In this document: positions 1 through 41,723 of the stretch, in pieces
Numbering within the stretch: the first letter of the stretch is position 1
Layout of the letters: each line of letters starts with the position of its first letter
NCBI GenBank assembly: GCA_028716725.1
Contig: JAQUPG010000014.1
Location: 1 to 41,723, forward strand
DNA: 41,723 nucleotides
Origin: Patescibacteria group bacterium
GTDB taxonomy: Bacteria > Patescibacteriota > Patescibacteriia > Patescibacteriales > JAQTRU01
Direction: 5' to 3'
Made by a program: the position numbers and the translations under genes
Notes under the pieces: generated by a model
Told to the model about the DNA's origin: nothing
Database searches by the model: none
Seen by the model: the letters and a program-made list of their open reading frames with translations, nothing else

Positions 1-462
1 ATAAACGCCGGTCTGTCCGTTTCCCGCGTCGGTTCTTCGGCCCAGATTAAGGCCATGAAAAAAGTTGCCGGTAAAATGCGTTTGGAAGCGGCCCAATCCA
101 GGGAGCTTGAAGCTTTTGCCCAGTTCGGCTCGGATTTAGACAAAGAAACAAAAGAAAAACTGGAAAGGGGCCGACGCATGATTGAAGTCTTAAAGCAGGA
201 CCAATACGTGCCCATGCCGGTAGGTCAGCAGGTAGTTATTTTCTTTGCTTTGATTTCCGGATTTTTAGATAATGTGCCGGTAGAAAAGGTCAAAGATTTT
301 GAAGCCGGACTCCTAGAGTATGTCCAGGACGTAAACTCCGATCTGATAAAAGAAATAGAAAAAACCGGAGAACTTACCGAGGCCGAAGATAAAAAATTAC
401 AAAAAATTATAAAAGATTATAAAGATACAGTTGATTATTTGATGAAAGAAGAAAAGAAGTAA
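1..462 (+). CDS. atpA: F1Fo ATP synthase subunit alpha, C-terminal part (truncated at window start)
   Basis: Frame open from base 1: [47 protein letters not shown], typical AtpA C-terminus; followed by atpG. Confidence 0.97.
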
Positions 463-471
463 AATCCGGAA

Positions 472-597
472 AAATAACCAATAATCAAATTTCAAACAAT
501 ATTCAATAACTAAATTCTAATACCCAAACATTTTTATTAATTGATTATTGAATATTGATATTTGTTTGGTTATTGTTTCTTGATTGTTGATTATTAT
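472..597. repeat. AT-rich inverted pair of ~7-bp-period repeats between atpA and atpG
   Basis: Left arm ccaataatcaaatttcaaacaatattcaataa; right arm ttgattattgaatattgatatttgtttggttattg. Confidence 0.7.
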
Positions 598-603
598 CGC
601 TTT

Positions 604-1578
604 ATGGCTAAAACAAAAGAAATCCAAAGAAGAATAAAATCCATAGGGAATACGAAAAAGATTACCCGGGCTATGGAAATGGTAGCGGCCTCAAAGATGA
701 AAAAGGCGGTAGAGTCGGTTTTGCGCACCCGGACTTACGCTAATTTGAGCTGGACCACGATTTTAAACCTTTCCGCCGCCATTAATTCGGGCAAAAACCT
801 TCACCCGCTCCTATCCAGCCGTAAAGAAATAAAAAGGGTAGGCATAGTTTTATTTTCTTCAAACCGCGGCCTTTGCGGAGGATTTAATTCCGCTGTTGTC
901 AGTAAAGCGGTTGATTCGGCGAAGAAGCATGATAAAAACGACAAAGGCGAAAAAATAGAGAATGAATTCATTATAGTCGGGAAAAAGGGCCGTTCGGTTT
1001 ATTCCCGTTTCGGGTATAAGATCACGGCGGCTTTTGAAAAACAGGATACCTGCGCCGAAGTCAGGGAAGTAAGTTCCTTGGCCCGCTTAGTGATTGATGA
1101 TTTTTTAGCCGGCAAATACGATAAAATTATGGTGGCTTATTCGGATTTTGTCAGCGCGGCCAAGCAGGTGCCGCGGGTTAAGCAGCTTCTGCCCATAGAT
1201 ATATCGGTTCATGAAGAATTTTTAGGGGTGGTCGGGGGAGACACCAGGATTGGAGCGGATAGGCAGTATCTTAAAGGCAAAGAAGATAAATATTTGCATG
1301 ATGAAAAGAAAAATAGTTATGTTTTTACCTATGAGCCGACGCCGGAAGAAGTTTTAAATGAGATGCTGCCGCGACTTCTTGAAATTCAGCTTTTTCAGGC
1401 GCTACTGGAGTCGAACGCTTCCGAGCATAGCGCTCGCATGGCGGCTATGCATCAGGCCACGGACGCGGCCGGAGATTTAGTTGATGAACTGACTCTGTTT
1501 TACAATAAAGCGCGGCAGGCCGCGATTACGTCAGAAATCGCCGAAATCAGCGCCGGCGCGAATGCTTTAAAAGGTTAA
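604..1578 (+). CDS. atpG: ATP synthase subunit gamma
   Basis: MAKTKEIQRRIKSIGNTKKITRAMEMVAASKMKKA; ORF starts at 562 but conserved N-terminus starts at ATG 604. Confidence 0.97.
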   Translation: MAKTKEIQRRIKSIGNTKKITRAMEMVAASKMKKAVESVLRTRTYANLSWTTILNLSAAINSGKNLHPLLSSRKEIKRVGIVLFSSNRGLCGGFNSAVVSKAVDSAKKHDKNDKGEKIENEFIIVGKKGRSVYSRFGYKITAAFEKQDTCAEVREVSSLARLVIDDFLAGKYDKIMVAYSDFVSAAKQVPRVKQLLPIDISVHEEFLGVVGGDTRIGADRQYLKGKEDKYLHDEKKNSYVFTYEPTPEEVLNEMLPRLLEIQLFQALLESNASEHSARMAAMHQATDAAGDLVDELTLFYNKARQAAITSEIAEISAGANALKG

Positions 1579-1579
1579 A

Positions 1580-1715
1580 AACGCCCTCCTTCAAAAGGAG
1601 GGGTAGGGGAGGTTAAAGCTAATTTAATTTAACCCCCTTAATCCCCCTTTCGAAGGGGGATAGAAAAGAAGATTCCCGCCTGCGCGGGAATGACGGGACG
1701 GGCGGGAATGACGGA
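1580..1715. repeat. GC-rich palindromic repeats (CCCTCCTTNNAAGGAGGG / CCCCCTTTCGAAGGGGG / CCCGCCTGCGCGGG types)
   Basis: cctccttcaaaaggagg; ccccctttcgaaggggg; attcccgcctgcgcgggaat; related copies near 13696, 14920 and 36014. Confidence 0.75.
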
Positions 1716-1744
1716 TTAAGTTGCGCTTTGTTAATTAAAAAATA

Positions 1745-1777
1745 AAATAAAAAAAGCCACCTCGTAGGTGAGGTGGC
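1745..1777 (-). terminator. Rho-independent terminator of the minus-strand membrane-protein gene
   Basis: GCCACCTCacctacGAGGTGGC followed by T-run on - strand. Confidence 0.85.
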
Positions 1778-1803
1778 AAATGCGATTAAAGTGTGAGATT
1801 TAT

Positions 1804-2205
1804 TTATTCGATAAGGAAAAAGGAGGTATAGCCGGTGGAGCCGGAATGGATGTAATAGATGGTTTTGACGCTCGTAGCCGATTTGATTTTTTCATTGCTC
1901 AAGTTGAGATCAGCAATAAGCGCTGGTTTAGAGATTCCGTTTTTTTCTACCATTACCATCCTGATGGTTGTACCCGAAATAAAGATCGGCTCGCCGACTG
2001 TCCGGATATCCTCGGTGACCCCGACCTTTACAATTGTTTCCCGGAGGAGTTCTCCTTCGAAAAGCGTCTTGTGTACTCCCGCCATTTCCTGGGATTTTGC
2101 CTTATGATCGTCATGGAGAAACATTTCTCCGATTAAGAAGCCAATAGCCATAAGACATATGGCCACAATCGGGAAAGTGAAGGGAGATTTGGTATCATCG
2201 GACAT
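1804..2205 (-). CDS. Small protein with N-terminal transmembrane segment, unknown function
   Basis: MSDDTKSPFTFPIVAICLMAIGFLIGEMFLHDD; SD AAAGGAG 8-9 nt upstream; own terminator; antisense to the atp operon. Confidence 0.75.
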   Translation of the reverse strand: MSDDTKSPFTFPIVAICLMAIGFLIGEMFLHDDHKAKSQEMAGVHKTLFEGELLRETIVKVGVTEDIRTVGEPIFISGTTIRMVMVEKNGISKPALIADLNLSNEKIKSATSVKTIYYIHSGSTGYTSFFLIE

Positions 2206-2362
2206 CGCGGGGCTCCTTTGCTAAATAGGTTTTAAAAAATGGACAAAAATATAGGATTATTATTAATAATAACTATAGTTTATTAATAAAATAATATATC
2301 ATATAATAAATAAGTTGTCAATCCTTAAAAATTAAAGGTAAAAAATAGAAAATCAAAGATAG

Positions 2363-3799
<1,437 letters not shown>

Positions 3800-3822
3800 C
3801 AAGAAAGAAATTAAAAAGCATC

Positions 3823-4293
3823 ATGGCAAATAATGTTCCGACAAAGAAAGAAAGATTTAAATTAATTCCCTCTGTTTACGTATTTTTTGTCAAGAAAAAT
3901 AGAATTTTACTGTTGCGTCGTTTCCGGACGGGTTTTGAAGACGGAAAGTATGGTTTGCCGGCTGGTCATGCCGATGGTGGAGAAACCATGAAAGAGGCCA
4001 TAAGCAGGGAAACCAAAGAAGAAGTAGGGATTAGAATAAATAATAATGACCTTGAATTAGTCTTAACCATGCATCGTTGGTGCGGCGATCACGAGAGAAT
4101 AGATTTATTTTTTACGATAAAAAGCTGGGAGGGTGAAGTTAAAAATATAGAGTTGAATAAATGCGATGATTTGTCGTGGTTTCCGCTAAATCAATTACCC
4201 GAAAATACCATTCCATATATTCGAGCGGCCATCGGCTGCTATTTAAAAGGAATAAAATATTGCGAGTTTGGATGGGATAGTAAACAAATCTAA
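3823..4293 (+). CDS. NUDIX hydrolase
   Basis: Nudix box GHADGGETMKEAISRETKEEVGI. Confidence 0.95.
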   Translation: MANNVPTKKERFKLIPSVYVFFVKKNRILLLRRFRTGFEDGKYGLPAGHADGGETMKEAISRETKEEVGIRINNNDLELVLTMHRWCGDHERIDLFFTIKSWEGEVKNIELNKCDDLSWFPLNQLPENTIPYIRAAIGCYLKGIKYCEFGWDSKQI

Positions 4294-4397
4294 AATTTGC
4301 GGCACTTGCTTTATTCTTAAAATACTTAAAAATTATCGAAATATTCGCCTTGATAGTTTAACTTTAAAGGTTTAAAAAGATATAAACGTGTTGAAGT

Positions 4398-4841
4398 ATG
4401 TATGAGAGCGATAAAACAATAAAATTTGAAGTTGTTACGCCGGAAAGGGTAGTCTTAAAAGAGTTTATCCACCAGGTGACGGTTCCGACCAGGGCTGGGG
4501 AGATTACGGTCCTGCCCAACCATGAACCTTTAATCTCGGTTTTAAAGCCGGGCGTGATTGAATTAAAAAAAGAAAACGGAGACATGGAAATAATGTCGGT
4601 CTCCGGCGGATTTATTGAAGTTTTAAAAAACAAAGTGGTAATTTTAGCTGATACGGCCGAGCGGGCCGAAGAGCTTGATTTAAGAAGAGCCGAAGAAGCC
4701 AGGGAGAGGGCGGCAAAGATAAAAGACGAAACCAGGCATGAAGACGCCGAGAGCTTCGCCGCGATTACGGCCCAACTTGATAAAGAGCTGGCCAGGACAA
4801 AAGCAATAAGCCGGTGGAAGAAAATAAAGAAAATGAACTAA
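4398..4841 (+). CDS. atpC: ATP synthase subunit epsilon
   Basis: IKFEVVTPERVVLKEFIHQVTVPTRAGEITVLPNHEPLISVLKPG. Confidence 0.95.
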   Translation: MYESDKTIKFEVVTPERVVLKEFIHQVTVPTRAGEITVLPNHEPLISVLKPGVIELKKENGDMEIMSVSGGFIEVLKNKVVILADTAERAEELDLRRAEEARERAAKIKDETRHEDAESFAAITAQLDKELARTKAISRWKKIKKMN

Positions 4842-4866
4842 TAAAGGGTGAAATTATATATAAAAA

Positions 4867-4896
4867 ACGGTCCCGAAGCCTCGGGATCGTTTTTAG
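4867..4896 (+). terminator. Rho-independent terminator of atp operon
   Basis: acggtcccgaagcctcgggatcgttttt. Confidence 0.85.
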
Positions 4897-4923
4897 TCGT
4901 TTCAGGGGTCAATTTTAGGGGGC

Positions 4924-4951
4924 TTGACAAACTAAAAAAAAGTGATAAAAT
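4924..4951 (+). promoter_or_regulatory. Sigma70-like promoter of groESL
   Basis: TTGACA (4924) - 16 nt - TAAAAT (4946). Confidence 0.7.
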
Positions 4952-4962
4952 ATTTATGAGAT

Positions 4963-4989
4963 TTAGCACTCTTTAGTCTAAAGTGCTAA
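4963..4989 (+). promoter_or_regulatory. CIRCE operator (HrcA binding site)
   Basis: TTAGCACTC-N9-AAGTGCTAA versus consensus TTAGCACTC-N9-GAGTGCTAA; located just upstream of groES. Confidence 0.93.
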
Positions 4990-5070
4990 TTTACTAAAAA
5001 ATTAATATTTCCGTCTGATGATTTCAAATTTTATAAAATGAAATTGTCGGCAGGAGGAAAAAAGTTTCAT

Positions 5071-5348
5071 ATGATAAAACCAATCCATGACAATGTTGTC
5101 ATTAAACCGATTGCGGAAAACGAGACAACCAAGTCCGGCATCGTTCTGCCTGACACGGTGGATAAGGAAAAGCCGGAAAAAGGAGAAGTTTTGGCCGTGG
5201 GTGAAGGTAAGCTCCTGGATAACGGCCAAACAGCAAGAATGTCCGTAAAGGTCGGGGACAAAGTTATGTTTAAAAAATATTCTCCGGACGAAATAAAAGT
5301 TGACGGAGAGGAATATCTGGTTATAAGCGAAAGCGATATAATAGCAAT

Positions 5349-5361
<13 letters not shown>
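5071..5361 (+). CDS. groES: Co-chaperonin GroES
   Basis: MIKPIHDNVVIKPIAENETTKSGIVLPDTVDKEKPEKGEVLAVGEG; SD aggagg upstream; supplied ORF start 5038 is probably too early. Confidence 0.97.
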
Positions 5362-7073
<1,712 letters not shown>

Positions 7074-7100
7074 TTAAAATAATATGGTATAAAGGTAAAA

Positions 7101-7126
7101 AGTCCCGCTAGGTAGCGGGGCTTTTG
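7101..7126 (+). terminator. Rho-independent terminator after groEL
   Basis: agtcccgctaggtagcggggctttt. Confidence 0.8.
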
Positions 7127-7193
7127 TTATGGTTTTTTTTGTGATAAAATAATGGTAATAGGAAAATAATATATAACATATAACCCCAAACTT

Positions 7194-9677
7194 ATGTCAA
7201 AATTAAAAATCATTTTAAGGCTGGCAACTATTTTTGCTTTGGCCTTAACTTTAGACTTGGGTATAGCTTTAGCCCAAGACGAACCGGCTCAAGACGAATC
7301 AGCGGTGATTGAAGAAGTATTTACTGATGAACTAGAAGCGCCGGTGGTTGAGTCAGCGGCGGCGACCGAGGATAATGATTTAAGCGCGGAAATTTTAGGC
7401 GTGTCCGAGCCGACGTTATTGCCGAGCTCCCCGTTTTATTTCTTTAAAGAAATCGGGCGGGCTGTAAGCAATACTTTTACATTTTCGGCCGAGAAAAAAG
7501 CCGAGAAAAGACTAAACCAGGCGGCCGAGCGTTTGGCTGAAGCTAAGGCAATGCTTTCCGAAACTAACTCGGAAGACAGCAGCCAGAATAAAAAAATAGC
7601 TAATAGCTTAATAAAATATCAGAAAGATATAGATAAAGCTCAAGCCAGCATAAATAGCGTAAAAAAAGATTCGGACGCTTATAATAATTTAATGGCTAAA
7701 GCCGTGGACAAATATTCGGCTTTTGCCAAGGTTATGGCCGCGGACGAGGATTTGGCTTTAGATATTGATAAAGATATCGTCCGGGAAATATATAAAAGTA
7801 AAGAAGGGGTTTTGGATAATTTAGCCGGCGTAATAGAAAATTTGCCCGATCCGGCTAAGTTAGAAGAAGTTTTGCAAAATCAGCCGGGCTCTGATTTTAA
7901 GGAATTCAGGAACCTGGAGGTTCTTGGCCAGTTGGCGGACAAACTCCCGGAAAATGCAGCCGGAGCTGTCATGCAAGCGCAAGAGAGAATAAGGGCGAAG
8001 ATGGAAGAGAAATTAGCTAAGGCGACCGAAGGCAAAACCGGGGAGGATTTTGCCAATTATGTTATTGCCCTAAAGGGCGATCAGGCCGAGCATATGGCGA
8101 TTTTGGATGAGTTGGCGAAAAGCGAAGATTTGCCGGATGAGGTCGTAGACGGTTTTAGAAAAGCTAAAGACGCGGCGGCCATTAATTTTTCCAAAAAAAT
8201 GATAAACCATCCGGCGGCCGACCAGATGATGGAAGAAATCGCTTCCGGGGATATTGATAAACTGCGCGTTTTAGAGGATATGGCCGACGCTTTACCGGAT
8301 TATAGCGAAGTCAAGAGCGAACTGGAAGCGGCGCGGCAGAAGGGAATTGACCGGGCGGTTGAAAAGATGAGCCAGATAAATTCGGTTGATGATAAAATAA
8401 ACTTTTTAATTAAAGACGGCGTGCCGGATGCCAAGAGTTTCGTTATTTTAGACCAGCTGCAAGCCGAGTTTACTCCTGAACAGCAGGAAGAGGTAAAAGC
8501 GGTCAGGAATAAAGCTTTTCAGATTTTTTCCGATATTGTTGACAATGCGGAAAATAGCGATAAATTATTGGAAAGATTATCAACAGACAGCCCTAAGGAC
8601 GTGGGGTTGATTGCGGTTATCAGGCAAAACCTGCCTGCAGGTATGGCTCCAAAATTTGAGCAATTGGTTAATAAGCAATTAGAAAAGGTGGAAGAGCGTT
8701 TAATGAACGAAGAGAATGTTGAAAAATTAATTAGTTTAAGGGCGGAAATGGATTCTTCGCCAGAGGCCCAGGCCATGATGAATAGTGTCAGACCGGGGCT
8801 AATGGACAAGATAAACAAGGAGCAGATGAGCAGGGTTTCCCAGGCATTCGAGAATGCGGCTGGTCCGAGCCGGGTAGTGGAAATTGCCAATAAATATAAT
8901 GAAATTTTAGAAAAATATCCGCAAGTGGCGGAAAACATAAATAAGATTAATCCGGGCCTGGTAAAAAATTTAATTGAAGTCCAGGCTAAAAAAATAGAAG
9001 AGGGGATTAGTCAGATTAGCGATCCGGCGCAAATGCAGGCAACTTTGGAAAAAATGGAAGCGGTAGGCATGGAAAAATTTAAGGATCAAATCGGGACAGC
9101 CGCTAAGGAAAAAATAACCAATCAAATTATCAATCGACAGAAAGAGGTGGAGAAAAATAAATTTATGGAACAAATGAGGCAGGAAACCGGCGGTGAATTA
9201 AACCAAGCGGAAATGGAAAAAATGTTTAATGAAAATGTCGGCAGTTTAATTGAGTCATCAGGGGGCCGGCCGAATGCGGGGGTTAAACAGGAAATAGAGA
9301 AAGTAATAAGAGAGAAAGTAGAAACGACCATCAGGGAACAAAAGATGCAGGCGGAAATACAAAAGCAGATGCCGGGGGGCATTCCTGCTGGCGGGCAGAT
9401 ACAGGAAAGGACTGAAAGCCAGATAAGAGAGGGTTTGCCGCCGAAAGAGATTAATGCCCCGCTTCCCTTAAAAGAAATTAACGCGATAAGAGACGAGGCC
9501 GGGCAGGGAGCGGCTGGCCAGATGCAGACTCCTCCCAGCGCCGGGGAAATAGAAAGAATAAGGCAGCAGCAGATGCAGCAGCAGATCCCTCAAAGTATGG
9601 GACCGACACCGGAGCAGATTAAGCAAATGCAACCAGGGATGACACAGCCGGCGCCCATACAACAGATGCCAAGATAA
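7194..9677 (+). CDS. Large secreted/anchored protein, helical, DUF5667-like N-terminal region
   Basis: Signal-peptide-like MSKLKIILRLATIFALALTLDLGIALAQ; LPSSPFYFFKEIGRAVSNTFTFSAEKKAEKRLNQAAERLAEAKAM; Gln/Met/Pro-rich C-terminus. Confidence 0.75.
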   Translation: MSKLKIILRLATIFALALTLDLGIALAQDEPAQDESAVIEEVFTDELEAPVVESAAATEDNDLSAEILGVSEPTLLPSSPFYFFKEIGRAVSNTFTFSAEKKAEKRLNQAAERLAEAKAMLSETNSEDSSQNKKIANSLIKYQKDIDKAQASINSVKKDSDAYNNLMAKAVDKYSAFAKVMAADEDLALDIDKDIVREIYKSKEGVLDNLAGVIENLPDPAKLEEVLQNQPGSDFKEFRNLEVLGQLADKLPENAAGAVMQAQERIRAKMEEKLAKATEGKTGEDFANYVIALKGDQAEHMAILDELAKSEDLPDEVVDGFRKAKDAAAINFSKKMINHPAADQMMEEIASGDIDKLRVLEDMADALPDYSEVKSELEAARQKGIDRAVEKMSQINSVDDKINFLIKDGVPDAKSFVILDQLQAEFTPEQQEEVKAVRNKAFQIFSDIVDNAENSDKLLERLSTDSPKDVGLIAVIRQNLPAGMAPKFEQLVNKQLEKVEERLMNEENVEKLISLRAEMDSSPEAQAMMNSVRPGLMDKINKEQMSRVSQAFENAAGPSRVVEIANKYNEILEKYPQVAENINKINPGLVKNLIEVQAKKIEEGISQISDPAQMQATLEKMEAVGMEKFKDQIGTAAKEKITNQIINRQKEVEKNKFMEQMRQETGGELNQAEMEKMFNENVGSLIESSGGRPNAGVKQEIEKVIREKVETTIREQKMQAEIQKQMPGGIPAGGQIQERTESQIREGLPPKEINAPLPLKEINAIRDEAGQGAAGQMQTPPSAGEIERIRQQQMQQQIPQSMGPTPEQIKQMQPGMTQPAPIQQMPR

Positions 9678-9688
9678 AATTTAGAAAT

Positions 9689-9730
9689 AAAAAAAGTAGG
9701 GACAGCTCGCGAGCTGTCCCTACTTTTTTT
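9689..9730. terminator. Bidirectional terminator between convergent genes
   Basis: AAAAAAAGTAGGGACAGCTCGCGAGCTGTCCCTACTTTTTTT. Confidence 0.92.
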
Positions 9731-9737
9731 ATTTAAT

Positions 9738-10607
9738 TTAAGTTAATCTGGCTAAATTAGAGAAGCAAAAAAAGTAAATATAGGAGATGGAGAAAAGGAG
9801 CAAAACGGCTAAGGCGAAATTTAGATACCTTATTAATCCGAGCAAATTATATTGTGCAAAAAAGTTGTTCAGCTGGTTTGGAGCGGCATTTTCCGAGTAA
9901 TCCGTCTCGTAATAATTAGTTGGCCTTAAAAAGGAGGAGGAGAAAGTTAATTCATTGCTGATAGAATGGGTTAAAAATTTTTCCTGGGGTGCCGCATTTA
10001 AAGACGAGGGCAGAGAGAAGGGGGAATTTAAGCTATAGTCAATAAAATAATTTTTCAATTCCTCGCCGGCTACCTGCGGCCGGGAAACGCCCAAAGGCGG
10101 GGCGCCGAAAGTTTGCACAACTAAAGTCGTATTCTGGCCGTCAAAGTTTCCCTGAGCGACCGCCACCCCGATTTCTTTATAATAAGAGTTTAAAATATTT
10201 TTTTTATGGGTGGGCGACGCCAGCCAGGCGTCCAGAATTCCTTCGCTCGTAATAAAATCAACGGCCAAATTTTCTCCGACGTACGAATATTTGTAACCGG
10301 CTTCTTTTATCCATTCAGAGAATTTTTTTTCGCCGATATTATGCTGGAACTGGCCGCTTGCTAAGATCGCCTGCGCTTTATTTTCAGCGGCCCGAGAAAG
10401 GAGACCGTTAGGAGTTAAGATATTTAGGCCGTCTTCAATTCTTTTCTCATTAGTCAGCTCAATAATTCTTCCCGGAGTTATGGCGGAAAGATAAGCGGTC
10501 TTTGGCCACAAAAAAATCCCTATAAGAATTATTAATAGAGATCCTAAATATTTAAAATAATAGATTTTTTCCCAATAAAATAAAGGGCTTTTGTTTTTAT
10601 TCAGCAT
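9738..10607 (-). CDS. CAP/SCP (YkwD-like) domain membrane-associated protein
   Basis: ITPGRIIELTNEKRIEDGLNILTPNGLLSRAAENKAQ...GENLAVDFITSEGILDAWLASPTHKKNILNSYYKEIGVAVAQG. Confidence 0.92.
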   Translation of the reverse strand: MLNKNKSPLFYWEKIYYFKYLGSLLIILIGIFLWPKTAYLSAITPGRIIELTNEKRIEDGLNILTPNGLLSRAAENKAQAILASGQFQHNIGEKKFSEWIKEAGYKYSYVGENLAVDFITSEGILDAWLASPTHKKNILNSYYKEIGVAVAQGNFDGQNTTLVVQTFGAPPLGVSRPQVAGEELKNYFIDYSLNSPFSLPSSLNAAPQEKFLTHSISNELTFSSSFLRPTNYYETDYSENAAPNQLNNFFAQYNLLGLIRYLNFALAVLLLFSISYIYFFCFSNLARLT

Positions 10608-10697
10608 TTTTTATTTTTATCTTTATTTTTGTTTTTGTCAATCCTTTTTAAGCTTATATTATTATTATAGCATAGATAACGGAAAAAAGCAAGCTTC

Positions 10698-10726
10698 TTG
10701 TTATCGGGCTATTCTTGTATTATAAT
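10698..10726 (+). promoter_or_regulatory. Promoter of pcm; predicted leaderless transcript
   Basis: TTGTTA-N17-TATAAT with start ATG only 6 nt after the -10 box. Confidence 0.6.
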
Positions 10727-10732
10727 ATTTCT

Positions 10733-11365
10733 ATGTCTTTGACTGACGATTTAATTGAGATTGGGTATTTAAAAACTCTGGAAATAATAGAGGCCTTTCG
10801 TAAAATTAAAAGGAAAGATTTTTTAGTTTCCGAAGATGAGGCGGAAGCGGAGATTAATGCGCCGGTGGCGATCGGTTTTGGCCAGACTATTTCCCAGCCC
10901 GCGACTGTGGCGTTTATGTTCGAGCTCCTGGAGCCAAAGCGGGGAGAAAAAATTTTAGACGTGGGCAGCGGCTCGGGCTGGACCTCTAGCCTGCTTGCCC
11001 AAATTGTCGGAGAAGAAGGAAAAGTTTACGGGATAGAAAGAATCAGGCAATTAAAAGAGATGGCCGAAAGCAACGCGGACAAATATGATTTTATTAGAAA
11101 TGGCATCGTAAAAATATTCTGTTCGGACGGGACTCTCGGTTTGCCAGATTTGGCTCCTTTTGATAAAATTATTGTAGCCGCCGCGGCGGAGGAAATTCCC
11201 GAGGCCCTGACGAACCAATTAAAAGTCGGCGGCCGTTTAGTTATTCCGGTCGGCAAACAATTTGAATCGCAGGATATGGTGGTTGTTGAGAGAGCGGGTG
11301 AAAATGAGTTTAAGAAAAAAATATTTCCGGGGTTTATTTTTGTGCCCCTCGTAGAAGATAAATAA
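10733..11365 (+). CDS. pcm: Protein-L-isoaspartate O-methyltransferase
   Basis: AFRKIKRKDFLVSEDEAEAEINAPVAIGFGQTISQPATVAFMFELLEPKRGEKILDVGSGSGWTSSLLA. Confidence 0.95.
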   Translation: MSLTDDLIEIGYLKTLEIIEAFRKIKRKDFLVSEDEAEAEINAPVAIGFGQTISQPATVAFMFELLEPKRGEKILDVGSGSGWTSSLLAQIVGEEGKVYGIERIRQLKEMAESNADKYDFIRNGIVKIFCSDGTLGLPDLAPFDKIIVAAAAEEIPEALTNQLKVGGRLVIPVGKQFESQDMVVVERAGENEFKKKIFPGFIFVPLVEDK

Positions 11366-11370
11366 TTTTT

Positions 11371-11814
11371 ATGAAAGAAAAGAAAAAAATTGTCGTAGCT
11401 GTCAGCGGTTATTTTAACCCCTTGCATGTCGGGCATCTGGAAATGATTGAGAGGGCCAGGAAACTGGGCAATCATCTGGTCGCCATAGTTAATAACGACA
11501 GGCAGGTAAAATTAAAAGGCCGGGTGCCTTTTATGAAGCAGGCTGACCGGATGAAGATCGTTAAGTCCTTAAGGGACGTTGACGAAGTTTTTCTGTCAAT
11601 TGATAAAGATAAGTCCGTCTGCGCTTCTTTGGCGAAATTGAAGCCCGATATATTCGCCAAGGGGGGAGACAGAAACGTCGGCAATATTCCGGAAGTGGCC
11701 GTCTGCCGGAAATACAGGATTAAAATAATCGACGGTTTGGGTAAAAAAATCCGCTCCAGTTCAATTTTAATAAAAAATGCCTCCACTAAGAAAAAATATG
11801 CTGGCAAAAATTAA
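11371..11814 (+). CDS. Cytidylyltransferase-like (RfaE2/GCT family) nucleotidyltransferase
   Basis: VAVSGYFNPLHVGHLEMIERARKLGNHLVAIVNND. Confidence 0.9.
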   Translation: MKEKKKIVVAVSGYFNPLHVGHLEMIERARKLGNHLVAIVNNDRQVKLKGRVPFMKQADRMKIVKSLRDVDEVFLSIDKDKSVCASLAKLKPDIFAKGGDRNVGNIPEVAVCRKYRIKIIDGLGKKIRSSSILIKNASTKKKYAGKN

Positions 11815-12853
11815 ATCTATAATTGTTTTAATTATTATTTTTCTCGCCTTGGCCGGTGTTTTTTATTGGCGCGGAATAAATTCGGCTGTTAGCAAAACCG
11901 GAGAAGATACTCTGTTTTTGGTTTCTCCTGGGGAAAGCGTAAGCCAAATAGGAAAAAATTTAACGGAAGCAAACCTGATTAAGTCAGAATTTTATTTTAA
12001 GGCCTATATCCGCAATAATGATTTAGAGGCGAAATTGCAGGCGGGCGAATACGTTTTAAATTCAAGCCTTTCCATAAAAAAAATCGTACAAATTTTAACC
12101 GGCGGGCAGGCCCAAAGCGAGGAAAGAAACATAAAAATTATTGAAGGATGGAATATCCGGGAAATTTCCCAGTACTTTGAAAGAGAGGGCATGTTCCAGA
12201 GCGAAGAATTGTTGGAACTTGTCGGCTTCCCGCAAGTTGATTATCGCTACAATAAAGACATACCCAAGCCGAAAGATTATGCTCCCAGTTTTGATTTCTT
12301 GGCCGATAAGCCGGCTTATTATGGCTTAGAGGGTTATTTATTTCCGGATACTTACCGGGTTTTTAAAGATGCCACTTTGGACGATATAGTTCTGAAGATG
12401 CTTAATAATTTTGACAAAAAATTAACGCCGGAAATGCGCGCGGACATAAAAAAGCAGGATAAAACCATTTATGAAATCGTTACCATGGCTTCAATTATAG
12501 AAAAAGAGGTTAGGAATGAAGAAGACATGAAAATCGTTTCCGGAATTTTTTGGGACAGGATTAAAAATAAGCAGGCGCTTGAATCCTGCGCGACCTTGGC
12601 TTACGTCTTGGGCGTTAATAAGCCGCAATATACGACCGAGGACACGAAAATTGATTCGCTTTATAATACTTATAAGAACAGGGGACTGCCGCCCGGGCCG
12701 ATTTCCAATCCGGGCTTGAAAGCGATAAAAGCCGCGATTTATCCTACCTATACGGATTATAATTATTTTTTAAGCCGACCGGACACGGGGGAAACGGTTT
12801 TTTCTAAGACTTATGAGGAGCATATAAGAAATAAAGCGAAATACTTAAAATAA
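11777..12853 (+). CDS. mltG: Endolytic transglycosylase MltG
   Basis: Single TM then VSPGESVSQIGKNLTEANLI...TIYEIVTMASIIEKEVRNEEDMKIVSGIFWDRIKNKQALESCATLAYVLG; start may be ATG 11798. Confidence 0.95.
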   Translation: MPPLRKNMLAKIKSIIVLIIIFLALAGVFYWRGINSAVSKTGEDTLFLVSPGESVSQIGKNLTEANLIKSEFYFKAYIRNNDLEAKLQAGEYVLNSSLSIKKIVQILTGGQAQSEERNIKIIEGWNIREISQYFEREGMFQSEELLELVGFPQVDYRYNKDIPKPKDYAPSFDFLADKPAYYGLEGYLFPDTYRVFKDATLDDIVLKMLNNFDKKLTPEMRADIKKQDKTIYEIVTMASIIEKEVRNEEDMKIVSGIFWDRIKNKQALESCATLAYVLGVNKPQYTTEDTKIDSLYNTYKNRGLPPGPISNPGLKAIKAAIYPTYTDYNYFLSRPDTGETVFSKTYEEHIRNKAKYLK

Positions 12854-12870
12854 TATTTTTTTACTTCCCC

Positions 12871-12901
12871 AAAGCCTTCCGATTCTGCACGGGAGGCTTT
12901 T
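12871..12901 (+). terminator. Rho-independent terminator after mltG
   Basis: aaagccttccgattctgcacgggaggctttt. Confidence 0.7.
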
Positions 12902-13020
12902 GTTGACAGAAGATTTTTATTTTGTTAAGGTTTTATATTAAATTAAGGGTTTTTGTGGTTTTAAAAGCTGTTTGTTCATTCTTAACTATAATCATTAATA
13001 AAGAAAGCGAGGGAAAGAAG

Positions 13021-13548
13021 ATGGGACAGCGGGTAGTGGTTGAAGAGCTAACCCCGAGAAGCTTTTCGCCTTTTGGCGCATTTATTGATTTGGTAGTTCC
13101 AAATACTGAATCCATAGGGGAAAGACCCGTAACGTTTTTCCGCGATATGGCTCAACTTAATCTTGGAGGGACTACTCAGGCAAGTTTTTCCATCTGTCAG
13201 GTGGAAGAACGACCGGCAGTAGTGGATAAAACCGAGTTTCATTCTCATTGCGGGGAGGCGATTTTGCCTTTAGACGGAGATGTTTTGATCCATGTTGCGC
13301 CGGCTACGCCCGGTAATAAAGTTCCGGTCGAGAAGATCAAAATTTTCCGTGTACGTCGGGGAACCCTGGTCATCCTTAAGCCAGGCGTTTGGCATCATGC
13401 GCCGTTTTTCCTCAAGGGTGAAGATGAGAATTTCCTGGAAATCAACGTCCTGATTGTCTTGCCGGAACGGACTTATACCAATGACTGCCAGGTAGTTGAC
13501 CTGGACAAAAGTCAGCAGGTGGAAATTGTGTTGAAGACTGATGCCTGA
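13021..13548 (+). CDS. Cupin-like protein, possible ureidoglycolate lyase (AllA)-like fold
   Basis: RVVVEELTPRSFSPFGAFID...FHSHCGEAILPLDGDVLIHVAPA...FRVRRGTLVILKPGVWHHAPF; supplied ORF start 12922 probably too early. Confidence 0.75.
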   Translation: MGQRVVVEELTPRSFSPFGAFIDLVVPNTESIGERPVTFFRDMAQLNLGGTTQASFSICQVEERPAVVDKTEFHSHCGEAILPLDGDVLIHVAPATPGNKVPVEKIKIFRVRRGTLVILKPGVWHHAPFFLKGEDENFLEINVLIVLPERTYTNDCQVVDLDKSQQVEIVLKTDA

Positions 13549-13567
13549 GTGTTTTTATGATGTTTAT

Positions 13568-13604
13568 TCCGGGAGGTCGGTTTTTACCGCCTTCCGGATT
13601 TTTT
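13568..13604 (+). terminator. Rho-independent terminator
   Basis: ccgggaggtcggtttttaccgccttccggatttttt. Confidence 0.85.
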
Positions 13605-13624
13605 ATTTTTATTTTTGGCAGCTC

Positions 13625-13652
13625 TTGACAGGTTTTTTTAGTATGATAATAT
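13625..13652 (+). promoter_or_regulatory. Promoter of Rrf2 gene
   Basis: TTGACA-N16-TAATAT. Confidence 0.65.
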
Positions 13653-13656
13653 ATAA

Positions 13657-13679
13657 ATACCTACTAAAATAGTGTGTAT
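13657..13679 (+). promoter_or_regulatory. Candidate Rrf2 operator (imperfect palindrome over the expected +1)
   Basis: ATACctACTAaaaTAGTgtGTAT, 8 of 11 mirrored pairs match. Confidence 0.5.
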
Positions 13680-13695
13680 TATATACCTCAAATTA

Positions 13696-13765
13696 TGTCC
13701 CCCTTCGAAAGGGGGACAAAGGGGTTAAATTAACCTCCCCAACCCCTCCTTTCGAAGGAGGGCAC
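13696..13765. repeat. GC-rich palindromic repeats
   Basis: tcccccttcgaaagggggac ... cccctcctttcgaaggaggg. Confidence 0.75.
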
Positions 13766-13775
13766 TAAAAGAAGT

Positions 13776-14177
13776 ATGAAATTCTCCACACGGACAACTT
13801 ACGGGCTTAGGGCCATGATTAGGCTGGCTGGCCATAAAGATAAAAAACCCTTGCCCCTGCCTAATATTGCCAAAGCGGAAAATATTTCTTTAGGTTATCT
13901 AGAAAGCATGTTTTCTGATTTAAAGAAGGGCGGTTTAGTTAAGGCCGGCAAAGGCGTAAAGGGCGGATACCAATTAGGCAAACCGGCAAATAAAATTACG
14001 GTTTTTGACATCGTTAGAGTTTTAGAAGGAAAAATGAGTTTATTCCATTGCTTAGCCGAAGACGGCCGGGTTTATTGCAACGCCGGTTGCCGGTGCGGTG
14101 CGGCTTTAGTTCTGTCTAAAGTGCAGAAGTCATTAAAAAAAACTTTAAAAGGGATTAAGTTGAGCGATTTAATATGA
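13776..14177 (+). CDS. Rrf2/IscR-family transcriptional regulator
   Basis: MKFSTRTTYGLRAMIRLAGH...KAENISLGYLESMFSDLKKGGLVKAGKGVKGGYQLGKPANKITVFDIVRVLEG; Cys cluster HCLAEDGRVYCNAGCRC. Confidence 0.95.
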   Translation: MKFSTRTTYGLRAMIRLAGHKDKKPLPLPNIAKAENISLGYLESMFSDLKKGGLVKAGKGVKGGYQLGKPANKITVFDIVRVLEGKMSLFHCLAEDGRVYCNAGCRCGAALVLSKVQKSLKKTLKGIKLSDLI

Positions 14178-14914
14178 AATATTTTATTATTATTTTTTGT
14201 ATATTATTTTTCAGTTCGCCGGTCTTAGCCAGCGGTTTGCCGGATTTTGACGGCGACGGCGTTTTAGATAAAGATGAGATAGAAATATATGGGACTAATC
14301 AGAAAATAGCCGATACGGACGGAGACGGATTTAATGACTGGGTGGAATTAAATACAGGATATTCTCCGCTTAATCCCCAAAGAGTAAAGTTGGAAGATAG
14401 CGATTATGACGGGGACGGCCTGTCTGACAGGATGGAATTAAATTTCCATACGGATTTAACTAATCCGGATACGGACGGAGACGGATATAAAGACGGAGAA
14501 GAAATAAACGGCGGTTTTAACCCCTTGGCCGGCGATGGGGCGAAACTGGAAAAAAGAATAGAAGTTAATACAGGCGAGCAGGTTTTAAGTTATTGGCTGG
14601 GCGGAGTGAGATTAGGCAGTTTTCCGGTTTCTACCGGCAAAGCCAGTATGCCTACGCCCAAAGGCCGTTTTACCATTTATAATAAAGTGCCAAAGGCCTG
14701 GTCGGGAGCTTACGGTTTGTGGATGCCTTATTGGCTGGGCATGCAATTCGGAAAATTTGGAATTCACGAATTGCCGGTCTGGCCCAACGGCTATAAAGAA
14801 GGCGAAAACCATTTAGGCACGCCGGTTTCGCATGGCTGCATCCGTTTAGGTGTTGGGCCGGCTAAGTTGATTTACGACTGGACGCCGGTCGGGACGCCCG
14901 TGTTTATTTATTAA
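14174..14914 (+). CDS. L,D-transpeptidase (YkuD) with N-terminal thrombospondin type-3/EF-hand-like calcium repeats
   Basis: Signal peptide; DFDGDGVLDKDE, DTDGDGFNDWVE, DYDGDGLSDRME, DTDGDGYKDGEE; catalytic SHGCIRLG. Confidence 0.93.
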   Translation: MKYFIIIFCILFFSSPVLASGLPDFDGDGVLDKDEIEIYGTNQKIADTDGDGFNDWVELNTGYSPLNPQRVKLEDSDYDGDGLSDRMELNFHTDLTNPDTDGDGYKDGEEINGGFNPLAGDGAKLEKRIEVNTGEQVLSYWLGGVRLGSFPVSTGKASMPTPKGRFTIYNKVPKAWSGAYGLWMPYWLGMQFGKFGIHELPVWPNGYKEGENHLGTPVSHGCIRLGVGPAKLIYDWTPVGTPVFIY

Positions 14915-14977
14915 ATAACCTCACCCCCCAGCCCCTCTCCTAATTAGGAGAGGGGAGAAAGGGGAGAGGTATCATCT

Positions 14978-15340
14978 ATGTCTTATTCAAAAAAAGTTCT
15001 GAAGCATTTTAAAAATCCCCATAACCAGGGCGTGATTAAGAATGCGGACGCGGTTGGCAAAGTCGGCAATCCGACTTGCGGGGATGTAATGAAAATCTAC
15101 ATAAAAGTTAAGGATAATAAGATAAAAAATATAAAATTTGAGACTTTGGGCTGCGCCGCCGCGATTGCCGTATCTTCAGCCTTGACCGATATGGTAAAGG
15201 GCAAAACCATAGAGGAAGCTTTGAAAGTCACTAAAGATAAAATCGTAAAGGACTTAGGCGGCCTGCCTCCAGTCAAAATCCATTGTTCCATGCTCGGGGT
15301 TGAGGCCTTGCACGAAGCGATAAAAAATTATAAAAAATAA
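14978..15340 (+). CDS. iscU: IscU/NifU N-terminal-type Fe-S cluster scaffold
   Basis: YSKKVLKHFKNPHNQGVI...NPTCGDVMKIYIKVK...FETLGCAAAIAVSSALTDMVKG...KIHCSMLG; three conserved Cys. Confidence 0.95.
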   Translation: MSYSKKVLKHFKNPHNQGVIKNADAVGKVGNPTCGDVMKIYIKVKDNKIKNIKFETLGCAAAIAVSSALTDMVKGKTIEEALKVTKDKIVKDLGGLPPVKIHCSMLGVEALHEAIKNYKK

Positions 15341-15371
15341 AAAAACCGCCCAAGAATAGTGTCGGGCGGTC
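15339..15371 (-). terminator. Rho-independent terminator of minus-strand small gene
   Basis: gaccgcccgacactattcttgggcggtttttt on - strand. Confidence 0.85.
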
Positions 15372-15393
15372 TATGTCGTCTTTGTGAAATGAG

Positions 15394-15510
15394 CTACAGC
15401 TCCCTGGCTGCTTCCGGCCTGCGTTTGGTGGTTTTGGCAGCCGGTGTTCCGGTCGGCATGGGTTTCGGTCCGAATTTCGGCTTTTTGCGGGTTGCGGGTT
15501 TCTTTTTCAT
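15394..15510 (-). CDS. Very small basic Pro/Lys-rich protein (38 aa), absent from the ORF track
   Basis: MKKKPATRKKPKFGPKPMPTGTPAAKTTKRRPEAAREL; SD GGGAG upstream, terminator downstream. Confidence 0.65.
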   Translation of the reverse strand: MKKKPATRKKPKFGPKPMPTGTPAAKTTKRRPEAAREL

Positions 15511-15576
15511 GATATTCTCCCTTTGTTTGATAGTGTTATCCTTATTGTCTAATAAAAATTAATTTTTGTCAAAAAT

Positions 15577-16173
15577 ATGGCGGAAGTGAAGATTTTAATA
15601 AGAGGTTATACTTCGGCTGAAGAAGTAGAGGTAGCCGGAGAAGAAAGAACCTGCCCGACCATTAGTTTAGTCAGGGATAACGGGAAAATTATGATTGTTG
15701 ACCCGGGAGTTTTAAGAAACCCGGATGACCTAAGGGAAAAATTAAGGGAGGATGGTTTAACGACAGATGATATAGATTTTGTTTTTTTAACCCATTCCCA
15801 TCTTGACCATTACCGCAATACCGGCATGTTTGCCCGTGCCAAAGTTATAGAATATTTCGGAATCTGGGACGGGAACAAATGCGATGACTGGCAGGAACAG
15901 TTTAGTGAAGATATCAAAATCATAAAAACGCCCGGCCATGATTCCAGTTCCTTGACTCTTTTAGTTGAAACGGAAAAGGGGACGGTGGCGGTTTGCGGGG
16001 ACGTCTTTTGGAAAGAGAATTATCCGGAAAACGACCCTTACGCTTCTGACCCGGTAAAGTTAGCCGAGAGCCGGAAAAAAGTTTTAGAATCGGCTGATTT
16101 TGTCATTCCAGGGCACGGGAGCATGTTTTCCGCCAAGGGCAGATCAGCCTCTGGCCGAAAATTTAAAAAGTAA
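15577..16173 (+). CDS. Metallo-beta-lactamase-fold hydrolase (MBLAC1-like)
   Basis: VFLTHSHLDHYRNTGMF; KTPGHDSSSLTLLVETEKGTVAVCGDVFW; VIPGHG. Confidence 0.93.
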   Translation: MAEVKILIRGYTSAEEVEVAGEERTCPTISLVRDNGKIMIVDPGVLRNPDDLREKLREDGLTTDDIDFVFLTHSHLDHYRNTGMFARAKVIEYFGIWDGNKCDDWQEQFSEDIKIIKTPGHDSSSLTLLVETEKGTVAVCGDVFWKENYPENDPYASDPVKLAESRKKVLESADFVIPGHGSMFSAKGRSASGRKFKK

Positions 16174-16191
16174 AAGCTAAAAACTAAAATA

Positions 16192-16240
16192 ACCCGCCCG
16201 CCATCGCAAGCATGAGCTTGCTCAGGCGTTGCGGGCGGGT
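16192..16240. repeat. GC-rich nested palindrome immediately upstream of nifU-C
   Basis: acccgcccgccatcGCAAGCatgaGCTTGCtcaggcgttgcgggcgggt. Confidence 0.7.
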
Positions 16241-16248
16241 ATAAAAAT

Positions 16249-16500
16249 ATGGCAAAAAAGCAAGTAAAAAATAATATAGAAGATAAAATCAAAAAATCAA
16301 TAGAAAGAGTCCGGCCGAGCCTGCAGGCTGACGGCGGAGACATTGAATTTATCGGCTGGTATCCGGAAACCGGTATTGTCCAGGTGAGTTTAGTCGGCCA
16401 TTGCGCCCATTGCCCTATGTCGCAGATGACTTTAAAGCAGGGGATTGAAGCCGAAATTAAGAAGGCAGTGCCTGAGGTAAAGGAAGTGATTAACGCGTAA
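16249..16500 (+). CDS. NifU C-terminal domain protein (Nfu-type Fe-S scaffold)
   Basis: IKKSIERVRPSLQADGGDIEFIGWYPETGIVQVSLVGHCAHCPMSQMTLKQGIEAEIKKAVPEVKEV. Confidence 0.95.
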   Translation: MAKKQVKNNIEDKIKKSIERVRPSLQADGGDIEFIGWYPETGIVQVSLVGHCAHCPMSQMTLKQGIEAEIKKAVPEVKEVINA

Positions 16501-16526
16501 CGTGGAACGCATAACGCATAACGCTT
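16492..16526. repeat. Heptad tandem array, left flank of the S23 cassette
   Basis: AACGCGT AACGTGG AACGCAT AACGCAT AACGCTT. Confidence 0.9.
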
Positions 16527-16533
16527 TTAAAAT

Positions 16534-16878
16534 ATGGATTTTCATGATGAGCTTAAATTAACAATGCATCAATATGTAAAGTTGATATATAAACTGGCGA
16601 AGAATTTTCCTCAAGACGAATTGTATGGGGTAACTTCACAAATAAGAAGATCGGCTATTTCAATAATATTAAACTATATAGAAGGTTTCGCGAGGAGAAA
16701 AAGTGATAACTGTAAAGTTTATCGAAATTTTTTAGAAATTTCTTATGGATCGCTAAAAGAGTCGAAATATTTATTATTTTTTTCTTATGAAGAAAAATAT
16801 ATCATAGAGGAGGAATATAAGTCAGCGCTTTTATTAGCTGATAAAATTGGAAAAATGCTTTGGAGTTTAATAAAATAA
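16534..16878 (+). CDS. Four-helix bundle protein, S23 / 23S rRNA intervening-sequence protein family
   Basis: MDFHDELKLTMHQYVKLIYKLAKNFPQDELYGVTSQIRRSAISIILNYIEGFARRKSDNCKVYRNFLEISYGSLKESKYLL. Confidence 0.92.
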   Translation: MDFHDELKLTMHQYVKLIYKLAKNFPQDELYGVTSQIRRSAISIILNYIEGFARRKSDNCKVYRNFLEISYGSLKESKYLLFFSYEEKYIIEEEYKSALLLADKIGKMLWSLIK

Positions 16879-16885
16879 TTAGAAT

Positions 16886-16922
16886 ACGTGTAGCGCGTTA
16901 TGCGTTACGCGTTACGCGTTAT
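16886..16922. repeat. Heptad tandem array, right flank of the S23 cassette (inverted relative to the left)
   Basis: ACGTGTA GCGCGTT ATGCGTT ACGCGTT ACGCGTT AT. Confidence 0.9.
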
Positions 16923-18155
16923 ATGAGTATATATTTTGACCATAGTGCTACCACGCCGGTAGACAAAAAAGTGTTGAAAGAGATGATGCCGTATTTTAAC
17001 GAGAAGTTCGGCAACCCGTCGTCAATTCATAGTTTTGGCCAGGCGGCCATGGCCGGAGTTGATAAGGGGAGGGAACAGGTGGCCGAGTTTTTAAATTGCG
17101 AGCCGGAGGAAATAATTTTTACTTCTGGAGCAACCGAGTCTGATAACCTGGCTTTGCGGGGCGTTATTAGCGCAGTAAAAAGACAGGGCGCGAAAAAGCC
17201 GCATGTTATTACGACTTTGATTGAACATGATGCCGTGCTCCAGCCCTGTTTGGAAATGGAAAAAGAAGGCGTGGAAATTACCTTTTTACCGGTTAAACCC
17301 AACGGCGTGGTGGATTTGGAAAAATTAAAAAAAGCCATAAAGGACAATACGGTTTTGGTTTCCGTCATGTACGTTAACAGCGAAGTCGGCAGCATTCAGC
17401 CGATCAGAGAAATCGGCAAGATTATAGAAAAGGTAAATAGAAATAAGTTGAATGAATGGAAAAAAGGAAGGACTAAGGACAGGGGAGAAAAACCACGGCC
17501 GATTTATTTTCATACGGACGCGACCCAGGCCTTAAATTTCCTGCCTGGCAACACGAAATATCTTCATGTTGATTTGTTAAGCTTGTCCGGGCATAAAATT
17601 TACGGGCCAAAAGGCGTGGGCGCGCTGTTTGTTAAAAAAGATGTTCCGCTTAAGGCTATCCAGCTTGGCGGGCATCATGAAAAAAATTTAAGAAGCGGCA
17701 CGTTAAATGTACCCGGAATTGTGGGGTTAGGCGCGGCTATCAGTCTTTTGGACGAAGAAACTGTTAAAAACAATAATGCCAAAATCGCCAAACTGCGGAA
17801 TATGCTCGTGGACGGCATTAAGAAAAATATTCCGGACGTTATTTTAAATACTGACCGGGAAAACTCCACGCCAGGGCATGCTCATTTTTCTTTTTTGGGC
17901 GTGGAAGGGGAGTCAATTTTAATTGCCTTAGATTTAGAGGGAATTGCGGTTTCTACCGGTTCGGCTTGCGCTTCGGGTTCTCTTAAAGCTTCTCATGTTT
18001 TACTCGCTATGGGCATAAAAAAGGAAATTGCCCACAATTCCATCCGTTTTAGTTTAGGCAAGAATAATACGGAAGCGGAAATTAAAAGAGTTATAAAAAT
18101 TCTGCCGTCGATTATAAGGAAGTTAAGAGGAATGAATCCAGACTATAAGAAATAA
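16923..18155 (+). CDS. nifS: Cysteine desulfurase
   Basis: MSIYFDHSATTPVDKKVLKEMMPYFNEKFGNPSSIHSFGQ; LSGHKIYGPKGVGALFVK; STGSACASGS; ORF start 16860 reads through the repeat. Confidence 0.96.
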   Translation: MSIYFDHSATTPVDKKVLKEMMPYFNEKFGNPSSIHSFGQAAMAGVDKGREQVAEFLNCEPEEIIFTSGATESDNLALRGVISAVKRQGAKKPHVITTLIEHDAVLQPCLEMEKEGVEITFLPVKPNGVVDLEKLKKAIKDNTVLVSVMYVNSEVGSIQPIREIGKIIEKVNRNKLNEWKKGRTKDRGEKPRPIYFHTDATQALNFLPGNTKYLHVDLLSLSGHKIYGPKGVGALFVKKDVPLKAIQLGGHHEKNLRSGTLNVPGIVGLGAAISLLDEETVKNNNAKIAKLRNMLVDGIKKNIPDVILNTDRENSTPGHAHFSFLGVEGESILIALDLEGIAVSTGSACASGSLKASHVLLAMGIKKEIAHNSIRFSLGKNNTEAEIKRVIKILPSIIRKLRGMNPDYKK

Positions 18156-18214
18156 TAAAATAATCCCGCCCCTCTCAAAGGGCGGGACAGGTAAAATAAT
18201 ATAAAAAAGTATTG

Positions 18215-18246
18215 GGGATTCGACACCCTATAGGGTGTCGAATCCC
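18215..18246. repeat. Perfect 32-bp palindrome, same family as the one inside miaA
   Basis: GGGATTCGACACCCTATAGGGTGTCGAATCCC. Confidence 0.9.
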
Positions 18247-18382
18247 TTTATCGTAGAAAGATTGACTTTTTGGTATAATTATTATACTATAAATTATTCT
18301 CTCAAAGAGGGAGAATTTTTCTGTCAACGGACAGGTCCCGAGGCCAAGGGAGGAGGCCAAAATTAAAAACAGGAGGTATGCG

Positions 18383-19210
18383 ATGAAAACCATCGTGAGC
18401 CGCCGTTTATCAGTACATCAGGAGCATGAGTTCCTGCAGAAACTGGAGTCTGCTGGCCTCATTGGCAATCTTGCCCAGAGAGTTATTGAATCAAAGGGCA
18501 ATGATCTTGCCGTAAAAGTAGTGAGCTTGGTTCAAAGTGGCAAGTTAGTGCCAACGGCTAGCCAGAGCATAGCTCGCGCAATAATGGGCAATAATTTTTT
18601 TGGAGTGGAGGAGGCCATTAAGCACTTCAGAGTAAATCCGACTAATCAGCAACTCGCCGCTCTTTACGAGATTCCATTTCCCGAAGCGGTGCTCAGGGAA
18701 TTGAAGGATACGCATATTCTTGTAGCGGTATTCCCGCTTTCGATTTTGGAAATCCGCAACAGGGTGGGCTCCAAGTTGTTTTGTAAGCGGTTCAAGAGTA
18801 ATAATGAATCCTTTATGAGAGAGCATGGCGAATTAAGCTGGCAGTTGGTTTGTAAAACCGTGAATTATAATTTGATATGGAAAAGCTGGGAAGAACAATT
18901 GGAGCTTCTGGATGAAGACGATGAAGTGCCAACAGCTCAGGTGATGGTTTATACTATTCTTGGCCGTTACTTAGCTACTGGTGAATGCCTTTGTGAACGT
19001 TATTTTCACCGCACATCTACCATAGATTTTGAAAGCTACAGTAGTGATGTTCGTCGCGTCACCGTTCATTTTCATCCTCATCCTTATGAAGGTATTGCGG
19101 ATTCAGATCCGGGTCTCTCGCTTGAAACTTGGGGTGATTCCGGTGGCTCTAATGAAGTTATTTCGTCCGCTCGGAAAGTCCCGGTAGCAAGAATAAGGCT
19201 TGAGAGATAG
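18383..19210 (+). CDS. Hypothetical protein
   Basis: MKTIVSRRLSVHQEHEFLQKLESAGLIGNLAQRVIESKGNDLAVKV; strong SD aggagg; terminator downstream. Confidence 0.75.
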   Translation: MKTIVSRRLSVHQEHEFLQKLESAGLIGNLAQRVIESKGNDLAVKVVSLVQSGKLVPTASQSIARAIMGNNFFGVEEAIKHFRVNPTNQQLAALYEIPFPEAVLRELKDTHILVAVFPLSILEIRNRVGSKLFCKRFKSNNESFMREHGELSWQLVCKTVNYNLIWKSWEEQLELLDEDDEVPTAQVMVYTILGRYLATGECLCERYFHRTSTIDFESYSSDVRRVTVHFHPHPYEGIADSDPGLSLETWGDSGGSNEVISSARKVPVARIRLER

Positions 19211-19262
19211 CAAATTTGGACGCTTAAGATTTTAAACTTTGTTTTTTGTAAGAAGTATAACA

Positions 19263-19296
19263 AAACCCCCGAAGAGGAAATTATTCTCGGGGGTTT
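19263..19296. terminator. Terminator between convergent genes
   Basis: aaacccccgaagaggaaattattctcgggggttt. Confidence 0.8.
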
Positions 19297-19318
19297 ATTT
19301 TTTATGGTGATCTTTCTT

Positions 19319-19765
19319 TTAAAGGTCAAAATGTTTTTCAATTTCGGCCCAAGATTTGACGACGGTGGCGCGGGCGGCGACTTTAGGATATTCTTCCATT
19401 TTTTCCGGGTCGGGTTTAAAGGCTATCGGGTGTATTCTGCTTGAGAAGCGGTTTAATACCTCCGGTCGGTCATCAATCATATGAGTAAGATTTAGCCCGG
19501 CAGCAATTTTTCCTTTTTCTCTGCCTTTTTGGCAGATAATTATGTTTTCAGACAGTAGTCCTATTCTCCTTTGTAAATTTTTTCCCCTAAACCAGTTCCC
19601 CAGTTTAAATGCACCCTGGACTTGGGGGACAGCGGAGATGATATAGATATTTTCCGCTCCGAAATGTTCTATCATTTTCTTGAGAACTCTAAAGGCTCCT
19701 CTCGCTAGGCACATTTGCCCGCGCGGGCGTATAACCCCGCCGACATCCACCCCAATTTTCGTCAT
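19319..19765 (-). CDS. HAD-like/phosphatase-like protein
   Basis: MTKIGVDVGGVIRPRG...IYIISAVPQVQGAFKLGNWF...GLNLTHMIDDRPEVLNRF. Confidence 0.65.
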   Translation of the reverse strand: MTKIGVDVGGVIRPRGQMCLARGAFRVLKKMIEHFGAENIYIISAVPQVQGAFKLGNWFRGKNLQRRIGLLSENIIICQKGREKGKIAAGLNLTHMIDDRPEVLNRFSSRIHPIAFKPDPEKMEEYPKVAARATVVKSWAEIEKHFDL

Positions 19766-19795
19766 TTTTTCTTCCTCTTTTGGTTGTAAGGTGCA

Positions 19796-19835
19796 AAAAA
19801 TCCGCAATAATCTTGATAGTTGATTGCGGATTTTT
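19796..19835. terminator. Stem-loop with flanking A/T runs, possible bidirectional terminator
   Basis: aaaaatccgcaataatcttgatagttgattgcggattttt. Confidence 0.65.
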
Positions 19836-19985
19836 AATGATCTGGGAAAAAGATAGTTTAATCTTTTTGATTCAATTATCTTCTCCCCAGAACAGGTTAT
19901 ATTTAATTTTCATTTTTATAATATCATACTTAAATTTTTTTGTCAAATTTTTATTAAAAAATTGTTTAATTTTAGCCAAAATTTA

Positions 19986-22004
19986 TTATTTTAAATACTT
20001 AAAAATATAAATTTCTCCATCTCCGATTTCGGTCCAGGAATCGGCTTCTAATTTAGCTTCCGCCAGGATTTTAGGGAAAGCCCACCAGTATTTATTCAAA
20101 ACAAAATAACTTTGTTTAACGCCGGCAAGGTCCATGGCCGCATCCATAGTATCTCTGGCCGGTTTTTTGTAAACCATGTCTAAATAATACTGATAAAGCG
20201 CTCCGCCGGTGGGTATGGGGTAAAAATAAATATCGCCCGAATTCCCCTCGCCCCCTTTATCAAGGGGGTAATAATGGCTAAAGCCGAATTCGCGCAAAGC
20301 CGCGGCGCTTACCTGCTGGTTAGCCAGGACTATATAATCGCCGCTGGCGTCATTGGCAATCCAATTTACCGTGGCGATATCATTTTGCCCGGTTGAGTAG
20401 CCGTGAGAATTAAAGTAGCGGTCAAAACGCGGGTAAGAAAGATAAAGAGAAGTAGTAATTAAAATGGCCAGAAAAATAAGAAGGGGGATTTTTACAACTT
20501 TTTTTTGCTCCAAAATTTTTTCCAGCAAGCCGTAAAGAGGGATAATAATGAAGGGAAGAAGAATAATTACAATCAGGGACAGAATTCTTTCCAAATAGTC
20601 GCTTCTTTCATAAGAAATTAAAAAGTTAAAGGGAAGCCGGCTGGTTAAAATATAAGCGACGGCTAAAGAAATCGCAATGATTAAATTTAAAAAATAGATT
20701 TTGCAGTTTTGGCGATTGCGATAGGCGATAAACAAGCCGGACAAAATAAGGATAATGATTATAGTTTTTAGATTAAAAGCGTAAAGGTAGATGAAGTTCA
20801 GAATAAAATTTTCCCGGCCCGGGATAGTAATTTTTTCTAAAATGTCAGACGTGGTTGCGGTTTCGGCCAGGTCGGATGCCCCGCTATTTTTATTAACAAA
20901 ATAAAAGGCCAGGGGCAGAGACAGGCTGGAAAAAATAAAAACTAAAATATAAAAATATTTTTTTAATCTGTCTTTGTTGCTGTGATAAGCGGTTAAGGTT
21001 AAGGCGAAAAAGAGAGCAGGCAGGCCGGCTAAAGGGTGGCAAGCCAAAGATGCTAAAGCGAAAATATAAATAATAGCCAGTTCTTTCCGTTCAGAAACCG
21101 TAAGGCCGTAAAGGATGGCCAGAAAAAGAAAAAGATAAGCTAAGTTTTGCGGAGTGGTGGCGATAAAAAAAGAAAAAGGCAGGACTAAAATCGCTAACGG
21201 TAGTAAAAGATTAACTTTATCATGGCTAAAACATTTTTTTAAAAATTGGAAAATGGCGTTAGGCAGTAATATGGCCGCCAAGGCCGGAACCAATAATTTA
21301 TCCAGCCAGACAATAGGGAGGGCGGTAATTTTATGTAAAATTATAATTAAGCTGTATTGGCCAAGGTAATAAAAGGGTTTGGGATAGACCGCGCCGATTT
21401 TATCGATTAAAGCGGCCGTGGCTTGATGAATAAAAGGGTCAAAGCCGTAGCCGATTTTATAAACAATTACAGCAACAGATAAAGAAAGGAAGCAGTTAAG
21501 ACTAATTAGAAGAAGAAAAATTTTTTTCTGTGGCTGGAAAAGAGCTATGGCAAAGATGAGAATGAGAGTGGCGAGGCCGTAGAAAATGAAAAAATGAGAT
21601 GAAACTACTTCCCAGGGAGAGATAAGGGCAAAAGCAGCTCTGGCTTTAGACAAGGTGTAGGTAGCCAGACAGAAAGATAGGCCGTAGAAAAGAATAGAAA
21701 TAAAAAATAAATAGCCGTTTTTTTTTCGTTCCGGTTTCGGGTATTTTCCCGCCACCTTATAATAAAGTTTATAGTGGGCGGGATCCCGCTGCGGCGGTGA
21801 TAATTTATAATCGTAATCATGATTTTTCTTTTTCAGCTTATAAAGGATAATAATAAAACAAAAGCCGGACAAAGCCAGGCTTATAATAATGCCAATATTA
21901 TTCAGGCGATAGAGGCGGTAAATAGCCGCTCCGAAAAACGAAATCAAGCCGGTCAGGACAGCTAAGAAATACAGGCAGTTTTTTCCAAAGTATTTTTCCA
22001 TCAT
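19986..22004 (-). CDS. Large polytopic membrane protein, glycosyltransferase-C-like
   Basis: 672 aa, ~15 hydrophobic segments; GYGFDPFIHQATAALIDKIGAVYPKPFYYLGQY. Confidence 0.7.
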   Translation of the reverse strand: MMEKYFGKNCLYFLAVLTGLISFFGAAIYRLYRLNNIGIIISLALSGFCFIIILYKLKKKNHDYDYKLSPPQRDPAHYKLYYKVAGKYPKPERKKNGYLFFISILFYGLSFCLATYTLSKARAAFALISPWEVVSSHFFIFYGLATLILIFAIALFQPQKKIFLLLISLNCFLSLSVAVIVYKIGYGFDPFIHQATAALIDKIGAVYPKPFYYLGQYSLIIILHKITALPIVWLDKLLVPALAAILLPNAIFQFLKKCFSHDKVNLLLPLAILVLPFSFFIATTPQNLAYLFLFLAILYGLTVSERKELAIIYIFALASLACHPLAGLPALFFALTLTAYHSNKDRLKKYFYILVFIFSSLSLPLAFYFVNKNSGASDLAETATTSDILEKITIPGRENFILNFIYLYAFNLKTIIIILILSGLFIAYRNRQNCKIYFLNLIIAISLAVAYILTSRLPFNFLISYERSDYLERILSLIVIILLPFIIIPLYGLLEKILEQKKVVKIPLLIFLAILITTSLYLSYPRFDRYFNSHGYSTGQNDIATVNWIANDASGDYIVLANQQVSAAALREFGFSHYYPLDKGGEGNSGDIYFYPIPTGGALYQYYLDMVYKKPARDTMDAAMDLAGVKQSYFVLNKYWWAFPKILAEAKLEADSWTEIGDGEIYIFKYLK

Positions 22005-22110
22005 TTTTTAATCTTAGAGTGGGGCCTATCCTTATCATAGCAGATTTTAAGTTAGATTCAAATTTCCTTGCCATTATTGATGTTTTTTGCTAAGATAAGG
22101 GAATAAAAAT

Positions 22111-23940
22111 ATGGAGAAATTAAAAAAATTTAAAACCTGGGCAAAGAGAAAATGGCCGCTCCTGGCTGTGATAATTTTAGCGGTTATTTTTTTCTTTGGC
22201 GCTTCCAGCTATAACTATTTGACCCAGGCGGACGGGTTTGCGAAATGGTCTTCGCCGGACGAAACCGCCAATTATATTTTTTCTAAACTTTACGGCCAGA
22301 GCGGGCAAATGCAGGTATTTGAAAAATATAATTTGATAAGCGGCGATATAATCCATCCGCGAAGTTTCGGGAGCGCTAATGGCAATTTGAAACCCGTTAG
22401 CTTTTTAGGGATTATTTTAATTTACGGATTTCTGGCCGGCCTAACCAGCTTTAAAATATTGCCGTTTTTAACTCCCGCCTTCGCCGCTCTGGGGATTGTA
22501 TTTTTTTATCTCCTGATTAAAAAACTTTTTGGGCCGCGCAACGGCCTGATTTCGGCCTTCTTGTTGGCGTCTTTCCCGCCTTATATTTATTATTCGGCCC
22601 GGAGCATGTTTCATAACGTTTTGTTTGTCGTGCTCTTGATTTTTGGTTTGTATTTTGGCTTATTGGCGGCCGGGAAAAAATATGGGTGGAGAAAATTGGA
22701 TTTGTTAAACTGGCTTTTTATTGCCTTATCCGGTTTTCTTCTCGGCCTTGCTATTATTACCAGGACTTCGGAATTGCTTTGGCTAGGTCCGATGCTTGTT
22801 ATTATCTGGCTTTTTAATGTTAAAAAAATCGGTTTTACGAAATTAATATTTTTTTTATCGGCTTTATTTTTGGCAATCTTGCCTGTTCTTTATTGGGACC
22901 AAATCCTGTACGGCTCGCCAATGGCCGGCGGTTATCCGGAAATGAACCAGTCAATTGAGACTTTGGTTGAATCAGGCGGAGATTTAGTAAAAGCAACCGC
23001 CGTTGGTAATTTAGCTTATAGCCGGGAAATGTTCAATAAAATAAAAGGCGCTATTTTCCATTTCGGCTTTGCCCCGAGGCAGTCAATTAGAATGCTTTAT
23101 TATTATTTTGCCAACATGTTTCCCTGGCTTTTCTGGCCGGCGGTTTTAGGCGGGCTTTTGTTTTTTCAGAAACTTTTGCGCTGGAGAAAAAGGCATTTGG
23201 TTTATTTGATAGTTTACGGGATTATTTCCGTTATTTTGCTTTTTTATTACGGCAGCTGGATTTTTCACGACAATCCCGATCCTCGCAGTTTCACCATCGG
23301 CAATTCTTATACCCGTTATTGGCTGCCGATTTATCTTGGAGCCCTGCCCTTTGCCAGCTTATTTTTAATTAAATTTACCAAAGCGATATTTCCCGGTTTT
23401 TCCCAAAAATCCGAGTTGGAAAACGGTGGGGGCAACTCCTTAAACAAAGCTGTCTTGCCCGCAATTGGCAACTTCCTAAAAGGCCAATGCAAGCGTTTGC
23501 GCATAATTTTTTTCGTCAACAGCAGCCGGGTAATTCTTATCGCTTTGGTTTATTTTATTTCCATTTCCTTTGTTTTATTCGGCTCGGAAGAAGGCCTGGT
23601 TTATTCCGTAGAGAGCCAGAGAAAATCAAAGTATGAGCTGGAAAGAATTTTAGAGCTGACCGAATCCAATTCTGTTATTATTACCCGTTATCACGATAAG
23701 GTTTTTTTCCCGGAAAGGAAAGTTATTGTCGGCCTGTTTGACGATGACAGCATGAATGCCCGTTACGGGAAATTAATAAATTATTTGCCGGTTTATTATT
23801 ATAATTTTATTTTGCCGGAAAAAGATTTAAATTATTTGAATGAGGAGAAATTAAAAGCAGTGAACCTTATGATAACGCCGGTTGAAAAAATTACGGGAGA
23901 TTTTACTTTGTATGCCTTGGCAAAATATGAACCCCGTTAG
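22111..23940 (+). CDS. Membrane glycosyltransferase, GT39/ArnT-like
   Basis: KWSSPDETANYIFSKLYGQSG and many TM helices; last codons CCC CGT TAG lie in the repeat element starting at 23931. Confidence 0.8.
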   Translation: MEKLKKFKTWAKRKWPLLAVIILAVIFFFGASSYNYLTQADGFAKWSSPDETANYIFSKLYGQSGQMQVFEKYNLISGDIIHPRSFGSANGNLKPVSFLGIILIYGFLAGLTSFKILPFLTPAFAALGIVFFYLLIKKLFGPRNGLISAFLLASFPPYIYYSARSMFHNVLFVVLLIFGLYFGLLAAGKKYGWRKLDLLNWLFIALSGFLLGLAIITRTSELLWLGPMLVIIWLFNVKKIGFTKLIFFLSALFLAILPVLYWDQILYGSPMAGGYPEMNQSIETLVESGGDLVKATAVGNLAYSREMFNKIKGAIFHFGFAPRQSIRMLYYYFANMFPWLFWPAVLGGLLFFQKLLRWRKRHLVYLIVYGIISVILLFYYGSWIFHDNPDPRSFTIGNSYTRYWLPIYLGALPFASLFLIKFTKAIFPGFSQKSELENGGGNSLNKAVLPAIGNFLKGQCKRLRIIFFVNSSRVILIALVYFISISFVLFGSEEGLVYSVESQRKSKYELERILELTESNSVIITRYHDKVFFPERKVIVGLFDDDSMNARYGKLINYLPVYYYNFILPEKDLNYLNEEKLKAVNLMITPVEKITGDFTLYALAKYEPR

Positions 23941-24036
23941 AAATCTGCGGGGACATCTAAATTTAAATGGGAAAAGTATTTGAAAGATAAATAGTATGGT
24001 TATTGATAAAAAAAATAACAAAATTTCTAACGGGGT
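23931..24036 (+). mobile_element. 106-bp inverted-repeat (MITE-like) element, copy A
   Basis: ACCCCGTTAGAAAT ... ATTTCTAACGGGGT terminal inverted repeats; includes the start codon of miaB. Confidence 0.75.
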
Positions 24037-25330
24037 GAAAAATAAAAAGACATATTATATAATCACTATCGGTTGTCAAATGAACAAGTCAGATAGCGAG
24101 AGAGTAGCGGCTTACTTAGAAAAATATGGTTTTAGTTTGGCCAGGAATGAAACTAAGGCGGATTTAGTCGTGCTCACGACCTGCGGGGTGCGGCAAGCGG
24201 CCGAGGACCGAGTTTATGGTTTAGTGGGGGAAATTAAAAGGAAAAATCCAAAAGCGAAAATTGTTTTGACAGGGTGTTTGAGCGAGAGGAAAGACGTAAA
24301 GAAGAGATTGGGTGATAAGGTGGACGTGTGGCTGCCAATATCACAAATTTTAAATTTTAAATTTCAAATTTTAAAGAAAATCCGAAATCCGAAATCCGAA
24401 ATCCGAAATTGCGATTATTTAAAAATAAAACCGAAATATAGTTCAAAGTTTTCGGCTTTTCTAGCCATTGGGAACGGCTGTAATAATTTTTGCGCCTATT
24501 GCGTTGTGCCTTATGCGCGGGGGCGGGAAGTTTATCGGCCGGCTAAAGAAATTTTGGCGGAAGCGAAAAATTTAATAAAGAATGGGTATAGGGAGGTTAT
24601 TTTAATTGCGCAAAACGTTAATTCGTACAAAGACGGAAAAATTAATTTTTCTAAACTCTTGAAAATAGTCAATAATATCCCTGGTGATTTCTGGATAAGG
24701 TTCGCCACCAGCCACCCCAAGGATATGAGCAACGAGTTGATAAAAACCATGACGAATTGTGGAAGAGTCTGCAAGCATATACATCTGCCTGTGCAAGCCG
24801 GAAATGACAAAGTGTTGAAGGCGATGAACCGCAATTATACGGTGGCGCATTATAAAAATTTAATAAAAAACATCAGGCAAGCTATGCCTGAAGCATCAAT
24901 TACTACTGACGTTATCGTAGGTTTTCCGGGAGAGACGAAGAAGCAGTTTAGCAACACAGCTAAGTTATTTAGAAAAATAAAGTTCGATATGGCTTATATT
25001 GCCCGCTATAGCCCGCGTCCGGGAACAGCAGCTTATAAATTAAAAGATGATGTAGCGCCAGAAGAAAAGAAGAGGCGGGAAGAAGAATTAATGAAAATTT
25101 TGCGCAAAACCGCGCTGGAGAATAATGAAAAGTATTTGGGGAAAACCATAGAGGTGCTAATTAGCGGAAAAAATAAAAGAGGGGAGTGGTATGGGTATAC
25201 GGGGACGAATAAAAATGTGAAAATTAGAATTACGAATTACGAATTACGAATTACGAATCTAACAGGGAAGTTCGTGAAAGTTAAAATAACTAAGGTAAGA
25301 GATTTTGGGTTAGAAGGGACTATTGTGTAA
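23996..25330 (+). CDS. miaB: tRNA-2-methylthio-N6-dimethylallyladenosine synthase
   Basis: YYIITIGCQMNKSDSERVAAYLEKYGF; GNGCNNFCAYCVVPYARGRE radical SAM; C-terminal TRAM. Confidence 0.95.
   Translation: MVIDKKNNKISNGVKNKKTYYIITIGCQMNKSDSERVAAYLEKYGFSLARNETKADLVVLTTCGVRQAAEDRVYGLVGEIKRKNPKAKIVLTGCLSERKDVKKRLGDKVDVWLPISQILNFKFQILKKIRNPKSEIRNCDYLKIKPKYSSKFSAFLAIGNGCNNFCAYCVVPYARGREVYRPAKEILAEAKNLIKNGYREVILIAQNVNSYKDGKINFSKLLKIVNNIPGDFWIRFATSHPKDMSNELIKTMTNCGRVCKHIHLPVQAGNDKVLKAMNRNYTVAHYKNLIKNIRQAMPEASITTDVIVGFPGETKKQFSNTAKLFRKIKFDMAYIARYSPRPGTAAYKLKDDVAPEEKKRREEELMKILRKTALENNEKYLGKTIEVLISGKNKRGEWYGYTGTNKNVKIRITNYELRITNLTGKFVKVKITKVRDFGLEGTIV
24345..24408. repeat. Two back-to-back heptad arrays in the miaB coding sequence
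   Basis: ~4x AAATTTT/AAATTTC (24345-24372) and 4 perfect TCCGAAA (24381-24408). Confidence 0.95.
25229..25256. repeat. Heptad array, 4 perfect ATTACGA, in the miaB TRAM region
   Basis: attacgaattacgaattacgaattacga, encoding ITNYELRITN. Confidence 0.97.
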
Positions 25331-25339
25331 AGTGGAAAT

Positions 25340-26287
25340 ATGCCAATAAATAACAATAAAATTATCGTAGTTTTAGGCACAACCGCTTCAGGTAAAACTA
25401 AGCTTGGGGTGGATTTGGCGTATAAATTTAACGGGGAAATTATTAGCGCGGATAGTCGGCAGGTTTATAAGGGGATGGACATTGGGACTGGGAAAGACTT
25501 GAATGAATACGAAGTCAAAAGTCAAAAGTCAAAAGTCAAAAGTATCCCGTATCATTTGATAGACGTGGTTAATCCAAATACAAAATTCAGTTTGGCTAAA
25601 TATCAGAAACTGGCGTTTAAGGAGATTGATAGTATTTTAAAGAAAGGTAAGGTTCCGATTATTGTGGGCGGGACCGGTTTGTATTTGCAGGCCGTGGTTG
25701 ATAATTATAATTTAAGCGGGGCTAAGCCGGATAAAAAATTAAGGGGAAATTTAGAGAAAAAAACGGTGCCAGATTTATTTTCGGAACTCAAAAAAATAAA
25801 TCCTAAATTCGCCGAGCGATTGAACGAAAGTGAGAGAAAAAATAAAAGAAGATTGATCCGTTATATTGAGATAATGCAAGATAAGGGGGTTCGACCCCCC
25901 ATAGGGGGTCGAACCCCCAAAGCTGGTCATGACTTTTTTTTGTTGGGCTTAACCTGGCCTAAAGAGGTTTTAAAAGAAAGAATTTATAAAAGATTGATTG
26001 AGAGATTAGAAAAAGAAAATATGGCGGGGGAGGTGGAAAAATTACATAGAGAAGGGGTAGATTGGAAAAGATTGGAAAGTTTTGGTTTGGAATATAAATA
26101 TATTTCTCTATATCTGCAGGATAAGTCGAGTCATGAGGAAATGGTGGAAAAATTAAATATTGCTATCAGGCAATTTGCCAAAAAGCAGATGACCTGGTTC
26201 AGGCGTTGGGAAAAGCAGGGGAGAGAAATTCGTTGGATAAAAGACGGGAAAGAAGCGGAAAAACTGGTAAGGGAATTTTTAAAATAA
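25340..26287 (+). CDS. miaA: tRNA dimethylallyltransferase
   Basis: IIVVLGTTASGKTKLGVDLAYKFNGEIISADSRQVYKGMDIGTGK; PYHLIDVVNP; GGTGLY. Confidence 0.96.
   Translation: MPINNNKIIVVLGTTASGKTKLGVDLAYKFNGEIISADSRQVYKGMDIGTGKDLNEYEVKSQKSKVKSIPYHLIDVVNPNTKFSLAKYQKLAFKEIDSILKKGKVPIIVGGTGLYLQAVVDNYNLSGAKPDKKLRGNLEKKTVPDLFSELKKINPKFAERLNESERKNKRRLIRYIEIMQDKGVRPPIGGRTPKAGHDFFLLGLTWPKEVLKERIYKRLIERLEKENMAGEVEKLHREGVDWKRLESFGLEYKYISLYLQDKSSHEEMVEKLNIAIRQFAKKQMTWFRRWEKQGREIRWIKDGKEAEKLVREFLK
25514..25541. repeat. Heptad array, 4 perfect GTCAAAA, in miaA
   Basis: gtcaaaagtcaaaagtcaaaagtcaaaa, encoding VKSQKSKVKS. Confidence 0.97.
25885..25918. repeat. 34-bp GC-rich palindrome in frame within miaA
   Basis: GGGGGTTCGACCCCCCATAGGGGGTCGAACCCCC, encoding GVRPPIGGRTP. 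Confidence 0.95.
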
Positions 26288-26373
26288 ACAAGTCTTTTGT
26301 GAAATATTTATACGTGCTATAATAATAGTAGCTTAGTTTAATAAAATTAGTTTTTTTGCAAAGGAGGTATACC

Positions 26374-26559
26374 ATGCGTGACTTCCCCCCTGAAATTCCT
26401 GAGGTTTATAGAAATTTTAAGTTTTCACGATGGTCTGTAGAAACCGCACTATTACGTATTAAGGAGGCAGACGAGCGGCTACAACATATTGCAAGACCAT
26501 TCGAAGGACTTAGCTGTTCGGGAAAAGCCGCGGGGGTTAAGCCTTGGGCCAAGCCCTAA
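26374..26559 (+). CDS. Small hypothetical protein (61 aa)
   Basis: MRDFPPEIPEVYRNFKFSRWSVETALLRIKEADERLQHIARPF; SD aaaggagg; terminator at 26601. Confidence 0.65.
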   Translation: MRDFPPEIPEVYRNFKFSRWSVETALLRIKEADERLQHIARPFEGLSCSGKAAGVKPWAKP

Positions 26560-26600
26560 TTTTGTTCTTTCATCTGCAAAAACTGTTTTTAAAATAAAGA

Positions 26601-26630
26601 AGGGGCCGGTAGAATATACCAGCCCTTTTT
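26601..26630. terminator. Terminator between convergent genes
   Basis: aggggccggtagaatataccagcccttttt. Confidence 0.8.
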
Positions 26631-26635
26631 ATTTC

Positions 26636-28117
26636 TTAAAAGATCTCTGTCGGAGAAAGGTCTCTCTCGCAATACCAGCATCCGAGCTGGCCATCGCCCT
26701 GGTTGACAAATTTGGCGTTGGCTTCCGGGTCATTGTTGGTAATGCAATTGGGATTGGGGCAGCGTCCGATGCCTTGGATGATAGCGGGAGTTTCCATTTT
26801 TATCTTCTGAAATCTCCGATCCCGGACGCAGTTAAAGGTTATTTGCGGGGCTAAGGATGAAATGACTCCCATCGATTCGGAGGAGATAAATGACCCCGAG
26901 AGAACCAGGACATCTTTGAGTCCGTATTTTCTGGAAGGGACATCTTCAATGAGATGTCTTGCCCCGCCGCCAATCAGTTTTTGCCTTACCAAATATTCCC
27001 TTATGGCCAAGCCAAGGCCTTTGGGGATGTGGTCAATCACCATGCCGCTGTCTACTGGCCGGAAGAATTCGTGTTGTTTCGTACCTCCATTTCTTCCTCT
27101 TAAATATTCTTCGAAAGGGATGTCCTTCACGATTTGCATATTACTGGCCTGGATTTCCTCGCTTAAAGCGGTTCTTTCATTCCGGTTCTTAAAACCGGTT
27201 TCAAGGAGATGCATCCTGGTGGGAACTCCGAACCAGGCTTGTTCGTCAATAATCAATCTTGGATCGTGCCTGATTTCGGGAGCGAATTCGTTGACGTAAG
27301 GCATGGGGTGCATGATTAAAACATCATTTTTGAATTGCCGCAGGATGTTGGCGGTAAGCCTGAATCTAGTCTTGGCTCGTTCCAAAGCCATTGGGTCGCC
27401 GGTGAATCTCTCTTCCTGCAGTCGCGAACCGTAGATAATGTCGCAACCAGCAAGTAATTCCAGACTATCTCCTTCTTCCGCACCGGGGAAAAGTTTTTTG
27501 TAGTGTCCGGGTAGAGTAGTTTCCGGATCGGAAACCAGGGTGAGAGAAATGTTCTCGCGGAGAGCAAGCGCGCAGATAAGAGAATGGACAGTTCGGCCGT
27601 ACTTCAGATCTCCGAAGAATCCGATTTTGAAATCGTCCAGGTGGCCGAGTTTTTCGGAAATCGTGAGTAAATCCAGAAGGGTTTGGGTCGGGTGCTGGTT
27701 GGTGCCGTCTCCGCCGTTTTGAATTGAAATCGGACGGCCTTCTTTTTCCAGTATTTCGGCGATAAATCTTTGCGTTCCCTCTATTTTCGTCCGCATGACC
27801 AAAACATGCGCTCCCTGGCCGGCAAGCATTCTGGCAGTGTTGGCCAGACTTTCTTTTTTCGCCAGAGAAGTCGCTTCCTCCCCAATGATTTCCTTACATC
27901 TCCAGCCGAGCAAATCGGTCGCTTCCGCATAAGAGCCGCGGGTGCGGATACTGGGTTCAAGAAAGAGGAGGGTTACTTTTCTGCCCATAAAGAAAAGCCA
28001 GGATTCTCCGCCAGACTGTCTTTTTCTGGCCGTTGCGATTTGGCTTCGGCAACCGGGGATGATTCCCTCGAAAATTTCGTCTCGAGTGAAATCTCGGATG
28101 CTTATTATGTGTCTCAT
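26636..28117 (-). CDS. pyrBI: Fused aspartate carbamoyltransferase catalytic-regulatory protein (PyrB-PyrI)
   Basis: PyrB: FLEPSIRTRGSYAEATDLLG, FFGDLKYGRTVHSL, HPMPYVNE; PyrI C-terminus: MVIDHIPKGLGLAIREYL...GRCPNPNCITNNDPEA...LGCWYCE zinc site; SD caggagg. Confidence 0.94.
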   Translation of the reverse strand: MRHIISIRDFTRDEIFEGIIPGCRSQIATARKRQSGGESWLFFMGRKVTLLFLEPSIRTRGSYAEATDLLGWRCKEIIGEEATSLAKKESLANTARMLAGQGAHVLVMRTKIEGTQRFIAEILEKEGRPISIQNGGDGTNQHPTQTLLDLLTISEKLGHLDDFKIGFFGDLKYGRTVHSLICALALRENISLTLVSDPETTLPGHYKKLFPGAEEGDSLELLAGCDIIYGSRLQEERFTGDPMALERAKTRFRLTANILRQFKNDVLIMHPMPYVNEFAPEIRHDPRLIIDEQAWFGVPTRMHLLETGFKNRNERTALSEEIQASNMQIVKDIPFEEYLRGRNGGTKQHEFFRPVDSGMVIDHIPKGLGLAIREYLVRQKLIGGGARHLIEDVPSRKYGLKDVLVLSGSFISSESMGVISSLAPQITFNCVRDRRFQKIKMETPAIIQGIGRCPNPNCITNNDPEANAKFVNQGDGQLGCWYCERDLSPTEIF

Positions 28118-28213
28118 TTTGTTCCTCCTGTTCGGATAAACCATGAACGTTTATAAAATCAGAGTTTTTTTGAAGTTTTTTCTCCTTTTATTTTAAAGAT
28201 CATTTTTTGCCTA

Positions 28214-28246
28214 AAAAAATATCCCGTCCACTGGACGGGATATTTT
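28214..28246. terminator. Stem-loop terminator
   Basis: aaaaaaatatcccgtccactggacgggatatttta. Confidence 0.75.
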
Positions 28247-28409
28247 AGGAAATAGTATCTCCACAAGGTGAGATCACCTCGCGGAAAGGATATTTTAAAT
28301 TTTTTTTATTGATATAGTTATCCACAGATCTGATTATTACTGGTTAAATTACTAACAGTATAGAGCATAATTTAAAACCTGTCAAATCTTTGTTGAAAAT
28401 AGTTAAATT

Positions 28410-28766
28410 TTAGGCGGCTTGGGGAATTTTTGGTATATCCCCATCTCCTCCATGAATTTTTTTCTCTATTTCATTGGCCTCCCTAATAGTCTTTGAGAAT
28501 TTTTCCCTTATTCTTGCTTCCGTTTTCTTTACAATCATTATTTTTATCTTTTGCTCCAGGGTCAACAGAAAACTTTCTTTAGCAATATGATTCTTCTCTA
28601 TAGCTTTAAATTGGTCAACGATAGTAGAAATTATTTCTTCCTCATCTATATCTTCCGGGTTATAATCTCTGTCATTTCTTATTATCTCCAAAATATCTGA
28701 AATTTTTTCCCGGATTTCCAAATCTTCAAGATTGCCCTCTATGTTTTTGGGTTTTTCTCGATTCAT
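28410..28766 (-). CDS. Hypothetical charged helical protein
   Basis: MNREKPKNIEGNLEDLEIREKISDILEIIRNDRDYNPEDIDEEEIISTIVDQ; in series with gatB. Confidence 0.7.
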   Translation of the reverse strand: MNREKPKNIEGNLEDLEIREKISDILEIIRNDRDYNPEDIDEEEIISTIVDQFKAIEKNHIAKESFLLTLEQKIKIMIVKKTEARIREKFSKTIREANEIEKKIHGGDGDIPKIPQAA

Positions 28767-28781
28767 ATTTGTCAGTTAAAT

Positions 28782-28997
28782 TTAAGCTGCTACTTTTTCT
28801 TTTGACTCTTCTTCCGGATTTTTTTCTGCTTCATCCAAGCCGGCTGCTTCAAATGCTTTTTTTAAGCTGTCTCTCGCTTCTTCACCCTCTCTTCTTAATC
28901 CGGCCTTTCTGGCTTCTGCCATCCGTTTTTCCGTATCAGGATTTTCTGACTTAGCGCCAGGGCCTCCAAAACCGCCAAATTGTTCAAATCTTGGCAT
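28782..28997 (-). CDS. Small hypothetical protein
   Basis: MPRFEQFGGFGGPGAKSENPDTEKRMAEARKAGLRREGEE; starts 5 nt after gatB stop. Confidence 0.65.
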   Translation of the reverse strand: MPRFEQFGGFGGPGAKSENPDTEKRMAEARKAGLRREGEEARDSLKKAFEAAGLDEAEKNPEEESKEKVAA

Positions 28998-29001
28998 ATT
29001 T

Positions 29002-30516
29002 TTATTTATTATTTAATAATTTTTTTAGCAGTTCTATTACTATTTTGGGATTGGCTTTTCCCCCTGTTTGGGCCATAACTTGTCCAATAAAGAATTGTAG
29101 CACGTTTTCCTTTCCTTGTCTATACTGTTTGGCTTGTTTCTCATTTTTTTTTATTACAGCTTTTATTATTTTCTCCAGCTCGGCTTCATTATCCATCTGC
29201 TCCAAGCCTAAGTTGGCCATGATGTCGCTCGGGTCTCCGCCTTTCTTATACATTATTTCCATAATTTTTTGCCCAGCCGAAGAATTAATTTTATTTTGAT
29301 AGACCAAAGTTATAAGTTCGGCAAAATTTTCCGGAGTAATTTTTATTTCGGTGATGGATTTTCCGTCTTTATTAAGATGCTTAAACAATTCGCTGATAAG
29401 CCAATTGCCCGTGATTTTTGCCAGTTTGTTTTTTTGCCTTTCCCAGGTGTCGCCGGTTGCGTCTATCCAGGCCCGGAGTTCCGAGATTACTTTTTCCGTG
29501 TAGCCGGCCAATTTTTTGTCGCTTGCTAAAATTTCCGCCGCGGCCTCGTCAAAATTATATTCGGCCATAAAGCGTTTCTTTTTCTCCGGCGGCAATTCAA
29601 TTAGGCCGGTTTTTATTTTTTCAAGCCATTGCCCGTCAATTTTTATGGGCGGAATATCCGGCTCAGGAAAATAGCGGTAATCAGAAGAGGTTTCTTTTAT
29701 TCTTTGCCTCACGGTTTGGTTTTTATTTTCATCCCAACCCCGGGTTTCCTGAACTAATTTTTCTCGCGCTTCTAAAGCTTTAGTTTGCCTTTTTACTTCA
29801 TAGTCAATGGCTTTTTCAATGGCGCGGAAAGAATTTATGTTTTTTAATTCCACCTTTGGGTTAAGCTTGTATTTGCCGATTGGTTTTATTTCACAATTAC
29901 CCTCGTATTTCCATTTGCCTTTTTCCTGCACGCTGACATTAGCTTCGCAGCGCATTTCGCCTTTTTCCATATCGGCGTTGGAAATATCCAGATAGCGCAA
30001 AATCTGCTGAAAAGTTTGGCAGAATTTTTTGGCTTCGCCTGAGTCTTTAATTATTGGTTCGGTTACCATTTCAATCAAGGGCGTGCCGGCGCGGTTAAAA
30101 TCAAGCAGAGTGTAATTTTTTCCGGTCGGATGAGTGGATTTTCCCGTGTCTTCTTCCAGATGCAGGCGGGTTATTTTTATGTCCCGGTCGTTAACTTCAA
30201 GATGCCCGTCGTAACAGAAAGGCAGGTCGTATTGGGAAATCTGGTAGCCCTTGGGCAAATCCGGGTAAAAATAATTTTTCCGGTCAAACTTGGAAAGCTC
30301 CCTGATTTTACAGTTTAAAGCCAACCCGGCCAAAACCGCCCATTCTATGGCCTGCTTGTTGGGGACAGGCAGGGTGCCGGGATGGCCAAGACAAATCGGG
30401 CAGACCGTGGTATTGGGTTTTTTACCTAAAGAGTCGTTATCGCAAGAGCAGAACATTTTTGACTTGGTTTTCAGCTCGGCATGAATTTCTAAACCGATAA
30501 TTACGTCATAGTCCAT
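29002..30516 (-). CDS. gatB: Asp-tRNA(Asn)/Glu-tRNA(Gln) amidotransferase subunit B
   Basis: MDYDVIIGLEIHAELKTKSKMFCSCDND...CPICLGHPGTLPVPN...HLEEDTGKSTH...DFNRAGTPLIEMVTEP. Confidence 0.98.
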   Translation of the reverse strand: MDYDVIIGLEIHAELKTKSKMFCSCDNDSLGKKPNTTVCPICLGHPGTLPVPNKQAIEWAVLAGLALNCKIRELSKFDRKNYFYPDLPKGYQISQYDLPFCYDGHLEVNDRDIKITRLHLEEDTGKSTHPTGKNYTLLDFNRAGTPLIEMVTEPIIKDSGEAKKFCQTFQQILRYLDISNADMEKGEMRCEANVSVQEKGKWKYEGNCEIKPIGKYKLNPKVELKNINSFRAIEKAIDYEVKRQTKALEAREKLVQETRGWDENKNQTVRQRIKETSSDYRYFPEPDIPPIKIDGQWLEKIKTGLIELPPEKKKRFMAEYNFDEAAAEILASDKKLAGYTEKVISELRAWIDATGDTWERQKNKLAKITGNWLISELFKHLNKDGKSITEIKITPENFAELITLVYQNKINSSAGQKIMEIMYKKGGDPSDIMANLGLEQMDNEAELEKIIKAVIKKNEKQAKQYRQGKENVLQFFIGQVMAQTGGKANPKIVIELLKKLLNNK

Positions 30517-30601
30517 AAATTGGAAATTTTTAGTTAGTTTCGTACCTTTATTTTATCCTTAAATAGCGGAAAAAGCAACCTTTAAGGTGAAAGCGGTAAA
30601 G

Positions 30602-30635
30602 AAAAACCGTCTCATAAGTATAGAGGCGGTTTTTA
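30602..30635 (-). terminator. Terminator of minus-strand zinc-ribbon gene
   Basis: aaaaaccgtctcataagtatagaggcggttttt. Confidence 0.75.
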
Positions 30636-30893
30636 GTTGGGACACATGTCAAATTCTGCACAAAGAGCAAGATATTCGTGATATGGCTTGAAAAAAATCT
30701 CACCACAATTTAAACAAGGAGCGAAAACGTGCCTAGAGATATTAAAAATTACTTCTCCCTCTTCTCCTAAAAAATTCAGGCCGACGAAGTCAACTATAGT
30801 AGTATTCAGGAAAATGGGAGAAGAACAAATCGGGCAGTTTTCTATTCTTATTTTCGCGCCTTGCTCTTCCGTTCCGCCACATTCTATTCCCAT
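30633..30893 (-). CDS. Small Cys-rich (zinc-ribbon-like) protein
   Basis: ENCPICSSPIF...APCLNCGEIFF; SD-like aaggaag. Confidence 0.65.
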   Translation of the reverse strand: MGIECGGTEEQGAKIRIENCPICSSPIFLNTTIVDFVGLNFLGEEGEVIFNISRHVFAPCLNCGEIFFKPYHEYLALCAEFDMCPN

Positions 30894-30990
30894 CTTGTCT
30901 TCCTTTTCTATTTTTGTTTTTATGGTTTTAGATAATTATATAGCAAAGCAGCTGGTTCGTCAATTTTAATAAGTTTTCGGTATCCGGAAG

Positions 30991-31025
30991 AAAAAAGCCG
31001 CGTCTGATTAAAAGGATGTGGCTTT
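30991..31025 (-). terminator. Terminator of minus-strand Cys-rich gene
   Basis: aaagccacatccttttaatcagacgcggctttttt on - strand. Confidence 0.75.
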
Positions 31026-31211
31026 CTAATAATCGCCAGATTTTCTGACCGGGATTCTCACAGTGTAAGTATATAGATATTCCTCGCCACATTCGGGGCA
31101 AACGGATTTTACGGTAAAAATGATTCTGCCGCAAACATGTTCATGCTCAATCACCGTATTATCCCTTTTTGCCTCGAATGGTTTCTTGCATTTTTTGCAG
31201 AAGATTTTCAT
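31026..31211 (-). CDS. Small zinc-ribbon-like protein
   Basis: MKIFCKKCKKPFEAK...VKSVCPECGEEYLYTYTV; SD gggagg. Confidence 0.65.
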   Translation of the reverse strand: MKIFCKKCKKPFEAKRDNTVIEHEHVCGRIIFTVKSVCPECGEEYLYTYTVRIPVRKSGDY

Positions 31212-31294
31212 TGTTTCCTCCCGGATAATGTGGGGAGCAAATAAAAAAAGAACGGATTTAGCATTTTAAACCATTCTTTTATTTCTGTCAATAG

Positions 31295-32467
31295 TTAAAA
31301 AAGCCCTGAGGAGCCAAAACCATTATTATTTCTTTCGGTTTCATCGTTTATTTTGTCCTCTTTTATTTCCAAATTTGGCGCGGGCTGGATTAAAATCTGG
31401 GCGATTTTTTGCCCAGGCGCGATGTTATAAATATCTTCGCTTAGATTTATCATATTAACCAGGATTTCGCCGCGGTAGTTTGAATCTATGACCCCGGCCG
31501 TGGTATGGATGCCGGATTTGGCCACGCCGCTTTTATCCCAGATCAAGCCGGCGTATCCTTCCGGGATTGCCATTTTAATGCCCGTGCTGACAACTATACT
31601 TTCTCCAGGGAGTAAGGAATAATAATCAGCCGCATATAAATCAAGGCCGGCGTCGCCTTCGTGAGTTCTTTGCGGCAGTTTGGCGTTCGGTTTTATTCTT
31701 TCAATTTTTAAAACCGGCTTGTTAAGATTTTTTTCATATTCCAAAGTGTTTAAAAAGGGGATATGGCTTTTCTCCCGGAAGCTAATTAATCGGTTTACTT
31801 CCTGCCAGACTAAATTATGGATTTCCTGGCGGGTCATAATTTCGCCGTTTCTGGTGCATTCTATTAAAGTGAAGTCCGGGAAAGTTCTGGCGATTTCCAG
31901 ATAAACCTGCTCGGCCCGGCGCAGATGGTTAATATCGGCTTCGTGCAAGTCTCTTTTGGCTCCGTTTATATAATCGCGGTGGCCTTTCTGGTCAACTAAT
32001 TTCTGGGCAATGGCGGCGTCAACGTGGAGAATAATATTTAAGTCCGGTTTGGGAATATTAAAAATTTCATATTCCAGTTCATAGAGCCAGGAGAAATAAT
32101 TTTTCCTTTCCAAAGGATTAGCGATTTTTCCGCCCTGGTGGCCCATGTTAGCGGTCACGTAACGGTTGGCGATAACGATTTTACCTTCTCCCAGCCATTT
32201 TTTTATCTTAAAGCTGGCATCATAGCGGTCGCAGGCGTAAAAAATCGAAGCCCGATAAGGCCCGACTTCATCGGCTTTTCCATAATCTCCGTTTAAATAT
32301 TTTTCTATTAAGCCGGCTGATTTTTCGCCGTACTGGGGAAAATCAATCATCGCTACCGGCAAGCCCGAATTTTCCAGCCGAGTAAAAAGCATTTGCGTTT
32401 GGGTAGCTTTGCCGGATCCGTCTGTGCCGTCAATAACAATAAACTTCCCCTTTTTATTTGTGTTCAT
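31295..32467 (-). CDS. Fused thymidylate kinase - dUTP diphosphatase
   Basis: Tmk: GKFIVIDGTDGSGKATQTQML...DRYDASFKIKKWLGEGKIVIANRYVTANMGHQGGK; Dut: NAKLPQRTHEGDAGLDLYAAD...GLIWDKSGVAKSGIHTTAGVIDSNYRGEI...ERNNNGFGSSGLF in one frame. Confidence 0.94.
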   Translation of the reverse strand: MNTNKKGKFIVIDGTDGSGKATQTQMLFTRLENSGLPVAMIDFPQYGEKSAGLIEKYLNGDYGKADEVGPYRASIFYACDRYDASFKIKKWLGEGKIVIANRYVTANMGHQGGKIANPLERKNYFSWLYELEYEIFNIPKPDLNIILHVDAAIAQKLVDQKGHRDYINGAKRDLHEADINHLRRAEQVYLEIARTFPDFTLIECTRNGEIMTRQEIHNLVWQEVNRLISFREKSHIPFLNTLEYEKNLNKPVLKIERIKPNAKLPQRTHEGDAGLDLYAADYYSLLPGESIVVSTGIKMAIPEGYAGLIWDKSGVAKSGIHTTAGVIDSNYRGEILVNMINLSEDIYNIAPGQKIAQILIQPAPNLEIKEDKINDETERNNNGFGSSGLF

Positions 32468-32514
32468 ATTACCTTTAGACAAGAAAAGAGTGCTCCTTGC
32501 ACCCCCTTGTGTTA

Positions 32515-32642
32515 AATCCAAAATTCAAAATCACAAATTCCAAATAAATTACAATAATCAAATTCAAAATTCAAAAATGTTTTGAAATTGGTTATTTGAA
32601 TTTTGATATTATTTGTTATTTGTAATTTTGGATTTTGAATTT
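32515..32642. repeat. Long AT-rich inverted pair of heptad-period repeats between adk and tmk-dut
   Basis: ccaaaattcaaaatcacaaattcc...aaattcaaaattcaaaa / gaaattggttatttgaattttgatatt...aattttggattttgaattt. Confidence 0.85.
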
Positions 32643-32643
32643 A

Positions 32644-33306
32644 TTATTTTTTAAGGACTTCTGTTATTTGTCTGCTTACCTCTGGTATCGGCGGCATGCC
32701 GTCAATTTTTTTATAAACACCTTTCTTTTGGTAGTAGTCAATTAAGGGTTTGGTTTCCTTATTGTATAGATCCAGCCTTTTTTTTATCGTTTCCGGTTTG
32801 TCATCTTCTCTTATAACTAATTTTTCTCCGCATGCACCGCAGATCTCATCATTTTTCGGAGGATTGTAAATCAGATGATAAACTTTCTGGCATTTAAGGC
32901 AGGTTCTTCTCTGACTTATTCTTTTTATGGCCTCTTCGTCGCTGATCCAGACTTCTAAGACTAAATCTATCCCTTTTATTTTATCTAAAAATTCTGCCTG
33001 GGTCAAATTGCGGGGAAAGCCGTCTAAAATAAAGCCGTTAGTGCAGTCTTTTTGTTCTAAGCGCTGTTTTGTAATCTCATTGGTAATTTCATCAGGCACC
33101 AGAGCGCCGGATTTAACGATTGAGTCAATTTTTTTTCCTAATTCAGTCTGGTTTTTTATATTTTCCCTGAAAATTTCACCGGTAGAAATATGGGGGATGC
33201 CGAGCCTTTGGCTAAAAATATCGGCCTGTGTGCCCTTGCCTGATCCTTGCGGTCCCATGATGATTATATTTACCCCGTTAGAAATTTTATTATTTTTCTT
33301 ATCCAT
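32644..33306 (-). CDS. adk: Adenylate kinase
   Basis: IIIMGPQGSGKGTQADIFSQRLGIPHISTGEIFRENI...DGFPRNLTQAEFL; four-Cys lid CLKCQKVYHLIYNPPKNDEICGAC. Confidence 0.97.
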   Translation of the reverse strand: MDKKNNKISNGVNIIIMGPQGSGKGTQADIFSQRLGIPHISTGEIFRENIKNQTELGKKIDSIVKSGALVPDEITNEITKQRLEQKDCTNGFILDGFPRNLTQAEFLDKIKGIDLVLEVWISDEEAIKRISQRRTCLKCQKVYHLIYNPPKNDEICGACGEKLVIREDDKPETIKKRLDLYNKETKPLIDYYQKKGVYKKIDGMPPIPEVSRQITEVLKK

Positions 33307-33378
33307 AATAATATATTTATTGATTTTTTTAACATTTCATTTTTATCCGTTTATTTCTAGTAAGATTTCTAACGGGGT
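33272..33378 (-). mobile_element. 107-bp inverted-repeat (MITE-like) element, copy B
   Basis: ACCCCGTTAGAAAT terminal inverted repeats on both sides; includes the start codon of adk. Confidence 0.75.
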
Positions 33379-33383
33379 GAATA

Positions 33384-33941
33384 TTATTCCAAATTTTTGA
33401 TTAAATTATCAATTTGTTGCTGTAATTTTTCTAAAGTAGAATCATTGGTTAAAGTAAATTGGGCTTGGCTCATGACTTCCGGAATGGTTAATTCGGTTTC
33501 TTGCTGTTCATCGGCTAAAAATTGTTCATAAATTTTTTTAGAATCATCCGCGTTTTCCGTTCTCGAAGTTAATCTTTCATATCTTATTTTCGGTTCAGTT
33601 TCCACTTTTACCAGTTTAAATTCCGGCAAATCTTTTAGATATTTTATATCAGACAATCGCCTGATGCCGTCAATGACTATTAAATTATTGGTTTCATTCC
33701 TGACATCGCCGGCGATTACTTTAGCCAGTAAATCATCGCCAAATCCTTGACGCAGAACTTTAGAGATATTTTGCATGTTTTCCCTGGTAATCTCTAAATA
33801 CAGTCTATTCAAAACATCCCGGAGAGGGGTGGAAAAGCGATAAGCAATTGCTCCATATTTATTTACTAAATATTCGGCGACTGTGCCTTTGCCGCAAGAA
33901 ATTTTTCCGACCAGGCCAATGATTATTTTTTTATTAGGCAT
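33384..33941 (-). CDS. P-loop nucleotide kinase-like protein (dephospho-CoA kinase/dNMP kinase-like)
   Basis: IIIGLVGKISCGKGTVAEYLVNKYGAIAYRFSTPLRDVLNRL...LIVIDGIRRLSDI. Confidence 0.8.
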   Translation of the reverse strand: MPNKKIIIGLVGKISCGKGTVAEYLVNKYGAIAYRFSTPLRDVLNRLYLEITRENMQNISKVLRQGFGDDLLAKVIAGDVRNETNNLIVIDGIRRLSDIKYLKDLPEFKLVKVETEPKIRYERLTSRTENADDSKKIYEQFLADEQQETELTIPEVMSQAQFTLTNDSTLEKLQQQIDNLIKNLE

Positions 33942-33943
33942 AA

Positions 33944-34447
33944 TTAATAAATTACTTTATATTTTACCATTATAGCGTCATCGTTTATTTTTTCCATTTT
34001 TTCAAGCTTGAGATTAACGCCAAAATCCTTATTAAAAAGGGAAAGGCCGTCGCCGAATATTTTCGGTTCTATGGTCAAAATAATTTCGGAAATTAATTTT
34101 TTCTCCAAAAACAGGGAATTAAGAAAAGCGCCGCCGCCCAATAAAGCCGATTTATAGCCCATTTTTTCCAGTTCTTTTAAAACCGGCTCCGGTTCGCCAG
34201 TTACCCATTTTACGCCCTCTGTTTTCGGCGGATTTTTTTCCAAGGTAAAGACAACGTTAAGCCGGCCGGGCAGAGGAGCGGGAAAAGTGGCGAAAGTTTT
34301 AGCCCCCATCATAACGACTCCATGCTCTTTAGAAATTTTGGCAAATAATTTCTTATCTTCTTTGCTTGTCCAGTCCGGGAAATGCTTGTCATGTTTGGCA
34401 ATTTTACCGTCTAGGGTTATAGCCATCATCATGGTTACGGGAATCAT
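33944..34447 (-). CDS. Dihydrofolate reductase family protein
   Basis: MIPVTMMMAITLDGKIAKHDKHFPDWTSKEDKKLFAKISKEHGVVMMGAKTFATFPAPLPGRLNVVFT. Confidence 0.9.
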   Translation of the reverse strand: MIPVTMMMAITLDGKIAKHDKHFPDWTSKEDKKLFAKISKEHGVVMMGAKTFATFPAPLPGRLNVVFTLEKNPPKTEGVKWVTGEPEPVLKELEKMGYKSALLGGGAFLNSLFLEKKLISEIILTIEPKIFGDGLSLFNKDFGVNLKLEKMEKINDDAIMVKYKVIY

Positions 34448-34452
34448 TTAAT

Positions 34453-34487
34453 TTAAGAATTAAGAATTATGATTTAAGAATTAAGAT
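34453..34487. repeat. Heptad array between DHFR gene and thyA
   Basis: TTAAGAA TTAAGAA TTATGAT TTAAGAA TTAAGAT. Confidence 0.9.
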
Positions 34488-34506
34488 AAAGATGAACCCC
34501 ATGGCG

Positions 34507-35406
34507 TTATACCGCAATAGGAGCTTTGATGGGAGGGTGCGGATCGTAGCCTTCTAAAGTGAAATCTTCGTACTTAAAGGAAAAAATGTCTTTTACTTCT
34601 GGGTTAATTTTCATAGTCGGTAAAGCCCGCGGTTCCCTGGATAGCTGCAAGTTAACCTGCTCGCGGTGATTATTATAAATATGAACGTCTCCGAAAGTAT
34701 GGACAAAATCCCCGAGCTCCCGGCCGGTAACCTGAGCCATCATCATAGTGAGCAGGGCGTAAGAAGCGATGTTAAACGGCACCCCCAAGAAAACATCAGC
34801 GCTTCTTTGGTAAAGCTGGCAGGATAATTTATTATTGGCCACATAAAATTGGAATAAAGTATGGCAGAGCGGGGGAGCGGCCTTTTTGGCTTTTATCAGT
34901 TCCTGGATATCAGCGACATTCCAGGCGCCGACCAGAATCCGGCGCGAGTCCGGATTGTTTTTTATCATCTCGACCACTTCTTCTATCTGGTTAATCGGCT
35001 TGCCGTCATAGCCGGGCCAGCGCACCCATTGTTTGCCGTAGACCGGCCCGAGCTCACCCCATTTTTTAGCGAAATCGTTATCGGTTTTTATTTTTTCCAC
35101 GAATTCTTCCAGGGTTTCGTTTTTATATTCCGGGCTGGCCTTATAACCCTCATAAGGCCATTCATTCCAGATTTTAACGTCGTTATCCACCAAATATTTA
35201 ATGTTGGTGTCGCCTTTTAAAAACCAGAGCAATTCATGAATGATACCCCGCAAAAAAACTTTTTTAGTGGTGAGCAAAGGGAAGCCCTTGGCTAAATCCA
35301 TGCGAATTTGCCGGCCGAAAAGGCTCCTTGTGCCGACCCCGGTCCGGTCGCTTTTGTCAGTGCCGTTGTCTAAAATATCCTGTAATAAGTCTAAATATTG
35401 CTTCAT
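34507..35406 (-). CDS. thyA: Thymidylate synthase
   Basis: [81 protein letters not shown]. Confidence 0.99.
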
Positions 35407-35420
35407 ATGTTTTATATTGA

Positions 35421-35918
35421 CTATTGATCTTCATATTCAGCGGTTTTGTCGTTTAATAAATTATATTGCACACCAGCTTCAGTAAATACTTCTTTAGTTC
35501 TTTCTCCGGCGTGATAATCTTCTTCTGAAACGACCCTTTTTATGCCGGCGTTAATTATCATTTTTGCGCAGGCGTAGCAAGGAGTCATTTTTGTGTACAT
35601 CGTTGATCCTTCCAGTTTAATTCCGAAACGCGCAGCCATAACGATAGCATTTTGTTCCGCATGAGTTGTCCTAATGCAGTGTCTTGATTCATGGCCGTCT
35701 TCATGCTTAACAGTGCTCATTTCATGTCCTACTTCATCGCAGTGTTTAAGCCCAACTGGAGCTCCGACATAACCAGTGGCGATAATCCTTTTGTCTTTTA
35801 CGATAACACATCCTGATCTCGCTCGATCGCAAGTTCCTCTGCGTCCGACTACATTTAGGATCTCCATAAAGTATTCATCCCATGATGGACGTTTATAGTT
35901 TTTGTCTTGATTTTCCAT
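35421..35918 (-). CDS. dCMP deaminase (ComEB-like)
   Basis: [14 protein letters not shown]...[20 protein letters not shown]. Confidence 0.96.
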
Positions 35919-35987
35919 AGTTTTTGTTGCGAATAAGTTTGTTAGAGTATTTCTATTTTAGCAGATTAAAAAAAAGAGGGCAAATCA

Positions 35988-36050
35988 CATAACTCATAAC
36001 GCGTAACGCATAACATTACCCCCTTTCGAAAAGGGGGTTGGGGGTTTTTA
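35988..36050. repeat. Heptad array followed by GC-rich palindrome
   Basis: CATAACT CATAACG CGTAACG CATAACA then ccccctttcgaaaagggggttggggg. Confidence 0.85.
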
Positions 36051-36101
36051 GGGGAAAAGCAGGAACTTTGATTATGGCTGACCATTAAATTGAATATAAG
36101 C

Positions 36102-36138
36102 AAAAGGCTCAGCTATCTTGACAGAGGCTGAGCCTTTT
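36102..36138 (-). terminator. Terminator after rplA
   Basis: aaaaggctcagctatcttgacagaggctgagccttttt. Confidence 0.88.
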
Positions 36139-36158
36139 TATGGGATTATTTAATGTTA

Positions 36159-36908
36159 TTAATTGGTTTCCACCTTAATGCCCGGACCCATAGAAGAGCT
36201 TATGGCGATATTCTTTATATAAACGCCTTTGGAACTGGTTGGCTTGGCTTTCTTTACGGCTTCCAGAAAAACATTATAATTTTCCTGAAGTTCTCCCTCC
36301 GGGAAACTTACTTTTCCGATAACGGCGTGGACATTGCCCGTATCATCGCTTCTGAAGCTTACCTTGCCTTTTTTTAATTCGGCCACGGCTTTGGCCGGAT
36401 TCGGGGTAACGGTTTCATTTTTCGGCGAAGGCATAAGGCCGCGGGTGCCTAAAATTTTAGCAATGGCGGCTAAATTTTTCATCATCGCCGGTTCCGCTAC
36501 CGCCACCTGGAAATCGGTTTTTTCGGTTTTTTTGATTTCCGCGATTAATTCTTCTCCGCCGGCTAAATCAGCGCCGGCGGCTTTAACTTCCTTTACTTTC
36601 TCCGGCATGACAAAAGCGGCGACTTTTACGGTTTTGCCGGTTCCGTGCGGCAGGCTGACAGTAGATCTTATTTGCTGGTCGCCCTTTTTCGTATCAATTC
36701 CCAAGCGGAAATGAACTTCTACTGAAGCGTCAAATTTCGTTTTTGACAATTTTTTAGTCAAGGCAATCGCTTCTTTCGCCGGATAAGCTTTAGCCCTGTC
36801 AATTTCGGTTGTTTTTATTTGTTCTTTTGTCTCCTGTTTTTCTTCCTGTTTCTCTTGCCTCGCCGTAGTCCCGCTAAGCGGGACGGAGGCGGGTTGCTTT
36901 TTTGCCAT
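36159..36908 (-). CDS. rplA: 50S ribosomal protein L1 with N-terminal extension
   Basis: MAKKQPASVPLSGTTARQEKQEEKQETKEQIK...GTGKTVKVAAFVMPEKVKEVKAAGADLAGGEELIAEI...ILGTRGLMPSPKNETVTPNPAKAV; ORF start 36950 probably too early. Confidence 0.97.
   Translation of the reverse strand: MAKKQPASVPLSGTTARQEKQEEKQETKEQIKTTEIDRAKAYPAKEAIALTKKLSKTKFDASVEVHFRLGIDTKKGDQQIRSTVSLPHGTGKTVKVAAFVMPEKVKEVKAAGADLAGGEELIAEIKKTEKTDFQVAVAEPAMMKNLAAIAKILGTRGLMPSPKNETVTPNPAKAVAELKKGKVSFRSDDTGNVHAVIGKVSFPEGELQENYNVFLEAVKKAKPTSSKGVYIKNIAISSSMGPGIKVETN
36868..36884. repeat. GTCCCGCTAAGCGGGAC palindrome in frame in rplA N-terminus
   Basis: Perfect 8-bp arms; encodes VPLSGT within the extension. Confidence 0.85.
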
Positions 36909-36993
36909 ATATTTCGTGGTGCGAGCGTCCCGAGCTCTCGGGACTCCCACAATTATTATAAATAGTTAAAATTCGTAATTCTTAAATCTTAAT

Positions 36994-37416
36994 TTACTTT
37001 ATTTCCACTCCCATTTGCCTGGCTGTCCCGGCGATAATTTTTTTCGCCTGTTTAACGTCATTAGTATTAAGGTCGGGCAGTTTAACAGTGGCAATTTCTT
37101 CCAATTGTTTGTCCGTAAGAGTGGCAACCTTTTCCGTCAGAGGCTTGCCCGAGCCGCTTTTTATTTTAGCGTATTTTTTTATCAGTTCAGCGGCGGGCGG
37201 AGTTTTCATTATAAAAGTGAAAGTGCGGTCTTCAAAAACCGTAATTTCCACCGGAATAATATCGCCCATCTTATCCTTTGAAGCCTCATTAAATTTAGAG
37301 CAGAAATCAGCGATATTTAAGCCATGCTGGCCCAAAGCCGGACCAACCGGAGGGGCAGGATTAGCCTGGCCGGCCGGAATCTGTAATTTTATTTTCGTCA
37401 GAATTTTTTTCGCCAT
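36994..37416 (-). CDS. rplK: 50S ribosomal protein L11
   Basis: [39 protein letters not shown]. Confidence 0.99.
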
Positions 37417-37424
37417 ATATATTA

Positions 37425-37543
37425 GTTGATTAGTTACTTAGTTGATTAGGGATTAGTTTTTTAACTAAGAAGCATATCCCCGCATACATTAATTCATAGA
37501 GCCTAATTAACTAATTAACTAAGCCCTAATTAACTAAAGTTAT
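37425..37543. repeat. AT-rich inverted heptad-like repeats between nusG and rplK
   Basis: ttagttgattagttacttagttgattaggg / cctaattaactaattaactaagccctaattaactaa. Confidence 0.8.
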
Positions 37544-38085
37544 ACTTTCTTAATTTGCAAAAAATCTAATTCTACCGGCGTTTCCCGCCCGAACATAGAA
37601 ACGGAAACTTTTATTTTTCCTTTCGCTTCATCAATATGGGTTACTTTCCCCTCAAGGTTCTTAAAGGGGCCGTCGGTTATTTTAACCGGCGAACCGACGG
37701 AAACGTCGATTTTATACTTCGGCTCTTCCACGCCCATTCTTTTCTGCAGGCCCTTTACCTCTTTTTCGCTGATCGGCGTCGGGACAGTGCCCGTGCCGAT
37801 AAAGCCGGTAACGTTGGGGGTATTGCGGACAACGTACCAGGAGTCATCAGTCACAACCATCTCCACCAAAACATAGCCGGGGAAGATTTTTTCCTCTATC
37901 ACTTTGCGCTTACCGTTTTTAATCCGGATTTTCTTTTCGGTCGGAATGAGGATATTAAAAATCTTATCTTCCATGTCCATGGATTCAATCCTTTGTTTTA
38001 AATTCTGGGCGACATTTTCCTCATAGCCGGAATAAGTATGCAGGACATACCAGCGCCGGCCTTGATTTAAAATTTGTTTAGCCAT
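37540..38085 (-). CDS. nusG: Transcription termination/antitermination protein NusG
   Basis: RRWYVLHTYSGYEENVAQNLKQRIESM...KIFPGYVLVEMVVTDDSWYVVRNTPNVTGFIG; upstream ATG 38100 lies in repeat. Confidence 0.98.
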   Translation of the reverse strand: MAKQILNQGRRWYVLHTYSGYEENVAQNLKQRIESMDMEDKIFNILIPTEKKIRIKNGKRKVIEEKIFPGYVLVEMVVTDDSWYVVRNTPNVTGFIGTGTVPTPISEKEVKGLQKRMGVEEPKYKIDVSVGSPVKITDGPFKNLEGKVTHIDEAKGKIKVSVSMFGRETPVELDFLQIKKV

Positions 38086-38092
38086 TTTTTCA

Positions 38093-38155
38093 ATTATCAA
38101 TTTTCAATTATCAATTTTCAATTAATGTTGAAAATCTAATTGTTGAAAATTATTC
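38093..38155. repeat. Heptad array and inverted partner between secE and nusG
   Basis: CAATTAT CAATTTT CAATTAT CAATTTT CAATTAA then ttgaaaatctaattgttgaaaat. Confidence 0.85.
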
Positions 38156-38161
38156 GAAAAA

Positions 38162-38347
38162 TTACTTAATAACTAATCCCAATAGCCAGTTAAAAAGATA
38201 GTCCAGGGCGCCCAAAAAAGCCGCGACGGCCAGACTTAAGCCGATAACGAGCAGAGTATAATTATAAGTTTCTTTCTTAGTCGGCCAGGTGACTTTTTTC
38301 ATTTCCTCGACTGAAGCTTTTATGTAATCCGCTAACTTGTTAGCCAT
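38162..38347 (-). CDS. secE: Preprotein translocase subunit SecE
   Basis: LADYIKASVEEMKKVTWPTKKETYNYTLLVIGLSLAVAAFLGALDYLFNWLL. Confidence 0.95.
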   Translation of the reverse strand: MANKLADYIKASVEEMKKVTWPTKKETYNYTLLVIGLSLAVAAFLGALDYLFNWLLGLVIK

Positions 38348-38412
38348 AAGATTTTATTTGGTTTAAAGTAATTAAAAACCGCCTCTTTTGGCAGTTGTTC
38401 CTATTTGCTTAT

Positions 38413-38441
38413 ATAATACAGGATAGTTATTGATATGTCAA
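38413..38441 (-). promoter_or_regulatory. Promoter of secE-nusG-rplK-rplA
   Basis: TTGACA-N17-TATTAT on - strand. Confidence 0.75.
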
Positions 38442-38467
38442 GAGGCAAGAGGAATTGACCCCACTTC

Positions 38468-38485
38468 GTCCCGAGTACTCGGGAC
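38468..38485. repeat. 18-bp palindrome GTCCCGAGTACTCGGGAC; near-identical copy at 36927-36944
   Basis: GTCCCGAGTACTCGGGAC and GTCCCGAGCTCTCGGGAC. Confidence 0.85.
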
Positions 38486-38618
38486 TCCGAGGGGCGAGAC
38501 GAAGCGACACTGGATCTGAAGTTTTTAAACAAGCTCTCATGCTTGGTTATGAGATATACGGATTCTTGACAAATTCACATATTTTGTTATAAAAGAAAAT
38601 AAGGAAAAGGAGGAGCGC

Positions 38619-38921
38619 ATGGATGACAGAATAGACATAACCGGAGTTTTGTTCTTTGCTTTTTTTATTATTGCCGGAGGCATCAAGGGGATGCTTCTTT
38701 TTCCCGGTTGCTGGTGGTTGTCTTTGCCAATAGGAGGAGCACTGGGATTTTTGTCGGCGATAATAATTTGTTTTTTTCTGCTGCTTGCAATTGCCTGCGC
38801 CTTTGTGTCCATTTTGCTTTTTGCCCTGGCATTTTTTTTGCTAAAAAAATCGGCAGGAGCAATAGAAGAGTTTATCAAGGAATTGATAAAACTAATAAAA
38901 ACAACCCTGCCTATTATTTAA
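38619..38921 (+). CDS. Small hydrophobic membrane protein
   Basis: MDDRIDITGVLFFAFFIIAGGIKGMLLFPGCWW...; SD aaaggagg; upstream TTGACA/TATAAA. Confidence 0.7.
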   Translation: MDDRIDITGVLFFAFFIIAGGIKGMLLFPGCWWLSLPIGGALGFLSAIIICFFLLLAIACAFVSILLFALAFFLLKKSAGAIEEFIKELIKLIKTTLPII

Positions 38922-38946
38922 CCGGCGAGAATAATGGCAGGGCTTT
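38905..38946 (+). terminator. Terminator overlapping the stop codon of the small membrane protein
   Basis: ccctgcctattatttaaccggcgagaataatggcagggctttt. Confidence 0.75.
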
Positions 38947-39022
38947 TGTATATCCTGGTAAATATGTTATTATTTATATAATAAGCAGAAAGTATGATGC
39001 GATGGAGAAAGGAGAGTATGTG

Positions 39023-39187
39023 ATGAAAAACGGTTGTTTGTTGTCAAGATGGAGTTTGCACCGTATGTCTGTTCGGAATAGCCACTCAGGAGAAGAATAC
39101 CCAAAGGGAAGAATTCCCACTTGCGATGGTATAAGGCCGCGCAGGGATCCTTTTAGTAAACCGGATACAAAATTTAGGGAAAACTAA
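39023..39187 (+). CDS. Small basic hypothetical protein (54 aa)
   Basis: MKNGCLLSRWSLHRMSVRNSHSGEEYPKGRIPTCDGIRPRRDPFSKPDTKFREN; SD aaaggaga; terminator downstream. Confidence 0.5.
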   Translation: MKNGCLLSRWSLHRMSVRNSHSGEEYPKGRIPTCDGIRPRRDPFSKPDTKFREN

Positions 39188-39240
39188 CTATGTACGGTTA
39201 AATTTTTTCTCCTCGCTCTTTTATTATTCATGGCAGAGCC

Positions 39241-39280
39241 AGCCTGCTTGACAGCAATATCTTTGAGCAGGCTTTTTTCT
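39241..39280 (+). terminator. Rho-independent terminator
   Basis: agcctgcttgacagcaatatctttgagcaggctttttt. Confidence 0.8.
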
Positions 39281-39338
39281 TTTTTAAAATTCGTGCTATA
39301 CTATTTGTATAAAATAATTTAATATTAAATCTACTAAT

Positions 39339-39572
39339 ATGGAAAATCCTTTAAAAACGGTTGAGAAAAAAATAAACGGGTTCATCTGGACTTTAGCTAT
39401 TAACGGCGTGATTCTGCTTCTCTTGGGAGTTTTAATTGTCTGGACCGATTTTATGCTCCGGCTGGTTATAGGCGTTCTGGCTATAATGGTGGCTTATGTT
39501 TTTTTCTACAGCGCTTATCGAGTCTGGTCTTTTAAGAAAGATATTGAGAAATATCTTAAGTTTTTGAAATAG
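39339..39572 (+). CDS. Small two-TM membrane protein
   Basis: MENPLKTVEKKINGFIWTLAINGVILLLLGVLIVWTDFMLRLVIGVLAIMVAYVFFY. Confidence 0.75.
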   Translation: MENPLKTVEKKINGFIWTLAINGVILLLLGVLIVWTDFMLRLVIGVLAIMVAYVFFYSAYRVWSFKKDIEKYLKFLK

Positions 39573-39621
39573 TTACGAATTACAAATCTATTACAAATTT
39601 ACAAATTAATAATTTGTAGAA

Positions 39622-40107
39622 ATGACGAGTATGATCAAAAAGAAATTTATTTTTTTAGTTTTAATTTTTGTTTTATTATTAGCTGGCTGCGGGCAGAAAC
39701 CAGACATGGATCAATCGGCCGCCGACGGCAATTTCCACTACCAGAATAAGGATTTGGGTTTTTCTTTGGTTCTTCCCCCGGAATTCTTGTATTATCAGAC
39801 CCAGAGAAAAGAAACCGCTGATTATGTTGACCTTGAATTTTTTGTGCCGACCGCAGATACGAACTATTATCAGGATGTAGCCGGATACGGCAAGGCAGTG
39901 GTGATAAGGATTTTTAATGAAAAAAGCTGGGAGCAGGCGAGCGGAGAGGGGATTTATCAAAAACTGGGAGAAAATAAAGGTTGGCTGCCGGGCAGGGAAG
40001 ACAGGATTTATACTATAAAATTTTGGGGCGAGGCGCCGCTTGACTGGCAGGAAAAATGGAGCGAAGAAATAAAGCAGAAAATTATAGGCGGATTTAAAGT
40101 AATATAA
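39622..40107 (+). CDS. Putative lipoprotein
   Basis: KKKFIFLVLIFVLLLAGCGQKPD lipobox. Confidence 0.8.
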   Translation: MTSMIKKKFIFLVLIFVLLLAGCGQKPDMDQSAADGNFHYQNKDLGFSLVLPPEFLYYQTQRKETADYVDLEFFVPTADTNYYQDVAGYGKAVVIRIFNEKSWEQASGEGIYQKLGENKGWLPGREDRIYTIKFWGEAPLDWQEKWSEEIKQKIIGGFKVI

Positions 40108-40177
40108 AAGCCAAAAAGAAAAAGTAGGAAGAATAAAAATTGGGGTCAGTCAATATGGATTGAGCTAAAATTTTTTT

Positions 40178-40711
40178 ATGGATAAAAGCATTTTGAAAAA
40201 TAAACTGAAAATCCAGCTAAAAAATTTTGCTTGGCGGGCAATTACCACAGTTATTTTAACCTTGGTTGCGGTTGCCACCGTTTTGGTTTATGCGGCTTTT
40301 ACCGAACCTTTAGTTGGACCGAATGATTCTGACCAGGATTTCCTGCAGAATATTTTAGGCGCTGATAATAATAACAATGATTTTAGTTCTTCTAATGTCG
40401 CTTCTAATGTGGATGGCAGTATCATTGAAAGACAAGAATATATTCAGACAGGAATCGGCACCAGCACTGACGCGGCTTCTATGTCCGCAACTTTATTTGC
40501 CGGACAAGAAGCTATTTATGGACAAGTGGATAATAGTTATAGCGCTTGTTATACAATCGGTCAATACTGTGGTTATAAAACATGCTCTTCGTATCCTAGC
40601 TGCTTAGGTGGATGGACGAGTTTAGGAAATTTTACCACAAGGGGTGGTTGCTATACCAATATAAATGACTGTGAGATTAATTCTTGGAACGTTTGTTGCT
40701 TACCTAGGTAA
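40178..40711 (+). CDS. Secreted/anchored protein with Cys-rich C-terminus
   Basis: N-terminal TM; C-terminal SACYTIGQYCGYKTCSSYPSCLGGW...GGCYTNINDCEINSWNVCCLPR. Confidence 0.7.
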   Translation: MDKSILKNKLKIQLKNFAWRAITTVILTLVAVATVLVYAAFTEPLVGPNDSDQDFLQNILGADNNNNDFSSSNVASNVDGSIIERQEYIQTGIGTSTDAASMSATLFAGQEAIYGQVDNSYSACYTIGQYCGYKTCSSYPSCLGGWTSLGNFTTRGGCYTNINDCEINSWNVCCLPR

Positions 40712-40839
40712 TGGCTGGAATTCCCTCCAGTTGAGTCTTTTCTGAAAGGGCTTACATTCCGTGTAAACATAAATTAGAATAAAATTCTTGACAAATTTTA
40801 TTTGTTGGTATACCATTAACTTAGCATTTTAAAATCTAA

Positions 40840-40937
40840 AAGTATCAAGAGAGGCGCGAGGGACTAGACCTTATGACCGCCCGCCAACCCGGATAAAGCC
40901 GGGTGGTAAATTCTACCCCCAAAGGGGAAAGATAGGG
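40840..40937 (+). ncRNA. SAM-I (S-box)-like riboswitch aptamer
   Basis: tatcaagagaggcgcgagggactagaccttatgac..ccaacccggataaagccgggtggtaaattctacccccaaaggggaaagata; promoter-like TTGACA upstream, terminator downstream. Confidence 0.85.
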
Positions 40938-40964
40938 TCCTGCCAGATAAGCAGGGCAAAAAGC

Positions 40965-41009
40965 AAAAAAGCTTCTTATTCTAAATCTTTGGGGTAAGAG
41001 GCTTTTTTG
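40965..41009 (+). terminator. Intrinsic terminator (probable riboswitch expression platform)
   Basis: aaaaaagcttcttattctaaatctttggggtaagaggctttttt, about 16-bp stem plus T-run. Confidence 0.88.
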
Positions 41010-41056
41010 TTTTTGCTCTTTTGAAATTCGTCTAACCTTTTTAAAAGGAGGAAGTT

Positions 41057-41254
41057 ATGTCTCATCCGATTACTACTCAAATTTGGCTGGAGTTTGCCGC
41101 TGCTTTGAGGCGGGGTCAGCCTGGCGAAGATGTAAAATTCAAAGTTCATGTTGATCCTCCGACTGTTGAAAACGGTTTTTTTGTGGCCACATGTTTGGGC
41201 GAAAACGGAATCCCAGTGGATGGGATAGAACCGATTGAGTTTCGACCAAATTAA
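41057..41254 (+). CDS. Small hypothetical protein (65 aa) downstream of the SAM riboswitch
   Basis: MSHPITTQIWLEFAAALRRGQPGEDVKFKVHVDPPTVENGFFVATCLGENGIPVDGIEPIEFRPN; SD aaaaggagg. Confidence 0.7.
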   Translation: MSHPITTQIWLEFAAALRRGQPGEDVKFKVHVDPPTVENGFFVATCLGENGIPVDGIEPIEFRPN

Positions 41255-41285
41255 GAAAATCTGTTTTTGTGCTCCTAGTTAGTGA

Positions 41286-41321
41286 AAGCCGCTTTTGTCG
41301 ATTTTGGCAGGCGGCTTTTTT
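41286..41321 (+). terminator. Rho-independent terminator
   Basis: aaagccgcttttgtcgattttggcaggcggctttttt. Confidence 0.8.
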
Positions 41322-41480
41322 ATATCGAAAGCCGCCCCGCCCTTCGCAAAGAGCGGGGCGGACCGATATATTCCGCCGCTTCGGCGAATCATTTTTTTAA
41401 ATAAATCAGAGGAGAGGCGAAGCCGTTGCCCAGTAAGAAAGTTTTTAAAGACTAAAAAGGGCTTTTGGAAGCGGCGGGAT

Positions 41481-41518
41481 ATGAAGATTCCGCGGGCATT
41501 AGCCCGGGGGATCTTCAT
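41481..41518. repeat. 38-bp near-perfect palindrome
   Basis: ATGAAGATTCCGCGGGCATTAGCCCGGGGGATCTTCAT. Confidence 0.85.
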
Positions 41519-41559
41519 TTGATTTTTTTTCAAAAATATAGTAGAATAAGAACAAGGTA

Positions 41560-41587
41560 ATTAAAAATTAAAAATTAAAAATTAAAG
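41560..41587. repeat. Heptad array, 4 copies ATTAAAA/G
   Basis: attaaaaattaaaaattaaaaattaaag. Confidence 0.9.
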
Positions 41588-41597
41588 ATTTTACTAT

Positions 41598-41723
41598 ATG
41601 GTCAGTCCATATTTAATGAAAAAGCAAGAAGGCGCCCTTACTTTAAGCGAGAGCATAAGAAGATTATTTCAGGTAATCTATAAAGAGCAAAAAGAGCCGG
41701 AGCCGGAGAGTGAGAATGTCCAA
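41598..41723 (+). CDS. Hypothetical protein, truncated at window end
   Basis: MVSPYLMKKQEGALTLSESIRRLFQVIYKEQKEPEPESENVQ open to the end. Confidence 0.5.
   Translation, partial: MVSPYLMKKQEGALTLSESIRRLFQVIYKEQKEPEPESENVQ

Follow-up and report, generated by a model that had tools for sequence, protein, structure and literature searches.

An S23 gene boxed by inverted heptad arrays between nifU-C and nifS

The 41,723-nucleotide stretch of DNA analysed here (the window) carries an S23-family gene that lies, outside any 23S rRNA gene, between a gene for a NifU C-terminal domain (nifU-C, 16249-16500) and nifS. Its product matched both family profiles well above their cut-offs, PF05635 at 90.9 bits against 33.8 (E = 7e-26) and TIGR02436 at 92.6 bits against 24 (E = 2e-26), and therefore belongs to the S23 family. 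The initial annotation had described five 7-bp units to the left of this gene and five inverted units to its right, and we recovered the same units at the same coordinates, with both arms detected as 7-bp arrays (Table 1). It had also noted that the cassette splits an Fe-S pair, which was borne out at the base level: the last codons of nifU-C and its stop (TAA, 16498-16500) fall inside the left array, and the right array stops just short of the nifS start codon. Inverted-repeat detection returned arms of 27 nt at 16491-16517 and 16895-16921, 93% complementary and 377 nt apart. When the two 60-bp flanks of the gene were compared, they gave an inverted-repeat score of 24, with a maximum of 17 among 4832 same-spacing controls in the window.

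Table 1. Position of the S23 cassette and of the other 7-bp arrays in the window (G001 and G002 are two congeners)
Feature	Position	Strand	Remark
Left arm, five 7-bp units, consensus AACGCRT	16492-16526	+	AACGCGT AACGTGG AACGCAT AACGCAT AACGCTT; overlaps the end of nifU-C
S23 / 23S rRNA-intervening-sequence protein gene	16534-16878	+	114 aa, four-helix bundle, pI 8.9; PF05635, TIGR02436
Right arm, five 7-bp units, reverse complement of the left units	16886-16920	+	ACGTGTA GCGCGTT ATGCGTT ACGCGTT ACGCGTT; ends 2 bp before the nifS ATG (16923)
Whole cassette	16485-16925	+	as RNA, a 27-bp stem whose loop holds the S23 gene; z = -6.2 vs shuffles
Gene-less inverted 7-bp-period pair (hairpin)	473-595		other units at the orthologous G001 site
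Gene-less inverted 7-bp-period pair	2328-2403		same units in G001
Gene-less inverted 7-bp-period pair	5342-5436		GCGTTAT units instead in G001
Two adjacent arrays, AAATTTT then AAATCCG	24345-24409	+	in frame within a miaB-like gene
AATTACG array	25227-25258	+	in frame, close to the end of miaB; G001 and G002 carry other units there
AAGTCAA array	25512-25543	+	in frame within miaA; units differ in G001
Gene-less inverted 7-bp-period pair	32514-32653		other units in G001
Single TTAAGAA array	34453-34486		unit type of the congeners' S23 cassettes L012/L013
Single gene-less array, unit type of the AACGCRT cassette (CATAACGCGTAACGCATAAC)	35981-36014	+	

The further inverted heptad pairs without a gene that had been noted in the window proved real at the four sites listed, and single unpaired arrays were found in addition to them. 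Two other repeats were also seen. A second dispersed inverted repeat, ACCCCGTTAGAAAT ... ATTTCTAACGGGGT, is unrelated to the heptad arrays and occurs at 33263-33387 and in the 23925-24050 region of the window, as well as near another locus (L009). A perfect 25-bp palindrome, AAATAAAAAAAGTAGGGACAGCTCG with its complement, lies between two genes at 9685-9734 and is probably a terminator or a palindromic element.

The S23 protein is predicted to share the fold of pentameric homologues

The AlphaFold2 model of the window S23 protein reached a pLDDT of 96.7. Its best structural match was Xcc0516 (2gsc, TM 0.88), followed by 2rld (TM 0.82-0.86), and both of these crystals contain five chains. Xcc0516 is a homopentameric toroid according to Lin 2006 as relayed in PMC4990558. 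The resemblance of S23 proteins to Avd mentioned in the initial annotation held for the predicted fold (4dwl and 8ub7, TM 0.75-0.80), and the Avd-specific profile scored the protein at 23.7 bits, below its cut-off of 80. The median pI of 133 S23 proteins was 9.1. Six residues (Q36, N47, E50, G51, R54 and E76 in the numbering of the window protein) are invariant in 46 S23 sequences and may form a polar stripe suited to catalysis or to binding contacts with nucleic acid; we know of no catalytic site in S23.

Inverted arms of period 7 or 8 flank S23 genes across phyla

This genome (G000, 1.08 Mb) holds 11 S23 genes, and the two congeners hold 15 (G001) and 19 (G002). All 11 genes of G000 have inverted arms at a score of at least 13, with arm units particular to each S23 family (AACGCRT, AATTAAC, AATTACG, ACAGTAA, the 8-bp AAAATAAC and others). 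At a score of at least 18 in 130-bp flanks, arms were present at 8 of the 11 G000 genes versus 0 of 299 random spans of the same spacing, and at 11 of 20 S23 genes of the genus versus 1 of 595. The initial annotation had proposed examining S23 flanks in related CPR genomes, and there the same score was reached at 13 of 35 genes versus 1 of 985 random spans; in other phyla it was reached at 42 of 73 versus 28 of 2674. Random spans of equal spacing served as background throughout, as swapping left and right flanks between loci was discarded as a control because subfamilies share units and thereby inflate swap scores. The contigs were scanned with one S23 query, a 12-sequence alignment being too diverse, and arrays in these draft genomes were scored with fixed thresholds.

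Among arm periods of 5 to 12, essentially only 7 and 8 were enriched. Inverted repeats box most of the roughly 130 S23 genes outside G000, in CPR, Bacteroidota, Planctomycetota, Nitrospirota, Cyanobacteria and more, with about a quarter to a third of those sampled showing no clear arms. Distant units include GTGAACG in Lentisphaerae, GGAACCG in Phycisphaerae, CAGTCAG in Clostridia and AGGCACAG in Nitrospirae, and inverted 7-bp arrays flanked six of eight plasmid-borne S23 genes of cyanobacteria and Azospirillum. No S23 gene was found in phage records. The median number of units per arm was 4.7 on the left and 4.4 on the right, values shaped by detection limits, and the idea that five units answer to five subunits is only a hint.

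Several individual loci are worth recording. A GGGAGTA-armed cassette sits between nrdB and nrdA on the Nostoc edaphicum plasmid pNe_5 (L224), where it is, as a rare case, antisense to both genes. S23 genes with 7-bp arrays are also inserted between cas genes: Anabaena sp. 90 has the order cas6 - S23 - cas4 in a type I-D CRISPR locus, and Pseudanabaena has it in a similar one (L226, L227). Across 157 arrays, left arms were A-rich (A 41%, T 24%) and right arms T-rich, with the same strand bias in most families.

Arrays are nearly confined to genomes that carry S23

In 436 kb of G000 we counted 81 period-7 and 24 period-8 arrays, compared with 3-14 for other periods except the doubled periods 14 (40) and 16 (15); these counts include one N-run per period, and Markov-2 simulations gave 0-1 per period. 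The resulting total of about 105 arrays is far above the need of 11 S23 genes, and the surplus takes the form of gene-less inverted pairs and of lone arrays, whose units are often of a type seen in one of the genus's S23 families. Within the phylum, 72 period-7 arrays were found in 292.6 kb from 20 S23-rich genomes versus a single one in 314.5 kb from 20 S23-negative genomes (24.6 versus 0.3 per 100 kb), the stretches compared being the starts of contig 1 rather than random draws over each genome. The other odd periods did not differ between the two groups. When only stretches of at least 19 kb were considered, a period-7 array was present in 11 of 12 S23-rich and in 0 of 14 S23-negative genomes. 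Arrays are thus nearly confined to S23-bearing genomes, and their dependence on S23 is well supported. General mobile-element load partially confounds this tie, because S23-positive genomes are also richer in RT (55 of 111, versus 20 of 80 S23-negative genomes) and in Y1 transposases (68 of 111 versus 26 of 80), each being about three times likelier where S23 is present.

Period follows the S23 clade, and units travel with their gene

On a tree of 133 S23 proteins, 101 of them labelled with a period of 7 or 8, the label changed 12 times versus 33.8 times after shuffling, and none of 500 shuffles came as low, although shuffling does not fully remove phylogeny. Both periods occur within G000, each with its own S23 clade. 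The similarity of units at non-homologous sites, read in the sense of the gene, was 0.17 between proteins of 30-50% identity, 0.36 at 60-75% and 0.62 above 75%, and stayed flat at 0.14-0.18 in the reverse sense. Unit sequence travels with the S23 gene, and period follows the S23 clade. The proposal in the initial annotation that S23 may bind, process or mobilise the hairpin accords with this association of clade, period and unit sequence. In Flavobacteriia, the arrays lying up to 2 kb from S23 genes of the octad type were mostly heptads (7 versus 1), so the background period is not simply that of the closest S23; further S23 genes may be present in these genomes.

Orthologous sites exchange units, genes and gene-less hairpins

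The DNA of G001 and G002 is about 80% identical to that of the window. The initial annotation had envisaged relatives with an empty nifU-C/nifS site; neither congener has one, and both carry in place of the S23 cassette a gene-less hairpin of a different, AATTTTC-type sequence. Its suggestion that gene-less pairs are non-autonomous relatives fared better: at a site where G001 and G002 have S23 (L020/L021), the hairpin of G000 has arms of the same AAAGTTAT type but no gene (L163). At the L006/L024 site, G001 holds a different S23 family with different units (L012). Overall, the comparison of the window with G001 yielded about six sites with different units in both, two with the same units and about nine occupied in G001 only, and the three genomes differed in which in-frame arrays of miaB and miaA they have and in the units of these. 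This reuse of sites suggests either that one array is a target for another or that insertion is tolerated at few sites. Measured against IS elements and MITEs, the cassettes have inverted arms, their arm sequence varies by family, and neither a target duplication nor a precise empty site bearing one was found at the orthologous sites compared. Arm enrichment at S23, near confinement of arrays to S23 genomes and the gain, loss and replacement of arrays at orthologous sites together support the earlier idea of a mobile cassette.

S23 genes are strongly co-oriented with their surroundings. With the longest open frames taken as neighbours, both neighbours lay on the strand of S23 at 99 loci and both on the opposite strand at 8 (binomial p ~4e-21), so that either the element needs a host promoter or its insertion is linked to transcription. 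Three S23 copies contain an internal stop codon (L002, L019, L024), as expected of a decaying selfish gene.

Alternative explanations and the role of partner enzymes

A retroelement, in which the Avd-like S23 works with an RT acting in trans and movement proceeds by way of a hairpin RNA copy, would accommodate the Avd fold, the sense orientation and the excess of RT in S23-positive genomes. However, no RT was found in G000 or G001 despite their 11 and 15 S23 copies, and none was detectable in 19 of the 47 genomes with at least four S23 genes, which leaves this explanation unlikely.

The analogy with RAYT/REP that the initial annotation had drawn held for the layout, which resembles that of REPINs, and failed for the enzyme. 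Were a Y1 (HUH) transposase elsewhere in the genome to move the hairpins, with S23 as accessory or cargo, one could cite the presence of Y1 in all three congeners (G000, G001 and G002) and its over-representation alongside S23. Yet the window cassette contains no Y1 gene, none was detectable in 14 genomes with 4-11 S23 copies, the flanks of the Y1 genes in these genomes bear no heptad arrays, and units are unrelated between families, whereas RAYTs recognise a defined REP motif. We consider movement by Y1 improbable.

Equally hard to credit is host regulation, under which operon mRNA would be tuned through arrays that act as binding sites or as RNase III sites, and S23 would be an RNA-binding regulator rather than a mobility factor. 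Arrays do adjoin start codons, S23 is co-directional with its operon, and a translational role has been proposed for TAACTGA repeats (PMC4679880); against this, unit and presence vary at orthologous sites between congeners, copies are many per genome, arrays lie within miaA and miaB, and S23 decays to pseudogenes.

Passive growth, in which replication slippage extends arrays in AT-rich spacers where S23 merely lands or survives, is already strongly disfavoured and very improbable. It draws on the variability of units, the AT-richness of many arrays and the indels in multiples of 7 seen in cyanobacterial arrays (PMC4679880), but it does not fit the restriction to periods 7 and 8, the near absence of arrays from S23-negative genomes of the same phylum and similar GC range, arms that are inverted copies sharing units, a period that follows the protein clade, or GC-rich units such as GGGAGTA and GTGAACG.

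Least probable of all, the GxxExxY PD-(D/E)XK nuclease might be the missing enzyme of the S23 system, given that S23 is also present in 30 of the 33 genomes that carry it (Fisher p 1e-5), that 18 of 37 of its genes have inverted arms versus 4 of 902 random spans, and that at one orthologous site G001 has S23 where G000 has GxxExxY, but it is missing from 81 of 111 S23 genomes and its own arm motifs are looser, spaced at 9-11 bp (CACTGA, ACGAAT) and not 7/8-bp periodic. GxxExxY more probably represents a parallel class of element, nested in S23 genomes. The GxxExxY / PDDEXK_3 nuclease loci with inverted repeats on both sides fall within L232-L274 (e.g. L254, L255, L266 and L234).

RT, Y1 and GxxExxY were all missing from three genomes with 4-6 S23 genes, and no recombinase was found within the cassette. 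RT, Y1 transposase and GxxExxY nuclease are dispensable, so the remaining machinery is that of universal host enzymes, some other enzyme or S23 itself.

A proposed mechanism for S23 hairpin elements

Repeat rows that are common only in S23 genomes point to a previously unrecognised tiny mobile element. Our best reading is a minimal mobile hairpin element, related to the 23S rRNA IVS, whose sole protein is a pentameric, nucleic-acid-binding S23 and which uses host enzymes. On the sequence comparisons above, the hairpins are probably mobile and S23-dependent. We consider it likely that the S23 gene and the arms on either side constitute a single small mobile element, in a family we call S23 hairpin elements, and that it operates in the manner set out below.

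When transcribed, the element would form a long hairpin, with arms of inverted 7- or 8-bp units and the S23 gene in the loop. S23, as a basic pentameric ring of the Avd fold, may bind the arrays as single strands or as the hairpin, probably with one unit per subunit, which would explain the fixed spacing of 7 or 8. The protein would then present the hairpin to host replication or repair enzymes, and these would copy it into new sites, often ones that already bear an array; arrays without S23 would be moved in trans. At the RNA level, the hairpin may be excised, in the way that RNase III removes the rRNA IVS, or it may be tolerated; either way, the host would survive an insertion between the genes of an operon. 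The specific combination of a one-unit-per-subunit footprint with copying by host replication or repair is put forward tentatively and may well need revision.

Relation to known repeats and mobile elements

The nearest kin are the IVSs of the 23S rRNA genes of Leptospira and Coxiella, which encode the same protein family, place the ORF in an RNA hairpin loop by terminal inverted repeats and are considered selfish. In contrast to an IVS, which is defined by its place in the 23S rRNA, the elements described here occur in many copies, both within and between protein genes, with periodic arms on either side, and have gene-less derivatives. Rickettsia palindromic elements are likewise short repeats kept in frame inside genes, but they are not known to have a 7-bp period or S23. 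REPIN/RAYT systems also combine small inverted hairpins dispersed in trans with rarer gene-carrying copies; here, however, the cassette neither contains nor requires a Y1 transposase, and its arm sequence is free, only the period being fixed. Avd of diversity-generating retroelements is a basic pentamer of the same fold, whereas S23 elements have no RT, template repeat or variable repeat. The element thus lacks a defining feature of the IVS (rRNA location), of REPIN/RAYT (Y1) and of diversity-generating retroelements (RT), and we file it as a new kind, with an ordinary member of the S23 family as its protein.

Cyanobacterial STRRs are heptameric tandem repeats, and the 81 period-7 arrays in 436 kb of G000 match the STRR type in being dispersed, mostly intergenic tandem 7-bp units. 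Such 7-bp intergenic arrays, many per genome and sometimes in inverted pairs, also comprise GGGGA(C/T)T of cyanobacteria, GGGAATC of Xanthomonas and TAACTGA of Beggiatoaceae (PMC4692102; PMC4679880). X. campestris has about 186 GGGAATC-type arrays (PMC4692102) and is also the source organism of the S23 structure 2gsc. No association with mobile elements was found for the GGGAATC and GGGGA(C/T)T arrays (PMC4692102), and the authors of both studies reported no mobile partner or mechanism, whereas the arrays described here, in other genomes than theirs, are tied to S23. In Coxiella, three GACAGAT heptamers directly precede the S23 gene of the IVS, in a number that varies by strain (PMC4990558). 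The Coxiella heptamers and the TAACTGA, GGGAATC and GGGGA(C/T)T arrays were known before as pieces without a link, and no paper joining S23 with heptad arrays was found in the literature searched, which included few subscription papers and no preprints.

It is conceivable, though short of probable, that S23 proteins found a separate class of mobile or repeat-writing system, in which a recombinase-free pentameric ring, its subunit footprint setting the 7- or 8-nt unit, both creates and spreads arrays of almost any sequence, and that this one mechanism lies behind cyanobacterial STRRs, the Xanthomonas and Beggiatoa heptamers, rRNA IVSs and the hairpins of CPR. These findings offer a testable role for a widespread protein family of unknown function whose structures have been solved since 2006, and a candidate cause for the heptameric repeats of cyanobacteria, xanthomonads and giant sulfur bacteria, which were described without a mechanism. 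The arrays in frame within miaB and miaA are a source of lineage-specific inserts in CPR proteins and explain such variable in-frame inserts. More generally, our results suggest that a mobile element may live without a recombinase of its own, with an arm sequence that is nearly free and a period set by its protein.
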